This document shows positions 1 to 64,000 of a stretch of DNA of 64,000 bases, piece after piece. A program made the position numbers and the translations under genes. This stretch comes from Blastococcus mobilis (GTDB lineage Bacteria; Actinomycetota; Actinomycetes; Mycobacteriales; Geodermatophilaceae). The stretch covers positions 62,001-126,000 of the forward strand of contig NZ_FZNO01000008.1 in the NCBI RefSeq assembly GCF_900188025.1, read 5' to 3'. Each line of letters starts with the position of its first letter. Positions within the stretch are counted from its first letter, which is position 1. The notes beneath the pieces were generated by a model, which was not told the DNA's origin, searched no databases, and saw only the letters and a program-made list of their open reading frames with translations.

Positions 1-740
1 TCCGTGCGGCCGCCGAGGCGACGACGCGGTCCGGCCGGCTCACCTACATCGGGCAGCACCAGATCGGCCCGCTGCGCTACCTGCGGGTCAACTACACGAC
101 CGGCGACGCGGCCGGGCAGAACATGACCGGCAAAGCGACCCTCGCCGCCTGCGAGTGGATCCGGGAGAACCACCCCGACCACCCCCGGTACGTGCTCTCC
201 GGCGCCATCGACACCGACAAGAAGCACTCGCAGATCAACATGCTCATGACCCGCGGGAAGCGGGTCGTGGCCGAGGTGACGATCCCGAACGAGGTCCTCC
301 GGCGGATCGCCGGCGTGGACACCCGGCAACTGTTCGAGTACCGGCAGATCGGGATGGCCGGGGCGTTCATGTCCGGCGCGGCCTACAACGGCGCGCACGC
401 CGCCAACGGCCTGACCGCGATGTTCATCGCCACCGGCCAGGATGTCGCCAACGTCGCCGAGTCGCATTCCGGCGTCACCTACACGCAGTTGCGCGACAAC
501 GGCGACTACTACTGGTCGACGACGCTGACCTCGCTCATCGTGGCGACCTACGGCGGTGGGACGGGGCTGCCCACGCAGCGGGAGTGCCTGGAGATGCTGG
601 GCTGCTACGGCAAGGGCAAGGTGCAGAAGTTCGCCGAGATCTGCGCCGGCGTCGTCCTGGCCGGCGACATCTCACTGACCTCGGCCATCCTCGCCGGCGA
701 CTGGGTGACCAGCCACGACTCCTTGGGCCGCAACCGTTAG
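1..740 (+). CDS. Hydroxymethylglutaryl-CoA reductase, 3' part (5' end outside window)
   Basis: The frame is open from base 3 to the TAG ending at 740, giving about 245 C-terminal residues. HMG-CoA reductase converts HMG-CoA to mevalonate with two NADPH and commits carbon to the mevalonate isoprenoid route. The visible part carries the family motifs in order: a TTGDAAGQNM-type segment, DTDKKHSQIN with the catalytic Lys, a GAYNGAHAANGLTAMF helix, ATGQD with the catalytic Asp, and a C-terminal TSHDSLGRNR containing the catalytic His. The arrangement fits class I (NADPH-type) enzymes. No other mevalonate gene is visible. The sortase-linked gene downstream converges on it after 16 bp. Family assignment is firm; the start cannot be seen. 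Confidence 0.93.
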   Translation, partial: RAAAEATTRSGRLTYIGQHQIGPLRYLRVNYTTGDAAGQNMTGKATLAACEWIRENHPDHPRYVLSGAIDTDKKHSQINMLMTRGKRVVAEVTIPNEVLRRIAGVDTRQLFEYRQIGMAGAFMSGAAYNGAHAANGLTAMFIATGQDVANVAESHSGVTYTQLRDNGDYYWSTTLTSLIVATYGGGTGLPTQRECLEMLGCYGKGKVQKFAEICAGVVLAGDISLTSAILAGDWVTSHDSLGRNR

Positions 741-756
741 CGCACCGGCCGCCGAG

Positions 757-933
757 TCACTGGTCGACGGTCACATCGTTGAAGGGCAGGCGGGGCTCGA
801 CCCACGGGAAGACGACGAACAGCAGCAGTGCAACGACCGCGAGCACGAGGACGACCGCGGTGAGGGCCCTGACCGCCGTCCCGCCCGGGAGGTGGCGCCA
901 GATCCAGCCGTACATGCGTGAGTCCTTCCTCAT
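757..933 (-). CDS. Small single-pass membrane protein downstream of sortase
   Basis: This 58-residue protein has one hydrophobic segment (about residues 19-42, rich in Val, Leu and Ala) followed by a short tail ending FNDVTVDQ. Small membrane proteins of this look are common beside class E sortases in actinobacteria; their role is not known to me. The ATG at 931-933 overlaps the sortase stop codon (ATGA), which argues for translational coupling. A second ATG at 915 would give a 52-residue form. It is the last gene of the leftward surface-protein/sortase module. Confidence 0.7.
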   Translation of the reverse strand: MRKDSRMYGWIWRHLPGGTAVRALTAVVLVLAVVALLLFVVFPWVEPRLPFNDVTVDQ

Positions 934-1712
934 CGCCCGGACAGTGCGGCGGGCCCGTTCGGCAGCTCCGCCTTGCTGATGGCTCCGCCGTCGAGAGACG
1001 CGTGGATGATCAGGCGCTGCCGCGCCGAGTACCTGGGATGACACGTGGTCAGGGTCAGGTACGCCCCCGTCGGCGCCGCGTTCTGGGCGGCGTACGGGGT
1101 CGGGGAGAGCACCTCGACGTCCTCCGGACGGACGATCCGGCGGCCCGGGATGCCGCTGGCGTCGGCGGTCACGTCGCCCGTCGCGACGTCCCCGAGCATG
1201 CGGTAGACGAACCAGCTGTCCGCCGTCTCCACGATGATCGGGTCGCCGGGAACCAGCAGGTCCAGTTCCAGGAACGGCGATCCCTTGCCGACCCGGTGAC
1301 CCGCGAAGGCCACGTTCCCCTGCTCGCCCGGCATCGCCGTCCCGGGGTAGTGTCCCGGCCCCTGCGACAGCTGCTTGTCCTCGGTGCCCTCAAGCACGAC
1401 CCGCTCGTAGTCCGGGCCCAAGCGCGGGATGTGCAGGACGGCGAAGGCGTCCCCCACCTTGCTCTCGTGCACGGGCACCACCGCCGCGGGCGGCCGGTTC
1501 CAGTCGTCGCGCAGCTGCTGGGACAGCTGGTCCTGCGTGCGTTCGGTGAGCAGATCGGTCACGAAGAGCTCGTAGACGACGAACAGGAGGACGACGAGGC
1601 CGCCGGTCACGAGGACCTCGCCGAGCGTCCGCGCGACCGTGCGCCAGCGCACGGGGTGGGCGGCAGGGCCGGGCCTCGCCAGATTGGCTCCCCCGGGTTC
1701 GGTGCTCGGCAT
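930..1712 (-). CDS. Class E sortase
   Basis: This 260-residue sortase should act as a membrane-anchored cysteine transpeptidase that attaches surface proteins to the cell wall. A single transmembrane segment lies near residues 31-50. The catalytic domain follows with His139 in FAGHR, Cys224 in TLTTC, and Arg231/Arg233 in SARQRL, which matches the actinobacterial class E pattern. The ATG at 1712 (MPSTEPGG) is preferred over an upstream in-frame start at 1802 because the extra 30 residues are low-complexity arginine-rich sequence running through the putative terminator of the preceding gene. The gene lies just downstream of a substrate with an LPNTG anchor and overlaps the next small membrane gene by 4 bp. 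Confidence 0.9.
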   Translation of the reverse strand: MPSTEPGGANLARPGPAAHPVRWRTVARTLGEVLVTGGLVVLLFVVYELFVTDLLTERTQDQLSQQLRDDWNRPPAAVVPVHESKVGDAFAVLHIPRLGPDYERVVLEGTEDKQLSQGPGHYPGTAMPGEQGNVAFAGHRVGKGSPFLELDLLVPGDPIIVETADSWFVYRMLGDVATGDVTADASGIPGRRIVRPEDVEVLSPTPYAAQNAAPTGAYLTLTTCHPRYSARQRLIIHASLDGGAISKAELPNGPAALSGR

Positions 1713-1763
1713 GTACGTCCTCGGTCGGCGAGTGTCAGGTCGATCCAGCGGGTGACGCCGGCA

Positions 1764-1800
1764 GGCCCGGGACCTGCTCCGAGCGGAGCGGGCCCGGGCC
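1764..1800 (-). terminator. Hairpin after the LPNTG protein gene
   Basis: GGCCCGGG (1764-1771) pairs perfectly with CCCGGGCC (1793-1800), and a smaller CTCC/GGAG hairpin sits in the loop. It lies about 15 bp beyond the stop of the fibronectin-III protein and before the sortase start, so it may attenuate read-through into the sortase. There is no U-tract. Confidence 0.4.
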
Positions 1801-1813
1801 ACCGGGCATGCGA

Positions 1814-3502
1814 TCAGGCGGACGGGCGGCGGCGCGAGGCCACGATCAGTCCCGCCCCGAGCCCCAGTGCCGCCGTGCCGGCGACGAGCGGACCCGCGGC
1901 GGAGAAGCCGGTGTTCGGCAGTCGCTCCGTCGCTGTCGCCGTCGCTGTCGCCGTCGTGGCGAGCGCTGCCTCGGTGACCGTCGCGGTGCCGGACGCGCTG
2001 ACGGTGACGTCGACCCGGAGGTGCCGGACGTCGCCCTGCGGGTCGACACCGGTGACCACCAGACTGTGCGCGCCCGCCGGCAGGTCGCCGGGGATCGTCA
2101 CGGTCACCTCGAACTCACCGTTCTCGTCCGTGACGAAAACGCCGAGCTCCGTCGGGGTGGAGTAGGCGATGGCCCGGATCGTCGAGTTCGGCATGTAGCC
2201 AGAGCCCTTCAGGACGACGGTCTTCCCCGCCGTCACGGTGGTGATCGGGCCCGACGCACCGACGAGGTCTGCGTCCTTGGCCGGGACGGTCGCCGGCATG
2301 TCCCCGAGCGGGACGACTGCGGAGTTGACCCAACCGTAGTCCCCGACGTTGCCCTTGTCGTCTACTCCCTCGACGTAGACCGCGTAGTCGACACCGGCGG
2401 GCACCTCGGCGGTGCACGTATGCACGGACGCGCTGACCTCGCACAGGTACACCTGGAAGCCGTCCACCTCGTCGCCGTGAAACGCCCACACCTGGTACCC
2501 CGTCAGCGGGTAGGTGCCCGGCGCGGCCGTCGGCGACCAAGAGATGGTGAGCTCCGACGGCCCGACCTTCGCGGAGACACCGGTGGGCTTCCCCGGCCGC
2601 TCGAACGGCGTCGTCTTCTTCACCGCAGAGGCCGCGCTCGGACCGGCCGAACTCGTCACCCGGACGCTCACCCCGTACTCCCGGCCGTTGACCAGGCCGG
2701 TCAGCCACAGCAGGGGCGTCGCCATGCCGTGTGTCGCACCGCCCGGGACCGTCGTCCACGGCCCGCCGTCGAGGCTGTACTCGTACCCCGTCACGGGCGC
2801 GACGCCCGGCCCCGGGCCCAGCGGGCCGCCGGATCTTCCCCAGACGCTCAGCTGTCCGGGGCCGGGGACGACGGAGATCTCCGGAGCGGGGGGAGGCGTG
2901 TTCAGCGCCTCGCAGGCGTAGCCCTGACCCGTGATGGACCCGGGTCCGGCGACTCCGGGCGCCGGCGTGGTGGCGAAGTCGGTGATCACCGCAGCGCTCG
3001 GGGAGTCAGGCACGTGACCGCCGGCGCCACCGCCGGCCCCGCCGCCGAAACCGGCGAGGGAAGACAGGAAGACCTGGCCGTTCTTGAGGACGAGGGAGGC
3101 TGCACCTCCGCCACCGCCGCCCGTCGCGATGTCGCCGTTCGCGCCGCCGCCCTGACCGACGGTGTTCGTCCCGCCCTGGCCCCCCGCCGCGTGGTCGGCA
3201 CCGGCGCCGCCGGGCACGAGCGTGTACTGGTCGCCGGGAGCCACGACCGTCGTCACGATTCGTGGGTTCGCGTTCTGGCCGCGCAGGTTGGTGTCGCCGA
3301 ACCCGCCCGCTCCGCCGGTGATCGTCCACTCGATCGAGCAGACGTCCGACGGCACGGTGATGGGTGAGTTGCTCTCCGAGAAGGTCCAGCCGGTTGGGCC
3401 GGCCTGGGCGGTGCCGATGGCACCCAGGAACACGGTGGAGAGCCCGAGGGTGCCGGCGGCCAGCAGGCCGGCAGCCCGACGGGCGCGATGCGGGGGAAGC
3501 AC
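1814..3502 (-). CDS. LPNTG-anchored secreted protein with fibronectin type III domains
   Basis: This 562-residue protein is exported and probably attached to the wall. It has a signal peptide (residues 1-34, Ala-rich core, cleavage near AQA), then a very Gly-rich region (about 60-170), then two fibronectin-III-like domains (about 208-300 and 303-400) and a further Ig-like region near 420-500. The C-terminus is a full sorting signal: LPNTG at 528-532, a hydrophobic stretch, and the basic tail SRRRPSA. The GTG at 3502 has a GGGAG 8 bp upstream. The adjacent class E sortase is the obvious candidate partner, although class E enzymes are usually associated with LAxTG motifs. Binding partner and function are unknown. 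Confidence 0.85.
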   Translation of the reverse strand: MLPPHRARRAAGLLAAGTLGLSTVFLGAIGTAQAGPTGWTFSESNSPITVPSDVCSIEWTITGGAGGFGDTNLRGQNANPRIVTTVVAPGDQYTLVPGGAGADHAAGGQGGTNTVGQGGGANGDIATGGGGGGAASLVLKNGQVFLSSLAGFGGGAGGGAGGHVPDSPSAAVITDFATTPAPGVAGPGSITGQGYACEALNTPPPAPEISVVPGPGQLSVWGRSGGPLGPGPGVAPVTGYEYSLDGGPWTTVPGGATHGMATPLLWLTGLVNGREYGVSVRVTSSAGPSAASAVKKTTPFERPGKPTGVSAKVGPSELTISWSPTAAPGTYPLTGYQVWAFHGDEVDGFQVYLCEVSASVHTCTAEVPAGVDYAVYVEGVDDKGNVGDYGWVNSAVVPLGDMPATVPAKDADLVGASGPITTVTAGKTVVLKGSGYMPNSTIRAIAYSTPTELGVFVTDENGEFEVTVTIPGDLPAGAHSLVVTGVDPQGDVRHLRVDVTVSASGTATVTEAALATTATATATATERLPNTGFSAAGPLVAGTAALGLGAGLIVASRRRPSA

Positions 3503-3738
3503 GATGGACTCCCGTCCGAGGACCCGGGGCGCCGGGCGCGTCGTCCGGCGTCCGGACCCCCGAAGTCGATCACCACGGAGATCACGAGAACCCGTGGCGA
3601 AACGACCGGATGCGGAACGTGTCGAAACCGTTACCCGGCATCACCATCCCTCGACAGCGGCATCGACAGGTCGACGGCCGGGTGCGCGGCTCGCGTCAGC
3701 GCCCGCAGGCGCCGAGCAGGTGTCCGCGGCTTCCCCCG

Positions 3739-4593
3739 TCAGAGCGGGCGGATCGTGCCGACGACGTGCTCAGAGCCGCTGCTCGCGTTGCGGACGGCGG
3801 CGTCCCAGCCGCCGTCGGCCTGCGCCGTCGACAGGGTGACCGTCGAGGGCAGGAACAGCGGCTTGCGGAAGGCGACATCGACGCTCAGCGCGTCCGGCAG
3901 CCGGCCCGCCAGCGCGCCGAGCACCCGGGCCTTCACCCACATGCCGTGCGCGATCGCCCGCTTGAACCCGAACGCCTTCGCGGTCAGCCCCGACAGGTGG
4001 ATCGGGTTCACGTCGCCGGAGACCTTGGCGTAGCGGCGTCCGGCGTCGGCCGGGACCCGCCAGGTTGCCGCCACCCGGTCCAGAGCGCCCACCGACACCT
4101 CGACGTCGGCGGCCGGCGCGCCCTCGGGCGCCGTCGCCCCGCGCGCCAGGTACGTCGACCGCGAGCGCCAGACCTCCTGTCCGCCGGCGGAGACGGTCGC
4201 GCACAGGTCAACCGTCGCCCCGCTGCGGTGCGCGGCGAACCGCTCGGCCCAGACCTCCAGGTCGAGCGGCTCGCCGGCCCCGATGGGGCGGACGACGTCG
4301 ATCCGGTTGCGCACGTGCACGAGCCCGGGCAGCGCCAGCGGGAACGAGCGGTCGCTCATCAACGCCATCTGGAGGGGGAACGCGAGCATGTGCGGGTACG
4401 TCGCCGGCAGGACGTCGTCCAGCGGCAGCCGGCACACCCGCGTGTAGGCGGCGAGGTGCGCGGGGTCGACCGCGACGCCCTTCCGGGCGAGGCGGTCGGT
4501 GGGCAGGTCCCCGCCCCGCCCCCACGCGGTGACGGCGGCCTTCGCGTACAGCGCCCGGAGGTTGGGCGCCTCGTCCAGCACCGTGACGGCCAT
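3739..4593 (-). CDS. htdX: MaoC-like (3R)-hydroxyacyl-CoA/ACP dehydratase, HtdX type
   Basis: This 284-residue double-hotdog protein probably hydrates or dehydrates enoyl and 3-hydroxyacyl thioesters. The C-terminal half has the hydratase motif: YAKVSGDVNPIHLS contains the Asp and His pair, followed by AIAHGMW. Its neighbours match mycobacterial Rv0241c (htdX) beside fabG4 (Rv0242c), fadA2 (Rv0243) and fadE5 (Rv0244c), which supports the name. The ATG at 4593 overlaps the fabG4 stop by one base (TGATG), so the two are coupled. An ATG 27 bp further upstream would begin inside fabG4 and is less likely. Confidence 0.88.
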   Translation of the reverse strand: MAVTVLDEAPNLRALYAKAAVTAWGRGGDLPTDRLARKGVAVDPAHLAAYTRVCRLPLDDVLPATYPHMLAFPLQMALMSDRSFPLALPGLVHVRNRIDVVRPIGAGEPLDLEVWAERFAAHRSGATVDLCATVSAGGQEVWRSRSTYLARGATAPEGAPAADVEVSVGALDRVAATWRVPADAGRRYAKVSGDVNPIHLSGLTAKAFGFKRAIAHGMWVKARVLGALAGRLPDALSVDVAFRKPLFLPSTVTLSTAQADGGWDAAVRNASSGSEHVVGTIRPL

Positions 4594-5948
4594 CAGGCCC
4601 CCAGCAGCGACTGGCCGCACACCCGCACGGTCTGGCCGTTGACCCCGCCGCTGCCCGGCTGCGAGAGCCAGGCGATGGTCTCGGCGACGTCGACCGGCAG
4701 CCCGCCCTGCTGCAGCGAGTTCAGCCGCGAACCGACCTCGCGGGTGCCGAACGGCATCTTCGCGGTCATGTCGGTGACGATGAAGCCCGGCGCGACGGCG
4801 TTGATCGTGGCACCCCGCTCGGCGAACTGGGGCGCCCAGGCGCGGACCATGCCGATGACGCCGGCCTTGGACGCCGCGTAGTTGGTCTGCCCGCGGTTGC
4901 CCGCGATGCCCGACTGCGAGCTCACGCAGACCACGCGAGCGCCCGGCCTCAGCACACCGTCGGCGTCCAGCAAGGCCTGGGTGATGTCCAGCTGCGCCTG
5001 CAGGTTCACCGCCATCACCGAGTTCCAGCGAGCGGCGTCCATGTTGACCAGCAGCTTGTCGCGCGTGATCCCGGCGTTGTGGACGACGACGTCCACGCCG
5101 CCGTGCCGCTCGCGCAGATGCTCGATCAGCCGCTGCGGCGCGTCCTCCGCGGTGATGTCGAGCTGCAGCGCCGTCCCGCCGATCTCGTTGGCGACCTCGG
5201 CCAGCTTGTCGCCGGCCGCCGGGATGTCGACCGCGACGACGTGCGCGCCGTCCCGCGCCATGACCGTCGCGATCGCGGCGCCGATCCCCCGGGCCGCGCC
5301 GGTGACGACGGCGACCTTGCCGGCCAGCGGCTTATCGGCGTCCTCCTCCGCCGGCAGCTCGGCGGCGGTCACGGACATGACCTGGCCGTCGACGTAGGCC
5401 GACCGGCCGGACAGGAAGAAGCGGACCGGGCTCGCCAGCGACCCCTCGGCGCCCTCCGGGACGTGGATCAGGTTCGCCGTCGATCCGGCGCGGAGCTCCT
5501 TCGCCACGGACCGGACCAGTCCGTCCAGCGCCTGGCGGGCGGCAGCCTGGGCCGGGGAGTCCGCCTGGGACGGCGGGTCGGCCAGGATCAGCACGCGCCC
5601 GGTGGCCCGCAGCCGCTTGATCGCCGGGGCGAGGAAGTCGTGGGCGCTGGCCAGGTCCGCCGGCGTGCGCAGACCGGTCGCGTCGAGGATGACCGCGGCC
5701 GGCTTCTCGCCGTCGGTGGCGCCGTCGGCAGTGACCGGCGACTGGACGTGGACGCCCTCGGCCTGGAGCAGCTCGGTCAGCGCCTTCCGCAGCCGCCCCT
5801 CCCCCGCCGAGCCGATGACCGCCGGGCCGGGCAGCAGCGGCTGACCGGGCTCGTAGCGGCGCAGCACCGCCGGCCGGGGCAGGCCGAGCTGTTTGGTGAT
5901 GGTGGTGCCGAAGCCGGAGTTCGCGAAGTCGCGATACCAGTCACTCAC
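4593..5948 (-). CDS. fabG4: High-molecular-weight 3-oxoacyl reductase FabG4
   Basis: This 451-residue SDR enzyme reduces 3-oxoacyl-CoA/ACP. Its length is the diagnostic feature: normal FabG is about 245 residues, whereas FabG4 (Rv0242c type) adds an N-terminal flavodoxin-like domain, here residues 1-200. The catalytic SDR domain has TGAARGIG at 216-223, NAG at 291-293, Ser343/344, and YAASK with Tyr357 and Lys361. Mycobacterial FabG4 is NADH-dependent and acts on CoA substrates; that is transferred knowledge. It sits between fadA2 upstream and htdX downstream, all leftward, with an 80-bp gap to fadA2 that holds an inverted repeat. Confidence 0.93.
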   Translation of the reverse strand: MSDWYRDFANSGFGTTITKQLGLPRPAVLRRYEPGQPLLPGPAVIGSAGEGRLRKALTELLQAEGVHVQSPVTADGATDGEKPAAVILDATGLRTPADLASAHDFLAPAIKRLRATGRVLILADPPSQADSPAQAAARQALDGLVRSVAKELRAGSTANLIHVPEGAEGSLASPVRFFLSGRSAYVDGQVMSVTAAELPAEEDADKPLAGKVAVVTGAARGIGAAIATVMARDGAHVVAVDIPAAGDKLAEVANEIGGTALQLDITAEDAPQRLIEHLRERHGGVDVVVHNAGITRDKLLVNMDAARWNSVMAVNLQAQLDITQALLDADGVLRPGARVVCVSSQSGIAGNRGQTNYAASKAGVIGMVRAWAPQFAERGATINAVAPGFIVTDMTAKMPFGTREVGSRLNSLQQGGLPVDVAETIAWLSQPGSGGVNGQTVRVCGQSLLGA

Positions 5949-5966
5949 GGGGCTCTCCTTCCGAGA

Positions 5967-6020
5967 GGGACTTTCTGTACCGAAGTCCCGGCTCCGCCAG
6001 GGACTTTCGGTACAGAAAGT
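5967..6020. repeat. Long inverted repeat between fadA2 and fabG4
   Basis: ACTTTCTGTACCGAAGTCC (5970-5988) is the reverse complement of 6001-6020 apart from one bulged A, giving a stem of about 19 bp with a 12-nt loop. The left arm alone is also an inverted repeat (GGGACTT...AAGTCCC, 5967-5989), so two alternative structures are possible. It could lower fabG4-htdX expression relative to fadA2 or be a dispersed palindromic element. Confidence 0.7.
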
Positions 6021-6027
6021 GCGGGGG

Positions 6028-7323
6028 TCAGGACTCGAGGATGGCGACGACGCCCTGGCCGCCGGCGGCGCAGATGGAGATCAGTCCGCGCTTGCCGGGA
6101 CCCGCCTCGTGCAGCGTCTTGGCCAGCTGCGCCACGATCCGGCCGCCGGTCGCGGCGAACGGGTGACCGGCCGCCAGCGACGAGCCGTGGACGTTGAGCT
6201 TCGAGCGGTCGATCGAGCCCAGCGGAGCGTCGAGGCCCAGCTTGTCCTTGCAGAACGCCGCGTCCTCCCAGGCCTTCATCGTCGCGAGCACGGTGGAGGC
6301 GAACGCCTCGTGGATCTCGTAGAAGTCGAAGTCCTGCAGGGACAGTCCGTTGCGGGCCAGCATCACCGGCATGGCGTAGACCGGCGCCATCAGCAGACCC
6401 TCGCCGCCGTGCACGTAGTCCACCGCGGCGGTCTGCGCGTCGACCAGGTGGGCGAGCACCGGCAGACCCCGCTCGGCGGCCCACTCGTCGGACGCCAGCA
6501 GGACGGCGGAGGCGCCGTCGGTCAGCGGCGTGGAGTTGCCCGCCGTCATCGTGGCGCCCTCACCCGTGCCGAAGACCGGCTTGAGCTTCGCCAGCTTCTC
6601 GAGCGAGGAGTCCGGCCGCAGGTTGTTGTCGCGGGCCAGTCCGAGGAAGGGGGTGACCAGGTCGTCGAAGTAGCCGCGCTCGTAGGCGGCAGCCATGTTC
6701 TGGTGGGACCGGACGGCGAGCTCGTCCTGCTCCTCCCGGCCGATCTCCCACTCCTCGGCGGTGATCGCGGCGTGGTCACCCATCGCCAGGCCGGTCCGCG
6801 GCTCCGCGTTACGCGGGATCTCCGGCACCAGCTGCCCCGGCCGGATCTTCGCGACCGCCTTGAGCCGGTCCTGCAGCGTCTTGGCGTTGCTCAGGCTGAT
6901 CAGCACGCGACGCAGGTCGTCGCCGACGGCGAGCGGGGCGTCGGACGTCGTGTCCACGCCACCGGCGATGCCGGACTCGATCTGCTCGAGGGCGATCTTG
7001 TTGGCGACCAGGATCGCGGCCTCCAGGCCGGTCCCGCACGCCTGCTGGACGTCGTAGGCCGGCGTCGTCGCCGAGAGCCTGGAGCCGAGCACCGACTCCC
7101 GGGTCAGGTTGAAGTCGCGCGAGTGCTTGAGGACGGCGCCGGCGACGACCTCGCCCAGTTGCGCACCCTGCAGGCCGAAGCGGGCGACCAGCCCGTCGAG
7201 CGTCGCGGTGAGCATGTCCTGGTTGGACGCCTGCGCGTACGCCGTGTTGGAGCGGGCGAACGGGATCCGGTTCCCGCCGACGATCGCCGCCTTGCGAGTC
7301 GCCGGCTTCGAGGTGTCAGCCAT
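6028..7323 (-). CDS. fadA2: Acetyl-CoA C-acyltransferase (thiolase) FadA2
   Basis: This 431-residue thiolase cleaves or condenses 3-ketoacyl-CoA in beta-oxidation. The nucleophile is Cys96 (QQACGTG), and the C-terminal acid/base pair is His387 (AAGHPFAATGGR) and Cys418 (CAAGGQG). A HEAFA segment completes the thiolase signature. Length and sequence resemble FadA2/FadI. It heads the leftward fadA2-fabG4-htdX unit and diverges from a TetR gene across 62 bp, which together with fadE5 supplies most steps of a beta-oxidation-like cycle. Confidence 0.93.
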   Translation of the reverse strand: MADTSKPATRKAAIVGGNRIPFARSNTAYAQASNQDMLTATLDGLVARFGLQGAQLGEVVAGAVLKHSRDFNLTRESVLGSRLSATTPAYDVQQACGTGLEAAILVANKIALEQIESGIAGGVDTTSDAPLAVGDDLRRVLISLSNAKTLQDRLKAVAKIRPGQLVPEIPRNAEPRTGLAMGDHAAITAEEWEIGREEQDELAVRSHQNMAAAYERGYFDDLVTPFLGLARDNNLRPDSSLEKLAKLKPVFGTGEGATMTAGNSTPLTDGASAVLLASDEWAAERGLPVLAHLVDAQTAAVDYVHGGEGLLMAPVYAMPVMLARNGLSLQDFDFYEIHEAFASTVLATMKAWEDAAFCKDKLGLDAPLGSIDRSKLNVHGSSLAAGHPFAATGGRIVAQLAKTLHEAGPGKRGLISICAAGGQGVVAILES

Positions 7324-7354
7324 GGGGACCTCCGGGGGTCGGGGTGGGGTGGCC

Positions 7355-7377
7355 GGTACTCAGGGTACGCGGTACTC
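7355..7377. promoter_or_regulatory. Candidate TetR operator in fadA2/tetR divergent promoter
   Basis: Three GTAC cores occur at 7356-7359, 7365-7368 and 7372-7375, with GGTACTC repeated at 7355-7361 and 7371-7377. The cluster sits in the 62-bp region between the divergent fadA2 and tetR starts, where the TetR product could control both directions. No consensus is known for this regulator. Confidence 0.4.
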
Positions 7378-7385
7378 TCGGTGAC

Positions 7386-8255
7386 ATGAAAGCCGAGGCG
7401 GTGAGACCTCCGTCGCAGGACAAGATCGCCCACGGTGGCAAGCCGCGCGAGTCTGAGCCGCTCGAGCACGGCGGCGAGCGCCGCGAGTCGGAGCCGCCCG
7501 AGCACGGCGGCGAGCGCCGCGAGTCGGAGCCGCTCGGGAACGGCGGCGAGCGCCGCGAGTCGGAGCCGCCCGAGCACGGCGACGAATCCGGCGAGCTGAC
7601 GTCGTCGGCGCGCCGCGATCGCCGTGACTCGCGGTGGGACGAGCACCGGCGCGCGCGTCGGGAGCAGCTCGTCGATGCCGCCTTGTCGGCGGTGAGCAAG
7701 CACGGTGCCGGCGTCGGCATGGAGGAGATCGCGGCCGAGGCCGGGACGAGCAAGACCGTCGTCTACCGCCACTTCGCCGACCGCGCCGACCTCCACGTCG
7801 CCGTCTGCAACCGGGTGGCCGAGCAGCTGCTCACCAAGCTGCGCGTGGCCATGGAGACCAGCGCCCGCCCCCGGCAGATGACGACCGCGGCCATCGACAC
7901 CTACCTGGCCTTCCTCGAGGCCGATCCCGAGGTCTACCGCTTCGTCGTCGGCGGCCACAGTGGCCACTTCGGCCCCCATGGGGCGGCCGGTCCGATCGAC
8001 AGGCTCTCCGATCTCGTCGGTGAGCAGGCCGCGGCGCTCATGGCGGTCGCGCTGGACCAGGCGGGCCAGGACCCCGCAGCCGCCGGCGCGTGGGGCCACG
8101 GCCTCGTCGGGCTGGTGCGGTCGGCCGCGGACTGGTGGCTGCGCGCCCAGCAACCCATGCCCCGCGGCGAGCTCGCCGCCCACCTGACCGATCTCGCCTG
8201 GACCGGCCTGTCCGGCGTCGTAGCACCCGCACCCCCGAGCAAGGAGGACACGTGA
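7386..8255 (+). CDS. TetR-family regulator with repeat-expanded N-terminus
   Basis: This 289-residue regulator has its TetR helix-turn-helix at about residues 90-135 (GVGMEEIAAEAGTSKTVVYR followed by HF), displaced from the N-terminus by about 75 unusual residues. That extension is built from a 12-residue repeat (EHGGERRESEPP and variants), encoded by a 36-bp tandem repeat. Typical TetR proteins are 190-220 residues with the HTH near residue 30. The ATG at 7386 is chosen because earlier starts lie in the divergent promoter. It overlaps fadE5 (GTGA at 8252-8255) and probably regulates the flanking fatty-acid genes; its ligand, perhaps an acyl-CoA, is unknown. Confidence 0.85.
   Translation: MKAEAVRPPSQDKIAHGGKPRESEPLEHGGERRESEPPEHGGERRESEPLGNGGERRESEPPEHGDESGELTSSARRDRRDSRWDEHRRARREQLVDAALSAVSKHGAGVGMEEIAAEAGTSKTVVYRHFADRADLHVAVCNRVAEQLLTKLRVAMETSARPRQMTTAAIDTYLAFLEADPEVYRFVVGGHSGHFGPHGAAGPIDRLSDLVGEQAAALMAVALDQAGQDPAAAGAWGHGLVGLVRSAADWWLRAQQPMPRGELAAHLTDLAWTGLSGVVAPAPPSKEDT
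7431..7595 (+). repeat. 36-bp in-frame tandem repeat inside tetR
   Basis: Three near-identical 36-bp units run 7461-7496, 7497-7532 and 7533-7568, flanked by a partial unit at 7431-7460 and a decayed unit at 7569-7595. The unit encodes a 12-residue acidic/basic block. Because 36 is divisible by 3, copy-number change would lengthen or shorten the protein without breaking the frame. Confidence 0.92.
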
Positions 8256-10306
8256 CGACCAGCCTGCCCGCCTCCGTGGACCCGACGGCCCTCCAGGAGA
8301 TCCTGGACGGCCGATGGGCGCACGTGCGCCGCGACGCCCGCGAGAACCTCCGCGACCCCGACTTCCTGCCCGTCTACGGCGAGGCGATGCAGGAGGCCCG
8401 CGATCGCGTGACGCGAGCCGCCGCGACGCTGGCCCGGTCAGGACGGGTCGGCTTCGGTTTTCCCAAGGAGTACGGCGGCGAGGACGACGCCGGCGGCTCG
8501 GTCACCTCCGTCGAGATGCTGGCCTTCGTCGACCTCTCGCTGATGGTCAAGGCCGGCGTCCAGTGGGGGCTGTTCGGCGGCGCGCTCCAGCTGCTCGGCA
8601 GCAAGCGCCAGCACGACGCCTACCTGCGCGACGTCATGAGCTTCGACCTGCCCGGCTGCTTCGCCATGACCGAGACCGGGCACGGCTCCGACGTCCAGCA
8701 GCTGCGTACCACCTGCACCTACGACCCCGAGACGCAGTGCTTCGACCTGCACACCCCGCACCAGGCCGCCCGCAAGGACTACATCGGCAACGCGGCCAAG
8801 GACGGCCGGATGGCGGTCGTCTTCGCCCAGCTGATCAGCCGGGGCAAGAACCACGGCGTGCACGCCTGGCTGGTGCCCATCCGTGACGAGAACGGCAACC
8901 CGATGCCGGGGGTGACGATCGGGGACGCCGGCCCGAAGGCCGGCCTCAACGGCGTGGACAACGGCCGGCTGACGTTCGACCACGTCACGGTCCCCCGCGA
9001 CATGCTGCTCGACCGCTACGGGCAGGTCGCCGAGGACGGCACCTACACGTCCACCATCGAGAACGAGACCCGCCGCTTCTTCACCATGCTGGGCACTCTC
9101 GTGCGCGGCCGGGTCAGCGTCGGCGGTTCCGCGTCGTCTGCCACCAAGCTCGCCCTCGACATCGCCGTGCGCTACGGCGACGTCCGCCGTCAGTTCGCCG
9201 CTCCGGGTGAGGAGCGCGAGATCGTCATCAACGACTACCTGGTCCACCAGCGCAAGCTGCTTCCGGCGCTGGCCACCACGTACGCCCTGCACTTCGCGCA
9301 GGAGGAGCTGGTCAGCACGATGCACGACGTGCAGACCGCCGTCCACGTGCACGGCCAGGAGATCGACGAGCACGCCCAGCGCGAGCTGGAGTCCCGCGCC
9401 GCCGGGCTCAAGGTCGCCCAGACCTGGCACGCCACGAGGACCATCCAGCTGTGCCGCGAGGCGTGCGGTGGCGCGGGCTACCTCCAGGAGAACCGGCTGC
9501 CGCACCTCAGGGCCGACACCGACGTCTTCACCACGTTCGAGGGCGACAACACCGTCCTCCTGCAGCTGGTCGCGAAGGGCCTGCTGACCGGCTACCGCGA
9601 CGCCTTCGGCTCGCTCGAGGGCTGGGGCAAGGTCGGCTTCATCGCCGACATGGTCCGCGAGACCGTGCTGGAGCGGACGGCGGCCCGCGCGCTGATCGCC
9701 CGCCTCGTCGATGCCCTGCCCGGCCGGGACGAGGACGACATCCCCATGCTCGAGCGCGGCTGGCAGCTGAAGATGTTCGAGTTCCGCGAGAAGCACGCGC
9801 TCGAGGGCGCCATCCGGCGGCTGCGCAAGAACTCGACGACCGAAGGCATGGCGCCGTTCGACATGTTCAACGACGTCCAGGACCACGTGCTGAAGACGGC
9901 GCAGTCGCACATCGACCGCATCGTGCTCGAGGCGTTCGTCGCCGGCGTCGACCGCACCACCGACCCGGCCGCCAAGCAGCTGCTCGACACCGTCTGCGAC
10001 CTGTACGCACTGTCGACCATCGAGGCCGACAAGGCATGGTTCATGGAGCACGGTCAGCTCACGGCAGCCCGCGCCAAGCTGCTCACGGGCACGGTCAACC
10101 AGCTGATCAAGCAGCTGCGGCCGCACATCATCACGCTGGTCGACGCGTTCGGGATCCCGGCGGAGTGGAAGGCCGCGAGGATCCTCGAGGAGGAGGCCGA
10201 CCGCCAGGAGGCGATGGCCGCGCGCGACGCCGAGCTGAAGGCCGGCGTCGGCGAGGGCACCCCCGAGGGCACCGCCACCGACCTGGAGGTCGCGCCGGCG
10301 CAGTGA
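8252..10306 (+). CDS. fadE5: Acyl-CoA dehydrogenase FadE5-like
   Basis: This 684-residue FAD enzyme should introduce the 2,3-double bond of acyl-CoA. It shows the AMTETGHGSDVQQ flavin/substrate segment near residue 145, a CREACGGAGYLQENRLP stretch, and FEGDN around Glu430, where the catalytic base is expected. The length exceeds the roughly 400 residues of ordinary acyl-CoA dehydrogenases and resembles mycobacterial FadE5 (about 610), with an extra C-terminal region of the acyl-CoA oxidase type. The GTG at 8252 has a strong AAGGAGG 4 bp upstream and overlaps the tetR stop, so the longer upstream frame from 8090 is rejected. Confidence 0.92.
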   Translation: MTTSLPASVDPTALQEILDGRWAHVRRDARENLRDPDFLPVYGEAMQEARDRVTRAAATLARSGRVGFGFPKEYGGEDDAGGSVTSVEMLAFVDLSLMVKAGVQWGLFGGALQLLGSKRQHDAYLRDVMSFDLPGCFAMTETGHGSDVQQLRTTCTYDPETQCFDLHTPHQAARKDYIGNAAKDGRMAVVFAQLISRGKNHGVHAWLVPIRDENGNPMPGVTIGDAGPKAGLNGVDNGRLTFDHVTVPRDMLLDRYGQVAEDGTYTSTIENETRRFFTMLGTLVRGRVSVGGSASSATKLALDIAVRYGDVRRQFAAPGEEREIVINDYLVHQRKLLPALATTYALHFAQEELVSTMHDVQTAVHVHGQEIDEHAQRELESRAAGLKVAQTWHATRTIQLCREACGGAGYLQENRLPHLRADTDVFTTFEGDNTVLLQLVAKGLLTGYRDAFGSLEGWGKVGFIADMVRETVLERTAARALIARLVDALPGRDEDDIPMLERGWQLKMFEFREKHALEGAIRRLRKNSTTEGMAPFDMFNDVQDHVLKTAQSHIDRIVLEAFVAGVDRTTDPAAKQLLDTVCDLYALSTIEADKAWFMEHGQLTAARAKLLTGTVNQLIKQLRPHIITLVDAFGIPAEWKAARILEEEADRQEAMAARDAELKAGVGEGTPEGTATDLEVAPAQ

Positions 10307-10311
10307 TGAGC

Positions 10312-10367
10312 CGATCATCGGCGGGTGGTTGCTGCCGCCGTGGCGGACAGCCACTCGCCGATGATCG
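10312..10367. terminator. 17-bp hairpin between convergent fadE5 and PP2C genes
   Basis: 10312-10328 pairs with 10351-10367 over 17 bp with one G-U pair; an inner CCGCC/GGCGG hairpin occupies the loop (10335-10346). The location between two convergent stop codons suggests a bidirectional terminator. Confidence 0.6.
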
Positions 10368-10391
10368 ACCCGCTGCCGCGGCGGTGAGCGC

Positions 10392-13139
10392 TCAGACGCG
10401 GGGCTGCAGGCGGATGGCGAGAACGGCGACGTCGTCGTGCGCGTCGGGCAGGAACAACCTTTCGAGGACCCGGTCGCAGAGCTCCTCGAGCGGCAGCCCG
10501 CCGATCTCGCGTAGCACGGCCACGAGCTCGTCGGTGCCGGCGTCGATGTCCCGGTCGCGCCGCTCGACCAGTCCGTCCGTGTAGAGGAGGACCGTCGCTC
10601 CGGGGGCCAGCTCGACGACATGGTCCTCGCGGACCGCCTCCGGCGAGACCCCGAGCAGCAGGTCGGCCGGCTTCTCGTCGAGGAGGCTCACCTCCCCGTC
10701 AGCGCCCAGCAGGACCGCCGGCGGGTGACCGGCGTTGGCCCAGCGCAGCTCCGTGCGGCCCGAGTCCCCGCCGTCGGTCTCCAGGCGGGCGACCAGCGCG
10801 GTGGCCATGGTGTCCAGCGCCAGCCCCTCGACGGCGCGGTCCACGCGGCTGAGCACCTCGGCCGGCGTCCCGCCGCTGGAGTAGCTGATGCCGCGGAGCA
10901 GCCCGCGGACCTGTCCCATCGCCGCCGCGGCGCGGGTGTCGTGGCCGACGACGTCGCCGATGGCGAGCACCGGCTGGCCACCGCGGTCGAAGAAGGCGTC
11001 GTACCAGTCACCGCCGATCTCCGCTCCCGCGGCGGCCGGCACGTACCGGACGACGATCTCGCAGCCCTCGATCCGCGGCGGCTCGGTCAGCATGCTGCGC
11101 TGCAGTGCGTCGGCCAGCGCCCGCTGCTGGCCGTACAGGCGGGCGTGATGCAGCGCCAGGCCGGCCCGGCGGCCGATCTCCATGGCGGTGTCCACCTGCG
11201 CCTGGCTCAGCGACCCCCGCTCCTCGCCGCTGAACAGGCCCAGGGCGCCCATGATCTGTCCCCGCGCCACCAGGGGGACGACGGTGCCGGAAGCGGCGCC
11301 CAGCTGGGCCAGGGCCGCACGGACACCCGGGTCCGGGAGCGCCCGCTCGACGTGCTCCCAGTCGATGACGGGCATGACCAGCGGACGACCCGTGGCGGTC
11401 ACCACCCGCGCGCCGGACTGGTCGGTCATCACCGCGACCATCGAGCGGACGTAGGTCTCCAGCTCGGCCCGCCGCGAGGGGTCCCGGTGGGCGCAGGCCA
11501 GCTCGTGCAGGCGGCCCTGCTCGTCGGTGACCACCAGCCAGCACCAGTCGCCGAGCTCGGGGACGACGAGCTCGGCCAGCTGCTCCACCTGCTGGTCGAT
11601 CTCCAGCGTCCCGGACAGCACGCGGCCGGCTTCGGCCAGCAGCTGCAGCCGCTGGTTGGCCGCCGCCATCGCGGCGACCGCGTGCGCTCGCTCGGCGTCG
11701 GCCTGCAGCCGGGAGACGCTCAGCGCGATCTGAGCGGCGAGCGCCTCCAGGACCTCTACGTCGTCGGCGGCGAAGGCATGCTCGGTCTGCCAGAGCGGGA
11801 CGAACGCCCCGAGCACGCGCCCCTCGATCCGCAGCGGCAGTGCCGCCACGGCCTGGACCCCGAGGACCTCGATGCCCTCGCGCGTGGCCGGGAACCGGTC
11901 GAGCATCTCCTCGGCCGAGGCGAGCAGCACCCGACGACCGTGCATCGCGGCGTACTGGGTGGGCTGCTTGTCGTCGAGCTCCATCTCGATGCCCTTGACG
12001 GGGTAGTCCACGTGCTCCTGCACCTCGTCGGCCAGCTGCCGCGTCATGTGCAGCCGCAACGGCCCGCCGGCGGCATCGAAGATGGCGAGCGCGCTGGACT
12101 GCGCGCCGAGCACCTGCGCGCCGCGCTGCACGATCTCCGGGAGGTCCTCCATGCGGGTGGCGTTGGCCAGTTCGACCGCGACCTCGGCGATCGCCGTGGC
12201 GCGATGGAACGCCGCGAGCCGCTGCTCGGCCTGGTGGCGGGCCTCGGTGACGTCGATGACGGTGCCGAGGACACGGACCGGTTCGCCGCGCGAGTTCCCC
12301 AGCACCCGGCCGCGGGAGACGATCCACCGCACGCCGCCGTCGTTCCGGACGATCCGCGTCTCGGTCGTGAACTGGCCGTGTTCCTCGATGGCGGTCCGCA
12401 TGGCTTCGGCGAGGGCGGCCTGGTCCTCGGGATGCATGCGCTCCCGCAGCATCCGGTCGAACGACTCGACCTTCGTGGCGTCGTCCAGCCCGAACAGCTG
12501 AGCGCACCGCGTGTCCCAGAACCCGGTGTCGGTCCGCAGGTCCAGCTCCCAGATCCCGATCGAGCTGGCCTCGAGGGCGATCTCCAGCCTGACCCGGGAG
12601 GTGCCGACCGCTGACTGCGCGGCAGACAGCTCGAGCTCGGCGACCACGGACGCAGCGAGCTGCAGCAGCAGTTCACCGGCGTCGGGGGACCACTTCCGGG
12701 GCACCGGGTCGTAGACAGCGAGGGCACCCACGACGTGCCCGGAGGCGGCGATGAGCGGAGCGCCGAGGTACGCCCTCACCTGACCCGACGTGACGGCGGG
12801 GAGGTCGACGACCCGAGGGTCGGCTTCGGCCTCGGGGATGTCGAGCGGGGCCCCCGAAGCGACGACGATGGCCGACAGCGCTCCCGTGAGCAGGGCCGGC
12901 CCGCCGATCACACCCTCCGGTAGCCCGTGCCCGCCGACGACGACGTCGTGGTCGGTGAACAACGTGACCTTCGCGTGGTCGACGCCGAGCAGCCGCGACG
13001 CGAGGCCGGAGAGCCGGTCGAAGGCGGCCGGTCCCGGAACCTCGAGCAGCAGCCGGCGGGCGACGGCGATCCGTTCGGGGTCGTGCAGGGGATCAGGCCC
13101 GGAGGAACTCTGCGCGGACACCTGCACCCCCCTCCGCAC
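10392..13139 (-). CDS. GAF/PAS sensor with SpoIIE-type PP2C phosphatase
   Basis: This 915-residue soluble signalling protein would dephosphorylate a serine/threonine phosphoprotein, typically an anti-anti-sigma factor, in response to sensory input. Domains in order are GAF (about 20-175), PAS with PAC (about 183-305), two further GAF domains (about 310-470 and 490-660), and a PP2C/SpoIIE domain (about 685-910). The catalytic motifs are GGDWYDAF, IGDVVGHD and YTDGLVERR with metal-binding Asp residues. No transmembrane segment is seen, so it senses cytoplasmic signals. No anti-sigma or STAS gene lies beside it. The start may be the GTG a few codons in (VQVSAQSS). Confidence 0.9.
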   Translation of the reverse strand: MRRGVQVSAQSSSGPDPLHDPERIAVARRLLLEVPGPAAFDRLSGLASRLLGVDHAKVTLFTDHDVVVGGHGLPEGVIGGPALLTGALSAIVVASGAPLDIPEAEADPRVVDLPAVTSGQVRAYLGAPLIAASGHVVGALAVYDPVPRKWSPDAGELLLQLAASVVAELELSAAQSAVGTSRVRLEIALEASSIGIWELDLRTDTGFWDTRCAQLFGLDDATKVESFDRMLRERMHPEDQAALAEAMRTAIEEHGQFTTETRIVRNDGGVRWIVSRGRVLGNSRGEPVRVLGTVIDVTEARHQAEQRLAAFHRATAIAEVAVELANATRMEDLPEIVQRGAQVLGAQSSALAIFDAAGGPLRLHMTRQLADEVQEHVDYPVKGIEMELDDKQPTQYAAMHGRRVLLASAEEMLDRFPATREGIEVLGVQAVAALPLRIEGRVLGAFVPLWQTEHAFAADDVEVLEALAAQIALSVSRLQADAERAHAVAAMAAANQRLQLLAEAGRVLSGTLEIDQQVEQLAELVVPELGDWCWLVVTDEQGRLHELACAHRDPSRRAELETYVRSMVAVMTDQSGARVVTATGRPLVMPVIDWEHVERALPDPGVRAALAQLGAASGTVVPLVARGQIMGALGLFSGEERGSLSQAQVDTAMEIGRRAGLALHHARLYGQQRALADALQRSMLTEPPRIEGCEIVVRYVPAAAGAEIGGDWYDAFFDRGGQPVLAIGDVVGHDTRAAAAMGQVRGLLRGISYSSGGTPAEVLSRVDRAVEGLALDTMATALVARLETDGGDSGRTELRWANAGHPPAVLLGADGEVSLLDEKPADLLLGVSPEAVREDHVVELAPGATVLLYTDGLVERRDRDIDAGTDELVAVLREIGGLPLEELCDRVLERLFLPDAHDDVAVLAIRLQPRV

Positions 13140-13206
13140 CCCCTGCGAGCGCGACCGGCCGGGCGCTCATCGAGGCTAATGCTGACACGGCGGCCCGCTG
13201 ATCCCC

Positions 13207-13575
13207 GTGATGCCGCCGAGCGGAACCGCCGGCGGCCTCCCCCAGTGGGGTGACAGCGTGGCCGCCCTCGTGCGCCCCGTGCGTCAGTGCACTCTCGGCG
13301 AGGAGACCCCCGGGGTCCCGCCCGTCGTGCTGGTCGGGTCGCACGGCGAACCCACGGCGCTGCTGCTGAGCGATCCGCGGACGGCGGAGGTCTGCACCGC
13401 CCCGGTGTCCCTGCGCGTCCACCCGACGACCGACGTCACCGAGGCGCTGGAGCGGGCACTCACCCGCACTGCCGTCCTCCGCTTCGATCCCGTCGTGTGC
13501 ACCGACCGGACCGGTCACGTGCTGGGGCTGCTGCGGATCGAGGACCTCGCGTCCGCCGCCCGGAAGAGCCGCTGA
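13207..13575 (+). CDS. Small CBS-like domain protein
   Basis: This 122-residue protein shows a CBS-like pattern: VVLVGSHGEPTALLL, then VSLRVHPTTDVTEALERAL, then a second strand pair ending GHVLGLLRIEDL. CBS domains bind adenosine nucleotides; whether this one does is unknown. Possible starts are the GTG at 13207, the ATG at 13210, or the GTG at 13258. It is divergent from the PP2C sensor gene and precedes the DUF1059 gene by 55 bp. I cannot assign a function. Confidence 0.6.
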   Translation: MMPPSGTAGGLPQWGDSVAALVRPVRQCTLGEETPGVPPVVLVGSHGEPTALLLSDPRTAEVCTAPVSLRVHPTTDVTEALERALTRTAVLRFDPVVCTDRTGHVLGLLRIEDLASAARKSR

Positions 13576-13630
13576 CCGACCCCACACCCCGGCCGGACGT
13601 ACGACCGCTCACCAGACGAGGAGTCCCCCC

Positions 13631-13804
13631 ATGAAGACCTTCGCCTGCGGAGACGTCATCCCCGGCTGCGGCGCCCGCTTCTCGGCCGCCGACGAGGACG
13701 GCATCTTCAGCCAGGCCGCCGCCCGCGCGGCCGCCGAGCACGGCGTCACCGACATCACCCCGGAGCTGATCCAGTCCGTCCGGAACCACATCGTCTCGGC
13801 CTGA
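13631..13804 (+). CDS. DUF1059 family small protein
   Basis: This 57-residue protein starts MKTFACGDVIPGCGARF and ends with an ITPELIQSVRNHI helix. The early Cys pair (CGDVIPGC) and the following acidic ADEDGI segment match the DUF1059 family of short actinobacterial and archaeal proteins. The Cys residues could bind a metal, which is inference. It is preceded by a run of C and no strong Shine-Dalgarno. Coding is supported by the family match and clean stop; function is unknown. Confidence 0.8.
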   Translation: MKTFACGDVIPGCGARFSAADEDGIFSQAAARAAAEHGVTDITPELIQSVRNHIVSA

Positions 13805-14068
13805 CGGGGCGCGCCGACCCCGCCGCCGACGTTCCCGCAGGTGGTACGGGTGGGGTGCACGAGTCGTTCGCAGGCCTTCCAGGGACCCCTGGCTGGCGAG
13901 ACCCCCGGGCGACATGGCACGGTGCCCGGGGTCCGGCCTCTATCAAGGCCGGATGTGCCCGAGCCGTCCGCGCCCCGTGCGCGGATACCGGGAGGCCCCC
14001 CATCGGGGGACGGAGCCGGCCGCGTGCCGAGCCCTGGCACCTGCCACCGCACACACGAGAGGAACCTC
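13805..14068. other. Intergenic region upstream of the HU gene
   Basis: These 264 bp hold no convincing gene. A hairpin TCCGGCCT/AGGCCGGA lies at 13932-13953 with a 6-nt loop, and a short CCCCC-ATC-GGGGG hairpin lies nearer the HU start. AGAGGA at 14058-14063 is the likely HU ribosome-binding site. Confidence 0.6.
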
Positions 14069-14353
14069 ATGAACAAGGCCGAACTGGTCTCCGCCATCGC
14101 CAAGCGCGCCGATGTCCCGGCCTCCACCGTGGACTCGGTCCTCGCCGGGCTGCAGGACGAGCTCGTCGACGCGATCACCCGCGGCGAGAAGGTCGCCGTC
14201 TCGGGCCTGCTGACCGTCGAGCGCACGCAGCGCTCGGCGCGCACCGGCCGCAACCCGCAGACCGGTGAGTCGATCGACATCCCGGCCGCCAACACCGTCA
14301 AGGTGACCGCCGGGTCGAACCTGAAGAAGGCCGCGAGCAACGTCCCGGTCTGA
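14069..14353 (+). CDS. HU-family nucleoid DNA-binding protein
   Basis: This 94-residue protein bends and compacts DNA as a dimer. It has the HU fold from MNKAELVSAIAKRADVP, a helical dimerisation part, and the arm motif RTGRNPQTGESIDIPA, where the conserved Arg-Asn-Pro tip intercalates in the minor groove. Its length is typical of the short HU form; it lacks the Lys/Ala-rich tail of mycobacterial HupB. The ATG at 14069 has AGAGGA upstream. Two strong hairpins follow the stop, so it is probably monocistronic. Confidence 0.95.
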   Translation: MNKAELVSAIAKRADVPASTVDSVLAGLQDELVDAITRGEKVAVSGLLTVERTQRSARTGRNPQTGESIDIPAANTVKVTAGSNLKKAASNVPV

Positions 14354-14362
14354 TCCGGCCTC

Positions 14363-14434
14363 CGGGGCGAGATCGCGTGATCTCGCCCCGATCGGCGGCC
14401 CGGTGCGGCGAGATCGCGTGATCTCGCCGCACCG
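14363..14434. terminator. Tandem palindromic hairpins after HU
   Basis: Two hairpins share the identical core GCGAGATC-GCGT-GATCTCGC: 14363-14390 (12-bp stem) and 14401-14434 (15-bp stem), both with a GCGT loop. They are 10 bp apart. Different flanks (CGGGG and CGGTGCG) extend each stem with compensating bases, so structure rather than sequence appears conserved. They probably terminate HU transcription, but neither has a T-tract. Confidence 0.7.
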
Positions 14435-14556
14435 GCGCCACCTCCGCCGTCGGGCGGCCAACTGACCCGTGTGGTCCGGCTCACAGCACCGTGGGCCAGG
14501 ATGCCGGTGCAGGCGCCGCCCGACGGCGGACGGCGTTCCGGGTACCGGAGGTTCAT

Positions 14557-15813
14557 GTGCGCAGTGATCTGACCGTCAGCACCGATCCCGCCGAGGTCGG
14601 TCTCGACCCCTCCCGGCTGGGCCGGGTCGACCGGCGGCTCGCCCGCTGGGTGGATGACGGGCAGCTGCCCGGCTTCCTCGTCACCGTCGCCCGGCACGGC
14701 AAGCTCGTGCACGTCGGCCGCCAGGGATTCCGGGACGTCGAGAACGGCCTGCCGGTCGAGGACGACACCCGCTGGCGGATCTTCTCGATGACCAAGCCGG
14801 TCACCTCGGTCGCGGCCATGATGCTGTACGAGGAGGGCGCCTTCGAGCTGAACGACCCGATCTCGAAGTGGCTGCCCGAGTTCGCCGAGACCCGCGTCTA
14901 CGTCGCGGGTTCCGCACAGAAGCCGGTCACGGCCCCCCAGATGGAGCCCATCCGGGTACGGCACCTGCTCACCCACACCTCGGGCCTGACCTACGGCTTC
15001 CACCACGCCCACCCGGTCGACGCGATGTACCGGGCGATGGGCCACGAGTGGGGCACCCCGCCCGGCGCGGACTCCGCCGAGGTCTGCCGCCAGTGGGCTT
15101 CGGTCCCGCTGGCCTTCCAACCGGGCACCGAGTGGAACTACGGCGTCTCCACCGACGTCCTCGGTCGGCTGGTCGAGGTGCTCTCCGGACAGCCGCTCGA
15201 CGAGTTCTTCGAGCAGCGGATCTTCGCTCCCCTGGGCATGCACGACACGTCGTTCGGCCTGCGCCCCGAGGACGACGCCGACTCGCTGGCCCGGCTGTAC
15301 GGCGCCCTCCCCGGACAGCCCGGCGGCGCGCCGACCGGATACGCGTTCCTCGAGGCGTTCGACGCCGCGGCGCACACCAAGCCCGCCTTCCTGGCCGGTG
15401 GCGGCGGACTGGTCTCGACCGCCGGCGACTACCTGCGGTTCGTCGAGCTGCTCCGCCGGGGCGGCTCCTACGACGGCGGGCGCCTGCTCGGCTCGCGGAC
15501 GATCGCCCACATGGTGCGCAATCACCTCCCCGGGAACCAGGACCTGGAGACCTTCGGCCGGCCGCTGTTCGCCGAGACCCCCCTGCGTGGGGTGGGCTTC
15601 GGGCTGGGCTTCTCGATGGTCATCGACCCGGTCCGCTACGGCAGCGTCGCCAGCCTGGGCGACTACAGCTGGGGCGGCGCGGCGTCGACGGCGTTCTACG
15701 TCGACCCGGTCGAGGACCTCACCGTGACCTTCTACACCCAGCTGCTGCCCTCGAGCACGCTGCCGATCCGCAGCTACCTGCGCGGTCTGGTCAACCAGGC
15801 CCTCGTCGACTAG
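14557..15813 (+). CDS. Serine hydrolase of the beta-lactamase/DD-peptidase (class C-like) family
   Basis: This 418-residue cytoplasmic-looking protein has the S-x-x-K nucleophile motif at Ser77-Lys80 (SMTK), the Tyr motif at Tyr195 (YGVS) and the LLTHTSGL segment typical of penicillin-binding-protein-like esterases (EstB-type, PF00144). No signal peptide is seen. The GTG at 14557 is chosen because GGAGG lies about 6 bp upstream at 14547-14551; earlier in-frame codons are low complexity. Substrates may be short-chain esters or amides; resistance to beta-lactams cannot be claimed. A family B repeat follows the stop immediately. Confidence 0.88.
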   Translation: MRSDLTVSTDPAEVGLDPSRLGRVDRRLARWVDDGQLPGFLVTVARHGKLVHVGRQGFRDVENGLPVEDDTRWRIFSMTKPVTSVAAMMLYEEGAFELNDPISKWLPEFAETRVYVAGSAQKPVTAPQMEPIRVRHLLTHTSGLTYGFHHAHPVDAMYRAMGHEWGTPPGADSAEVCRQWASVPLAFQPGTEWNYGVSTDVLGRLVEVLSGQPLDEFFEQRIFAPLGMHDTSFGLRPEDDADSLARLYGALPGQPGGAPTGYAFLEAFDAAAHTKPAFLAGGGGLVSTAGDYLRFVELLRRGGSYDGGRLLGSRTIAHMVRNHLPGNQDLETFGRPLFAETPLRGVGFGLGFSMVIDPVRYGSVASLGDYSWGGAASTAFYVDPVEDLTVTFYTQLLPSSTLPIRSYLRGLVNQALVD

Positions 15814-15869
15814 GCCCCGTCCAGGGGCCCGCCCTGAGCTTGCGAAGGGTGGGGAGGACGGGGTCCTTT
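15813..15869 (-). repeat. Family B intergenic repeat, copy 1
   Basis: Read on the minus strand it begins AAGGACCCCGTCC and ends GGACGGGGCC, with the family core CTTCGCAAGCTCAGGGCGGG between. The ends pair into a stem of about 10 bp. It fills the gap between the convergent serine hydrolase and MaoC genes. Confidence 0.85.
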
Positions 15870-15870
15870 C

Positions 15871-16332
15871 TCAGAGGTAGCGGCGGTAGACGACGGTGGC
15901 GGCCATCGCCGGCTTGGTGCCGCCCTCGACCTCCATCGTGACGCCGAGGTTCATCGTGATCCCGCCCTCGAACGGGGTGGCCGCCTCGAGGGTCGCCCCG
16001 GCCCGGACACGAGCGCCCACGGGCACCGGCGAGGGGAAGCGCACCTTCTCGGTGCCGTAGTTGACGCCCATCCGGAAGCCGGTGATCTCGACGATCTGCG
16101 GCATCAGCGACGGGATCAGCGACAGCGTCAGGTAGCCGTGCGCGATGGGGCCGCCGAACGGGCTCTCCTTCTTCGCGCGCTCCGGGTCGACGTGGATCCA
16201 CTGGTGGTCACCGGTCGCCTCGGCGAACTGGTTCACCTGTTCCTGGGTGATCGTCACCCAGTCGCTGTAGCCGAGGTGCTGCCCGACCAGGCCCTGCACG
16301 CCCTCGATGCCCTCGACCGTCGTCTGCGCCAT
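15871..16332 (-). CDS. MaoC-type (R)-specific enoyl-CoA hydratase
   Basis: This 153-residue single-hotdog protein should hydrate 2-enoyl-CoA to (R)-3-hydroxyacyl-CoA. The hydratase signature is complete: FAEATGDHQWIHVDPERA with the catalytic Asp and His, then PFGGPIAHGYLTLS. The length matches the dimeric PhaJ/MaoC type (about 150). The ATG at 16332 follows GGGAGGGG, so the longer upstream start at 16374 is not needed. It is divergent from folP2 by 68 bp. Confidence 0.9.
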   Translation of the reverse strand: MAQTTVEGIEGVQGLVGQHLGYSDWVTITQEQVNQFAEATGDHQWIHVDPERAKKESPFGGPIAHGYLTLSLIPSLMPQIVEITGFRMGVNYGTEKVRFPSPVPVGARVRAGATLEAATPFEGGITMNLGVTMEVEGGTKPAMAATVVYRRYL

Positions 16333-16400
16333 GGAAGTCCCCTCCCGTTCGATCTGGTTGGCTGACTCCACCACACGGCGGAGGACGACGGGGAGAACGG

Positions 16401-17261
16401 GTGCTGCGGCTGGGCGGACTGGACGTGCCGGACGGCCGGCTCGTCGTGATGGCGATCGTCAACCGCACACCCGACTCCTTCTACGACCGCGGCGCCACCT
16501 ACGAGCTGGCCGCGGCGGTCGACCGGGTGGACCGGGTGGTCGCCGAGGGCGCGGACATGGTCGACGTCGGCGGCGTGAAGGCCGCGCCGGGCGACGATGT
16601 CGACGCCGCGGAGGAGATCCGCCGGACGGTCGACCTGGTCGCCGCGATCCGGGCCGCGCACCCCACGCTGCCGATCTCGATCGACACCTGGCGGGCGGAG
16701 GTCGCTCGCGAGGCCCTGGCCGCCGGAGCGGACGTCGTCAACGACGCCTGGGGCGGCGTGGACCCGGAGCTGGCCGGGGTGGCCGCCGAGGCCGGTGCCG
16801 GGATCGTCTGCACGCACGCCGGCGGGCTCCCGCCACGGACCCGCCCGCACCGGGTTGCCTACGACGACGTCGTCGCCGACATCGTCGCCCGGACGACGGC
16901 GCTCGCGTCGGCGGCCGTCGCGGCGGGTGTGGACCGCGAGCGGGTGCTCGTCGACCCCGGGCACGACTTCGGGAAGAACACCCGGCACTCGCTGGAGGCC
17001 ACCCGGCGCCTGGACGAGCTGGTCGCCACCGGCTGGCCGGTGCTCGTCGCGCTGTCCAACAAGGACTTCGTCGGCGAGACCCTCGACGTCCCGCTGGAGG
17101 AACGGCTCACGGGGACCCTGGCCGCGACCGCCGTCAGCGCCTGGCTCGGAGCGCGCGTCTTCCGAGCCCACGACGTCGCCGCCACCCGGCAGACGCTGGA
17201 CATGGTGGCCTCGATCCGCGGTGACCGTCCCCCCGCCCGCACCGTCCGCGGCCTCGCCTGA
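16401..17261 (+). CDS. folP2: Dihydropteroate synthase-like protein FolP2
   Basis: This 286-residue TIM-barrel protein belongs to the pterin-binding family. It reads NRTPDSFYDRG where true DHPS enzymes have NxTPDSFSDGG, and it has VNDAWGGVDPE, DPGHDFGKN and LVALSNKDFVGETL. These are features of the actinobacterial FolP2 branch (Rv1207 type), not FolP1. FolP2 homologues have been reported not to supply folate-pathway DHPS activity, so the substrate is uncertain. It starts at GTG 16401 and is not in a folate gene cluster here. A family B repeat follows the stop. Confidence 0.87.
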   Translation: MLRLGGLDVPDGRLVVMAIVNRTPDSFYDRGATYELAAAVDRVDRVVAEGADMVDVGGVKAAPGDDVDAAEEIRRTVDLVAAIRAAHPTLPISIDTWRAEVAREALAAGADVVNDAWGGVDPELAGVAAEAGAGIVCTHAGGLPPRTRPHRVAYDDVVADIVARTTALASAAVAAGVDRERVLVDPGHDFGKNTRHSLEATRRLDELVATGWPVLVALSNKDFVGETLDVPLEERLTGTLAATAVSAWLGARVFRAHDVAATRQTLDMVASIRGDRPPARTVRGLA

Positions 17262-17262
17262 G

Positions 17263-17320
17263 CAAGGCCCCCTCTGCCCCCACGCCCCGCAGGCTCGGCG
17301 CGGGTCCCTGCACCGGGGCC
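17263..17320 (+). repeat. Family B intergenic repeat, copy 2
   Basis: It begins CAAGGCCCCCTCTGCCCCC and ends TGCACCGGGGCC with the family core (CGCAGGCTCGGCGCGGG). A second, partial unit (GTCCTCCCCACGCCTCGCACGCTCGCAG) continues at 17321-17348. It lies 2 bp after the folP2 stop. Confidence 0.8.
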
Positions 17321-17419
17321 GTCCTCCCCACGCCTCGCACGCTCGCAGCGGTACCCGGGAAGGGTCCGCGGGTCTAGCCTCCGCCGCGTCAGGGCCAGGC
17401 CGAGCCGGGAGGTGGCGTC

Positions 17420-17578
17420 ATGAGTGGCCGCGTCGTGCACTTCGAGATCCCGTTCGACGGGGACCGCGCCCGCATCTTCTACAAGGAGGTCTTCGACTGG
17501 GCGCTGGGCTTCGCCGCCTACTTCACCGATCCCGAGGGCAACGTCGTCGGCCTGTGGGGGACCGCTCGCCCGACCTGA
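17420..17578 (+). pseudogene. Internally deleted VOC/glyoxalase-family gene
   Basis: This open frame encodes only 52 residues. Residues 2-28 (VVHFEIPF...FYKEVFDW) match the first beta-alpha unit of a VOC protein, and residues 31-50 (FAAYFTDPEGNVVGLW) match the last strands of the same fold. Full members are about 120 residues, so roughly 70 middle residues are missing, including the second half of the metal/substrate site, yet the reading frame is intact. A good ribosome-binding site (GGGAGG) precedes the ATG at 17420. I infer an in-frame internal deletion that probably left a non-functional remnant; expression as a mini-protein is possible. Confidence 0.75.
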
Positions 17579-17626
17579 GCGGCGGGTGGGGCGCCGGGCG
17601 CACGGCCGCTCGCTAGGTTGCCGGGC

Positions 17627-18052
17627 ATGGCCGCCACCGGGTTCCACACCGCCGACGAGCTCAACGCCCTCCTCCCCGGCACGCTGCCGGGCCTGCTGGG
17701 GCTGGTCATCACCGCGCACGAGCCCGGCCGGCTCGACGCCGCCCTCGATGTCCGCCCCGAGCTGCTGGCCCCGAACGGGTACCTGCACGCGGCGACCGTC
17801 GTGGGCCTGGCCGACACCGCCTGCGGGCTGGCCACCCGTGCGCTGCTGCCCGAGGGGGCGTCCGGTTTCACCACGGTCGAGCTCAAATCCAACTTCCTCG
17901 GCACCGCCCGCGACGGGCGGATCACCACCGTCGCGACCAACGTCCACGCGGGGCGGACGACGCAGGTGTGGGACGCCGTCGTCACGAATGCGGGCTCGGG
18001 AAGGACGATCGCGTTGTTCCGCTGCACGCAATCGGTCCTGTGGCCCCGGTAA
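17627..18052 (+). CDS. PaaI-like hotdog thioesterase
   Basis: This 141-residue protein has the PaaI/4HBT hotdog pattern: LNGYLHAATVVGLADTACG-like segment (residues about 50-70) with a conserved Asn-Gly and the acidic Asp on the long helix, followed by TTVELKSNFLGTA. It would hydrolyse acyl- or aryl-CoA thioesters. The ATG at 17627 is preferred over one three codons earlier. It lies just upstream of an acyl-CoA ligase gene, and the two could form and remove the same CoA thioester. Confidence 0.8.
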   Translation: MAATGFHTADELNALLPGTLPGLLGLVITAHEPGRLDAALDVRPELLAPNGYLHAATVVGLADTACGLATRALLPEGASGFTTVELKSNFLGTARDGRITTVATNVHAGRTTQVWDAVVTNAGSGRTIALFRCTQSVLWPR

Positions 18053-18156
18053 CGCCGATCCGGCCGAAAAGGGCGGACTCGCAGGTGACCCGCTTATGGC
18101 GTGGAACACCCCGGATGTGAGACTGGCGCCACACCAGCACCCCAGGAGGAGCGCCC

Positions 18157-19758
18157 GTGGCCCTGACCAGCCCGTATCCCGATGTCGAGATCCCGAACCT
18201 GTCAGTGCCCGAGTTCGTCCTCGCCGCGGGCAAGGAGCGCCCCGACGCCCCCGCGCTCATCGACGGCCTCAAGGGCGACGTGATCACGCACGGCCAGCTC
18301 TCGGCCTACGTCGAGCGCGTCGCCGCCAACCTGCACGCCCGCGGCCTGCGCAAGGGCGACGTGGTCGCCGTCTTCTGCCCGAACACGCCCTGGTACCCGG
18401 TGGTGTTCCACGGGATCGCCGCGGCCGGCTGCGTGATGTCGCCGATCAACTCGCTGTACACGCCCGAGGAGATCGCGTTCCAGCTCAAGGACTCCGGCGC
18501 GAAGACCCTGATCACCATCTCGCTGTTCATGGACCGCGCCGCGGCCGCCGTCGAGAAGTCGCCGGTGGACGAGATCGTCGTCCTGGACGGGATGGAGGGC
18601 CACGCGAACCTGTTCGACCTCCTGGGCGCCGACGCCCCCGCGGTGCAGGTCGACATCGACCCGGCCGACGACCTGGTCACCCTCCCCTACTCCAGCGGCA
18701 CGACCGGCCTGCCCAAGGGGGTCATGCTCACCCACCGCAACCTGGTGGCCAACGTGGCGCAGACCCGCGCGCTCATCGATCTGCAGGAGGAAGAGCGGAT
18801 CATCGCCGTCCTGCCGTTCTTCCACATCTACGGCCTGACCGTGCTGATGAACCAGGGCCTCCAGTGGGGCGCGACCGTCGTCACCCTGCCGCGGTTCGAC
18901 CTGGAGGACTTCCTCCGCACGATCCAGGAGTACAAGATCACCCGCGCCTTCGTGGCGCCTCCGATCCTGGTGGCCTTCGCCAAGCACCCGCTGATCGACC
19001 AGTACGACCTGTCGTCGCTGCGGTCCATCCTCTCCGGTGCCGCGCCGCTGGACGAGCAGCTCGCCCTGGCGGTGGAACAGCGCCTGCGCAAGGGCGCCGA
19101 CACGGGCGTCACCGTCGCCCAGGGCTACGGCATGACCGAGCTCTCGCCGGTCTCGCACACCACGCCCGACGAGGGGCACGAGCCCCCCGGCGCCGAGGGC
19201 TACCAGGTGCCCAAGGGCTCGGTCGGCTTCGCCATCCCCAACACCGAGTGCCGGCTGGTGGACCCCTCCACCGGGAAGGACGCCGCGGAGGGCGAGCGGG
19301 GCGAGCTGTGGATCCGCGGCCCGCAGGTCATGAAGGGCTACCTCAACAACGAGAAGGCCACCGCCGAGACCGTCGACGCCGACGGCTGGCTGCACACCGG
19401 CGACGTCGCGGTCGTCGACGAGCACGGCTGCTACACCGTCGTCGACCGGGTCAAGGAACTGATCAAGTACAAGGGCTACCAGGTGGCCCCCGCCGAGCTC
19501 GAGGCCGTGCTGCTCGGGCACCCGGACGTCGCCGATGCCGCCGTCATCGGCGTGCCCGACAAGGAGAGCGGCGAGGAACTGCCGAAGGCGTTCGTCGTCC
19601 GCGCTCCGGGCTCGGAGCTCTCCGAGGATGCGGTCATGGCGTTCATGGCGGAGAAGGTGGCCCCGCACAAGAAGATCCGGTTCGTCGAGTTCATCGACGC
19701 GGTGCCGAAGTCGGCGGCTGGGAAGATCCTGCGCAAGGACCTCAAGGCCCGCGCCTGA
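18157..19758 (+). CDS. Acyl/aryl-CoA ligase (4-coumarate-CoA ligase-like)
   Basis: This 533-residue ANL-superfamily enzyme activates a carboxylate to an acyl-AMP and then to a CoA thioester. It carries the P-loop YSSGTTGLPKGVM (about residue 180), the GYGMTE motif, GELWIRGPQVMKGY, the hinge VDRVKELIKYKGYQV, and the C-terminal PKSAAGKILRKDL with the adenylation Lys. The order and length match 4CL-type fatty or aromatic acyl-CoA ligases; the chain length of the substrate cannot be read from sequence. GTG 18157 follows AGGAGG. It ends with a family B repeat. Confidence 0.92.
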   Translation: MALTSPYPDVEIPNLSVPEFVLAAGKERPDAPALIDGLKGDVITHGQLSAYVERVAANLHARGLRKGDVVAVFCPNTPWYPVVFHGIAAAGCVMSPINSLYTPEEIAFQLKDSGAKTLITISLFMDRAAAAVEKSPVDEIVVLDGMEGHANLFDLLGADAPAVQVDIDPADDLVTLPYSSGTTGLPKGVMLTHRNLVANVAQTRALIDLQEEERIIAVLPFFHIYGLTVLMNQGLQWGATVVTLPRFDLEDFLRTIQEYKITRAFVAPPILVAFAKHPLIDQYDLSSLRSILSGAAPLDEQLALAVEQRLRKGADTGVTVAQGYGMTELSPVSHTTPDEGHEPPGAEGYQVPKGSVGFAIPNTECRLVDPSTGKDAAEGERGELWIRGPQVMKGYLNNEKATAETVDADGWLHTGDVAVVDEHGCYTVVDRVKELIKYKGYQVAPAELEAVLLGHPDVADAAVIGVPDKESGEELPKAFVVRAPGSELSEDAVMAFMAEKVAPHKKIRFVEFIDAVPKSAAGKILRKDLKARA

Positions 19759-20095
19759 CAGAGGAGATCCCCTGCCCCCGCCGCTCACAGGCCCGCGGCG
19801 GGACCTTGCAGGGGCCATCCGGCGTCGGGGTCACCGGACAGCGTCGTCCGGTGGCCCCGGCGCCGTGATCGTCCCGGGCGCCGGCAGGTCAGCCGGCCGG
19901 TCCGCCGTGGGCGGGATCGACGGACGGTCAGCGCCACCCCGAGCACGCCCACCACGAGCAGGAACAGGCCACGCCCGACCAGGCCCCAGGCGAGGCCGTC
20001 GAGCGCCGGGGCAGTCGGCCACCGGCCGTCGGTCTCCGGCGCTCCCCGGGTGGCCGGGCAGGGCGGCGCGTCGTCCCGCTGCCTAGGGTCGGGAC
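19759..20095. other. 337-bp intergenic region with repeat and a hydrophobic open frame
   Basis: The first 60 bp are a family B repeat. On the minus strand at about 19925-20036 one frame reads as a short membrane segment (LDGLAWGLVGRGLFLLVVGV and onward, ending in basic residues), but the frame has no ATG, GTG or TTG start before it and continues into low-complexity sequence. It may be a remnant or a chance product of GC-rich codons. No other gene is supported. Confidence 0.45.
19761..19817 (+). repeat. Family B intergenic repeat, copy 3
   Basis: It begins GAGGAGATCCCCTGCCCCCG and ends CCTTGCAGGGGCC; ATCCCCTG and CAGGGGCC-type ends pair. It follows the acyl-CoA ligase stop by 2 bp. It is the most diverged copy in its middle. 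Confidence 0.75.
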
Positions 20096-21088
20096 ATGCG
20101 CGCTGTGACCGTGACCGAACCCGGTGGACCCGATGTCCTGGCGTGGGCCGAGGTACCCGACCCGGTCTGCGGACCGGACGAGGTGATCGTCGACGTCGCG
20201 GCCACCGCGGTGAACCGGGCCGACCTCCTCCAGCGGCAGGGCTTCTACCCGCCTCCGCCCGGCGCCAGCGACATCCTCGGGCTGGAGTGCAGCGGCATGA
20301 TCAGCGAGGTCGGCGAGGGCGTGACCGGCTGGTCGGTCGGTGACGAGGTGTGTGCGCTGCTCGCCGGAGGGGGCTACGCCGAGCGGGTCGCCGTTCCCGC
20401 CGGGCAGCTCCTCCCGCGCCCCTCGGGCGTCGAGCTGGCCACCGCCGCCGCCCTTCCGGAGGTGACCTGCACGGTCTGGTCGAACGTCTTCCTGCTGGCG
20501 GGCCTGCGCCGCGGCGAGAACTTCCTGGTGCACGGCGGCTCCAGCGGCATCGGGACCATGGCCATCCAGCTCGCGGCCCGTGCCGGTGCCCGCGTCTTCA
20601 CGACAGCCGGGACGGCGGCCAAGCTCGCCGTCTGCCGGGAGCTGGGAGCCGACGTCGCCATCAACTACCGCGACGAGGACTTCGTGGAGCGGGTGGCCGA
20701 GGAGACCGGTGGCGCGGGTGTGGACGTCGTGCTCGACAACATGGGCGCGAAGTATCTCGGCCGCAACGTCGAGGCACTGGCCACCGGCGGTCGCCTGGTG
20801 TCGATCGGGATGCAGGGCGGGACGAAGGGCGAGCTGGACCTCGGGAAACTGATGCGCAAGCGAGCGTCGGTGCACGCGACCACGCTGCGGTCCCGGCCGG
20901 CGACGGGCCCGGGTGGCAAGGCGGAGATCGTCGCGGTGGTGCGGCACGACGTATGGCCCGACGTCGAGCGCGGCGCCATCCGCCCGATCGTCGACCGCCG
21001 GCTGCCGATGGCCCGGGCCGCCGAGGCGCACGCCGTGGTGGAGGCCAGCGAGCACATCGGCAAGGTGCTGCTGCTGTCCGGGGACTGA
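20096..21088 (+). CDS. NAD(P)H:quinone oxidoreductase, PIG3/TP53I3-like
   Basis: This 330-residue medium-chain dehydrogenase lacks structural zinc cysteines, as quinone oxidoreductases do. It has NRADLLQRQGFYPPPPGASD, a signature of the PIG3 branch, then GLECSG, the Rossmann GGSSGIG (about residue 150), and a C-terminal EHIGKVLL. It should reduce quinones with NADPH. The ATG at 20096 begins 5 bp after a GGGTCGGGAC stretch. It converges with the anti-sigma gene with a 7-bp gap. Confidence 0.9.
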   Translation: MRAVTVTEPGGPDVLAWAEVPDPVCGPDEVIVDVAATAVNRADLLQRQGFYPPPPGASDILGLECSGMISEVGEGVTGWSVGDEVCALLAGGGYAERVAVPAGQLLPRPSGVELATAAALPEVTCTVWSNVFLLAGLRRGENFLVHGGSSGIGTMAIQLAARAGARVFTTAGTAAKLAVCRELGADVAINYRDEDFVERVAEETGGAGVDVVLDNMGAKYLGRNVEALATGGRLVSIGMQGGTKGELDLGKLMRKRASVHATTLRSRPATGPGGKAEIVAVVRHDVWPDVERGAIRPIVDRRLPMARAAEAHAVVEASEHIGKVLLLSGD

Positions 21089-21095
21089 GCGCGGC

Positions 21096-21734
21096 TCAGA
21101 ACGGCACCCGCACCAGCTCCCGCCCGCCGTCGCCCAGCAGGACCACCTCGGTCAACGCGGAGCGGGAGATGTCGGTCCAGCCCCGCCACCGGCCGTCCCC
21201 GGCCTCCGAGGTGGGCCACTCCCCGGCCGGGTGCCGGCCGCCGTCCCGGTCGACGGCGACCATGCGGCAGATCTCACCGGGGCGCAGGCCGGCCACGGCG
21301 ACATCCAGAGCGATGCCCTCGTCGAGGGTGCTCGCGATCACCGTGGCTCGGACCGGCCCCGCCGAGGCGGTGACGCTCTGCTCCCCCGACCCGGTGGCCC
21401 AGACGGTGACGCCGGCCCCGACGCCCAGAACGGCGAGGACCGCGGCCGCCACCAGAGCCAGGGTGCGCCTCCGCAGGCGGCCGGGCCGCCGCGCGTCGGC
21501 AGCGGCGGCCGACACGCGGGCGAACAGGTCCGGGGACGGCGCCACCGGCACCGGGTCCAGGTCCTCCACGCGGACCCGGTCCAGCAGAGCGGGCAGCGAC
21601 CGGAGTTCTGCCAGTTCGGCCGCACAGTCCGGACACGCGGCGACGTGCTCCTCGACGCGGCGCCGCTCCTCGGGCTCCAGCCCACCGAGGACGTAGGCGC
21701 CCAGGCCGGTGGCGGCCGGACCGGGACAGGTCAC
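21096..21734 (-). CDS. Anti-sigma factor with zinc-binding ZAS motif
   Basis: This 212-residue membrane protein should hold the upstream ECF sigma factor inactive. The N-terminal ZAS domain has His30, Cys34 and Cys37 (EEHVAACPDC); a transmembrane helix lies at about 91-112; the C-terminal extracytoplasmic domain resembles the RskA type. The GTG at 21734 overlaps the sigma stop (GTGA), giving the coupled sigma/anti-sigma arrangement usual for this pair. A very long upstream extension of the frame is in the sigma gene and is rejected. Confidence 0.9.
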   Translation of the reverse strand: MTCPGPAATGLGAYVLGGLEPEERRRVEEHVAACPDCAAELAELRSLPALLDRVRVEDLDPVPVAPSPDLFARVSAAAADARRPGRLRRRTLALVAAAVLAVLGVGAGVTVWATGSGEQSVTASAGPVRATVIASTLDEGIALDVAVAGLRPGEICRMVAVDRDGGRHPAGEWPTSEAGDGRWRGWTDISRSALTEVVLLGDGGRELVRVPF

Positions 21735-22258
21735 GTCGTCACCCCCCGTTCGGCCAGGGCCAGCTTGAGTGCCCGCAACGCGTAGTAGCAGCGGGACTTC
21801 ACGGTCCCGGATGGGACACCCAGCACGCCGGCGGCCTCCGCCACCGTCCGTCCGCGGTAGTACGTCTCGACGATCACCGCGCGGTGCTCCTTCGACAGCG
21901 ACTGGAGGGCATCGGTGACGACGATCCGGTCGAGCGTGCTCTCGATCCGGTCGAGACCCGGTACGGCGTCGAGGGCAGCGTCCCCCACCTCCGGCGGCCG
22001 AGCCCGGCGGGCCCGGTGGGCGTCGATGGCCAGGTGCTGGGCGACGGTGAACAACCACGGTCGGACCGGCGCGGCGGTCGGGTCGAGCCGGTCCAGGTGC
22101 CGCCAGGCGCGGACCAGCGTCTCCTGCACCAGGTCCTCGGCCAGGGCGCGGTCGCCGTCGCAGAGGCGGAGCGCGTAGGCCAGCAGGGCGAGCGCATGCG
22201 CGTCGTAGAGAGCGCGCAGCTCCCGCTCGCCGGTCTCGCCGAGGAACCCCATCGGCAC
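21731..22258 (-). CDS. ECF RNA polymerase sigma factor
   Basis: This 175-residue ECF sigma has region 2 (LAEDLVQETLVRAWRHLDRL, then PWLFTVAQHLAID) and region 4 (LSKEHRAVIVETYYRGRTVA and a GVPSGTVKSR helix-turn-helix). It is encoded between a lipoprotein gene upstream and its presumed anti-sigma downstream, a common actinobacterial layout for envelope or redox stress regulons. The start may be the ATG at 22258 or two codons later at 22252. The ECF subgroup cannot be fixed by eye. Confidence 0.92.
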   Translation of the reverse strand: MPMGFLGETGERELRALYDAHALALLAYALRLCDGDRALAEDLVQETLVRAWRHLDRLDPTAAPVRPWLFTVAQHLAIDAHRARRARPPEVGDAALDAVPGLDRIESTLDRIVVTDALQSLSKEHRAVIVETYYRGRTVAEAAGVLGVPSGTVKSRCYYALRALKLALAERGVTT

Positions 22259-22274
22259 TCCTCGGGATCGGGAC

Positions 22275-22793
22275 TCAGTATGCGGGCGGATCGGCCGGCG
22301 CGGCGGTCGCGGTGACCTTGCTCCCGTCGGGGGCCACGACCCACCAGACGCCCTGCACGCCCTGACCGGTCGTGTCGCCGGGTGCCACGTCGCTCTGCCA
22401 CAGGTACAGCGGATATCCCTCGAGGGTGACCTGCAGCGTCCCGTCGTCCCGGGTGATCGTGCCGACCTCCCCCGACACGCCGTCGGCGGTGGGGTTCTCG
22501 GATTCCGCGACGACCGGCGGCCACGCCTGGAGGCAGCCGCCCGTGCAGGCGCTCGTCCCCGAGCCCGGCGTGTCCTTGTCGAAGACGTAGACCGTCATGC
22601 CCTCCCCGTCGACGACGATCTCGCCGAGACCGGTGTCCGCGACCCCCAGCACGCGGTCCCCGACAGGCGCCGACGTGCTCGCGTCCGGTGTTGCCCCACC
22701 GGCCTGACCGGCGCCCTCGTCGTCGGAGCCGCACCCGCTGAGCACCACCACCCCCACTGCCAGAACGGTGCCCAGGATCGACGTCGTGCGCAT
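22275..22793 (-). CDS. Secreted lipoprotein with two COG4315 repeats
   Basis: This 172-residue protein has a lipoprotein signal peptide with lipobox LSGC and Cys21. The mature part carries two copies of the secreted repeat of PF03640/COG4315: TVYVFDKDTPGSG with SACTGGCLQAWPPV, and later YPLYLWQSDVAPGDTTGQG. The function of these proteins is unknown, though they often accompany ECF sigma/anti-sigma pairs. The ATG at 22793 directly precedes the signal peptide; the longer frame upstream is rejected. It is first in the lipoprotein-sigma-anti-sigma operon. Confidence 0.88.
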   Translation of the reverse strand: MRTTSILGTVLAVGVVVLSGCGSDDEGAGQAGGATPDASTSAPVGDRVLGVADTGLGEIVVDGEGMTVYVFDKDTPGSGTSACTGGCLQAWPPVVAESENPTADGVSGEVGTITRDDGTLQVTLEGYPLYLWQSDVAPGDTTGQGVQGVWWVVAPDGSKVTATAAPADPPAY

Positions 22794-22845
22794 AGGGACC
22801 CCCTCGATCGCCGGGTCCGTCCAGCACGGGCACCGACATCGGAAG

Positions 22846-22871
22846 ACACGGATCGCAGCCCCTGACGGTTC
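22846..22871 (-). promoter_or_regulatory. Candidate ECF-type promoter for the sigma operon
   Basis: On the minus strand GAACC (22871-22867) is followed after 16 bp by CGTGT (22850-22846), 53 bp before the lipoprotein ATG. The layout resembles ECF promoters (GAAC near -35, CGT near -10) and would give autoregulation. Confidence 0.35.
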
Positions 22872-22963
22872 ACCCGGGGGTCTGCCGGTTGCGCGGCCGT
22901 CCCTCGGCCTCACGCGCGCCGCCCTCCCGCCCTGGCGTCCAACGCCTCCGGGGAGAGGGCAGG

Positions 22964-23521
22964 ATGGACGCCATGACTGCACCCGGGAACAGCAGCCCGC
23001 GCCCTCAGCAGGTCGTCGTCGTGGGACCCGACGGGCAGCCGGTCGGCACCCTGCCGATGCCCGACGGCGGCAGCCCCGAGGACGACGGGGCCGGCATCAG
23101 CGGCATGGTCGAAGAGCCCGCCAAGGTCATGCGGATCGGCACGATGATCAAGCAGCTCCTCGAGGAGGTGCGGGCCGCGCCCCTCGACGAGGCGAGCCGC
23201 AACCGGCTGCGGGACATCCACGCGGCCTCGATCCGCGAGCTGGAGGAGGGTCTCTCCCCCGACCTGCGCGAGGAACTGGAGCGCATCACCCTGCCGTTCA
23301 GCGAGGGCGAAACACCCTCCGATGCCGAGCTCCGGATCGCCCAGGCACAGCTGGTCGGCTGGCTGGAGGGGGTGTTCCACGGCATCCAGACGGCACTGTT
23401 CGCCCAGCAGATGGCCGCGCGTGCACAGCTGGAGGAGATCCGCCGGAAGGCACTCCCCGGTGGCCAGGCTCCCCATGGTCAGCAGCCGGACTTCCGGCCC
23501 GGTGGCGGCCAGTACCTGTAG
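22964..23521 (+). CDS. bpa: Bacterial proteasome activator Bpa/PafE
   Basis: This 185-residue protein belongs to the DUF2587 family (Rv3780 type). It forms an ATP-independent ring that opens the 20S proteasome gate. The conserved four-helix core begins EEPAKVMRIGTMIKQLLEEV and includes NRLRDIHAASIRELEEGL and AQLVGWLEGVFHGIQTALF. It ends exactly in GQYL, the C-terminal motif that docks into the proteasome alpha-ring. This shows the organism should carry a 20S proteasome, which is outside this window. The ATG at 22964 follows GGGGAGAGG; an ATG three codons later is also possible. Confidence 0.95.
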   Translation: MDAMTAPGNSSPRPQQVVVVGPDGQPVGTLPMPDGGSPEDDGAGISGMVEEPAKVMRIGTMIKQLLEEVRAAPLDEASRNRLRDIHAASIRELEEGLSPDLREELERITLPFSEGETPSDAELRIAQAQLVGWLEGVFHGIQTALFAQQMAARAQLEEIRRKALPGGQAPHGQQPDFRPGGGQYL

Positions 23522-23540
23522 AACGGTCGGCCTACCGGCC

Positions 23541-23631
23541 GACACCGCGGCCAGGTCCCCTCCCGGACAGAGCTGAGCCGCTGCCCGTGTCCCGATCGGG
23601 GAGCCTCCGGCCCCCGCGACCGGTCCACCCC
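23541..23631 (+). repeat. Family A intergenic repeat, copy 1
   Basis: It contains GACACCGCGGCCAGGT, then CTGAGCCGCTGCCCGTGTCC, then GGGGAGCCTCCGGCCCCCGC and a CCACCCC end. The head palindrome TCCTCCGGA found in other copies is absent here. It lies 20 bp after the bpa stop. Confidence 0.85.
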
Positions 23632-23641
23632 TGACTCACGA

Positions 23642-23672
23642 CGGCGCCGGACCCGCGAAGGGTTCGGCGCCG
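23642..23672 (+). terminator. Strong hairpin between bpa and the HAD gene
   Basis: CGGCGCCGGACCC (23642-23654) pairs with GGGTTCGGCGCCG (23660-23672), 13 bp with one G-U pair and a GCGAA loop. It sits between convergent bpa and HAD genes and directly follows the family A repeat. Confidence 0.65.
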
Positions 23673-23704
23673 CCGTCGTGGCCCCCCTGCAGGGGGAGAG
23701 TGCG

Positions 23705-24508
23705 TCAGAGAGCAGCGAGGAAGGCGGCGACCCCGTCGTCCTCGTTCGTGCCGGTCACGTCGGTGGCCACGGCCATCAGGTCGGGGTGCGCGTGCGCCAT
23801 CGCCACGGCACGGCCGCCGGCCGCCCGCACCCACTCGAACGCGGCGATGTCGTTCGGCATGTCCCCGAAGACGACGACGTCCTCGGGGCCGACGCCGTGA
23901 TGGGCGGCGACGGTCGCGAGGCCCGATGCCTTCGTCACCCCCGCGGCGGAGATCTCGGCGAGAGCGTCCGTCGAGGAGTTCGTGACCGTCGCCTGATCGC
24001 CCACGACATCCTCCACCAGTGCGACGAACTCGTCCCGCGGCAGGTGCTCGTGCCGGGCCAGCAGCTTGGCCACCGGCTGGGCGACCAGCTCGTCCAGCGT
24101 CGCCTCGGCGACGCCGGGGGCGTCGACGTCCCACCGCGGCTTGTAGATGGGTTCGTGACGGAACTCCAGCCCGTACTCGACCGCGAACCAGGTGTCGGGT
24201 TGTCGGCGGCGGAGCTCGGTGGTGAGCGACTCGAGGACGTGGGGGGGCAGCGGTTCCTCGTGCACGATCTCGAACCGCTCCAGGTCGAGGAGCACCGCGC
24301 CGTTGCAGCAGACCGCCGTGCCGTAGCCGAGCACGTCGCGGATCCGCCGCATCCAGCGCGGCGGCCGGCCGGTGGCCAGGACGACCGGGACACCGTCCGC
24401 CCGCCAGCGCTCGAGCTCGGCGACCGTGGCCTCACTCACCGTGTCGTCCCAGCGCAGCAGGGTGCCGTCCATGTCGCTGGCGATCAGCCGCGGCTTCCAG
24501 TCAGACAT
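23705..24508 (-). CDS. HAD-superfamily (Cof-type) phosphatase
   Basis: This 267-residue enzyme hydrolyses a phosphate ester of an unidentified small metabolite. It has motif I SDMDGTLL with the nucleophile Asp, motif II ATGRPP, Lys in TKASG and motif [13 protein letters not shown], with an IIB-type cap of about 100 residues between. It overlaps the neighbouring paralogous HAD gene upstream by 8 bp (24501-24508) and is probably cotranscribed with it and with serS. Confidence 0.9.
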   Translation of the reverse strand: MSDWKPRLIASDMDGTLLRWDDTVSEATVAELERWRADGVPVVLATGRPPRWMRRIRDVLGYGTAVCCNGAVLLDLERFEIVHEEPLPPHVLESLTTELRRRQPDTWFAVEYGLEFRHEPIYKPRWDVDAPGVAEATLDELVAQPVAKLLARHEHLPRDEFVALVEDVVGDQATVTNSSTDALAEISAAGVTKASGLATVAAHHGVGPEDVVVFGDMPNDIAAFEWVRAAGGRAVAMAHAHPDLMAVATDVTGTNEDDGVAAFLAAL

Positions 24509-25414
24509 CGCCGAGGACCGCCTCGAGGTAGCGGGCGACGCCGTCGGCGTCGTGTCCGCCGGTGACGCCCGTCGTCGCCGCGCGGACAGTGGGGTGGGCG
24601 TTGGCGACCGCGATGGCCCGCCCTCCGGCCTCGGCCACCGCCGTGATCATCGGGAGGTCGTTGGGCATGTCCCCGAAGACGAGGACGTCGCCGAACCCGA
24701 CGCCGTAGCGCTCCAGCGCGATCGCCAGCCCGGTGGCCTTGGTGATCCCGGGCGGGAGCACCTCGATGAAACCCAGCCCCGCATGCGTGACCTCGGCGTC
24801 GGCCGGGTGGACGACGCTCCTGGCCCGCGCGAGCAGTTCGTCCTGCCCGAGCGTGGACGAGCGCAGGAAGACCTTGAGGACGGCACCGGCCGGCAGCACC
24901 TCGTTCCGGGGCAGCAGGTGCGCCGGCTCGGGATAGGGCCAGTCGAACCCGTGCTGCACCCGCAGCGGGCCGGAGATCTCGCTCTGCTCGGCGGCGTCCT
25001 CGACGGCCACGACGAGCTCGCCGGCGACGTCCTCGATCGCCTCGATCACGGCCTGCGCCTGGTCGCGGGGAAGGCCGACGGTGCGCAGCACCTCGTCGCG
25101 CTCCAGGTCCACGACGAACCCGCCCTGGGCGAGGACGGCGATGCCGCGGCCGTCGAGCGCGACGCGGACGCTGTCCAGGAGGCGCGGTCCGCGGCCGGTC
25201 ACGCCGACGACCGGGATACCGGCGTCCCAGCAGGCCTCCAGGGCGGCGCGGGTGCGCGGGGTGACCTCCCCGGCGGAGTCGAGCAGGGTGCCGTCGAGGT
25301 CGGTGGCGACCAGCTTGGGCCGCCAGGAGCCCAGGTCGCGGTCGCGGAGCTCGACCACCCGGTCCCCATCGGGCAGGACGCCGTAGGCCGTGAGCGCTCT
25401 CGGCCGGTCACCGC

Positions 25415-25418
<4 letters not shown>
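24501..25418 (-). CDS. HAD-superfamily (Cof-type) phosphatase, second paralogue
   Basis: This 305-residue HAD-IIB hydrolase has [26 protein letters not shown] and [10 protein letters not shown]. It is about 35% longer at the N-terminus than needed for the fold, with a leader of about 35 residues before motif I. The ATG at 25418 overlaps the serS stop (ATGA). It is a tandem paralogue of the next gene, and both show the same VFGDMPND segment. Substrate unknown; placement behind serS is common in actinobacteria. Confidence 0.9.
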
Positions 25419-28642
<3,224 letters not shown>

Positions 28643-28695
28643 GGCCTCCTCCAGGGCACCGCCTCGAGCTTGCGAGGGGGGAGGAGGAGGTCCTT
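28643..28695 (-). repeat. Family B intergenic repeat, copy 4
   Basis: On the minus strand it begins GGACCTCCTCCTCCCCCCTC, has CGCAAGCTCGAGGCGG, and ends GGAGGAGGCC. It directly abuts the zincin stop and lies 18 bp upstream of the GroES-like start, in inverted orientation to copy 5. Confidence 0.82.
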
Positions 28696-28713
28696 CGAGT
28701 AGCGTGGGACGAC

Positions 28714-29049
28714 GTGCCCGAGAACATCGCCTCCGTCGGCAAGCTGCCGATCAAGATGCTGCACGACCGCATCCTGGTGGCGCTGCGCAAGGAGGACGGC
28801 GACCGTCGCTCCAGCGGCGGCATCCTGATCCCCGCGACCGCCCAGGTGGCCAAGCGGCTCGTCTGGGGCGAGGCCCGCGGCGTGGGCGCGTCGGTGCGGC
28901 AGGTGAAGGTCGGCGACCAGGTGCTCTTCTCCCCCGAGGACCAGCACGAGGTCGAGGTGCACGGCGAGGACCTGGTCATCCTGCGCGAGCGCGACGTGCA
29001 CGCCGTCGCCGCCGAGCGCATCGAGGAATCGACCGGCCTCTACCTCTGA
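28714..29049 (+). CDS. GroES-like co-chaperonin (divergent paralogue)
   Basis: This 111-residue protein follows the Cpn10 pattern: IKMLHDRILVAL, the mobile-loop region RRSSGGILIP, VKVGDQVLFSPED, and GEDLVILRERDVHAV. The loop SSGGILIP replaces the usual SGLVIPD-type sequence and there is no groEL beside it, so it is probably a second GroES-like protein and not the main groES. It starts at GTG 28714. The gene is bracketed by inverted family B repeats (28643-28695 and 29051-29109). Confidence 0.82.
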   Translation: MPENIASVGKLPIKMLHDRILVALRKEDGDRRSSGGILIPATAQVAKRLVWGEARGVGASVRQVKVGDQVLFSPEDQHEVEVHGEDLVILRERDVHAVAAERIEESTGLYL

Positions 29050-29050
29050 C

Positions 29051-29109
29051 GAAGGACCCCCTCGCCCCCCACTCTTCGCACGCTCAGGGCGGGCCCCTGC
29101 GAGGGGGCC
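29051..29109 (+). repeat. Family B intergenic repeat, copy 5
   Basis: It begins GAAGGACCCCCTCGCCCCCC and ends CCTGCGAGGGGGCC, with CTTCGCACGCTCAGGGCGGG between. GGACCCCCTCG pairs with CGAGGGGGCC. It lies between the convergent groES-like and marR stops and is close to the family consensus. Confidence 0.85.
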
Positions 29110-29115
29110 GCACGG

Positions 29116-29583
29116 TCACGGGGCGCCGCGGGAGTGGCGCATGATCACCCCGGTCATGTCCTCGAGCCACCGCCGGACGAGGGCCAGCTCCTCCTCCGTG
29201 TAGTCCTCCATCGCGGCCGAGAGGTCCCGCGCCAGACCGCCGAAGTGCTCGGCGCCGGCCGCCATCGCCGAATCGGACAGCTCCAGGCCGACGCGGCGCC
29301 GGTCCTCGGGGTCGCGCACCCGCCGCACGTGGCCGACCTTCTCCAGCCGGTCGACCAGTGCGGTGACCGAGGCCGAGCGCAGGTCGACGGCCTCCCCCAG
29401 CCGGCCGGCCGTGAGCGCCTCCCCGCGGCGAGCGGCGTCCATGATCGCCACGAGCGCCCGCACGTCGGTGCGGTTGAGGCCGTGCAGTTCGGCGAATCGC
29501 TGGCCGACTGCATCCAGTTCGACGTTGAGCCGGCGAAGGAGGAGTGCGATCTCCTGACGCGCGGCGGCGGCATCCCGATCCAA
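29116..29583 (-). CDS. MarR-family transcriptional regulator
   Basis: This 155-residue winged-helix regulator has the MarR DNA-binding core (LGEAVDLRSASVTALVDRLE, then VRDPEDRRRVGLELS) and helices for dimerisation at both ends. It is divergent from a large MmpL transporter gene over 81 bp that contain a perfect palindrome, so it most likely represses the transporter and itself. The inducing ligand is unknown. Confidence 0.9.
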   Translation of the reverse strand: MDRDAAAARQEIALLLRRLNVELDAVGQRFAELHGLNRTDVRALVAIMDAARRGEALTAGRLGEAVDLRSASVTALVDRLEKVGHVRRVRDPEDRRRVGLELSDSAMAAGAEHFGGLARDLSAAMEDYTEEELALVRRWLEDMTGVIMRHSRGAP

Positions 29584-29626
29584 CCCGCACCTCCGTCCCT
29601 CGCGCCGGGCCCGGCCACCCGTTAAT

Positions 29627-29643
29627 ATCTCGACGATCGAGAT
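29627..29643. promoter_or_regulatory. Palindromic operator in marR/mmpL divergent promoter
   Basis: ATCTCGA-CGA-TCGAGAT is a perfect 7-bp inverted repeat with a 3-bp spacer, set in a short AT-rich pocket (GTTAATATCT and GATTATCGAC around it). It is centred 30 bp before the mmpL start and 52 bp before the marR start, the size expected for a MarR dimer. Confidence 0.65.
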
Positions 29644-29664
29644 TATCGACCATCAAGGGACAGC

Positions 29665-31788
29665 ATGCCTCGCCGTCGCTCCCTCCGCTGGCTCCTCCCT
29701 CTCGTCGTCCTCCTGGTGTGGCTGGTCGGCGCGGGACCACTCACCGTCCTCGGCGCCAAGCTGACCGGTCTGCAGGAAAACGACGTCGCGGCGTTCCTCC
29801 CGGACAGCGCGGAGTCCACCCGCGTGCAGCAACTCCAGGGCAGCTTCCGACCCGAGGAGTCGATCCCGGCGGTGCTCCTGTGGGAGAACACGGACGGCGT
29901 GGACGAGGCCACCCTCGCCGAGATCGGCGACCGCGTCGCCGCGGCCGAGCGGGTCGCCGAGGAGGCGGACGCCCTCGTGGGCCGGGCGTCCCCACCCATC
30001 CCCTCCGACGACGGGCAGGCCGTCCAGGCGCTCCTCCCGCTGAGCCCGGACCTGGGCGACGAGATCGTCACCGTGGTGGAGGACCTCCGGGCGGCGATCG
30101 AGGTCGAGGGCACGGACGCCTTCGTCACCGGCCCCGCGGGCATCTTCGCCGACTTCGCCAACGGATTCTCCGGGATCGATGGGCTCCTGCTGCTCGCCGC
30201 CTTCGGCGTCGTGCTGCTCATCCTGCTGATCGTCTACCGCAGCCCGATCCTGCCCCTGCTGGTCATCGGGACGGCGGGGCTGGCGCTCACCGCGGCCAAC
30301 GCGGTCGCCTATCTGCTCGCCGACGCCGGCGCCATCACCGTCAACGGCCAGAGCCAGGGCATCGCGGCCATCCTCGTCGTGGGCGCGGCCACCGACTACG
30401 GCCTGCTCCTCGTGGCCCGGTTCCGCGAGGAGCTGCGCCGCGAGGCGTCGAAGTACACCGCCATGCGGATCGCGCTCCGCCAGTCGTGGGAGCCGATCGT
30501 CGCCTCGGGCGCCACCGTCGTGCTCGGCGTCCTCTGCCTGCTGTTGTCCGACCTGGGCTCCAACCGCGGCCTGGGCCCGATCTCCGCGGTCAGCGTCACC
30601 CTCGCCGTCGTCGCCGCGCTCACGTTCCTGCCGGCGGCGCTGACCCTGCTCGGCCGCGCCGCCTTCTGGCCCTTCCGCCCGAAGTACGGCGTCGAGCCGG
30701 CGGAGGGACGCGGCTGGCAGCGGGTTGCCCGCCTGGTCGGCCGCCGGCCCCGCCGCGTGCTCGCGATCAGCGTCCTCGCCTTGATCGCCGCCGCCGTCTT
30801 CGCCCCCACCTACGACGCCGACGGCATCGCGTTCTCCGAGGCGATCCAGGGCGAGTCCGACGGCGTCGCGGGACAGGCGGCCCTGGGCCGCCACTTCGAG
30901 GCCGGCGTCGCCAGCCCGGCGGTCATCGTGACGCCGGAGGCGACCTGGCCGGCCGTCGCAGAGGCGGCGGAGGCGACCGACGGCGTCGCGTCGGTGACCC
31001 CGTTCACCGGCGAGGGCCCGCCGGTGCCGGGTGCCGGCCCGGTCGTCGTGGACGGACAGGTCCGCCTGGACGCCACCCTCGACGTCGCACCGGACAGCGT
31101 CGCGGCCATCGAGACGGTGAAGACCCTCCGGACGACGCTCGACCGGGCGGACCCGTCGGCGCTGGTCGGCGGCGAGACGGCGAACAACCTCGACGCCCGC
31201 GAGAGCGCGGCGCGCGACCTGCGGGTCATCGTCCCGGCGGTGCTCCTGGTGATCACGATCGTGCTCGCCGTCCTGCTGCGGTCCCTGGTCGCTCCGCTGC
31301 TGCTGGTCGCCACGGTCGTGCTCAGCGTCGGCGCCACGGTGGGGGTGGCCGCCCTGCTGTTCGACGGGGTCTTCGACTTCCCGGGCAGCGACCCCGGCAT
31401 CCTGCTGATCGGGTTCGTGTTCCTCGTCGCCCTCGGGATCGACTACAACATCTTCCTGATGACGCGGGCCCGCGAGGAGTCCCAGCAGCACGGCGCGAAG
31501 GCCGGCGTCCTCCGCGCGCTCGCCGTGACCGGCGGGGTGATCACGTCGGCGGGGATGGTGCTGGCCGCCACCTTCGGCGCCCTGTCCGTCCTGCCGCTGC
31601 TGTTCCTGGTCCAGCTGTCGTTCCTGGTGGGCTTCGGCGTCCTGCTCGACACCTTCGTCGTCCGGTCGTTGGTCGTGCCGGCCGCCGTCGCGATCATCGG
31701 CGACCGGGTCTGGTGGCCCAGCAGGATGGCCCGCCGCCCAGCGCCCGAGCCGGAGCCCACCCTCGAGCGCCAGGCGGCACGGGCCTGA
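29665..31788 (+). CDS. MMPL/RND-family membrane transporter
   Basis: This 707-residue protein has two tandem halves of the MmpL fold: one N-terminal helix (about 8-30), a periplasmic loop (about 35-170), five helices (about 170-335), a second helix (about 365-390), a second loop (about 390-515) and five more helices (about 515-690). The membrane motif GAATDYGLLLVARFREE and its second-half equivalent GIDYNIFLMTRAREE hold the proton-relay Asp-Tyr pairs. MmpL proteins export lipids or drugs by proton antiport. The upstream MarR gene and operator suggest inducible efflux. Confidence 0.92.
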   Translation: MPRRRSLRWLLPLVVLLVWLVGAGPLTVLGAKLTGLQENDVAAFLPDSAESTRVQQLQGSFRPEESIPAVLLWENTDGVDEATLAEIGDRVAAAERVAEEADALVGRASPPIPSDDGQAVQALLPLSPDLGDEIVTVVEDLRAAIEVEGTDAFVTGPAGIFADFANGFSGIDGLLLLAAFGVVLLILLIVYRSPILPLLVIGTAGLALTAANAVAYLLADAGAITVNGQSQGIAAILVVGAATDYGLLLVARFREELRREASKYTAMRIALRQSWEPIVASGATVVLGVLCLLLSDLGSNRGLGPISAVSVTLAVVAALTFLPAALTLLGRAAFWPFRPKYGVEPAEGRGWQRVARLVGRRPRRVLAISVLALIAAAVFAPTYDADGIAFSEAIQGESDGVAGQAALGRHFEAGVASPAVIVTPEATWPAVAEAAEATDGVASVTPFTGEGPPVPGAGPVVVDGQVRLDATLDVAPDSVAAIETVKTLRTTLDRADPSALVGGETANNLDARESAARDLRVIVPAVLLVITIVLAVLLRSLVAPLLLVATVVLSVGATVGVAALLFDGVFDFPGSDPGILLIGFVFLVALGIDYNIFLMTRAREESQQHGAKAGVLRALAVTGGVITSAGMVLAATFGALSVLPLLFLVQLSFLVGFGVLLDTFVVRSLVVPAAVAIIGDRVWWPSRMARRPAPEPEPTLERQAARA

Positions 31789-31812
31789 CCTGAAGCTCGC
31801 GCCACCGCCGCT

Positions 31813-31831
31813 GTTGTCGAAGACCGACAAC
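31813..31831. promoter_or_regulatory. Inverted repeat upstream of the catabolic operon
   Basis: GTTGTCG-AAGAC-CGACAAC is a perfect 7-bp inverted repeat, 95 bp upstream of the amidohydrolase start and 25 bp after the mmpL stop. It may be an operator for the downstream operon (a PucR gene is nearby) or a short terminator for mmpL. Confidence 0.4.
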
Positions 31832-31925
31832 AACGACGCCACGGACGATGCGGCGCAGCCAATGACCGCTTCCGTGATGACTGCCACAGTCCTGCCATGC
31901 ATCCGACAGGGACACGGGGCAGCCA

Positions 31926-32984
31926 GTGACCGGTGCGCTGATCGACGTACACAGCCATGTGTATCCGCCCTCGCTCGTCGACTACTTGCGAGGACGCGCC
32001 GAAGCACCCTTCATCCGAGATCTGGAGGGCGGGCCCCGGTTCTGCCTGTTCCCCGGTGACCGCGGCGTTCCGGTCACCGCTGAATTCACTCACCTCGACG
32101 CGAAGCTCGCGTTCATGTCCGACGCCGGTATCACGCACTCGGTCGTCTCACCGGGGAACCCCTGGCTCGACCTACTCCCCGGCGCCGAGAGCATCTCGCT
32201 AGCCGGCGCCGTCAATGCCGAACTCGCCGAGATGGCGGATCAGGCGCCCGACCGGATCTGGGCGATGGGCCTGCTGCCCAACGACACGGTGAGCAGCGCG
32301 ATCGAGACGCTGGAGGAGCTCGCGGAGCAACCGTCGATGGTCGGCGTGATGGTGGGCACCCGAGTCTGCCGGTCACCGCTCGACGCCCCCGAACTGGAGG
32401 GCCTGTGGGCGGCCGCCGCATCGGCAGGCCTGCCGATCTTCGTGCATCCGGCAGCTGGCCTGGCGCCGGAAGCGACCCGTGGGTTCGGGCAGGCGCTGAC
32501 CCTGGCACTGGCCTTCCCGTTCGAGACCACGGTGGCTGTCGCCCGATTGGTTCTGGCGGGCACCTTCGAGCGCCATCCCGACCTGCGGGTCGTCGCCGCC
32601 CACGGCGGGGGGGTGCTGCCGGCCCTGGCCGGTCGGCTGAAGCGAGCCCTCGAGGTGGAGCCATCCGCCGATCAGGCATCGGTGCGGAGCATGCCCGAGC
32701 GCGCACCCGGCTTGTACGTCGACTCCATCTTGTTCTCACCTTCGGCGCTGCGGTTGTGCGCCGACGTCCTCGGGACCGATCGGGTCCTCTTCGGCACCGA
32801 CCACCCCTTCCCGATCGCGGACGCCCGTGGTGCCGCCATCGACCTCGCCGACGCCGTACAGGGCGAGGACTACGAGCGGATCGCCTGCCGCAACGCCATC
32901 GAGCTGTTCGGGTTGCCACTCGAACAGCCGACGGATCTGGAACGCACCTCCGCAGTCGCCATCACCAGAGGAGACCGGGCATGA
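31926..32984 (+). CDS. Amidohydrolase-2 family metal-dependent hydrolase/decarboxylase
   Basis: This 352-residue TIM barrel is of the ACMSD/gamma-resorcylate-decarboxylase type (PF04909). It has the N-terminal metal motif DVHSHVYP, a HPAAG His, AAHGGG and the C-terminal FGTDHPFP Asp. Members decarboxylate or hydrolyse aromatic and heterocyclic ring-fission products. The GTG at 31926 is taken as start. Codon third positions are less uniformly G/C than in neighbouring housekeeping genes, and the gene opens the 32-42 kb accessory block. It overlaps the permease start (ATGA). Confidence 0.85.
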   Translation: MTGALIDVHSHVYPPSLVDYLRGRAEAPFIRDLEGGPRFCLFPGDRGVPVTAEFTHLDAKLAFMSDAGITHSVVSPGNPWLDLLPGAESISLAGAVNAELAEMADQAPDRIWAMGLLPNDTVSSAIETLEELAEQPSMVGVMVGTRVCRSPLDAPELEGLWAAAASAGLPIFVHPAAGLAPEATRGFGQALTLALAFPFETTVAVARLVLAGTFERHPDLRVVAAHGGGVLPALAGRLKRALEVEPSADQASVRSMPERAPGLYVDSILFSPSALRLCADVLGTDRVLFGTDHPFPIADARGAAIDLADAVQGEDYERIACRNAIELFGLPLEQPTDLERTSAVAITRGDRA

Positions 32985-34546
32985 GCAGGAAGCAGGGGCG
33001 AGACAAGACGCCGCCGAAGCGGCCGGTGGCGGCCGCGGCGAGCGCCGGGTCTACCGGCAACGGCCACGGGCCGACACCGAACACCGGCGACGAGAACGTC
33101 GCCATCCTGTACGACCTCGACGACCGGCCCTCCCCGCCGAAGATGATCCTGTTCGGCTTCCAGCACGTGATCGTGGCGTTCGCCGCGATGATCGGTGTCC
33201 CGCTCACATTCGCGGCGGCCGTGGGGCTGGAGCCCGGCGAGGAGCGCGTCCTCGTATCCGGCGTGCTCATCGCCGCGGGCATCGCGACCATCGTGCAATC
33301 GCTGGGCATCGGGCCGCTCGGCGCGCGGCTGCCGATCGTCAACGCCGCCACTTTCAAATTCATCGGCCCAATGCTGGTCGCCTACAAGGCCGGCGGGTTC
33401 CCCGCGCTGTACGGCGCGGCCCTCATCAGCGGCCTCATCACCTCGATCCTCGGATTCTTCGCCGGTGCACTCCGGCGGCTGTTCACCCCCTTCCTGATCG
33501 GCTGCTTCCTCGTCGTCATCGGGATCAGCCTGATGCCGATCGGACTCCGGAACTTCCTGTCCGTCGGCAAGCCGTACGAGGGTTCCGGCACGGCACTGCT
33601 GGTCGGCGTGGTCACCCTGGTGGTGATCGCCGTGCTCGGCTGCCTGGCCTCCAAGCTGTTTAGACCGGTGTCGGTCCTGCTCGGCTTCGCCGTCGGGTAC
33701 GTGCTCGCGGCGATCGTCGGGCTGATCAACTTCGACGGCGTCCGGGACGCTCCCTGGTTCGGCTTCGTCACGCCCTTCGAGCTGGGCACCCCGTCGTGGC
33801 CCGGTGTGGCCGTGGTGGTCGCGATGACCGTCGTCTACCTCGCCACCTTCATCGAGACCCTGGGCGACTCAACCGCTGTAGCCACGATCCTCAACCGGCG
33901 CCCCACGTCCCGGCAGCTGCGCGGCGCCCTCATCGTCGACGGGCTGGGCGGTCCGCTCGCCGGTGTCACCAGCGGCCTGCCGATGACGACCTACGGCCAG
34001 AACGTGGGCCTGATCCGGCTCACCGGCATCGGCAGCCGATACGCCGTCGCGACCGGCGGGGCCGTCATGGTCCTCTTCGGCCTCGTCCCGAAGTTCGCTG
34101 CGCTGGTCGCCGCGATGCCGGCGCCAGTGCTGGGCGCCGGGCTGATCATGACATTCGGGATGATCGCCAGCGAGGGCGTCCGGCGGCTGGCCGGCAGCAT
34201 GGCCACCCCCCGCAACGCCGCCGTCCTCACCCTCGGTCTCGCCCCCGCAGTGGGCCTGCACGCGATCGCGCCGGAGCTGCTGCAGCAGCTCCCCGAGGTC
34301 ATCCGGCCGCTGCTGTCGGACCCGATGGTGGCCGGCTTGCTGATGGTCCTCGTCTCGCAGTTCGTCCTGCCGGGCCGCCAGCGCGAGCCAGGGGACGTGG
34401 AGCCGCAGCCGACGGCGCCGTCGCCAGCCGCCGACGTACCTGACACGGCCGCCGACCGATCCCACCCGGCCACCGACGGGCCGGACACGGGCGGCGGCGG
34501 GTCCCGCGCGGGGGCTGGGGAGGCGGCCGCTGGCGAGCAGAGGTGA
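32981..34546 (+). CDS. NCS2-family nucleobase permease
   Basis: This 521-residue membrane protein has about 12-14 hydrophobic segments between residues 45 and 460. The NCS2 signatures are present: FGFQHVIVAF near the start, ATFIETLGDSTA (substrate-binding Glu region) and TTYGQNVGLIRLTGIGSR. It should import xanthine, uracil, urate or a related heterocycle by proton symport. The N-terminal 40 and C-terminal 60 residues are charged, low-complexity tails. It is coupled by 4-bp overlaps to genes on both sides. Confidence 0.9.
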   Translation: MSRKQGRDKTPPKRPVAAAASAGSTGNGHGPTPNTGDENVAILYDLDDRPSPPKMILFGFQHVIVAFAAMIGVPLTFAAAVGLEPGEERVLVSGVLIAAGIATIVQSLGIGPLGARLPIVNAATFKFIGPMLVAYKAGGFPALYGAALISGLITSILGFFAGALRRLFTPFLIGCFLVVIGISLMPIGLRNFLSVGKPYEGSGTALLVGVVTLVVIAVLGCLASKLFRPVSVLLGFAVGYVLAAIVGLINFDGVRDAPWFGFVTPFELGTPSWPGVAVVVAMTVVYLATFIETLGDSTAVATILNRRPTSRQLRGALIVDGLGGPLAGVTSGLPMTTYGQNVGLIRLTGIGSRYAVATGGAVMVLFGLVPKFAALVAAMPAPVLGAGLIMTFGMIASEGVRRLAGSMATPRNAAVLTLGLAPAVGLHAIAPELLQQLPEVIRPLLSDPMVAGLLMVLVSQFVLPGRQREPGDVEPQPTAPSPAADVPDTAADRSHPATDGPDTGGGGSRAGAGEAAAGEQR

Positions 34547-36948
34547 TCGCGGTGCTGGGTTCCGCAGTCACCCGCGTCGAGGACCGGCGCCTGGTCACGG
34601 GGCAGGGCCGGTTCCTCGACGACCTGGGCGCCGACGCACTGGCCGCCGCCTTCGTGCGGAGCCCGCACGCACATGCCCTGGTCCTCGACGTCGACGCCTC
34701 CGACTCCGTCGACGTCGAGGGCCTGGTCGCCGTCTACACGTGGGAGGACCTCCCGGGGCGGGCCGCTCAGCCGATCCCGGTGAGCCTGCCTCATCCCGGA
34801 CTGATCGCTCCCCGAACCGGCTACGCGCTGGCGAACGGCGAGGTGAACCACCTGGGCGAGCCGGTCGTCATGGTGGTGGCCCGCGACCGGTACATCGCCG
34901 AGGACGCCGCCGAGCGGATCCGCGTGACCTACGAGCCGCTGGCCCCGGTGGTGGGGATCGAAGCGGCCCGGCACGCGGAGACGCGGGTGCACGACGACGT
35001 CCCCGACAACGTCGCGGGCGTGATCCGCCAGGAGTGCGGGGACGTCGACGCGGCGCTCGCCGCGGCCCCCCACGTCCTGGACCTCAACCTGGACATCGAG
35101 CGGAGCATGGCAGCGCCGCTGGAGGGACGGGGGGTCCTCGCCCGGGTCGGTGAGGACGGCCGGCTGGTCATCCACACATCGACCCAGGTGCCGCACGCCG
35201 TCCGCGCCGTGGTGGCGCACCTACTGGGCCTGGCCGACGCCGACGTCGACGTCGTCACCCCCGACATCGGCGGCGCCTTCGGGCTCAAGGGCGTACGGCC
35301 GTGGCCGGAGGAGATTCTCGTCCCGCTGGCCGCGCGCCTGCTGCGGCAGCCGGTCAAGTGGGTGGAGGACCGCCGCGAGAACTTCATCGCCAGCGCGCAG
35401 GAACGCGCGCAGCGGCAGCACGTGCGCGTCGGTTTCGACGACACCGGGCGGGTGCTCGGCTATGACATCGACATCTGCCACGACATCGGCGCGTACTCCC
35501 AGTACGGGCTCGTCGTCTCGCAGAACACCTCCTCGCACCTGCTGGGGCCCTACGCCGTGCCCGCCAAGCGGGCCACCGTCACCGCGCTCTACACCAACCT
35601 CGTCATGGTGGCGCCCTACCGGGGAGCCGGACGGCCCGAGGCAGTCTTCGCGGTGGAGCGGATGATGGACCGGGTCGCCGACCACCTGGGCATGGACCGG
35701 GCCGCAGTGCGCGAGGTCAATCTCATCCCCACCGACCAGCTGCCCTACGGCCACGGGTTCCGCGGCCAGGACGGCCGCGAGGTCGTCTACGACTCCGGTG
35801 ACTACGCCGGGGCGCTGAAGGCACTCAAGGATCTGGTCGACTGGGATGACTTCGAGGGCCTTCGCGCCGCGGCCCGCCGCGAGGGGCGCACCGTCGGCAT
35901 CGGCCTGGCCGCGTACGTGGAGAACACAGGGCTGGGGCCGTACGAGGGGGCGCGGGTGCACCTCGCCCCCAACGGTCGCGTCTCGGTGGCTACCGGCATC
36001 ACCAGCCAGGGCCAGGGGCACGAGACCGTGCTGGCCCAGGTGGTGGCGTCCGAGCTCGGCGTAGCCCTGGGGGACGTCGATGTCACCACCGGGGACACCC
36101 GGGGCATTCGGTACGGCGTCGGCACCTACGCCTCGCGGGGCGCGGTGGTGGCGGGGAGCGCGGTCGCCCGGGCGGCCCGGAAGATCAAGGAACGAGCACT
36201 CCAGCTCGCCGCCGATGCCCTGGAGGCCGACCCGGACGACCTCGAGCTCGTCGACGGCGTGGTCCGGGTGAAGGGCACCCCCTCTGTGGCGCTGCCGCTC
36301 CGGACGGTCGCCGCGCTGTCTAATCCCCTGCGGTACTCCTTCGACGAGGAGGCCCGGAACGCGTCCCGGTTCGCGCGAGCTCTCGCCGAGGACCAGCCAC
36401 CGCTGGCCGACGAGGCCGCGCCGGGCCTGGAGAGCCTCGCCTTCCACTCGCCGGTCCGCTCGACCTTCGCCAACGGAATCCACGCCGTGGTGGTGGAGAC
36501 CGATCCGCGGACGGCGGAGATCCGGATCCTCCGGTACTGCGTGGTCCACGACTGCGGTCGAGTCATCAACCCGCTCATCGTCGAGGGACAGATCCACGGA
36601 GGCGTCGCGCAGGGCGTGGGCGGCTCCCTCTACGAGCGCATGGCCTACGACCAGGACGGGCAGCTGCTCAACGCCTCGTTCATGGACTTCCTCATGCCCT
36701 ACGCGACCGAGGTGCCGCCGCACATCGAGATCGACCACCTGGAGAGCCCCTCGCCGCTCAACCCGCTCGGCGTCAAGGGCGCCGGTGAGGCCGGCGTGAT
36801 CCCGGCGGCGGCCGCTATCGCCAGCGCGATAGAGGACGCCGAGGGCTTCCGCATCGAGGCGATGCCGTTGAGTCCGGACGGGCTGTTCCGCCTGCGTCAG
36901 CTATTCGCAGCGGGCGAGATCGAGCCCCTGCGCCGGGAGCGGCGGTAA
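34543..36948 (+). CDS. Molybdenum hydroxylase large (Mo-cofactor) subunit, xanthine dehydrogenase family
   Basis: This 801-residue protein binds the Mo-pterin cofactor and hydroxylates N-heterocycles or aldehydes. It starts VIAVLGSAVTRVEDRRLVTG, typical of CoxL-like subunits. APYRGAGRPEAVF at 357-369 corresponds to the active-site loop of form II enzymes, so it is not a true CO dehydrogenase (which has AYRCSFR). GAGEAG carries the catalytic Glu749. The GTG at 34543 overlaps the permease stop. Genes for the [2Fe-2S] and FAD subunits normally flank this gene but neither is present in the window. Confidence 0.92.
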   Translation: MIAVLGSAVTRVEDRRLVTGQGRFLDDLGADALAAAFVRSPHAHALVLDVDASDSVDVEGLVAVYTWEDLPGRAAQPIPVSLPHPGLIAPRTGYALANGEVNHLGEPVVMVVARDRYIAEDAAERIRVTYEPLAPVVGIEAARHAETRVHDDVPDNVAGVIRQECGDVDAALAAAPHVLDLNLDIERSMAAPLEGRGVLARVGEDGRLVIHTSTQVPHAVRAVVAHLLGLADADVDVVTPDIGGAFGLKGVRPWPEEILVPLAARLLRQPVKWVEDRRENFIASAQERAQRQHVRVGFDDTGRVLGYDIDICHDIGAYSQYGLVVSQNTSSHLLGPYAVPAKRATVTALYTNLVMVAPYRGAGRPEAVFAVERMMDRVADHLGMDRAAVREVNLIPTDQLPYGHGFRGQDGREVVYDSGDYAGALKALKDLVDWDDFEGLRAAARREGRTVGIGLAAYVENTGLGPYEGARVHLAPNGRVSVATGITSQGQGHETVLAQVVASELGVALGDVDVTTGDTRGIRYGVGTYASRGAVVAGSAVARAARKIKERALQLAADALEADPDDLELVDGVVRVKGTPSVALPLRTVAALSNPLRYSFDEEARNASRFARALAEDQPPLADEAAPGLESLAFHSPVRSTFANGIHAVVVETDPRTAEIRILRYCVVHDCGRVINPLIVEGQIHGGVAQGVGGSLYERMAYDQDGQLLNASFMDFLMPYATEVPPHIEIDHLESPSPLNPLGVKGAGEAGVIPAAAAIASAIEDAEGFRIEAMPLSPDGLFRLRQLFAAGEIEPLRRERR

Positions 36949-36996
36949 CGCGGGGAAGATGACCGCCGAGCGGCGCGGTCACGGGCGGGAGACTCG

Positions 36997-38610
36997 ATGA
37001 GCAACGAGGTGCAGGTAGGCGACCTGCTCGATCTCCCGACGCTGGCCGGCACCACGGTCGTCGCGGGCAGTTCCGGTCTGGAGCGGCGCGTCTACAACGT
37101 CAGCGTCGTCGCGGGCACCGAGATAACTCAGTGGGTGAAGCCCGGGGCCGCCCTGCTCTCCACCGGGCATCCTCTGCGTGACAGTGCAGACTCGATGTGC
37201 GATGTGATCCGGGAGCTGGATGCGCGCTCCGTGGCGTGCCTGGCGATCCGCCTGGGAAGCTACCTCGACGACTTCCCACCGGGGCTGCTGGAGACCGCGG
37301 AGGAGGTGGGCCTGCCCGTCATCCGGCTGACCGACTCCTTCGCCTTCGACGACATCATCATCGACGTCCTCCGCCGCATCAACTCCGCCCTGCTCGCCGA
37401 CCTGGACCTGGCCGAACGCGTACACGCGGCGCTGTCCGACATCGTGATGAGTGGAGGGACCGCCGGCCGGGTGGCCAGCGAGGCGGCACGACTGCTCGGC
37501 GCGGAGGTGAATCTCCTCGATCCGATCGGCGGGGCGATCCCGCCGTCAGAGGCTCAGGGCACGCCGTCCACGGGCGACTGGCGGGCCCTGGAGTCCTCGG
37601 CCCGCGACCCCCGCACGGGCACCGAGCCGTTCGAATACGTCGTGCTGCGCCTCGGGGGTCCCGCCAATCTGCTCGGCTACCTCACCGCCCGGCGAACCGA
37701 CCGTCCGTTCAGCGCGGTGGAGGTCCGGGCATTGGAACGTTCGGCCGCAGTGGCCGCCCTCGCCCTGTCCCAGCAGGCTGCTGTGCGGGACGTCGAGGCG
37801 CAGTTCCAGAGCGAGATACTCACTCGTTTGCTGCGGGGGGAGTTCGACGAGGTCGACGCCGCCGCGAGCCGCCTCCACGAGCTCGGCTGGCGGCTGAGCT
37901 GTCCGCTGGTTGTCGCGGCGATCGGCGTCTGGCCCCTCGACGGCCGCCGGCTGCGTGACCCCCGAGCGGTGCTGTGGTTGCGCTCCACTGGTCTGGCCCT
38001 GCTCCGCCAGGCCCTACAAAGCCCGTCCGGCACCGGAGCCAGCGGCATGGTCGGCCACCATCTCACCGCAGTCCTCCCGGCGCCCGACCGCCCCCGGCTG
38101 GAGGACGCGCTCCAGTCGGTGATCGACAAGTTTCACCGCCGGACGGCAGAAGAGCTCAGCCACGGCATCAGCGCCGGCCTGAGCGCCGACTGCTCGGAGC
38201 TGCAGGACGCTCCGCGGGCCCTCCGCCAGGCGCTGGTCGCGGTGCGGGCGGGCGGACGGCGATCCCGGCCGTCCCGGCCGTGCTCGTTCACGGAGCTCGG
38301 CGCCCTCGGCCTCGTGCTGGCCGCGGCCGGAGACGACGACACCGCGGATCTCGTCGCCCAGGTGCTCGCGCCTCTGGACCGGCTGCCCGCCCGGGAAGCG
38401 GACGGGTTGCTCGCCACCTTGCGCGCGCTCGTGGCCGAGAACATGAACTTCGTCGACGCGGCACGTGCGCTGCACTGCCACTACAACACCGTTCGGCACC
38501 GCGTGCACCGGCTGGAGGAGCTGCTCGGACCGTTCTCGACGGATGCCGACCTGTGGGTGAACATCTCGCTGGCGCTGCGGCTGCGTGAGTTCGCGGCGGA
38601 GAGCGGCTAG
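36997..38610 (+). CDS. PucR-family transcriptional regulator
   Basis: This 537-residue regulator has the N-terminal PucR sensory domain (about 5-125, VGDLLDLPTLAGTTVVAG), a central CdaR-type GGDEF-like region (about 270-400), and a C-terminal PucR helix-turn-helix (about 480-530, AENMNFVDAARALHCHYNTV then RHRVHRLEELL). PucR proteins control purine, nucleobase and other N-compound catabolism. Its position 48 bp after the Mo-hydroxylase, on the same strand, makes it the likely pathway-specific regulator. Confidence 0.9.
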   Translation: MSNEVQVGDLLDLPTLAGTTVVAGSSGLERRVYNVSVVAGTEITQWVKPGAALLSTGHPLRDSADSMCDVIRELDARSVACLAIRLGSYLDDFPPGLLETAEEVGLPVIRLTDSFAFDDIIIDVLRRINSALLADLDLAERVHAALSDIVMSGGTAGRVASEAARLLGAEVNLLDPIGGAIPPSEAQGTPSTGDWRALESSARDPRTGTEPFEYVVLRLGGPANLLGYLTARRTDRPFSAVEVRALERSAAVAALALSQQAAVRDVEAQFQSEILTRLLRGEFDEVDAAASRLHELGWRLSCPLVVAAIGVWPLDGRRLRDPRAVLWLRSTGLALLRQALQSPSGTGASGMVGHHLTAVLPAPDRPRLEDALQSVIDKFHRRTAEELSHGISAGLSADCSELQDAPRALRQALVAVRAGGRRSRPSRPCSFTELGALGLVLAAAGDDDTADLVAQVLAPLDRLPAREADGLLATLRALVAENMNFVDAARALHCHYNTVRHRVHRLEELLGPFSTDADLWVNISLALRLREFAAESG

Positions 38611-38759
38611 AGCCGAGCCGCGACGCGCGGTGTCGGTTCTCGACATCCGGCCGGCCCGCGCCGGTGAGTCCTCGACGTTCCGCTACCCGAGCCGCACTTC
38701 TAGCGTCATCGGCGTCCCGCGCTCGACCGCGGGACGCCGCCGACCGCGAGGAGACCGGG

Positions 38760-39985
38760 ATGACCACCCCGCCGCCCGCCGCTCCGGGAGTGCTCGAGTG
38801 CGAGGGCTTCGAGCTCGTCGGCTACTGCGACCTGGACGGCCGGCCCGGGTTCAAGCTCGCGCTGCACGAGCGGGACGGCCGATGGCTGCTCTACACCGGT
38901 CACCTCTGGGAGAGCGGCTGGTCGGTGGTCGACGTGACGGACCCTGCGAACCCCACAGTGGTGCATCGGATGAGCGGACCCGACACCACGTGGACCATCC
39001 AGGTCCAGGCGGCCGATGACCTGCTCGTCACGGCCCTGGAGCGGCCGGTGCCGGGCTGGGGGGTCCCTGAGGGGGCACCGTTCGAGGAAGGCGTCGTGCT
39101 CTGGGACCTGTCCGATGACCCGGCGAAGCCGCGCCCGGTCGGCCGGTGGCGCACCGGCTCGTACGGGACGCACCGCAATTTCTACGCCGGTGGCCGGTAC
39201 GCCTACCTAACGGCGGCGGGCCCGGATCAGGTCGGCCAGTGCCTGGTAATCCTCGACGTCTCCGATCCTGCCGAGCCTCGGGAGGTCTCGCGCTGGGCCT
39301 GGCCAAACCAGATTGGCCCCGATCAGCCCGCGCTCGCCTACCTGCACGGCCCCGCCTACGTCGACGGTGACCTCGCCTACCTGCCCTACGGGCGCGTAGG
39401 TCTGGTCGTCCTCGACGTCTCCGAGGCGACCGACCCCCGCCTTGTGGGGCTCCTCCGGTTCGGCGACCTCGGCAGCTTCCTCGGGTTGCATTCGGCCGTC
39501 CCCGTCCCGACCGCCGCGTGCTGGTTGCCAACAGCGAGGCCATCGAGGAGGGCGGCCGCGAGCCGCTCAACTACGTGTTCGTCGTCGACGTCGCCGATCC
39601 CGCGGCACCCCGCGTCCTCAGCTCGTTCCCGGTCCCACAGCCCCAGCTCGGCCTGCCCTACGCCAGTTACTACGACAAGGGCGGCCGCTTCGGCCCGCGC
39701 AACCAGCACCATCACCAGGGCAATCCCGCACACTTCCAGCTGCGTGACCACGTGCTCCTGACGTACTTCAACGCGGGTCTGCGGCTGTTCGACATCAGCG
39801 ACCCGCGGGAGCCAGTCGAGGCCGGCTGGTTCGTCCCGGAAGACCCCGCGGAGCGCCGCGGCGTGCCGCCCACGGAGCTCGTCACGCAGTTCGAGGACGT
39901 GATCGTCGACGCCCGCGGCTCCATCTACTGCACCGACAAGAACCACGGCGTCTTCGTCCTGCGCTACGGCCCGGGATTGCGCTGA
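38760..39985 (+). pseudogene. LVIVD-repeat protein gene with a -1 frameshift
   Basis: Two frames together encode a protein of about 408 residues with LVIVD-like beta-propeller repeats (LVILDVSDPAEPREV, LVVLDVSEATDPRLV, VFVVDVADPAAPRVL, LRLFDISDPREPVEA). The first frame runs from ATG 38760 (after CGAGGAGA) to about 39515 (HSAVPVPT), and the homology then continues in the -1 frame from about 39515 (RVLVANSEAIEEGG) to 39985. One missing base near GACCGCCGCG at 39509-39520 explains it. It may be a real lesion, a sequencing error, or less likely a programmed shift. Function unknown; it lies inside the catabolic block. Confidence 0.8.
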
Positions 39986-40022
39986 CCCACCAACCAGCAC
40001 CCTCGACCATCGGAGGAAATCG

Positions 40023-41090
40023 GTGCCCGACGCGAAGCTGATGCAGGTTCTCCGCATCCACGCCGGCCGGCTGGTCGGCGACGGGCTGCCATTGCCCGAC
40101 GTGCAGGCCGCGGAGAGCCGGCTGCAGTCTTGGGAGGAGTGGTTCGACTTCTGGGCCGCACGGGGAGCGGCGTACGAGGCGCTCGGCGACGATGCCCTGG
40201 CGGCGGGGCACAGGCTGACCGCCGGCCGGCTGTTCTGGTTCGGCTCGATGGCCTACCACTACGCGCAGTTCCTGTGGTGGCAGGACCCGGAACGGAAGAC
40301 GTCGGGCCAGCGGGAGAAGGTCCACCTCTACGACCGGGCTGCCCCACTGCTGCGTCCGCCCGCGCGGCGGTTCGCGGTCCCCGTCAACGGCATGGAGGTG
40401 CCGGGGTTCCTCCGTCTCCCCGAGGGCCCGGGCCCGCACCCCTGCGTGATCCTTCTCGGGGGACTGGAGAGCACCAAGGAGGAGAGCCTGCTGTTCGAGG
40501 AACTGTGCCTCGAGCGCGGCCTGGCCACCTGTGCCTTCGACGGCCCCGGGCAGGGCGAGTTCATGGTGCAGAGCCCGCTCCGGCCGGACTTCGAGCGGTT
40601 CACCTCCGCGGTCGTCGACTTCCTCCTGGACGAGCCCGCCATCGCCGGGGACCGGATCGGCGTGCTGGGCCGGAGCCTCGGCGGCTACTACGCGGCCCGC
40701 TCCGCCGCCTCCGACGAGCGGCTGCGCGCGTGCGGGGTGTGGGGCGCGTTCTTCGACCTGTCGTTCTTCGACGACCTGTCGCCCAGCGCGGCAGCCGGCT
40801 TCGCCTACGTCGCGGGCTACCCCGACCCCGCCGCCGCGCGGGACTTCCTCCAGCGCTCGATCGACCTGTCCGACGTGGCGGCGCAGCTCCGGTGCCCGAC
40901 CTACGTCCTCCACGGCGGTGCCGACGACCTCATTCCGGTGGCGCAGGTTGACCGCCTCCGGGACGCCCTGCCGTCGGATGCGGACGTCGTCTGGGACATC
41001 CCGCCGGAGGGCAATCACTGCTGCCACAACTTGCACCACCTCGTGCGCCCCCGGATGGCCGACTGGCTCGTCGATCGGCTGACGTCCTGA
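40023..41090 (+). CDS. Alpha/beta hydrolase similar to 2,6-dihydropseudooxynicotine hydrolase
   Basis: This 355-residue serine hydrolase has a helical N-terminal cap (about 1-120) and a core with nucleophile Ser218 (GRSLGG), Asp301 (HGGADD) and His332 (PEGNHCCHN). Length, cap and the positions of the triad resemble the C-C bond-cleaving 2,6-dihydropseudooxynicotine hydrolase of nicotine degradation, but that substrate is not implied. In this context it may cleave a ring-opened N-heterocycle. It follows the LVIVD gene by 37 bp with a CGGAGGAAAT ribosome-binding site. Confidence 0.85.
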   Translation: MPDAKLMQVLRIHAGRLVGDGLPLPDVQAAESRLQSWEEWFDFWAARGAAYEALGDDALAAGHRLTAGRLFWFGSMAYHYAQFLWWQDPERKTSGQREKVHLYDRAAPLLRPPARRFAVPVNGMEVPGFLRLPEGPGPHPCVILLGGLESTKEESLLFEELCLERGLATCAFDGPGQGEFMVQSPLRPDFERFTSAVVDFLLDEPAIAGDRIGVLGRSLGGYYAARSAASDERLRACGVWGAFFDLSFFDDLSPSAAAGFAYVAGYPDPAAARDFLQRSIDLSDVAAQLRCPTYVLHGGADDLIPVAQVDRLRDALPSDADVVWDIPPEGNHCCHNLHHLVRPRMADWLVDRLTS

Positions 41091-41196
41091 CCGGCTAGCA
41101 GGCTCTCCCAGTGCCGCGACGTGGCGGCCGACGGAGAGCCCGGGCTCAGCCGGTCTGACGGTTGCCGGGCCCGCTGGTCACCGGCAAGGTGGACGG

Positions 41197-42092
41197 ATGG
41201 GAGCGCTGCGCGTGGCCGTCCTCGGACCCGGCGGCGTCGGCGGCCTGGTCGGGACCCTCCTCGCCCGGCAGGGGCACGCCGTCACCTGCCTCGCCGGCCC
41301 CGGCACCGCGGCGCACATCGAGCGCCACGGGGGCTGCGGCTGGTCAGCGACCGGTACGGGGAGGTGACCGCACCGGCCTCCGGCGCCGAGCTGCTGACCG
41401 AGCCGGTCGACGTGTGCCTGGTGACGCCGAAGGCGACCCGGCTGGAGGAGGCGCTCGACCGGGTCCCGGCCCCGGCGGTCCGCGACGCCGTCCTGGTGCC
41501 GCTGCTCAACGGCCTCGAGCACATGGCGCTGCTCCGCCAGCCGCTGCTCCGCCAGCGCTACCCGGATGCCCGCGTCGTCGCGGGCGCCATCCGCCTGGTG
41601 GCCAGCCGGACCGGACCGGGAGCGGTGCGGCACGAAGGGAGCCTGGCCGCCGTCCAGCTGGCCCCGGGCGCGGAAGCCCTCGCCGCCGCGCTGGCCGACG
41701 CCGGGCTCGACGTCGCCGTCCGCCCCGACGAGACCGGGCTGCTCTGGGACAAGCTGGCCTTCCTGGCCCCGGTCGCGCTGCTCACCACGACGCTCGACGC
41801 GCCGCTGGGCGCCGTCCGCAAGCAACTCGGGGACGACCTGCGCGCGCTCGTGGAGGAGGTGGCGGCGGTCGCCCGGGCCGAGGGGGCGGACGCCGACGCC
41901 GCCGCGACCCTCGCGTTCATGGCGACCGTGCCCGCCGTGATGACCTCCTCGCTCCAGCGCGACACCGCCGCCGGCCACGAGACCGAGCTGGAGGCGATCG
42001 GCGGCGCGGTGCTGCGCGCCGCCGATCGGCACGGCGTCGACGTCCCGGTCACCACCCGCGTGGTCGAGCACCTGCGCGCCCGCCTGGCGTGA
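41197..42092 (+). pseudogene. 2-dehydropantoate 2-reductase-like gene with a frameshift
   Basis: The N-terminal Rossmann part (LRVAVLGPGGVGGLVGTLLA) starts at ATG 41197. The continuation (LRLVSDRYGEVTAPASGAEL up to LRARLA) is in the -1 frame and ends at 42092. The break falls in a run of five G at 41329-41333; six G would restore the frame and give HGGLRLVSD. Assembled length is about 298 residues, normal for ketopantoate reductase-like proteins, with the catalytic Lys in LLWDKLAFLAPVALL. As written it is broken; homopolymer error is a real alternative. It may belong to the accessory block and not to pantothenate synthesis. Confidence 0.8.
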
Positions 42093-42099
42093 GGCGGGG

Positions 42100-43044
42100 T
42101 CAGGCCCGGGCGCGGATCGCGGCGAGCCAGGCGTCGGCCTCGGCGAAGGCGGGGTCGTCCGCCATCGCTGGCACCGGCCGGTTCTGGCGGCCGTCCGCCC
42201 GCGGGTAGGAGCCGAGGAAGCGGACGTCCTCGCACACGCGGTGCAGCGCGGCGAGTGCCTCGCCCACCCGGCGGTCGGCCACGTGCCCCTCGCAGTCGAG
42301 GGAGAACGAGTACACCCACTTCCGCTCCCGGGTGGGCCGGGACTCGATCCGGGTCAGTGAGATGTCACGGACGGAGAACTCGCGGAGCACGTCGAGCAGC
42401 GCGCCGGTCCGGTCCTCGACGACGACGACGAGCGAGGTCTTGTCGTTGCCTGTGGGAGCCGGCAGGACTCCGGCCGGCTCGACGAGGACGAACCGGGTCG
42501 CCGCCCCGGGGTGGTCGGCCAGATCCTCCACCACGGGGACCAGGCCGTAGCGCTCGGCGGCGATCGGGGCGCAGACGGCGGCGTCGTACTCCCCCGCCGC
42601 CACGGCCTCGGCGGCGGCGGCGGTGGACGACGTCGGCAGCGGGACGACGTCCGGGAGCAGCTCGGCCAGCCGGCCGGCGGTCTGGGCGAGCGCATGCGGA
42701 TGGCTGGCCACCGAACGCACGGCGGAGAGCTCGGTCCCCGGGCGGGCGGCCAGGACGAAGACGACGTCGAGGAAGACCTCGCGGGTGATCACCAGCGGCT
42801 CGCCGTCGGCCAGCCCGTCCATGGTGGCCGGCACCGAACCCTCGACGGAGTTCTCCAGCGGGACCAGCGCCGCGTCGGTGTCCCCCGAACGGACGGCGGC
42901 CAGCGCGGCCGGGACACTCGGCTGGGGGTACCTGGCTCCCTCCGAGGAGGCAACGGCGATGCTGAGCGCTGCTTCGGCGAAGGTACCCTCGGGCCCGAGA
43001 TAGGCGAACCGCGTCGGCGGCGTACTGGGTGACATCCCGGGCAT
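42100..43044 (-). CDS. pheA: Prephenate dehydratase
   Basis: This 314-residue enzyme converts prephenate to phenylpyruvate in phenylalanine synthesis. The catalytic domain starts RFAYLGPEGTFAEAAL and includes VPLENSVEGSV and LPTSSTAAAAEAV. The C-terminal ACT domain (about 205-285) has GALLDVLREF and the allosteric IESRPT motif, so feedback control by phenylalanine is expected. It is the monofunctional form, without chorismate mutase. The start may be MPGMSPS at 43044 or four residues inside. It is divergent from a GGDEF gene. Confidence 0.95.
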   Translation of the reverse strand: MPGMSPSTPPTRFAYLGPEGTFAEAALSIAVASSEGARYPQPSVPAALAAVRSGDTDAALVPLENSVEGSVPATMDGLADGEPLVITREVFLDVVFVLAARPGTELSAVRSVASHPHALAQTAGRLAELLPDVVPLPTSSTAAAAEAVAAGEYDAAVCAPIAAERYGLVPVVEDLADHPGAATRFVLVEPAGVLPAPTGNDKTSLVVVVEDRTGALLDVLREFSVRDISLTRIESRPTRERKWVYSFSLDCEGHVADRRVGEALAALHRVCEDVRFLGSYPRADGRQNRPVPAMADDPAFAEADAWLAAIRARA

Positions 43045-43154
43045 CCGACGAGGGTAGTGCGGGCGGGTGGGGCAGGTTCCCCACCCGGGGGAACTGCCTC
43101 GTCACCGGCAGACCCGGCCGTCCGGCGGCTGGCCGACCCGTCAGTGGAGGATGT

Positions 43155-44840
43155 GTGGTCCCCAGCCCGGCCCGTGTCGCTTCCGGCGACCTGACGGCCG
43201 CGCTGTGGCGCCTGCTGGACGCGAGCTCGCGCGAGGACTCCACCACCTTCCTCGCCCTCCTCGACGAGACCGAGACGACCCTCGGGGGGACCACCGAGCC
43301 GCGGTGGACGGCGTGGCGCCACGCGCTCGCCGCGCGGCGGGGACTGCTCGAGAGCGACCCGGAGGCCGCGGCCGAGGCGGTCTCGGCCGCCCGCGACGCC
43401 CTCGACACGTGCCCGCCGTCGGCGGAGACCGCCCTGACCCTGGCCTACCTGGCCCACGTCGAGGTCACCGCCGACCACTTCGACGCCGCGATGCTGCTGG
43501 CCGTCGACGCCAGCCTCCTGACCGAGGGCCCCACGGCCGGTGAGCCTTCCCGCGCCCTCCACCAGGCCCACCGGTGGCTGTCGCTGGCCCTGTCGGGGCT
43601 GGATCTCGAGGAGCTGGCCGTCTCCCACGCCGGCCGGGGCCACCGGATCGCCGCCGTGCTGCCCGATCTCGCCGACCAGTGGCAGCTGCTGCAGCTGGCG
43701 GCCCAGCAGCACGCCGAGCTGGCCCAGACCCTCCGCCGACGCGGCGACTCCGAGCGGGCCCGCGCGCTGGCCGCCGTCGCCATCGCCCAGGCGACCGAGG
43801 CGCGCGAGATGGCCTGGGAGCCCGACCCGGCGGACGCCGACCTGCTCGACGTCGTCCAGGCGTGGGCCATGACGTGCACCGACGAACTCGACCGGGCCCT
43901 GGGCCCCCTGCGCCGGGTGCGCCGCCGGGTCCAGCAGCACGGCGGGATGTGGCTGCGCGGGTACACTGACCTGGCCCTCGCCCGCCTGCTGGTGCGGATC
44001 GCCCGCCGCGACAACGACGACGAGTACGGCGAGGAGGCGGTCGGCCTCCTGGTGGACGCGGCCGGCGGCTTCGTCGCGTCGGGCGACCGCCGCCGCTACC
44101 GGCAGTGCCTGCTGGAGCTCGGCCAGAACTCCGCCGACCTGGGCCGGCCCGCCGAGGCCCTGCACTGGCTGGAGGCATACCGGGCCGACACCGGCCGGGC
44201 ACATTCCCGCGGCCGCGAGATGTGGGCGGAGATGTTCGTCCGCCGGAGCCGGCTCCGGGAGGCCGAACGCCAGGCGGCGCTGCTCCGCCGGCACGCCCTC
44301 GAGGACCCGCTCACCGGCCTCGGCAACCGGCGCAGCGCCGAACGCCGGCTGGGCGCCATGCGGCTGGGCGAGGAACCGCTGTCGCTGGCCGTCGTGGACG
44401 TGGACCGGTTCAAGGAGGTCAACGACGACACCTCGCACACCCACGGGGACGCCGTCCTGCGCCGGGTGGCCGACCTGCTGCGGGAGCACAGCCGGACCGG
44501 TGACGAGGTGTACCGGTGGGCGGGGGACGAGTTCCTCGTCGTCCTGCCGACGGCGACCGAGGCACAGGCCGTCGTCGTGATGGAGCGGCTGCGGTCGGCC
44601 GTCGCGGCCGCCGACTGGTCGGACCTGATCCCGGGCCCGGTGACGGTGAGCATCGGGGTGGCGACGGCGCCGGCGGTCGACGAGGGGCAGCCGGCGACGG
44701 TCGTGGGCTGGAGGGCACTGTTCGACACCGCCGACCTCAACCTGTTCTCCGCCAAGCGCAGCGGCCGCAACCGCGTGCGGGCCCCGGGCGGCGCGCCGGG
44801 CGAGGACGAGTCCGACGACCCCGCGCGGGACCCCGCGTGA
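43155..44840 (+). CDS. TPR-like diguanylate cyclase
   Basis: This 561-residue protein has a helical TPR-like N-terminal part (about 1-370) and a GGDEF domain (about 385-545) that should make cyclic di-GMP. The signature is AGDEF at 456-460, with RTGD five residues before it, which is the I-site for product inhibition. DVDRFKEVNDD supplies the Mg-binding Asp. No transmembrane segment or EAL domain is present. GTG 43155 follows GTGGAGG. It overlaps the next, paralogous gene by 4 bp (GTGA). Confidence 0.9.
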   Translation: MVPSPARVASGDLTAALWRLLDASSREDSTTFLALLDETETTLGGTTEPRWTAWRHALAARRGLLESDPEAAAEAVSAARDALDTCPPSAETALTLAYLAHVEVTADHFDAAMLLAVDASLLTEGPTAGEPSRALHQAHRWLSLALSGLDLEELAVSHAGRGHRIAAVLPDLADQWQLLQLAAQQHAELAQTLRRRGDSERARALAAVAIAQATEAREMAWEPDPADADLLDVVQAWAMTCTDELDRALGPLRRVRRRVQQHGGMWLRGYTDLALARLLVRIARRDNDDEYGEEAVGLLVDAAGGFVASGDRRRYRQCLLELGQNSADLGRPAEALHWLEAYRADTGRAHSRGREMWAEMFVRRSRLREAERQAALLRRHALEDPLTGLGNRRSAERRLGAMRLGEEPLSLAVVDVDRFKEVNDDTSHTHGDAVLRRVADLLREHSRTGDEVYRWAGDEFLVVLPTATEAQAVVVMERLRSAVAAADWSDLIPGPVTVSIGVATAPAVDEGQPATVVGWRALFDTADLNLFSAKRSGRNRVRAPGGAPGEDESDDPARDPA

Positions 44841-47686
44841 CCCTCTCCGCCTGGGACGCGTGGGACGCATCGGACGGGGGACGGCGCGTTTCCGAACATG
44901 TGCTCGACACCGGCACCTGCTCCGTGCACAGTGCGCTCGTGCCGCCCGGAGCTCTGCATCATCGGGTGACCGCCGCCCTGGCGAACTGGCAGCTCGACGA
45001 CGCCGAGGAGATGCTCTCCGGGGTCGAGCGGGAACCATCGCCCTACGTCGTCGCCGATCCGGCCGACGACGCGTCAGGGGACGCCCCCGGTTCGCTGGGC
45101 AAGGCCTGGGCCGACACCCTCCGGGCCGAGCTGCTGGTGCGCCGGCTGCGCGTCGCCGGTTTCACCCTCGTCGGCGATCCGGTGACCGCCGAGTCCTCCG
45201 CCGACGAGGCCCTGGACCTGCATGCCGGGGTGGCCGACCTCATCGAGGGCACCGGCGAGGAGGGCGACCCCCGGTCGGAGTCCGCCACCCGGGCCGCGCT
45301 CGCGATCGCGCTCGTCCGGTCGGCGAAGGCAGCGTTCGACGCCTCCGACGACCACCTGCAGCGCGCCGCCGGCCTGGCCCGGCACGCGCGGATCGAGCTG
45401 CTCTCCCGGCGCATCGACGCCGCCATGGACGAGGCCGTGGAGGCCGCGAGCCTGCTCGACCCGATCCTGCCGCCCAGCGCGCTCCTGGTGGAGACGCTCG
45501 GCACCCTCGCCGGGGTGCTCGCCGACCTCGAGCTGATGCCCCTGGCGCTGGACTACCAGCGGCGCGCGCACGAGGCCGCCATCACCGCCGCCACCGACCC
45601 GGACGCGCTGGGGTGGGCGGAGGACGGGGGTCCTGCCGAGGACCCCGACGTGCTGGTCGCCACCACGGCGACGTGCCTGGGCGAGCTGTGCGCGGAGCTG
45701 GGCGAGGGGCTGCTCGACGACGGCATGCCCGAGTCCGCCGGGGCGCACTTCGCCGAGGCCCGCGCGCTGGCCGAGAAGGCCCTCGAGTTCCTCCCCCCGG
45801 ACAGCGCCGGGATCGTTCCCGCGCAGGTCGTGCACGGCTGGGCGCTGGTCGGGCTCGGCGAGCACGCCGCCGCGGTGGGCCCGCTGCGCGCCGCCGTCCG
45901 CACGACGTCGGCCACCGCGGACCGCGCACAGCTGGCCTCGGCGCAGCTGGCGCTGGGCCGGGCCCTGCGCCGGGAGGGCGACGTCGGCGAGGCCGACGAG
46001 CACCTGGTCTCGACGTTGAACCTGGCCACCGAGCACGGCCTCCCCCGGCTTCGTCGCGCCGCCCTGCGCGAGCTGTGCACGCTGCACGCCGAGCTGGACG
46101 ACGCCGGCCGGGCCCTGCCCTACCTGCAGGCCTACCTCGCCGACGAGCTGGACCGGGTCGACGAGCGGCGCACCCGCTGGGTCGAGCTGTTCGGCCGGCG
46201 CAAGAGCCTGCTGGAGACCGAGCGCGCCGCAGGTCAGCTCCGCCGTCAGGCCTACGAGGACCCGCTCACCCACCTGCCCAACCGGCGCTACGCCGAGGCC
46301 CGGCTGGACGGGCTGCTCTCCAGCGGGGCGGCGCCCGCGCTGGCCGTCGTCGACGTGGACCGGTTCAAGTCCATCAACGACGCCATCGGCCACCCCGGCG
46401 GCGACTCGGTGCTGCGCACGGTCGCCGAGCTGCTCATCGAGGGCGTCCGCGACACCGACGAGGTGTGCCGCTGGGCCGGCGACGAGTACGTGGTCCTGCT
46501 GCCGGACACGACCGCCGAGCAGGCCGAGCGGGCCCTGGAGCGCACCCGCCGCAAGGTCGCCGCCTACGACTGGGCGCAGTTCGGCCTCGACGTCCCGGTG
46601 ACCATCAGCGTCGGGATCGCGTCGGCGGCCCGCGGCGACGACCGGCGGACCCTCTTCGCCGCCGCCGACGGCGTCCTCTACGACGCCAAGCGCAGCGGGC
46701 GCGACCGCGTCGTCCGCCTGTCGGGGGTGACCCAGACCCGGGCCCCCGCGGCCAGCCCGCTCGACGCGCTGTTCGGGCCGCCGCCGGTCGCCGCCGACAC
46801 GGCGGTGGACGCCGACACGACCGTCGGCGGTACCGCGGAGGACGACGCAGCGGCCGTTACTGTCGCCGCCGTGCAGCCGTCCCCGCTCCAGCCCGGCCCC
46901 GCCCCCGACGAGGCCGCCGGCTTCGCTCCGCTCCTGGTCGAGGCGCGCCCGGTCGACCCGCCGCTGGGCACCGGCAGCGCGACCGAGCCACTGCTCGGGC
47001 CCGTCCCCACCGCCGGGCCGGTTCCCGTGACGCCGATAGTCGAGCCGGCGGCGGCCCCGCGCCCCCTGGCATCGGCCGAGCCCGAGGTCATCTGGGCCAC
47101 CGGCCGCAGCACCGAACAGGTCCTGGTGCTGGTCCGCGAGGCCCGCCGCGAGCACCCCGACCGCCCGGCGCTGGTGCTGCGCGCCGCAGCCGAGACCCTG
47201 GTGGCGCTGGCCGGCGAGCACCACGCGTACACGACGATGGACGCCGCTGCGATGGCCGCTGCGGTCGGCCCCGTGCCCGAGCCGGTGGGCCGCGTGCACG
47301 TGCTGTGCGCCGGTGGCGCCGACACCCCCGTGGCCGCCGAGGCCGCCTTCGTCGCCCGGGTCACCGGCACCGAGGTTCTCCGGATGGACGACGTCGCCGG
47401 TAGTCGCATCCGCGGTGTGCTGGCCGACGGCTCGCTGTTCGGCGACGCGGACTGCCTGGTCGTCGTCGCCGGTATGGACGCCGCGCTCGCCGCGATGGTC
47501 GGCGCCATGGCCGACGTCCCCGTCGTGGCGGTGCCGACGTCGACCGGCGCCCCGAACGCCTTCGCCGGGCTCGGCGCGCTCATGACGATGCTGAACTCGG
47601 CCGCGCCGGGCGTCGCCATCAGCAACATCGACAACGGCTACTCCGCGGGCGTGTTCGCCGCGAGAGTGGCTCGCCGAGCCCGCTGA
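44837..47686 (+). CDS. TPR-diguanylate cyclase fused to a degenerate LarB-like domain
   Basis: This 949-residue protein is a single frame. Residues 1-450 are TPR-like helices; 455-625 are a GGDEF domain with AGDEY at 547-551 and an I-site RDTD five residues before; 640-750 are an Ala/Pro-rich linker; 751-949 resemble LarB, the NaAD carboxylase/hydrolase of nickel-pincer cofactor synthesis. The LarB part keeps VLCAGGADTPVAAEAA, VVVAGMDAALA, VAVPTSTG and SNIDNGYSAG, but the MLNSC motif is MLNSA: Ala922 replaces the expected catalytic Cys. DVGVAG and GYG motifs are also altered. An internal GTG at 46871 could in principle start a separate protein but has no Shine-Dalgarno. The LarB part is probably non-catalytic, perhaps a nucleotide sensor. 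Confidence 0.85.
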   Translation: MTLSAWDAWDASDGGRRVSEHVLDTGTCSVHSALVPPGALHHRVTAALANWQLDDAEEMLSGVEREPSPYVVADPADDASGDAPGSLGKAWADTLRAELLVRRLRVAGFTLVGDPVTAESSADEALDLHAGVADLIEGTGEEGDPRSESATRAALAIALVRSAKAAFDASDDHLQRAAGLARHARIELLSRRIDAAMDEAVEAASLLDPILPPSALLVETLGTLAGVLADLELMPLALDYQRRAHEAAITAATDPDALGWAEDGGPAEDPDVLVATTATCLGELCAELGEGLLDDGMPESAGAHFAEARALAEKALEFLPPDSAGIVPAQVVHGWALVGLGEHAAAVGPLRAAVRTTSATADRAQLASAQLALGRALRREGDVGEADEHLVSTLNLATEHGLPRLRRAALRELCTLHAELDDAGRALPYLQAYLADELDRVDERRTRWVELFGRRKSLLETERAAGQLRRQAYEDPLTHLPNRRYAEARLDGLLSSGAAPALAVVDVDRFKSINDAIGHPGGDSVLRTVAELLIEGVRDTDEVCRWAGDEYVVLLPDTTAEQAERALERTRRKVAAYDWAQFGLDVPVTISVGIASAARGDDRRTLFAAADGVLYDAKRSGRDRVVRLSGVTQTRAPAASPLDALFGPPPVAADTAVDADTTVGGTAEDDAAAVTVAAVQPSPLQPGPAPDEAAGFAPLLVEARPVDPPLGTGSATEPLLGPVPTAGPVPVTPIVEPAAAPRPLASAEPEVIWATGRSTEQVLVLVREARREHPDRPALVLRAAAETLVALAGEHHAYTTMDAAAMAAAVGPVPEPVGRVHVLCAGGADTPVAAEAAFVARVTGTEVLRMDDVAGSRIRGVLADGSLFGDADCLVVVAGMDAALAAMVGAMADVPVVAVPTSTGAPNAFAGLGALMTMLNSAAPGVAISNIDNGYSAGVFAARVARRAR

Positions 47687-47797
47687 GGGGTGTGGACCCG
47701 GCGCGGGGGCCGGAGGCTCCCCGGCGGGGACACGGGCCGCGGTTCAGGTCGACCGGGGTACGGCACCTGGCAGTGTGATCCGGAGGATCACGATGTC
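47687..47797 (-). repeat. Family A intergenic repeat, copy 3
   Basis: Read on the minus strand it contains GTGATCCTCCGGATCAC, CCAGGTGCCGTACCCC, GCGGCCCGTGTCCCC, GGGGAGCCTCCGGCCCCCGC and a CCGGGTCCACACCCC end. The TGA of the first palindrome is the pxpC stop codon itself (47788-47790). It separates pxpC from the GGDEF-LarB gene. Confidence 0.88.
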
Positions 47798-48651
47798 ATC
47801 GCCTTGAAGCGCAGTGTCTGCCCGGGTCGCAACTGCCCGCACCGGTCGACGTCACTGCGGATCGGCTCGTCGGCCACGTAGCCGATCACCGGATAGCCGC
47901 CGGTCACGGGGTGGTCGGCCAGGAACAGCACGGGCAGGCCGGACGGCGGCACCTGCAGCGCACCGCGGACCATTCCCTCGCTGGGCAGCTCACCACCGCG
48001 CAACCGTTCCAGGGGCGTGCCGTCCAGCCGCAGACCGACCCGGTTGCTCTCGTCGGTCACCGTCCAGACCTGCCCGGTCAGCGCCGTCCAGCCCGCGTCG
48101 CCGAACCAGTCGGCGCGTGGCCCGGGCAGCACCGCCACGGTGACCTCGCCGCCAGGGATGTCGGGGACCGGCGCCACGTCGACCCCGGGCACCGGCTCGA
48201 TGGGGGCGCCGATCGGCAGCACGTCGCCGTCGGCCACCGCCGCCGGTCCCAGCCCGGACAGCACGTCGGTGGCGCGCGACCCGAGCACCGGGGGGACGTC
48301 GATACCCCCGCGGACGGCGAGGTAGGTGCGCAGCCCGGTCTCGGGGGGCCCCAGCCGCAGCTCGGTGCCGCGCCGGAGCGGGGTGGGCGCGGCATGCGGG
48401 AACGGTCCCGCGCAGCGCGCGCCGGTCGTGACCACCATCAGGTCGGCCTCCGCCCGCACCGCCAGCCCGCCGTAGGTCGCCTCCAGGACCGCGAAGTCCT
48501 CCGGGTTGCCGACGAGCCGGTTGGCCTGCCGGTACACCGACCGGTCACAGGCACCTGAGCGCACGATGCCGAGCGCGGCCTGCCCGGGCCGGCCGGCGTC
48601 CTGCACCGTGGTGAAGGGACCCGCTCTCAGCACGGTGAGGGCGCGCGTCAT
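47788..48651 (-). CDS. pxpC: 5-oxoprolinase subunit C (carboxyltransferase AHS2-like)
   Basis: This 287-residue protein is one part of the prokaryotic ATP-dependent 5-oxoprolinase PxpABC, which opens pyroglutamate to glutamate. It shows the AHS2/KipA features: TTVQDAGRPG, GIVRSGACDRSVYRQANRLV (partial), the RGGIDVPPVLGSRATD motif and SEGMVRGALQVPPSGLPV. Its ATG overlaps the pxpB stop (ATGA at 48648-48651). Its stop codon lies within a family A repeat. Confidence 0.93.
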   Translation of the reverse strand: MTRALTVLRAGPFTTVQDAGRPGQAALGIVRSGACDRSVYRQANRLVGNPEDFAVLEATYGGLAVRAEADLMVVTTGARCAGPFPHAAPTPLRRGTELRLGPPETGLRTYLAVRGGIDVPPVLGSRATDVLSGLGPAAVADGDVLPIGAPIEPVPGVDVAPVPDIPGGEVTVAVLPGPRADWFGDAGWTALTGQVWTVTDESNRVGLRLDGTPLERLRGGELPSEGMVRGALQVPPSGLPVLFLADHPVTGGYPVIGYVADEPIRSDVDRCGQLRPGQTLRFKAMTS

Positions 48652-49265
48652 CGTGAGCCCGCGTCGACGAAGCGCACCCCGACCCCGGGGCGCAGCAGTG
48701 CCGGGGGATCGCGGTCCAGGTCGAAGACGGCGACATCGGTCCGCCCGATGAGCTGCCAGCCACCCGGGGACTCGCGCGGGTAGACGCCGCTGAACTCACC
48801 GGCGAGCGCGACCGACCCCGGTGGCACCTTGGTGCGCGGCGTCGACCGGCGCGGCACGTCCCACTGACCGCCGGGCTGGGTGAGGTAGCCGAAGCCGGGG
48901 GCGAAGCCGCCGAAGGCGACGATCCACTCCTTGCCCGTGTGCCGGTGCACCAGCTCCTCCGGGCTCAGGTCCAGCAGCCCCGCGAGGTCCTCGAGGTCCT
49001 CCCCGTCGTAGTGCACCGGCAGCTCGACGACCTCCCCGCCGGCCCGGGCATCGGGCCGCGGCGTCGCGGCCCGGACGGCGTCGGCCACCGCGGACAGCGA
49101 GGTCCGGCCCGGACCGGTCACCAGCAGCACGGTGCGGGCGGCGGGGACGATGTCGACCACGCCGTCCGGCGGCTGCTCGGCGAGCGCGGCGTAGAGCGCG
49201 AGGACGGCGTCCAGATCGTCCAGCTCCACCAGCAGCGCCGTGCTGCCGCTCGGGAGGACCCGCAT
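48648..49265 (-). CDS. pxpB: 5-oxoprolinase subunit B (AHS1/KipI-like)
   Basis: This 205-residue protein is the KipI/AHS1 subunit, partner of PxpC. It has LPVHYDGEDLEDLA, the conserved FGGFAPGFGYL motif and RRSTPRTKVPPGSVALAG. Start ATG 49265 overlaps the pxpA stop by one base (TGATG); the longer frame upstream lies inside pxpA and is rejected. The set pxpA-pxpB-pxpC is in conserved order. Confidence 0.93.
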   Translation of the reverse strand: MRVLPSGSTALLVELDDLDAVLALYAALAEQPPDGVVDIVPAARTVLLVTGPGRTSLSAVADAVRAATPRPDARAGGEVVELPVHYDGEDLEDLAGLLDLSPEELVHRHTGKEWIVAFGGFAPGFGYLTQPGGQWDVPRRSTPRTKVPPGSVALAGEFSGVYPRESPGGWQLIGRTDVAVFDLDRDPPALLRPGVGVRFVDAGSR

Positions 49266-50026
49266 CACGGTGCGAACGGGGTCAGGGCCGCGCCGGCCGC
49301 CGTCAGCGCCTGCCGCACCTGGCGGGCGATCTCGACCGCACCGGAGGTGTCGCCGTGCACACAGATCGAGTCCGGTCGCAGGGTCAGCGAACCGCCGTCG
49401 ACGTCCTGGATCGGCTCTCCGGCGGCCATCGCGACACAGCGCCGGGCGATCTCGTCCGGGTCGTGCAGCACCGCACCGGGCAGCCGCCGGGACACCAACG
49501 TGCCTTCCGGCGTGTAGGCACGGTCGGCGAAGGCTTCGTGCACCACGGTCAGCCCGGCGTCGGCCGCCTGCCGCAACCACGCCGAGCCGGGCAGGCCCAG
49601 CACCGGCAGCGTGCGGTCGTAGGCGAGGACGGCGCGGACGACGGCGGCCGCCTGCTCCTCGTGGTGGACGATCGCGTTGTAGAGCGCACCGTGCGGCTTG
49701 ACGTAGCACACCCGCGAGCCTGCGACGCGGGCGAAGGCCTCGAGCGCACCGATCTGGTAGATCACGTCCGCGGTCAGCGCGTCGGGCTCCATGTCGATGA
49801 AGCGGCGGCCGAACCCGGCCAGGTCCCGGTAGCCGACCTGGGCGCCGATCGCGACACCGGAGTCGACGGCCCGCGCGCACACCCGGCTCATGATCGAGGG
49901 GTCGCTGGCGTGGAATCCGCAGGCGACGTTGGCGCTGGTGACGATGTCGAGCAGGGCGTCGTCGTCACCGAGCGTCCACTGCCCGAACCCCTCGCCGAGG
50001 TCGGAGTTCAAGTCCACGCTGGGCAT
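49265..50026 (-). CDS. pxpA: 5-oxoprolinase subunit A (LamB/YcsF family)
   Basis: This 253-residue protein carries the LamB/YcsF signature from the start: [40 protein letters not shown] and VKPHGALYN. PxpA provides the hydrolase part of the 5-oxoprolinase complex. It follows the NRAMP-like gene by 7 bp and is coupled to pxpB. Confidence 0.95.
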
Positions 50027-50033
50027 CTTCCAC

Positions 50034-51272
50034 TCACGAGAACAGGTCGATGACGGGGCGGATCGAATTGACCGCCAGGTAGATGGTCAGCAGCCAGGCG
50101 GCCCAGCCGATGACCAGCAGCCACCGCGGGTACCGGTAGCCGTTCAGCAGGTCGGCCCGGCGGGTCGCCACCCACAGCAGCACGGCGATGCCGATCGGCA
50201 GCAGGAGCCCGTTGAAGGCGCCGGCGAACACCAGCAGGGTGGTGGGGGCCGCGCCGGCCAGCACGAACGCCAGCGTCGTGACGGCGATGAACGCGCAGAC
50301 CAGGATCGTGCGGGTGCGGTCGCTGGTGTGCGTGCGGGAGGTCACGAACGACACCGAGGTGTACGAGGCGCCGATCACGCTGGTGATCGAGGCGGCCCAC
50401 AGGACGATGCCGAAGACGCGCAGGCCGACCTCGCCCGCCGCCTGCTGGAACGCGTTGGCCGCCTGGTTCTCCACCCCGAGGTCGGCGCCACCGGTGACCA
50501 CGCCCAGGATCGCCAGGAAGAGGACGACGCGCATGATCCCGGTGATGATGATGCCGGTGATCGAGCCGCGGGTGATGTCCCGGACGTGCGCCGGCCCGGT
50601 GACGCCGGAGTCGAGCAGCCGGTGGGCGCCCGCGTAGACGATGTAGCCACCGATGGTGCCGCCGACCAGCGTCGTGATCGCCAGGAAGGAGACCTCCTCG
50701 GGAAGGACCACGTTCTTCAGCGCCTGGCCCACGGGCGGGCCGGAGGTGATCGCGATGTAGGCGGTCAGCACGATCATCAGCAGGCCGAGGACGACCACGA
50801 TCCGGTCGACGGCCACCCCGGCACGCTTGCTGAGGAAGATGCCGATCGCGATGAGGGCCGACAGCGCCCCGCCGATCCTCGGGTCCAGCCCGAACATCGC
50901 GTCGGTGCCCAGCCCCGCGCCGCTGACGTTCCCGACGTTGAACACCAGGCCGCCGATCAGCAGGAACCCGGCCATCACCCAGCCAAGACCTGGGAGGACG
51001 AGGTTGCCCAACTCCTGGGCGCGGCGGCCGGAGACGCCGATGACCCGCCACGCGTTCATCTGCAGGGCGATGTCGATGACGATCGAGACGGCGATCGCGA
51101 AGGCGAACGCGACCCCGAGTTGGACGGTGAACGCCGTCGTCTGGGTGATGAAGCCCGGTCCGATGGCCGAGGTGGCCATCAGGAACATCGCGCCCAGCAG
51201 GGTGGACCGGGTGCTCGAGGCGAGCCTCCCCGACGGCGCAGTGGCGGTGGGCTGGTCCGATGAGTGCGACAT
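50034..51272 (-). CDS. NRAMP-like transporter lacking the canonical metal-site motifs
   Basis: This 412-residue membrane protein has about 11 helices and belongs to the NRAMP superfamily by overall pattern (GPGFITQ in helix 1; [20 protein letters not shown] in helix 6). The DPGN motif of helix 1 and the MPH motif of helix 6, which bind Mn or Fe, are both absent. It corresponds in context to B. subtilis YcsG, which lies with ycsF/pxpA. I infer that it moves a substrate other than a transition metal, possibly one linked to oxoproline. It heads the leftward pxp operon. Confidence 0.85.
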
Positions 51273-51428
51273 GGGCGCTCCTGGAGCCTGTGGTCGGCTC
51301 GGCCGGTGGACCGGACGTCACGCGGATCGATCCCGACGGCGGGACGGCTGTGCGCTTTCGCCTGGTGGTCGCCGACCGTAGGTTCGAGTCGCCCACCCGG
51401 CAATTCGAGCCGTCCGGAGGAGCCTCCC

Positions 51429-52256
51429 GTGACCGCCACCGCCGCTACCACCGCCGCAGCCACCCCCGCCACCCCCGCCACGCTCGCCGGCCGAACACCG
51501 GCCGATGCCCGGGCCCGTTACCGCGCGGGCCTGGCGGTGCCGAGCTCCGGAGAGGCACCCGGCTTCACCCAGGCCAACCTCGTGGTGGTGCCCCAGGACT
51601 GGGCCTTCGACATGCTGCTGTTCGGGCAGCGCAATCCGCAGCCGGTGCCGATGCTGGACGTGACCGACCCGGGCTCGTTCCGCACCGTGCTCGCTCCCGA
51701 TGCCGATCTCCGGTCCGACCTGCCCCGGTACCGCGTCTGGCGCGACGGTGAACTCACCGACGAGCCGACCGACGTCACCGACCTGTGGAGCGACGACCTG
51801 GTCGCCTTCCTGATCGGCTGCAGCTTCAGCTTCGAGACCGCCCTGCTGGACGCCGGCGTACCGGTCCGCAACATCGAGCAGGGCCGCAACGTGTCGATGT
51901 ACCGCACCAACCGCGCGTGTCGACCGGCCGGTCGGCTCTCCGGACCACTGGTCGTGTCGATGCGCCCGGTGCCGGGGGAACACGTCGTCACCGCGGTGCA
52001 GGTGACCGGGCGGATGCCGCAGGTGCACGGGGCACCGGTGCACGTGGGCGCCCCCTCGTCGTTGGGCATCGCCGACCTGGGGCAGCCGGACTTCGGGGAC
52101 CCGGTCGACTTCGCCGACGGGGACGTCCCGGTGTTCTGGGCCTGCGGCGTCACCCCGCAGGCGGCGCTGATGGCCTCCCGCCCACCGTTCGCGATCACGC
52201 ACGCACCGGGGCACATGTTCGTCACCGACGTCCCGGATGCGGCCTACCGGCAATGA
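51429..52256 (+). CDS. DUF1445 putative hydro-lyase (YcsI family)
   Basis: This 275-residue protein is of the DUF1445 family, relatives of which include D-glutamate cyclase. Motifs include [52 protein letters not shown] and [14 protein letters not shown]-glutamate cyclase would make 5-oxoproline, the pxp substrate, which fits the neighbourhood, but the reaction here is inferred. GTG 51429 follows GGAGGAG. It is divergent from the NRAMP-like gene and ends just before a family A repeat. Confidence 0.85.
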
Positions 52257-52260
52257 CTCC

Positions 52261-52395
52261 GTGATCCTCCGGATCACACCGCCATGACACCGTCGTCCTC
52301 CGGACGACACCGCGGCCAGGTGCCGTCCCCCGCTTGCGCTGAGCGGTTGCCCGTGTCCCCATCGGGAGCCTCCGGCCCCACGACGGGTCCACCCC
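52261..52395 (+). repeat. Family A intergenic repeat, copy 4 (with duplicated head)
   Basis: This copy has two head palindromes, GTGATCCTCCGGATCAC (52261-52277) and GTCGTCCTCCGGACGAC, followed by ACCGCGGCCAGGTGCCGTCC, TGCCCGTGTCCCC and GGGAGCCTCCGGCCCC, ending GGGTCCACCCC. It begins 4 bp after the ycsI-like stop, in inverted orientation to copy 3. Confidence 0.88.
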
Positions 52396-52438
52396 AGTCG
52401 CCTGCCGTTCCCCACCTGGTAGACGGCATGATCGGCGC

Positions 52439-53617
52439 ATGATCGGGTGGCTGGACCTCTCCGCCGGTGCGTCCGGGGACATGCTGCTCGGCGCGCTGGT
52501 GGATGCCGGGGTGCCCCTCGAGGTCCCGGCCGGCGCCGTCGCCGCGCTGCCGGTGGAGCGGATCCGGCTGGTCACCGAGTCGGTCACCCGGCACGGGCTG
52601 GGCGCGACCCGGGTGCACGTGCAGGCGCCGACGTCCTCGGCACACCGCACGTGGGCGGACGTCCGTGCGCTGCTCGGGCAGGCGGCCCTGCCCGGGCCGG
52701 TCCGCGACGGCGCCCTCGCGGTCTTCGAACGGCTGGCGATCGCCGAGGGCCGGGTCCACCGGGTCTCCCCCGACGACGTCCACTTCCACGAGGTCGGAGC
52801 CCTGGACGCGCTGGCCGACGTCGTCGGGGTGGTGGCCGCCTTCGAGCACCTCGGGCTGTCCCGCCTCGCCGCGTCGCCGATCACGCTGGGCAGCGGCACG
52901 GCCCGTGGCGCGCACGGCGTCGTCCCCATCCCGGGCCCCGCGGTGCTGGAGCTGCTGACCGGCGTCCCGGTGGTGGCGGGCGCGGTCGCCGCCGAGATGT
53001 GCACCCCCACCGGGGCGGCGCTGGTGGCCGCCCGCGTCGGCGAGTGGACGACGCTGCCGCCGATGCGGGTCGAGCGGGTGGGGGTGGGCGCCGGTGGGCG
53101 GGACCCGGTGGAGCTGCCGAACGTCGTCCGGCTGGTCCTCGGCGAGCCGGCGCACCCGCAGCCGGCGAGCCCGGTCGTCCTGGAGGCGAACATCGACGAC
53201 CTCGACCCGCGGCTGTGGCCCGGCGTCCTGGACGCCCTGTTGGCCGCCGGGGCCTCCGATGCCTGGCTGACCCCGATCCTGATGAAGAAGGGCCGCCCGG
53301 CGTACGCGCTGTCGGTGTTGTGCCGTCCGGAGCTGGTCGACGAGGTGGAGGCGGTGGTCTTCGCCACGACGTCGACCATCGGCATGCGGGTCGTCCCCGT
53401 GGGCAAGGTGGCCCTCGAGCGGGTCCCGGCCTCGGTGGAGGTGCTCGGCGCCCGGGTGGGCGTGAAGGTGGCGGTCGCGGGCGGGCGCGTGGTCAACGTC
53501 AGCGTCGAGTACGAGGACGTCGCCGCGCTGGCCCGCGACGCCGGCGTTCCGGTGAAGGAGGCCCTGCGGGCGGCCACCGCCGCCGCCGAGGCCGCCTACC
53601 CGGTCATGCGGACCTGA
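52439..53617 (+). CDS. larC: Nickel insertion protein LarC
   Basis: This 392-residue protein should insert Ni into the pincer nucleotide cofactor of lactate racemase-type enzymes, using CTP. It has DLSAGASGDMLLGAL at the start, VHFHEVGALDALADVVG, the EANIDDLDPRLW segment and LTPILMKKGRPA. In Lactobacillus larC is split by a programmed frameshift; here it is one open frame. No larE or larA is in the window, and the only LarB-like sequence is the degenerate fusion at 44837-47686. The ATG at 52439 lies 43 bp after a family A repeat. Confidence 0.93.
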   Translation: MIGWLDLSAGASGDMLLGALVDAGVPLEVPAGAVAALPVERIRLVTESVTRHGLGATRVHVQAPTSSAHRTWADVRALLGQAALPGPVRDGALAVFERLAIAEGRVHRVSPDDVHFHEVGALDALADVVGVVAAFEHLGLSRLAASPITLGSGTARGAHGVVPIPGPAVLELLTGVPVVAGAVAAEMCTPTGAALVAARVGEWTTLPPMRVERVGVGAGGRDPVELPNVVRLVLGEPAHPQPASPVVLEANIDDLDPRLWPGVLDALLAAGASDAWLTPILMKKGRPAYALSVLCRPELVDEVEAVVFATTSTIGMRVVPVGKVALERVPASVEVLGARVGVKVAVAGGRVVNVSVEYEDVAALARDAGVPVKEALRAATAAAEAAYPVMRT

Positions 53618-53715
53618 CCCCGGACCACGTCACCGAACGCGACTGGACCGCATCGCGTAACCCATGGACGCATCCTGCCCGGCACCACGGACAGCTCGGC
53701 GGCGCACCGCTTGCC

Positions 53716-55155
53716 TCAGACGACGGGATCGGACGGGCAGCGGCCGTGGTCGGTTGCCGGCCGGGAACCGCGCTCGACATCGGCGTCGGCCCGCGCGAGC
53801 AAGGCCACTGCGTCCCGGAGGACCTCCGGCGGATGGGTGAACGGCAGCCGGAGGCGGTCGTCCAGGGCGTGGCCCGTGCCGAAGAGCGGCCCGGCGGCGA
53901 GCCTCAGCCCGTAGGCCTCGGCTGCGGTGACCAGCGCGCGGGAGCGCGCCGACGGCAGCCCGCACCACAGCACCATGCCGCCGGCGGGCTCATGGACCCG
54001 CCAGGCGGGCAGCCGCGACCGCAGTTCCCCCACCAGCGCCTCCCGGCGCTCGCGCAGGGCCCGCCGGTGGTCGCCCAGCGCCGCGTCGGCGCCGTCCAGA
54101 AGGGCGCCCGCGGCCAGTTGCTCCACGACCGGGCCGGCCATCGTCGAACGGACGGCGACCGCGGTCAGGCGCCGCACCGTCTCGGCGTCCGCACGCACCC
54201 AGCCGATCCGGAGGCCACCCCAAAACGTCTTGCTCAGGCTGCCCACGGAGACGTGTCCCTCGCCGAACGCGGCCAGGGGCGGCGGCGGTGGGGTGTCCAG
54301 CCACAGCTCCGCGAACGTCTCGTCGACGACGGCCGTGGTGCCGGCGCGGCGCAGCGCCCGGGCGAGCCGCTCACGGCCCGCCGTGTCCAGCAGGCGCCCG
54401 GTCGGGTTGTGGAAGTCCGGCATCAGGTAGGCGCCCGCCGGGCGGACGGTGCCCAGCGCCCGCTCGGCGGCGGACAGCCATTCCTCCGGCTCGTCCGGGT
54501 CGAGCGCCGTGGGCAGCACACGCAGGCCGAGGGCTCGTGCCACGTCCAGCGCATTGGGATAGGTCGGCTGCTCCACGAGCAGCCGCTGGCCCCGGCGCAG
54601 CAGGGTGTTGAACGCCGTCCCGACACCGTGCAGGGCGCCCGCCGTCACCAGGACCTGCTCCGGCGTCGTCGGCAGCCCGCGCCGGCCGTATCCCTCGGCG
54701 ATCCGCGCCCGCAGGTCCGGGAGCCCGGCCGGGTGGTAGCCGTGCTGCGGCAGGTGTCGCGGGAGCTCCGCGAGGGCGGCGGCGAAGGCCGCGGGAACCG
54801 ACGACGGAGCCGACGGCGCGGCGTGGGCCATGTCGATCGTCCCGTCGTCGACCGGTGCAGGCACCCAGGCGCCGCGGTGCGGGCCGGCCGGCAACGCCGC
54901 GAACGTGCCCGACCCCTGGCGGGCCGTGGCCCAGCCGTCCTCCCGCAGCCGGGCGTAGGCGGCGGTCACCGTGGCCCGGCTGAGGGTCAGTGCGGCGGCC
55001 AGGTCGCGTTCCGCCGGCAGACGGGTGCCCAAGGGCACCCGCCCGTCGGCCACGAGCGTCCGCACCCGCTGGGCCAGGGCGGCGTAGCGGGGCGGGCGCT
55101 CGCCGTCGAGGTCGCCGACGAGGTCCGCCAGCTGCCGGGCCGAGGTCGTCTCCAC
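53716..55155 (-). CDS. MocR-family (PdxR/YczR-like) regulator
   Basis: This 479-residue regulator has an N-terminal GntR winged helix (about 20-90, GTRLPAERDLAAALTLSRAT) and a C-terminal aminotransferase fold I domain with PDFHNPTGRLL and the PLP-Lys motif SLSKTFWGGLRIGW. It is divergent from a YczE membrane protein gene, a recognised actinobacterial pairing. The GTG at 55155 is preferred: the ATG at 55197 would place a perfect operator palindrome inside the coding sequence. It probably controls yczE in response to PLP or an adduct. Confidence 0.9.
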   Translation of the reverse strand: METTSARQLADLVGDLDGERPPRYAALAQRVRTLVADGRVPLGTRLPAERDLAAALTLSRATVTAAYARLREDGWATARQGSGTFAALPAGPHRGAWVPAPVDDGTIDMAHAAPSAPSSVPAAFAAALAELPRHLPQHGYHPAGLPDLRARIAEGYGRRGLPTTPEQVLVTAGALHGVGTAFNTLLRRGQRLLVEQPTYPNALDVARALGLRVLPTALDPDEPEEWLSAAERALGTVRPAGAYLMPDFHNPTGRLLDTAGRERLARALRRAGTTAVVDETFAELWLDTPPPPPLAAFGEGHVSVGSLSKTFWGGLRIGWVRADAETVRRLTAVAVRSTMAGPVVEQLAAGALLDGADAALGDHRRALRERREALVGELRSRLPAWRVHEPAGGMVLWCGLPSARSRALVTAAEAYGLRLAAGPLFGTGHALDDRLRLPFTHPPEVLRDAVALLARADADVERGSRPATDHGRCPSDPVV

Positions 55156-55169
55156 GCCACTACCTTCCG

Positions 55170-55194
55170 ATTGGCCTGTGGTCAGCAGGCCAAT
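55170..55194. promoter_or_regulatory. Palindromic operator between mocR and yczE
   Basis: ATTGGCCTG (55170-55178) and CAGGCCAAT (55186-55194) form a perfect 9-bp inverted repeat with a 7-bp spacer. It fills the 40-bp gap between the divergent mocR (GTG 55155) and yczE (ATG 55196) starts and is the likely MocR binding site. Confidence 0.65.
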
Positions 55195-55195
55195 C

Positions 55196-55897
55196 ATGGG
55201 CCATCCTCGAACCGTGCTCCAGCCCTCTCGCGGCGGCCGCTCGCTCCGTGGCCGCCAACTGCCCCGCCGCCTCGTCCAGCTCTACGCCGGCCTGATGCTC
55301 TACGGCGTCTCCATGGCGCTGATCGTGCGTTCGGCGCTGGGCAACATGCCGTGGGACGTCCTGCACCAGGGGCTCGCCGACCGGCTGGGCTGGTCGATCG
55401 GCACCGTCGCCATCGTGGTCGGCGCCCTCGTGCTGCTGGGGTGGATCCCCCTGCGCCAGCGGCCCGGGCTGGGCACGGTGAGCAACGTCGTCGTGCTGGG
55501 GCTGGCCCTCGACGCCACGCTCGCCGTCGTCCCGGCCCCGTCGTCCCTCCCGCTGCGGATCGGGCTGCTGCTGGCAGGCCTCCTGCTGAACGCCGTCGCC
55601 ACGGCGGCCTACATCGGCGTCCACCTCGGCCCGGGACCGCGCGACGGGCTGATGACCGGCCTGGTCCGTCGCACGGGCCGCTCGGTGCGGCTGGTGCGCA
55701 CGTCGATCGAGGTGGTGGTCGTGGCCGGAGGCTGGTTGCTCGGGGGCACGCTCGGCCTGGGCACCCTCCTGTACGCGGTGGCCATCGGTCCGCTGGTGCA
55801 GGTTCTGCTCCCCTGGCTGTCCGTGAGCCGGACCTACCCCGTCACCCCTGCTGGGCGCCCCACTCCGCCAGTCGCCGCTCCGCCTCCTCCGGGCTGA
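55196..55897 (+). CDS. YczE-family membrane protein
   Basis: This 233-residue protein has five hydrophobic segments and the YczE signature: RRLVQLYAGLMLYGVSMALI, RSALGNMPWDVLHQGLAD and LGPGPRDGLMTGL. YczE proteins are uncharacterised transporters or membrane sensors often controlled by a divergent MocR gene. The ATG at 55196 sits next to the operator with no Shine-Dalgarno, so a leaderless mRNA or the GTG at 55214 is possible. The C-terminal 56 bp overlap the VOC gene on the other strand. Confidence 0.87.
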   Translation: MGHPRTVLQPSRGGRSLRGRQLPRRLVQLYAGLMLYGVSMALIVRSALGNMPWDVLHQGLADRLGWSIGTVAIVVGALVLLGWIPLRQRPGLGTVSNVVVLGLALDATLAVVPAPSSLPLRIGLLLAGLLLNAVATAAYIGVHLGPGPRDGLMTGLVRRTGRSVRLVRTSIEVVVVAGGWLLGGTLGLGTLLYAVAIGPLVQVLLPWLSVSRTYPVTPAGRPTPPVAAPPPPG

Positions 55898-56315
55898 CGC
55901 CCTCGACCCTGGTCATGACCGCCCAGCGGTGCCCGAACGGGTCGTGGACGGAGGCGAACCGGTCGCCGGTGACGAACGTGTCGGGCTTCTCCCGGACCGT
56001 CGCGCCCCGCTCCACCGCCTTCGCGAAGACGGCGTCCACGTCGGACACGTAGATGCAGGCGGAGCCGCTGACCGCCTCGCCGTCCCGAGTGGGGCTGACG
56101 AGGCCGAACTGCTCGTTCGGGTCGCTCAGCTGCAGTCGCCCGTCGCCGAAGTCGAGCTCGGCGTGCATGACCGTGTCGCCGGGCCCGTCCATCCGGCTCA
56201 CGAGCGTCGCCCCGAAGACCTCCACGTAGAAGCCGATGGCCTCCGTCGCCGGGGAGCAGACGAGGAACGGCGTCAGGGTGGTGTAGCCCTCGGGCTTTCC
56301 ATTCGTGATCGTCAT
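55842..56315 (-). CDS. VOC/glyoxalase-like protein (PhnB-type)
   Basis: This 157-residue protein has the PhnB-like VOC pattern: TLTPFLVCSPATEAIGFYVE, FGATLVSRM, and DPFGHRWAVMTRVE near the end. The two beta-alpha-beta-beta-beta units are complete, in contrast to the truncated VOC gene near 17.5 kb. Metal binding and substrate are unknown. It overlaps yczE tail to tail by 56 bp. It is divergent from the AraC gene by 27 bp. Confidence 0.85.
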   Translation of the reverse strand: MTITNGKPEGYTTLTPFLVCSPATEAIGFYVEVFGATLVSRMDGPGDTVMHAELDFGDGRLQLSDPNEQFGLVSPTRDGEAVSGSACIYVSDVDAVFAKAVERGATVREKPDTFVTGDRFASVHDPFGHRWAVMTRVEGVSPEEAERRLAEWGAQQG

Positions 56316-56342
56316 GTCCCCGATGCTGCCTAGGCTGCGGGG

Positions 56343-57200
56343 GTGGCGTCTTGGAAGAACGCGACGATCGACCGGACCGCCACCCTGCGCGGCATCCTGC
56401 GCCCCGTCGAGACCGCCGCACGCACGGACCTGCGCCGCGACGCCCCGGTCAGCGAGCCGCTGCGGCCCTTCGTCGAGCGGTACTGGTCGGTGCGCTGGGA
56501 CCTCACCGGGCAGCCGCCGTTCCGCTCGGAGGTGCTCAGCCATCCCAGCGTGAACCTGTCGGTCGAGTCCGGCACCGATCCGCGCTTCGGCGTGGCCATG
56601 CCGGCCGTGCTCCTGCACGGCGTCGTGACCCGCCGCTTCAGCATCGACCTGACCGGCTCCGGCCGGGTGAACGCCGTCAAGTTCCGCCCCGGCGGCTTCA
56701 CGGCGCTCACCGGCGCCCTGCCCGCGCGCAACAGCGTCGCGCCGCTCGGCCGCGAACTGGGGATCCCGGCCGAGCGGCTGCTGATCGACGTCCTGGAGCC
56801 GGAGGACGACGACGACCGCGCCGCCGTGCTCGACGCGTCCCTCGCGCCGCTGGCCACCGAGCCCCCGGACGCCTATCTCGACCTGCTGGGTCTGATCGGC
56901 GCGATGATCGAGGACCGGGAACTGGTCCGCGTCGACCAGGTCGCGGCGCTGGGCGGGGTGAGCGTGCGATCGCTCCAACGGCTGTTCGCCGGATACGTGG
57001 GAGTCAGCCCGAAGGCGGTGCTGGCCCGCTACCGGTTGCAGGACGCCGCTGCCGCGATCGACGCGGGCGAGGTCCACGACCTGGCCGGCCTCGCGGCCTC
57101 CCTGGGGTGGTTCGACCAGGCCCACTTCAGCCGGAACTTCCACGCCGTCGTCGGTGTCACTCCGTCGGCCTATCTGCAGCGAGCTCGGCAGGCACGCTGA
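56343..57200 (+). CDS. AraC-family transcriptional regulator
   Basis: This 285-residue regulator has an N-terminal DUF6597-like sensing domain (about 25-145, PLRPFVERYWSVRWDL, VKFRPGGFTALTG) and a C-terminal AraC double helix-turn-helix (about 195-280: VAALGGVSVRSLQRLFAGYV, SLGWFDQAHFSRNFHAVVGV). It is divergent from the VOC gene and may regulate it. It starts at GTG 56343 and its last 44 bp overlap the MFS gene. Confidence 0.9.
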   Translation: MASWKNATIDRTATLRGILRPVETAARTDLRRDAPVSEPLRPFVERYWSVRWDLTGQPPFRSEVLSHPSVNLSVESGTDPRFGVAMPAVLLHGVVTRRFSIDLTGSGRVNAVKFRPGGFTALTGALPARNSVAPLGRELGIPAERLLIDVLEPEDDDDRAAVLDASLAPLATEPPDAYLDLLGLIGAMIEDRELVRVDQVAALGGVSVRSLQRLFAGYVGVSPKAVLARYRLQDAAAAIDAGEVHDLAGLAASLGWFDQAHFSRNFHAVVGVTPSAYLQRARQAR

Positions 57201-58287
57201 CCCGCAGCCCGGACCGGACGACGGGCACGACGGCGAGGACCAGGACGGCGACCGCGGTCGCTCCGCCCACCGCCCAGGCGGCGAACACCAGCAGCGACCC
57301 GAGCTCGATGCCCAGGCCGGCGACCGAGGTGATCGTGGCGCGGTGGGGGCTGTCGATGCGGTCCTGCAGCCGGGCCTCGGCGGCCACCAGGACCGCGAGG
57401 TAGAGCGCGTAGAACACGCAGAGCGCGACCAGCCCGGCCAGGACCGGCAGCACGACGGCGGCCAGGCACAGCCCCGCGGTCCCGAGCAGCACCGGCAGCG
57501 CGCGGTCGGGCAGCCGGGCCGCCCGACCGCCCAGGGCGGCCCCCAGCGCACCGGCCAGCGCCACGGCCAGGACCGCGAAGGGAACGCCGGTCACCGGCAC
57601 CCCCTGGGCCGCCGCGAGCACCGGGAAGTACTCCTCGACCGCGTCCAGCGCGCCGATCAGGGCAACCGCGAGCACCGTCAGCCGCAGCGCCGGCGTGCGG
57701 ACCGCCTCGCGGACCCCCTGGCGCAGCGTGCCGGCCAGGGACGTCTCGCCGTCCGGGACCCGCGCGGGCTCCGGGAAGCGCAGCGCGAGCAGCGCCGCGA
57801 GCAGGCACACGCCGACGCTCACCCAGCCGACCAGCCGGTAGCCGCCCAGAGCGAAGAGCGCGCTCGCCGCGAAGGCCGTGGGGACCTGGACGAGCAGCTC
57901 CGCCGCGGTCATCCAGCCGTGGACGCGACCGAAGGAGTCCGCGGCCTCGACGTCGGCCAGCGCGTCGTGCACGAGCGCCTCGCTCGCGCCCGACACCAGC
58001 GCACCACCGACGCCCCAGAGCACGAAGCCGATCGCGAAGGCACCGAACGCGGGAGCCGCCGTCCACACCACGAAGCCGGCCGCCTGCAGGACGCCGGCCA
58101 GGACGACGACTCCCCGGCGGGACCAGCGATCGGCCAGCGCTCCGGCGGGGATCTCGGTGATGAAGCCGGTGATCGACCAGACGGCGAACAGGATCGAGAT
58201 CGCCACCGTCGACAGCCCGGTGTCCAGGAAGAGCAGCGCGTAGAGCGGGTAGTAGGGCACCAGCTCGGAGAGCGCGGCCCAGCCCAC
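57157..58287 (-). CDS. Major facilitator superfamily transporter
   Basis: This 376-residue membrane protein has about 12 helices and the MFS loop motif GALADRWSRRGVVVLAGVLQ after helix 2. It resembles small actinobacterial drug or metabolite exporters. The GTG at 58287 begins directly in helix 1 (VGWAALSELVPYYPLYALLF); the open frame extends a few codons further upstream (LARLA) without a standard start, so the true N-terminus may be slightly longer. It is convergent with araC. Confidence 0.85.
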   Translation of the reverse strand: MGWAALSELVPYYPLYALLFLDTGLSTVAISILFAVWSITGFITEIPAGALADRWSRRGVVVLAGVLQAAGFVVWTAAPAFGAFAIGFVLWGVGGALVSGASEALVHDALADVEAADSFGRVHGWMTAAELLVQVPTAFAASALFALGGYRLVGWVSVGVCLLAALLALRFPEPARVPDGETSLAGTLRQGVREAVRTPALRLTVLAVALIGALDAVEEYFPVLAAAQGVPVTGVPFAVLAVALAGALGAALGGRAARLPDRALPVLLGTAGLCLAAVVLPVLAGLVALCVFYALYLAVLVAAEARLQDRIDSPHRATITSVAGLGIELGSLLVFAAWAVGGATAVAVLVLAVVPVVRSGLRVSVPAELAADRPTE

Positions 58288-58482
58288 CGCGAGACGAGCG
58301 AGCGGCCGTGCGGCGGGGGGAAGCGGGTTCGGGGACGGGCGTCAACGGAACGGCATGTGCGGAGGCTAACGCCGCCGGGTCCGGGTCCGCAGCCGGTTTC
58401 GGCGAACCGCTCGATTACGGTGACGGCGACGAACCAAGCTGTCCGAGCACCGCCCGGCAGTGCCGAGCGGAGGAGAGTTCTC

Positions 58483-59076
58483 GTGGACCTGTCGGTCATC
58501 GCGACCGCGTTCATCCTGGTGCTCCCCGTGGAGCTCCCCGACAAGACGCTGTTCGCCAGCCTGGTCCTGGCGACCCGCTTCCCGCACTGGCCGGTGTTCC
58601 TCGGCGTCGGGGCGGCGTTCGGCCTGCAGGTCGCGATCGCCGTCACCGCCGGTTCCCTGCTGTCGCTGCTGCCCGAGGCACTGGTCAGCAGCGTCGTGGC
58701 GCTGCTGTTCCTCGTCGGCGCGGTCATCCTCTGGCGCAGCGCATCGAGCGGCCCGGAGGACGAGGAGCTGGCCGAGACGCCGGAACACCCGTCGTTCCTC
58801 AAGGCAGCCGCCATCTCCTTCGGCGTCCTCTTCGCCGCCGAGTGGGGCGACCTGTCCCAGCTGGCCACCGCCGGCCTGGCCGCCCGCTACGACGAGCCGC
58901 TGTCGGTGTTCGTCGGCGCGTGGGCGGCGCTGCTGGTCGTCTCCGGGCTGGCGGTGTTCCTGGGCAAGAAGCTGGCCGACCGGCTGCCGATCACGCTCAT
59001 CCGCCGGGTGGCCGCAGGGCTCTTCCTCCTCTTCGCCGTGTTCGCGATCGTCGAGACCGTCCGCGCGCTCACCTGA
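58483..59076 (+). CDS. TMEM165/GDT1-family cation transporter
   Basis: This 197-residue protein has six helices in two repeats, each with the family acidic motif: ELPDKT in the first and EWGDLSQ in the second. Related proteins export or exchange Mn or Ca. The first motif is usually E-x-G-D-K-T; here Pro replaces Gly. The GTG at 58483 follows GGAGGAG. No Mn riboswitch was recognised upstream. It is followed after 16 bp by a DUF1905 gene. Confidence 0.88.
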   Translation: MDLSVIATAFILVLPVELPDKTLFASLVLATRFPHWPVFLGVGAAFGLQVAIAVTAGSLLSLLPEALVSSVVALLFLVGAVILWRSASSGPEDEELAETPEHPSFLKAAAISFGVLFAAEWGDLSQLATAGLAARYDEPLSVFVGAWAALLVVSGLAVFLGKKLADRLPITLIRRVAAGLFLLFAVFAIVETVRALT

Positions 59077-59092
59077 CCTCTACGGTTCCGCC

Positions 59093-59539
59093 ATGGACTT
59101 CCGGGCGACGGTGGTGCTGGGTGGCAAAACGGCGACGGGCATCCAGGTGCCCGACGACGTCGTGACGGCGCTCGGTTCGAGCAAGCGCCCCTCGGTCGTC
59201 GTCACCGTCGGCGGCCACACCTACCGGACGACGGTGGCGCCGATGGGCGGTTCCTACTGGGTCCCCCTGGCCGCGGAGCACCGGGAGGCGGCCGGCGTGC
59301 AGGCCGATCAGCAGGTCGACGTCTCCATCGAGCTCGACACCGCACCGCGCGAGGTGCCGCTGCCCGACGACCTCGCCACGGCCATGGACGACGCGGCGCG
59401 GACCGCATTCGACGCGCTGGCCTACTCGCACCGCAAGGAGTGGGTGCCGTGGGTGGGGGAGGCGAAGAAGCTCGAGACCCGCGCCGCCCGGATCACGAAG
59501 ACGGTGGAGTCGCTGCGCGCCGGTAAGAAGACCCGCTGA
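59093..59539 (+). CDS. DUF1905/YdeI-family protein
   Basis: This 148-residue protein has the DUF1905 beta-barrel (residues 1-85: MDFRATVVLGGKTATGIQVP, MGGSYWVPLAAEHREAAG) and a C-terminal YdeI/OmpD-associated helical part (LPDDLATAMDDAARTAFDAL, YSHRKEWVPWV). Function is not established. It may be cotranscribed with the GDT1-type gene. A 208-bp gap without recognised genes follows. Confidence 0.85.
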   Translation: MDFRATVVLGGKTATGIQVPDDVVTALGSSKRPSVVVTVGGHTYRTTVAPMGGSYWVPLAAEHREAAGVQADQQVDVSIELDTAPREVPLPDDLATAMDDAARTAFDALAYSHRKEWVPWVGEAKKLETRAARITKTVESLRAGKKTR

Positions 59540-59747
59540 GGGCTCGTCCGGCCGGCGTGGGCGCACGCCGCCAGGACGGAGACCGGCGCCGCCGGCACCT
59601 CGACGCTCCCCGTCGCAGTGACGCGTGAAGATGCCGGACGCGCGCACCTTGTGCCGGGTGCGGGTGCGGGGTCAGGGTGACGCCGTCGTCGCCGCTCGTC
59701 GGGCCGGGAGCGACGACCAGCGGTCGCGTCGAGCCGGGAGACGTCGG

Positions 59748-60776
59748 ATGAGAGCCGTTCGCCTGCACAGCTACCACCAGGACCCCTCGATCGACGAGAT
59801 CCCGGAGCCGGAGCCGATCGGACCGCTGGACGTCATCGTCAGGATCGGCGGCGCCGGGGTATGCCGCACCGACCTGCACATCATCGAGGGCCAGTGGGCG
59901 GAGGTGCAGAACCCCGACCTCCCCTACGTGCTCGGCCACGAGAACGCCGGCTGGGTGCACGCGGTCGGTGAGGGCGTCACCAACCTGGCGGTCGGCGACA
60001 CGGTGATCCTCCATCCGCAGCCCAGCTGCGGCCTGTGCCTGGCCTGCCGGGCCGGCAAGGACATGCACTGCGAGAACGCCTTCTTCCCCGGCCTGTCGAA
60101 CCACGACGGGGGGATGGCGGAGTACCTGCGCACCACCGCCCGCGCCTGCGTGAAGCTCGACCCGGGAACCGATCCCGCCGACGTCGCCGCGCTCGCCGAC
60201 GCCGGGATCACCGCCTACCACGCCGTCCGCAAGGCGCTGCCGCTGCTGCCCCCCGGCACGACCGCGGTCGTGCAGGGCGCGGGCGGGCTGGGGCACATCG
60301 GCATCCAGTGCCTGGCCGCGCTGTCCGCGGCGCGGATCGTCGTCGTCGACCGGAACCCCGACGCGCTGGGGCTGGCCGGGAAGATCGGCGCGACGCACAC
60401 CGTGCTCGCCGACGGCAACCAGGTCGAGGCGGTCAAGGACCTCACCGGCGGAACCGGCGCGCACGTCGTCTTCGACTACGTCGCCGAGCAGGGCGCCGAG
60501 ATGGACGGCTGGAACATGACCGCCCCCGACGGCTCGTACTTCGTGATCGGCTACGGCGGCGAACTGCGCATCCCGACGCTCGACATCATCTCCACCGAGC
60601 GGAACATCGTCGGGAACATCGTCGGCACCTACACGGACCTCGCGGAGCTCATGGTGCTCGCCCAGGCCGGCAAGGTCACCCTGCACACGCAGAAGTACCC
60701 GCTGGACCAGGCGGTCGACGCCCTGCACGACCTCGACGCCGGCCGGGTGCGCGGCCGCGCCATTCTCGTCCCCTGA
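59748..60776 (+). CDS. Zinc-dependent alcohol dehydrogenase (propane-operon type)
   Basis: This 342-residue medium-chain ADH has the catalytic zinc ligands (CRTD and GHENAG), the structural zinc loop with Cys residues in SCGLCLACRAGKDMHC, and the Rossmann GAGGLGHIG. It should oxidise a primary or secondary alcohol with NAD. With the amidohydrolase and DUF59 genes that follow it matches accessory genes of propane-type soluble diiron monooxygenase operons. The ATG at 59748 follows GGGAGACGT. The alcohol substrate is unknown. Confidence 0.9.
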   Translation: MRAVRLHSYHQDPSIDEIPEPEPIGPLDVIVRIGGAGVCRTDLHIIEGQWAEVQNPDLPYVLGHENAGWVHAVGEGVTNLAVGDTVILHPQPSCGLCLACRAGKDMHCENAFFPGLSNHDGGMAEYLRTTARACVKLDPGTDPADVAALADAGITAYHAVRKALPLLPPGTTAVVQGAGGLGHIGIQCLAALSAARIVVVDRNPDALGLAGKIGATHTVLADGNQVEAVKDLTGGTGAHVVFDYVAEQGAEMDGWNMTAPDGSYFVIGYGGELRIPTLDIISTERNIVGNIVGTYTDLAELMVLAQAGKVTLHTQKYPLDQAVDALHDLDAGRVRGRAILVP

Positions 60777-60825
60777 CCCGGCTCGACCGGAATTTTCGGC
60801 AATCGATGCGAGAGGTGCGGAGTCC

Positions 60826-61899
60826 ATGTACGAGAAGGATGGCGACAAGTACTTCGTCGTTGACTCACACATGCATTTCTGGGATGCCAGCCGCGAGAAC
60901 TGGGTCCAGGGCCGGGAGCAGTACGCCAAGGGCTGGATCGACTGCTTCTACGGCTACCACCAGCTGGCCCCGCCCGAGACCCACTGGGACTACGAGCACT
61001 ACCTCAGGGTCTCCGAAGAGGACCTGATGAAGGACGTCTTCGAGGACGGCCACGTCGACAGGGCCATCTTCCAGTCGACCTACCTGAAGTACTGGTACCG
61101 GGACGGCTTCAACACCGTCGAGCAGAACGGCTCGCTGCTGGAGAGGCACCCCGACAGGTTCATCGTCAACGGTCGCTTCGACCCGCGGGACGGCGAGGCC
61201 GGGCTGAGGCAGCTCGAGGAAGACGCGCGCCGCTGGAACCTCAAGGGCGTCAAGGTCTACACCGCGGAGTGGCACGAGAACGGCTCGCGAGGGTGGAAGC
61301 TCACCGATCCGGAGTCCTACCGATTTCTGGAGAAGTGCCGGGAGCTGGGCATCAAGAACATCCACGCCCACAAGGGCCCGACGATCTGGCCGCTGGACAA
61401 GGACGCCTTCTCGATGGAGGACGTCGACCGGACCGCGACCGACTTCCCCGACCTGAACTTCGTCATCGAGCACGCCGGCATCCCGCGGATCGACGACTTC
61501 GCCTACATGGCGGTGCAGGAGCCCAACGTCTACGCGGGCCTCTCGGTCGTGATCGGCGCGCACATGCATGCCCGGCCGAAGACCTTCGCCCGCTTCATGG
61601 GTGAGCTGCTGTTCTGGGTCGGCGAGGACCGCATGACGTTCGGGAGCGATTACAACATCTGGACGCCGAAGTGGCAGATCGAGGGCTTCGTCGACTGGCA
61701 GATGCCCGACGACGAGGCGTTCTCCGACTACCCGCGGCTGACGACCGCGACCAAGAAGAAGATCCTCGGCCTCAACGCGGCCAAGCTCTACGGCATCGAC
61801 GTGCCGGCGGAATGCCGGCTGCCGACCTCGGCCGGCGAGCAGGAGCAGCCCGGGGAGCAGCTGCTGACCGAGGCGGCCGCGGCGGGCTCACCGGCGTGA
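60826..61899 (+). CDS. Amidohydrolase associated with propane-type monooxygenase operons
   Basis: This 357-residue metal-dependent hydrolase starts MYEKDGDKYFVVDSHMHFWD, the hallmark of the amidohydrolase encoded behind prmABCD/mimABCD monooxygenase genes. It has DSHMHFWD, the IHAHKGPTIWPLDKDAF block, VIEHAGIPR and FGSDYNIWTPKW. Its role there is not established; it may help assemble the diiron hydroxylase. It lies 49 bp after adh and overlaps the DUF59 gene by 4 bp. No hydroxylase, reductase or coupling-protein gene is in the window. Confidence 0.87.
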   Translation: MYEKDGDKYFVVDSHMHFWDASRENWVQGREQYAKGWIDCFYGYHQLAPPETHWDYEHYLRVSEEDLMKDVFEDGHVDRAIFQSTYLKYWYRDGFNTVEQNGSLLERHPDRFIVNGRFDPRDGEAGLRQLEEDARRWNLKGVKVYTAEWHENGSRGWKLTDPESYRFLEKCRELGIKNIHAHKGPTIWPLDKDAFSMEDVDRTATDFPDLNFVIEHAGIPRIDDFAYMAVQEPNVYAGLSVVIGAHMHARPKTFARFMGELLFWVGEDRMTFGSDYNIWTPKWQIEGFVDWQMPDDEAFSDYPRLTTATKKKILGLNAAKLYGIDVPAECRLPTSAGEQEQPGEQLLTEAAAAGSPA

Positions 61900-62582
61900 A
61901 CCTGCGGGACGCCGTCCGGCAGGCGCTGGGGACGGTGCTCGATCCCGAGATCGACGAGCCGATCACGGATCTCGGTTTCGTGGCCTCGTGCACCGTCTCC
62001 GGTGACGGCGTGGTGACCGTGCGCCTGCGGTTGCCGACGTTCTTCTGCGCGCCGAACTTCTCGTTCCTCATGGTCGCCGACGCCTACGACGCGGTGTCGG
62101 CGGTCGAGGGGGTGACCCGCGCGGAGGTCCTGCTGGAGGACCACCACGCGGCCGCCGAGATCAACCGCGGGATCGCCGCCCACGCCGGGTTCGTCGAGAC
62201 GTTCGCCGGCGAGGCCGCTGCCGAGCTGGACGAGCTGCGGCGGTACTTCCTGGAGAAGGCCGTCGTCGCCGGGCAGGACCGGGTCGCCCGGCCGCTGGTG
62301 GATGCGGGTGCCGGCCCCGACGAGCTGGCGTCGCTGACCCTCGGGTCGGTCCCCGGCTCGCCGGCGCTCGACCGGCTGCGCCGGCGGCGGACCGCCCTCG
62401 GGCTGCCGTCCGACGACGGGGCGCCGCTCCTCCTCCACCCCGACGGCAACCCGGTCGCCGCGGAGCAGGTGCCGCTGCACCTGCGCCGGGCCCGGCTCAC
62501 CCGGCTGGGCATGGAGGCGAACGGAGAGCTGTGCACGAGCATCCTCAGGACGCGGTACCGGGGCACGCTCGGTACCGGCTGA
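61896..62582 (+). CDS. DUF59/MIP18-like iron-sulfur assembly protein
   Basis: This 228-residue protein has an N-terminal DUF59 domain (residues 1-100: LGTVLDPEIDEPITDLGFVA, RLRLPTFFCAPNFSFLM with a conserved Cys) and a C-terminal helical extension (about 110-228). It is the form found behind propane and related diiron monooxygenases, where it may deliver iron. GTG 61896 overlaps the amidohydrolase stop. The C-terminal part is longer than in ordinary DUF59 proteins of about 100 residues. Confidence 0.87.
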   Translation: MNLRDAVRQALGTVLDPEIDEPITDLGFVASCTVSGDGVVTVRLRLPTFFCAPNFSFLMVADAYDAVSAVEGVTRAEVLLEDHHAAAEINRGIAAHAGFVETFAGEAAAELDELRRYFLEKAVVAGQDRVARPLVDAGAGPDELASLTLGSVPGSPALDRLRRRRTALGLPSDDGAPLLLHPDGNPVAAEQVPLHLRRARLTRLGMEANGELCTSILRTRYRGTLGTG

Positions 62583-62586
62583 GCTC

Positions 62587-63312
62587 TCAGGTGGGGTCTC
62601 CGGTGCGCGCGACGAGCACCCGGAACAGGTTCTCCAGCCGGTACCCCCCGCCGGCCGTGCGGTAGGGCTCCAGCCGGTCGAGCACGGCCGTGCGCAGCGT
62701 GGCCGGGTCCGTCCGGCGCGCCACCGTGCGGCCCAGGGCGGAGGCGAACAGGGGCCGGAGCAATTCGTCCTCGTCGGCGTACTCGAAGGGGACGACCACG
62801 TCGTCGAGGTGGTCGACCACCAGGCCGGCGCGCTCGGCCATCTCGCGCAGCAGCGCAGGCTCGCTGACCCGCGGGTCGGGGGACGGGCGGCGCGGGCCCA
62901 GCCACGGCGCGAGCGCCTCACCGAAGATGCGGACGTCGCACTCCCGCTCGCGGCCCCACACCGTCACGGCCACGATCCCGCCCACACGGGCTGCGGCCCG
63001 CAACACCGCGAGCGGGTCGACCACGTGCATGAGCAGTTGCACCGCGGCGACCACGTCGAACGGGCCCGGCGGAGGGTCCAGCGCGTGCCGCACGGCGAAG
63101 ACGCCCTCGGGCACCTCGGCGGCGGCGCGGCCGACGGCCGCCGGGTCGGTGTCGATCCCGGTCACCCGGGCCCCGCGGTCGGCCGCCGCGCGGGCGAGCA
63201 GCCCCGCACCGCACCCGAGGTCGAGCACGCTCGTGCCGGGTCCGACCGCCGTCGCGTCGAGCACGGCCGCGTACAGGGGTGCCCCCCAGCCGCGCGGTCC
63301 CTCGCCGCTCAC
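62587..63312 (-). CDS. Class I SAM-dependent methyltransferase
   Basis: This 241-residue protein has motif I VLDLGCGAGLLAR, the acidic post-I GIDTD, and VVAAVQLLMHVVDPLAVLRA at motif IV, typical of small-molecule methyltransferases. It converges on the DUF59 gene with a 4-bp gap. The GTG at 63312 is taken as start. The substrate cannot be inferred. Confidence 0.85.
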   Translation of the reverse strand: MSGEGPRGWGAPLYAAVLDATAVGPGTSVLDLGCGAGLLARAAADRGARVTGIDTDPAAVGRAAAEVPEGVFAVRHALDPPPGPFDVVAAVQLLMHVVDPLAVLRAAARVGGIVAVTVWGRERECDVRIFGEALAPWLGPRRPSPDPRVSEPALLREMAERAGLVVDHLDDVVVPFEYADEDELLRPLFASALGRTVARRTDPATLRTAVLDRLEPYRTAGGGYRLENLFRVLVARTGDPT

Positions 63313-63362
63313 CCCCTCGACCCTATCCGCGCCGCGCGCCGCGGATCACGTGGTCGGTTCCG

Positions 63363-63397
63363 CTGAGGCACCGAGCTGGTCGCGCTGGATGCCTCAG
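63363..63397 (-). terminator. Hairpin overlapping the end of the ABC binding-protein gene
   Basis: CTGAGGCA (63363-63370) pairs with TGCCTCAG (63390-63397), and the right arm includes the stop codon of the leftward binding-protein gene. It may terminate that operon. Confidence 0.4.
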
Positions 63398-64000
63398 CCC
63401 CGCGTGACCAGGCCTTCGGACACCAGCCAGTCCAGCGCCACGTCGGCGGGGTCCTCGCCCTCGACGTCGACCCGCCGGTTGAGCTCGATCATCACCTCGT
63501 TGGTCAGCAACGGGGTGATCTCGGCGAACACGCCGGCGATCTCCGGGTGCTCCTCGAGCGTCCCGTTCAGCACCACCGGCGCGACGTTGTAGGCCGGGAA
63601 GTAGCCGCGGTCGTCCTCGAGGACCGTCAGGTCCAGGGAATCGATCCGGCCGTCGGTCGTGAACACCTCGCCGAAGTTGCAGACGCCGCCGTCGGTGGCG
63701 GTGTAGACGGCGCCGGTGTCCAGGACGCTCACGTTCTCCCGCGGCACCCCCTGCGGGTCGCCCAGCGGGATGCCGTAGGCCTCGAGCATCGGCTCGAACC
63801 CGTCACCGCGCGTGGCGAACTCCGACTCCACGCAGAAGGTCCGCTGCTCCACCGGCAGCGCGGCGATGTCCGAGAGGCTGGCCACGCCACCGAGCTCCTC
63901 GACGGCCTCACTGCGGACCGCGAAGGCGTACGTGTTGTTCATCGGCGCCGGCGGTAGCCAGGTCAGCCCGTTGGCCGCGTCGGCGTCCCGCACCGCCTCG
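63394..64000 (-). CDS. Glycine-betaine/choline-type ABC substrate-binding protein, 3' part
   Basis: The frame runs leftward from beyond the window edge to the stop at 63394, about 201 residues. It matches the C-terminal lobe of the OpuAC/ProX-type binding proteins: MNNTYAFAVRSEAVEELG, FCVESEFATRGDGFEPMLEA, and VVLNGTLEEHPEIAGVFAEI. These bind quaternary ammonium osmolytes using aromatic residues. The signal peptide and N-lobe are outside, as would be the permease and ATPase genes upstream. Confidence 0.87.
   Translation of the reverse strand, partial: EAVRDADAANGLTWLPPAPMNNTYAFAVRSEAVEELGGVASLSDIAALPVEQRTFCVESEFATRGDGFEPMLEAYGIPLGDPQGVPRENVSVLDTGAVYTATDGGVCNFGEVFTTDGRIDSLDLTVLEDDRGYFPAYNVAPVVLNGTLEEHPEIAGVFAEITPLLTNEVMIELNRRVDVEGEDPADVALDWLVSEGLVTRG

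Follow-up and report, generated by a model that had tools for sequence, protein, structure and literature searches.

A LarB-derived domain without the catalytic cysteine is fused to a GGDEF domain in most Geodermatophilaceae genomes and is very probably regulatory

What is the role of an enzyme domain of nickel-pincer nucleotide synthesis that has lost its catalytic cysteine and is found at the end of a GGDEF protein? The question is raised by a gene of Blastococcus mobilis that lies in a stretch of 64,000 nucleotides (contig NZ_FZNO01000008.1), called the window below. The gene covers positions 44837-47686 (+), and, as a first-pass annotation had stated, it is one continuous open frame of 949 codons, without a stop or frameshift between its GGDEF and LarB-like parts. 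The same annotation had divided the protein into a TPR-like, a GGDEF, and a LarB-like part, and the latter two were recovered, including the I-site. In the first part (residues about 41-460; 44957-46216 (+)) the TPR_12 match (E = 0.0018, 18.9 bits) was below the Pfam cut-off of 30.1 bits, although the AlphaFold model of the full protein contained confident helix pairs at about residues 270-430; this TPR-like part is called the helical-repeat region here. It is followed by the GGDEF domain (residues 472-624; 46250-46708 (+); Pfam E = 1.5e-36) with the I-site RDTD (R538 and D541; 46448-46459 (+)) and the active-site motif AGDEY (residues 547-551; 46475-46489 (+)). Next is a Pro/Ala-rich linker (residues about 631-745; 46727-47071 (+)), which is predicted to be disordered and evolves fastest of all parts, and the C-terminal domain (residues 747-946; 47075-47674 (+)), called pseudo-LarB below. 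In the full-length model the residues 622-745 had pLDDT values below 50 and the mean pLDDT was only 67.3, so it gives no domain arrangement.

The GTG start of the fused gene overlaps the stop codon of an upstream GGDEF gene (43029-44840 (+), start uncertain). Over 497 columns, the product of the upstream gene shares 38% identity with residues 164-641 of the fused protein, and, thus, the two genes are probably tandem duplicates, as judged by this similarity. The upstream protein has the motif AGDEF and, by eye, the I-site RTGD, and the overlapping genes thus encode a pair of GGDEF proteins whose repeat regions are related.

The NCBIfam LarB profile matched residues 747-946 with E = 1.3e-45 and 155.7 bits. 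This is less than the cut-off of 175 bits, so that the domain is LarB-like, yet below the equivalog threshold for a functional LarB. Also the fused relatives were all below this cut-off, with scores of 117-172 bits, 60.9 bits for one genome (G017), and 114-136 bits for the partial pieces of another (G014). The Pfam profile AIRC, which is PurE-like, matched residues 871-945 (E = 1.3e-7, 31.7 bits, cut-off 30), and the sequences of LarB structures in the PDB matched the domain with E = 4.6e-33 (8soq) and E = 8.8e-33 (7mj0), the match to the LarB of L. plantarum starting only at its residue 46. An AlphaFold model of the domain, built as a monomer from a 31-row alignment, had a mean pLDDT of 87.3. 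Superposition with 27 LarB crystal chains resulted in TM scores of 0.77-0.84, and the top Foldseek match was 7mj0_C (E = 2e-18, TM 0.80), whereas PurE chains reached 0.46-0.51 among the matches listed. PurE (N5-CAIR mutase) is distantly homologous to the C-terminal half of pseudo-LarB (AIRC), but the nearest relative is LarB. Compared with the LarB crystal structures (PDB 7mj0-7mj2, 8soq, 8stc, 8std), pseudo-LarB has the same fold, 38-40% identity in the structural alignment, and the same place ahead of larC; in contrast to them, it lacks the catalytic cysteine, has altered pocket loops, is fused to a GGDEF domain, and occurs also in genomes without the pathway genes. The larC gene of the window (PF01969 Ni_insertion) is located 4.8 kb downstream of the fused gene at 52448-53560 (+) (G000:C61:114448-115560; coordinates taken from the profile match). 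Profile, fold, and synteny with larC show that the C-terminal domain is LarB by descent. The first-pass proposal is supported in this respect, and also in that the former LarB is fused to a GGDEF protein, lacks the catalytic cysteine, and is kept for another purpose.

Three genes on the opposite strand (47788-50026 (-)) lie between the fusion and larC in the window; by eye they encode the 5-oxoprolinase subunits PxpC, PxpB, and PxpA. The same 5-oxoprolinase-like block of three genes was seen at this place in G003, G006, G010, and G012. A separate, weak LarB-profile match elsewhere in the genome of the window (G000:C40:294-674) is probably purE.

Cys221 of LarB reportedly attaches covalently to the pyridine ring. 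A residue census was based on an alignment of 31 fused domains, 29 Cys-type LarBs, and the LarB of L. plantarum, from which the numbering is taken. Cys221 was present in 29 of 29 Cys-type LarBs and in none of the 31 fused domains, which have Ala (22), Ser (4), Thr (2), Pro (2), or Gly (1) at this position. In the window it is Ala922 (47600-47602 (+)), and, thus, the alignment agrees with the replacement noted at first sight. The best 80 of 88 GTDB loci, which overlap the set of 31, had Ala in 62 cases, Ser in 8, Thr in 4, Gly in 3, and Pro in 1, with one gap and one uncovered position. The motifs of the window were also changed as annotated: DVGVAGIHR became DVAGSRIRG and SVGYG became STGAP, while the NIDNG core is unchanged. 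Ser127, Gly156, Arg159, Gly181, Tyr204, Gly205, and Gly235 were absent from all 31 fused domains, and His158 was retained in only four of them. Six of these residues (Ser127, Gly156, His158, Arg159, Tyr204, and Gly205) were each found in 28 or 29 of the 29 Cys-type LarBs. Glu180 of L. plantarum is replaced by Asp in the window, which was not counted as a loss because the Cys-type relatives among the sequences listed also carry Asp or Glu there. Other positions were retained, i.e., Asp128 in 30 of 31 fused domains and Glu134, Asp151, Pro199, Thr200, Ser201, Gly203, Asp231, and Gly233 in all of them.

These results bear on the possibility that the domain senses a nucleotide, as the first-pass annotation had suggested. 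LarB has been reported to convert NaAD to P2CMN (PMC11796402, PMC9283937), and pseudo-LarB might bind nicotinate nucleotides without catalysis and couple NAD or nickel-pincer status to c-di-GMP. The LarB ancestry, the fold, and the partly retained pocket would fit such a sensor, but it is unlikely because several pocket residues are gone, namely Ser127, Arg159, Tyr204, and Cys221 in all 31 domains and His158 in 27 of them. The suggestion is thus not supported in its original form, six pocket residues (the six named above) being present in 0-4 of 31 fused domains, and it is weakened further by a shift of conservation to the N-terminal subdomain (see below). Some ligand is still allowed by the retained Asp128, Thr200, Ser201, and Asp231, which would be compatible with a ligand site and equally with a structural role.

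The fused-type LarB was present in 101 of 112 genomes of the Geodermatophilaceae, actinobacteria that live in soil and on rock; this count is possibly a lower bound. A family search with the LarB domain as query found 105 of the 112 genomes at E <= 1e-40; five of these had only an unfused Cys-type LarB (G023, G025, G032, G348, and G349), and G017, which was missed, maybe since just 27 of 29 candidates were scored, has a fused copy known otherwise (E = 8.7e-52) and was counted. The 31 domains, the best 80 of 88 GTDB loci, which overlap them, and 12 further loci were examined in full, and for the remaining loci the fused type was inferred from identity and frame length. None of the fully examined fused relatives has Cys at the Cys221 column. 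In 90 of the 101 genomes the frame is open over 885 codons or more. Eight fused genes run into a contig end (G006, G303, G309, G319, G353, G367, G368, and G370), and three are broken inside a contig, by error or real splitting: G009 (L040) has a single in-frame stop where the GGDEF part begins, and in G363 (L183) and G329 (L184) GGDEF and LarB are in different frames. The assemblies of these three genomes consist of one or two contigs each. The frame from GGDEF to LarB was open in 74 of the best 80 of 88 GTDB loci and cut at the contig start in the other six. These loci belong to Blastococcus, Geodermatophilus, Modestobacter, Klenkia, Goekera, and Trujillonella, or are assigned only to the family, and a single title outside Geodermatophilaceae is flagged 'UNVERIFIED_ORG: Bacillus sp.'. 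Chance is excluded by a recurrence of this extent, with the long frame in 90 of the 101 genomes, and a sequencing or frameshift artefact in the window is ruled out by the continuous frames of the GTDB loci and of these 90 genomes. Only one near-complete genome of a fusion-bearing genus (G352, genus g4, 99% complete) had no fused-type LarB at E <= 1e-40, and it also had no match to LarB, LarE, or LarC.

Outside the family, no GGDEF-LarB fusion was found in a class sample of 246 genomes, 60 of which had a LarB match at E <= 1e-25; the seven longest LarB frames besides that of the window were examined and had no GGDEF match, and for the others the judgement was based on frame length and score. 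One locus of the same class (L173, G199:C25:71160-77561) has a frame of 680 amino acids with a partial LarB followed by a C-terminus that is LarE-like by eye, perhaps a deletion remnant.

Comparison of gene orders revealed how the fusion is placed. A pheA gene (prephenate dehydratase, by eye) precedes the Cys-type larB in nine of 14 larB-larC loci, with a spacing of 120-275 bases in the closest ones (e.g., L064, L065, L069, and L072), and no GGDEF match was found near larB-larC in these 14 loci. Loci with the fusion have the order pheA, GGDEF, GGDEF-LarB. Among the fused loci of 31 relatives, larC comes after the fusion at a distance of up to about 1 kb in 19 and beyond three opposite-strand genes in four, as in the genome of the window; no larC was seen in seven, and one locus is cut. 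The gene order thus changed from pheA / larB-larC to pheA / GGDEF / GGDEF-LarB / larC, and the larC of the window is the remnant of a former larB-larC unit. The ancestral LarB gene, ahead of larC, would have been joined to a repeat-GGDEF gene that had newly come in, and the fused LarB would then have lost its catalytic residues and been retained as a non-catalytic module of the diguanylate cyclase. A search of 61 genomes detected the repeat region in 32, all of which have a fused-type LarB as well (the two are on separate contigs in G006), and, thus, no unfused intermediate was found among these 61 genomes.

The LarB tree was in agreement with a single origin. All 31 fused LarBs formed one clade (support 100/100) apart from the Cys-type, with a stem length of 0.85 changes per column. 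A separate clade (support 99/99) was formed by the LarE-associated LarBs, while the larB-larC type was not one clade, and the L. plantarum LarB and L062 were long branches. A LarE-associated LarB exists also in the fusion-less genus g6 (L088 and L089, the former adjoining LarE), so that, by this distribution, the first LarB may have lost catalysis at a time when a second one was already there.

Besides the fused type, 63 of the 101 fusion-type genomes have a second LarB that scored higher than the curated cut-off. All 14 examined copies have the cysteine and 13 of them adjoin LarE, i.e., 12 of 13 of the LarE-associated type and the one in the larE-larB-larC cluster of G027. The genome of the window has such a Cys-bearing LarB beside LarE (G000:C77), which rules out that the fused LarB is its only, and hence working, LarB. 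With thresholds of E <= 1e-58 for LarB (above the cut-off), E <= 1e-30 for LarE, and E <= 1e-20 for LarC, 62 of the 101 genomes had all three, one had LarB and LarC, ten had only LarC, and 28 had none. The respective numbers for the 91 genomes that are at least 90% complete were 56, 1, 6, and 28. The LarB of the only genome with LarB and LarC (G372) lies at a contig end. Neither LarB nor LarE was matched in 34 of the 91 genomes and the fusion type was retained in them, and, thus, it does not depend on the pathway. On a tree of the repeat and GGDEF regions (30 rows, seven of them pathway-less) the pathway state changes at least five times; four changes are forced by well-supported branches, and one of these may be a regain (G027).

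Could the fused protein nevertheless belong to the pathway, with residual activity or as a partner of LarC or of the true LarB in cofactor synthesis? The close larC in 19 of the 31 relatives' loci speaks for this, as does LarC without LarB and LarE in six near-complete fusion-type genomes, which could be a link of the fusion to LarC, but the 28 of 91 near-complete genomes without a match to any of the three proteins make it the least probable of all readings. The retention of the fusion in genomes without LarB, LarE, and LarC matches also argues against the NaAD sensor discussed above, though NaAD is presumably present there. In six LarC-only genomes (G033, G303, G313, G315, G318, and G339) the larC gene is next to the fused gene (3.6 kb in G318). 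The LarC scores of the first five were 312-362 bits, compared with at least 396 bits for other full-length LarCs in a single piece, and LarC, too, may be decaying or changing its role in these genomes.

The Nei-Gojobori method was applied to the fused gene of the window and those of seven relatives of the same genus. The dN/dS of the LarB domain was 0.15-0.25, similar to the repeat region (0.16-0.25) and the GGDEF domain (0.09-0.22), while the linker had 0.26-0.81 and was above the LarB domain in all seven comparisons. In five of the 12 lowest-dS pairs listed the LarB domain had values of 0.41-0.53, all five between genera, for which the method is weak. Pathway-less pairs had higher values (0.17, 0.34, and 0.18) than pairs with the pathway (0.12 and 0.09). 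Pseudo-LarB is thus under purifying selection, and the constraint is at most moderate. A passenger domain that is tolerated without function and decays slowly is very improbable: two frame changes and one stop among 101 genomes, the loss of one loop of the domain in L062, and the between-genus values above would be in line with it, but not the same-genus values, the presence in 101 of 112 genomes, and the 42 columns that are invariant across 31 fused sequences.

The constraint has a new distribution. In 13 genomes the fused domains had a mean identity of 0.789 for the N-terminal subdomain and of 0.701 for the C-terminal, catalytic one, whereas the Cys-type LarBs of the same genomes had the reverse pattern (0.709 and 0.934, respectively); none of 500 column permutations was as extreme as this reversal. 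The constraint on pseudo-LarB is thus real, but it is shifted from the active site toward the N-terminal subdomain. This bears on the main rival explanation, a re-specialised ligand sensor, in which the old cleft would bind a new small molecule, perhaps an anionic one via the arginines of the GSRxR motif, and control GGDEF. Its rank as the main rival is due to the retention of Asp128, Thr200, and Ser201 and to two new arginines, Arg857 (28 of 31) and Arg859 (22 of 31) at the positions of Gly156 and His158; the retained Asp231 and the purifying selection point in the same direction. However, conservation is now weaker in the catalytic half than in the other one, and the residue in the cysteine column varies (Ala, Ser, Thr, Gly, or Pro), so that this explanation is rather doubtful.

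The GGDEF domain scored 126.1 bits with the Pfam profile (cut-off 23.8). Of 18 active-site and I-site positions, which we take to be metal-binding, GTP-binding, and I-site residues, 17 were invariant in all 31 rows, among them D506, F510, K511, N514, D515, D549, and E550, and the remaining one is Phe or Tyr. The first residue of the motif is Ala and not Gly, i.e., AGDE[FY] in all 31 rows, and AGDEF was found in 70 and AGDEY in four of the best 80 of 88 GTDB loci, six being uncovered. A Vibrio cyclase with the AGDEF motif is reported to be active and to produce c-di-GMP (PMC3974145). A c-di-GMP receptor has been reported for the family, as the c-di-GMP-binding anti-sigma factor RsiG is listed for 16 of 16 Geodermatophilaceae species (PMC8325347). 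Judged by its residues, the diguanylate cyclase of the fused protein is likely to be active. Its closest NCBIfam cyclase matches were SiaD and PRK09894, both below the cut-off, and SiaD, PleD, and DgcR were found among the structural matches. Cyclases of this type, which have a regulatory N-terminal region, share the GGDEF domain with an I-site, but the fused protein differs from them by its helical-repeat N-terminus and the C-terminal pseudo-LarB. GGDEF domains elsewhere have C-terminal partners such as EAL.

The dead LarB is, thus, very probably now a regulatory part of a c-di-GMP-making enzyme. That it is a pseudoenzyme with a new role outside the pathway appears highly probable from sequence comparison, i.e., from the common origin, the lost cysteine and pocket residues, the purifying selection, the survival without pathway genes, and the intact cyclase residues. 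An assembly or docking module of the diguanylate cyclase fits best with a dead LarB under selection, the conservation shift toward the N-terminal subdomain, and the long disordered linker, and we give this reading a probability of about 0.5. LarB is said to be octameric, like PurE, and an octameric pseudo-LarB could therefore bring several GGDEF domains together via the long flexible linker. The N-terminal subdomain, with its newly gained conservation, could serve as a binding site for the cyclase itself or for a partner, and signals might be taken in by the helical-repeat region. A bolder view is put forward only tentatively, namely that a nickel-pincer enzyme has become a regulatory domain that responds to a ligand. 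A metabolite, either an NAD-type nucleotide or a new ligand of the remodelled cleft, would then directly set c-di-GMP throughout the family.

Neither pseudoenzyme domains nor C-terminal partners of GGDEF are new as such. A description of a GGDEF-LarB fusion was not found in the openly accessible portions of the literature on LarB, GGDEF, AIR carboxylase, pseudoenzyme cyclases, and Geodermatophilaceae cyclases. As far as this literature and the class sample reach, the pairing of pseudo-LarB with GGDEF is a new variant. It adds the LarB/PurE fold to the list of domains attached to c-di-GMP cyclases and offers a family-wide and clearly ordered example of the change from enzyme to signalling module. 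Unfused larB-larC, the fused state, a Cys-bearing paralogue, and pathway-less genomes exist side by side, so that the birth and upkeep of pseudoenzyme domains, usually hard to test, become directly testable. For annotation, a LarB-like match in a Geodermatophilaceae genome is no evidence for nickel-pincer synthesis, because the 34 near-complete fusion-type genomes mentioned above have neither a LarB above the cut-off nor LarE.

A possible user of the cofactor was seen in the genome of the window (L180, G000:C40:49000-53500). It is a LarA-family match (PF09861, 81.6 bits), located between frames that by eye encode a LacI-type regulator and a family-3 glycosidase.
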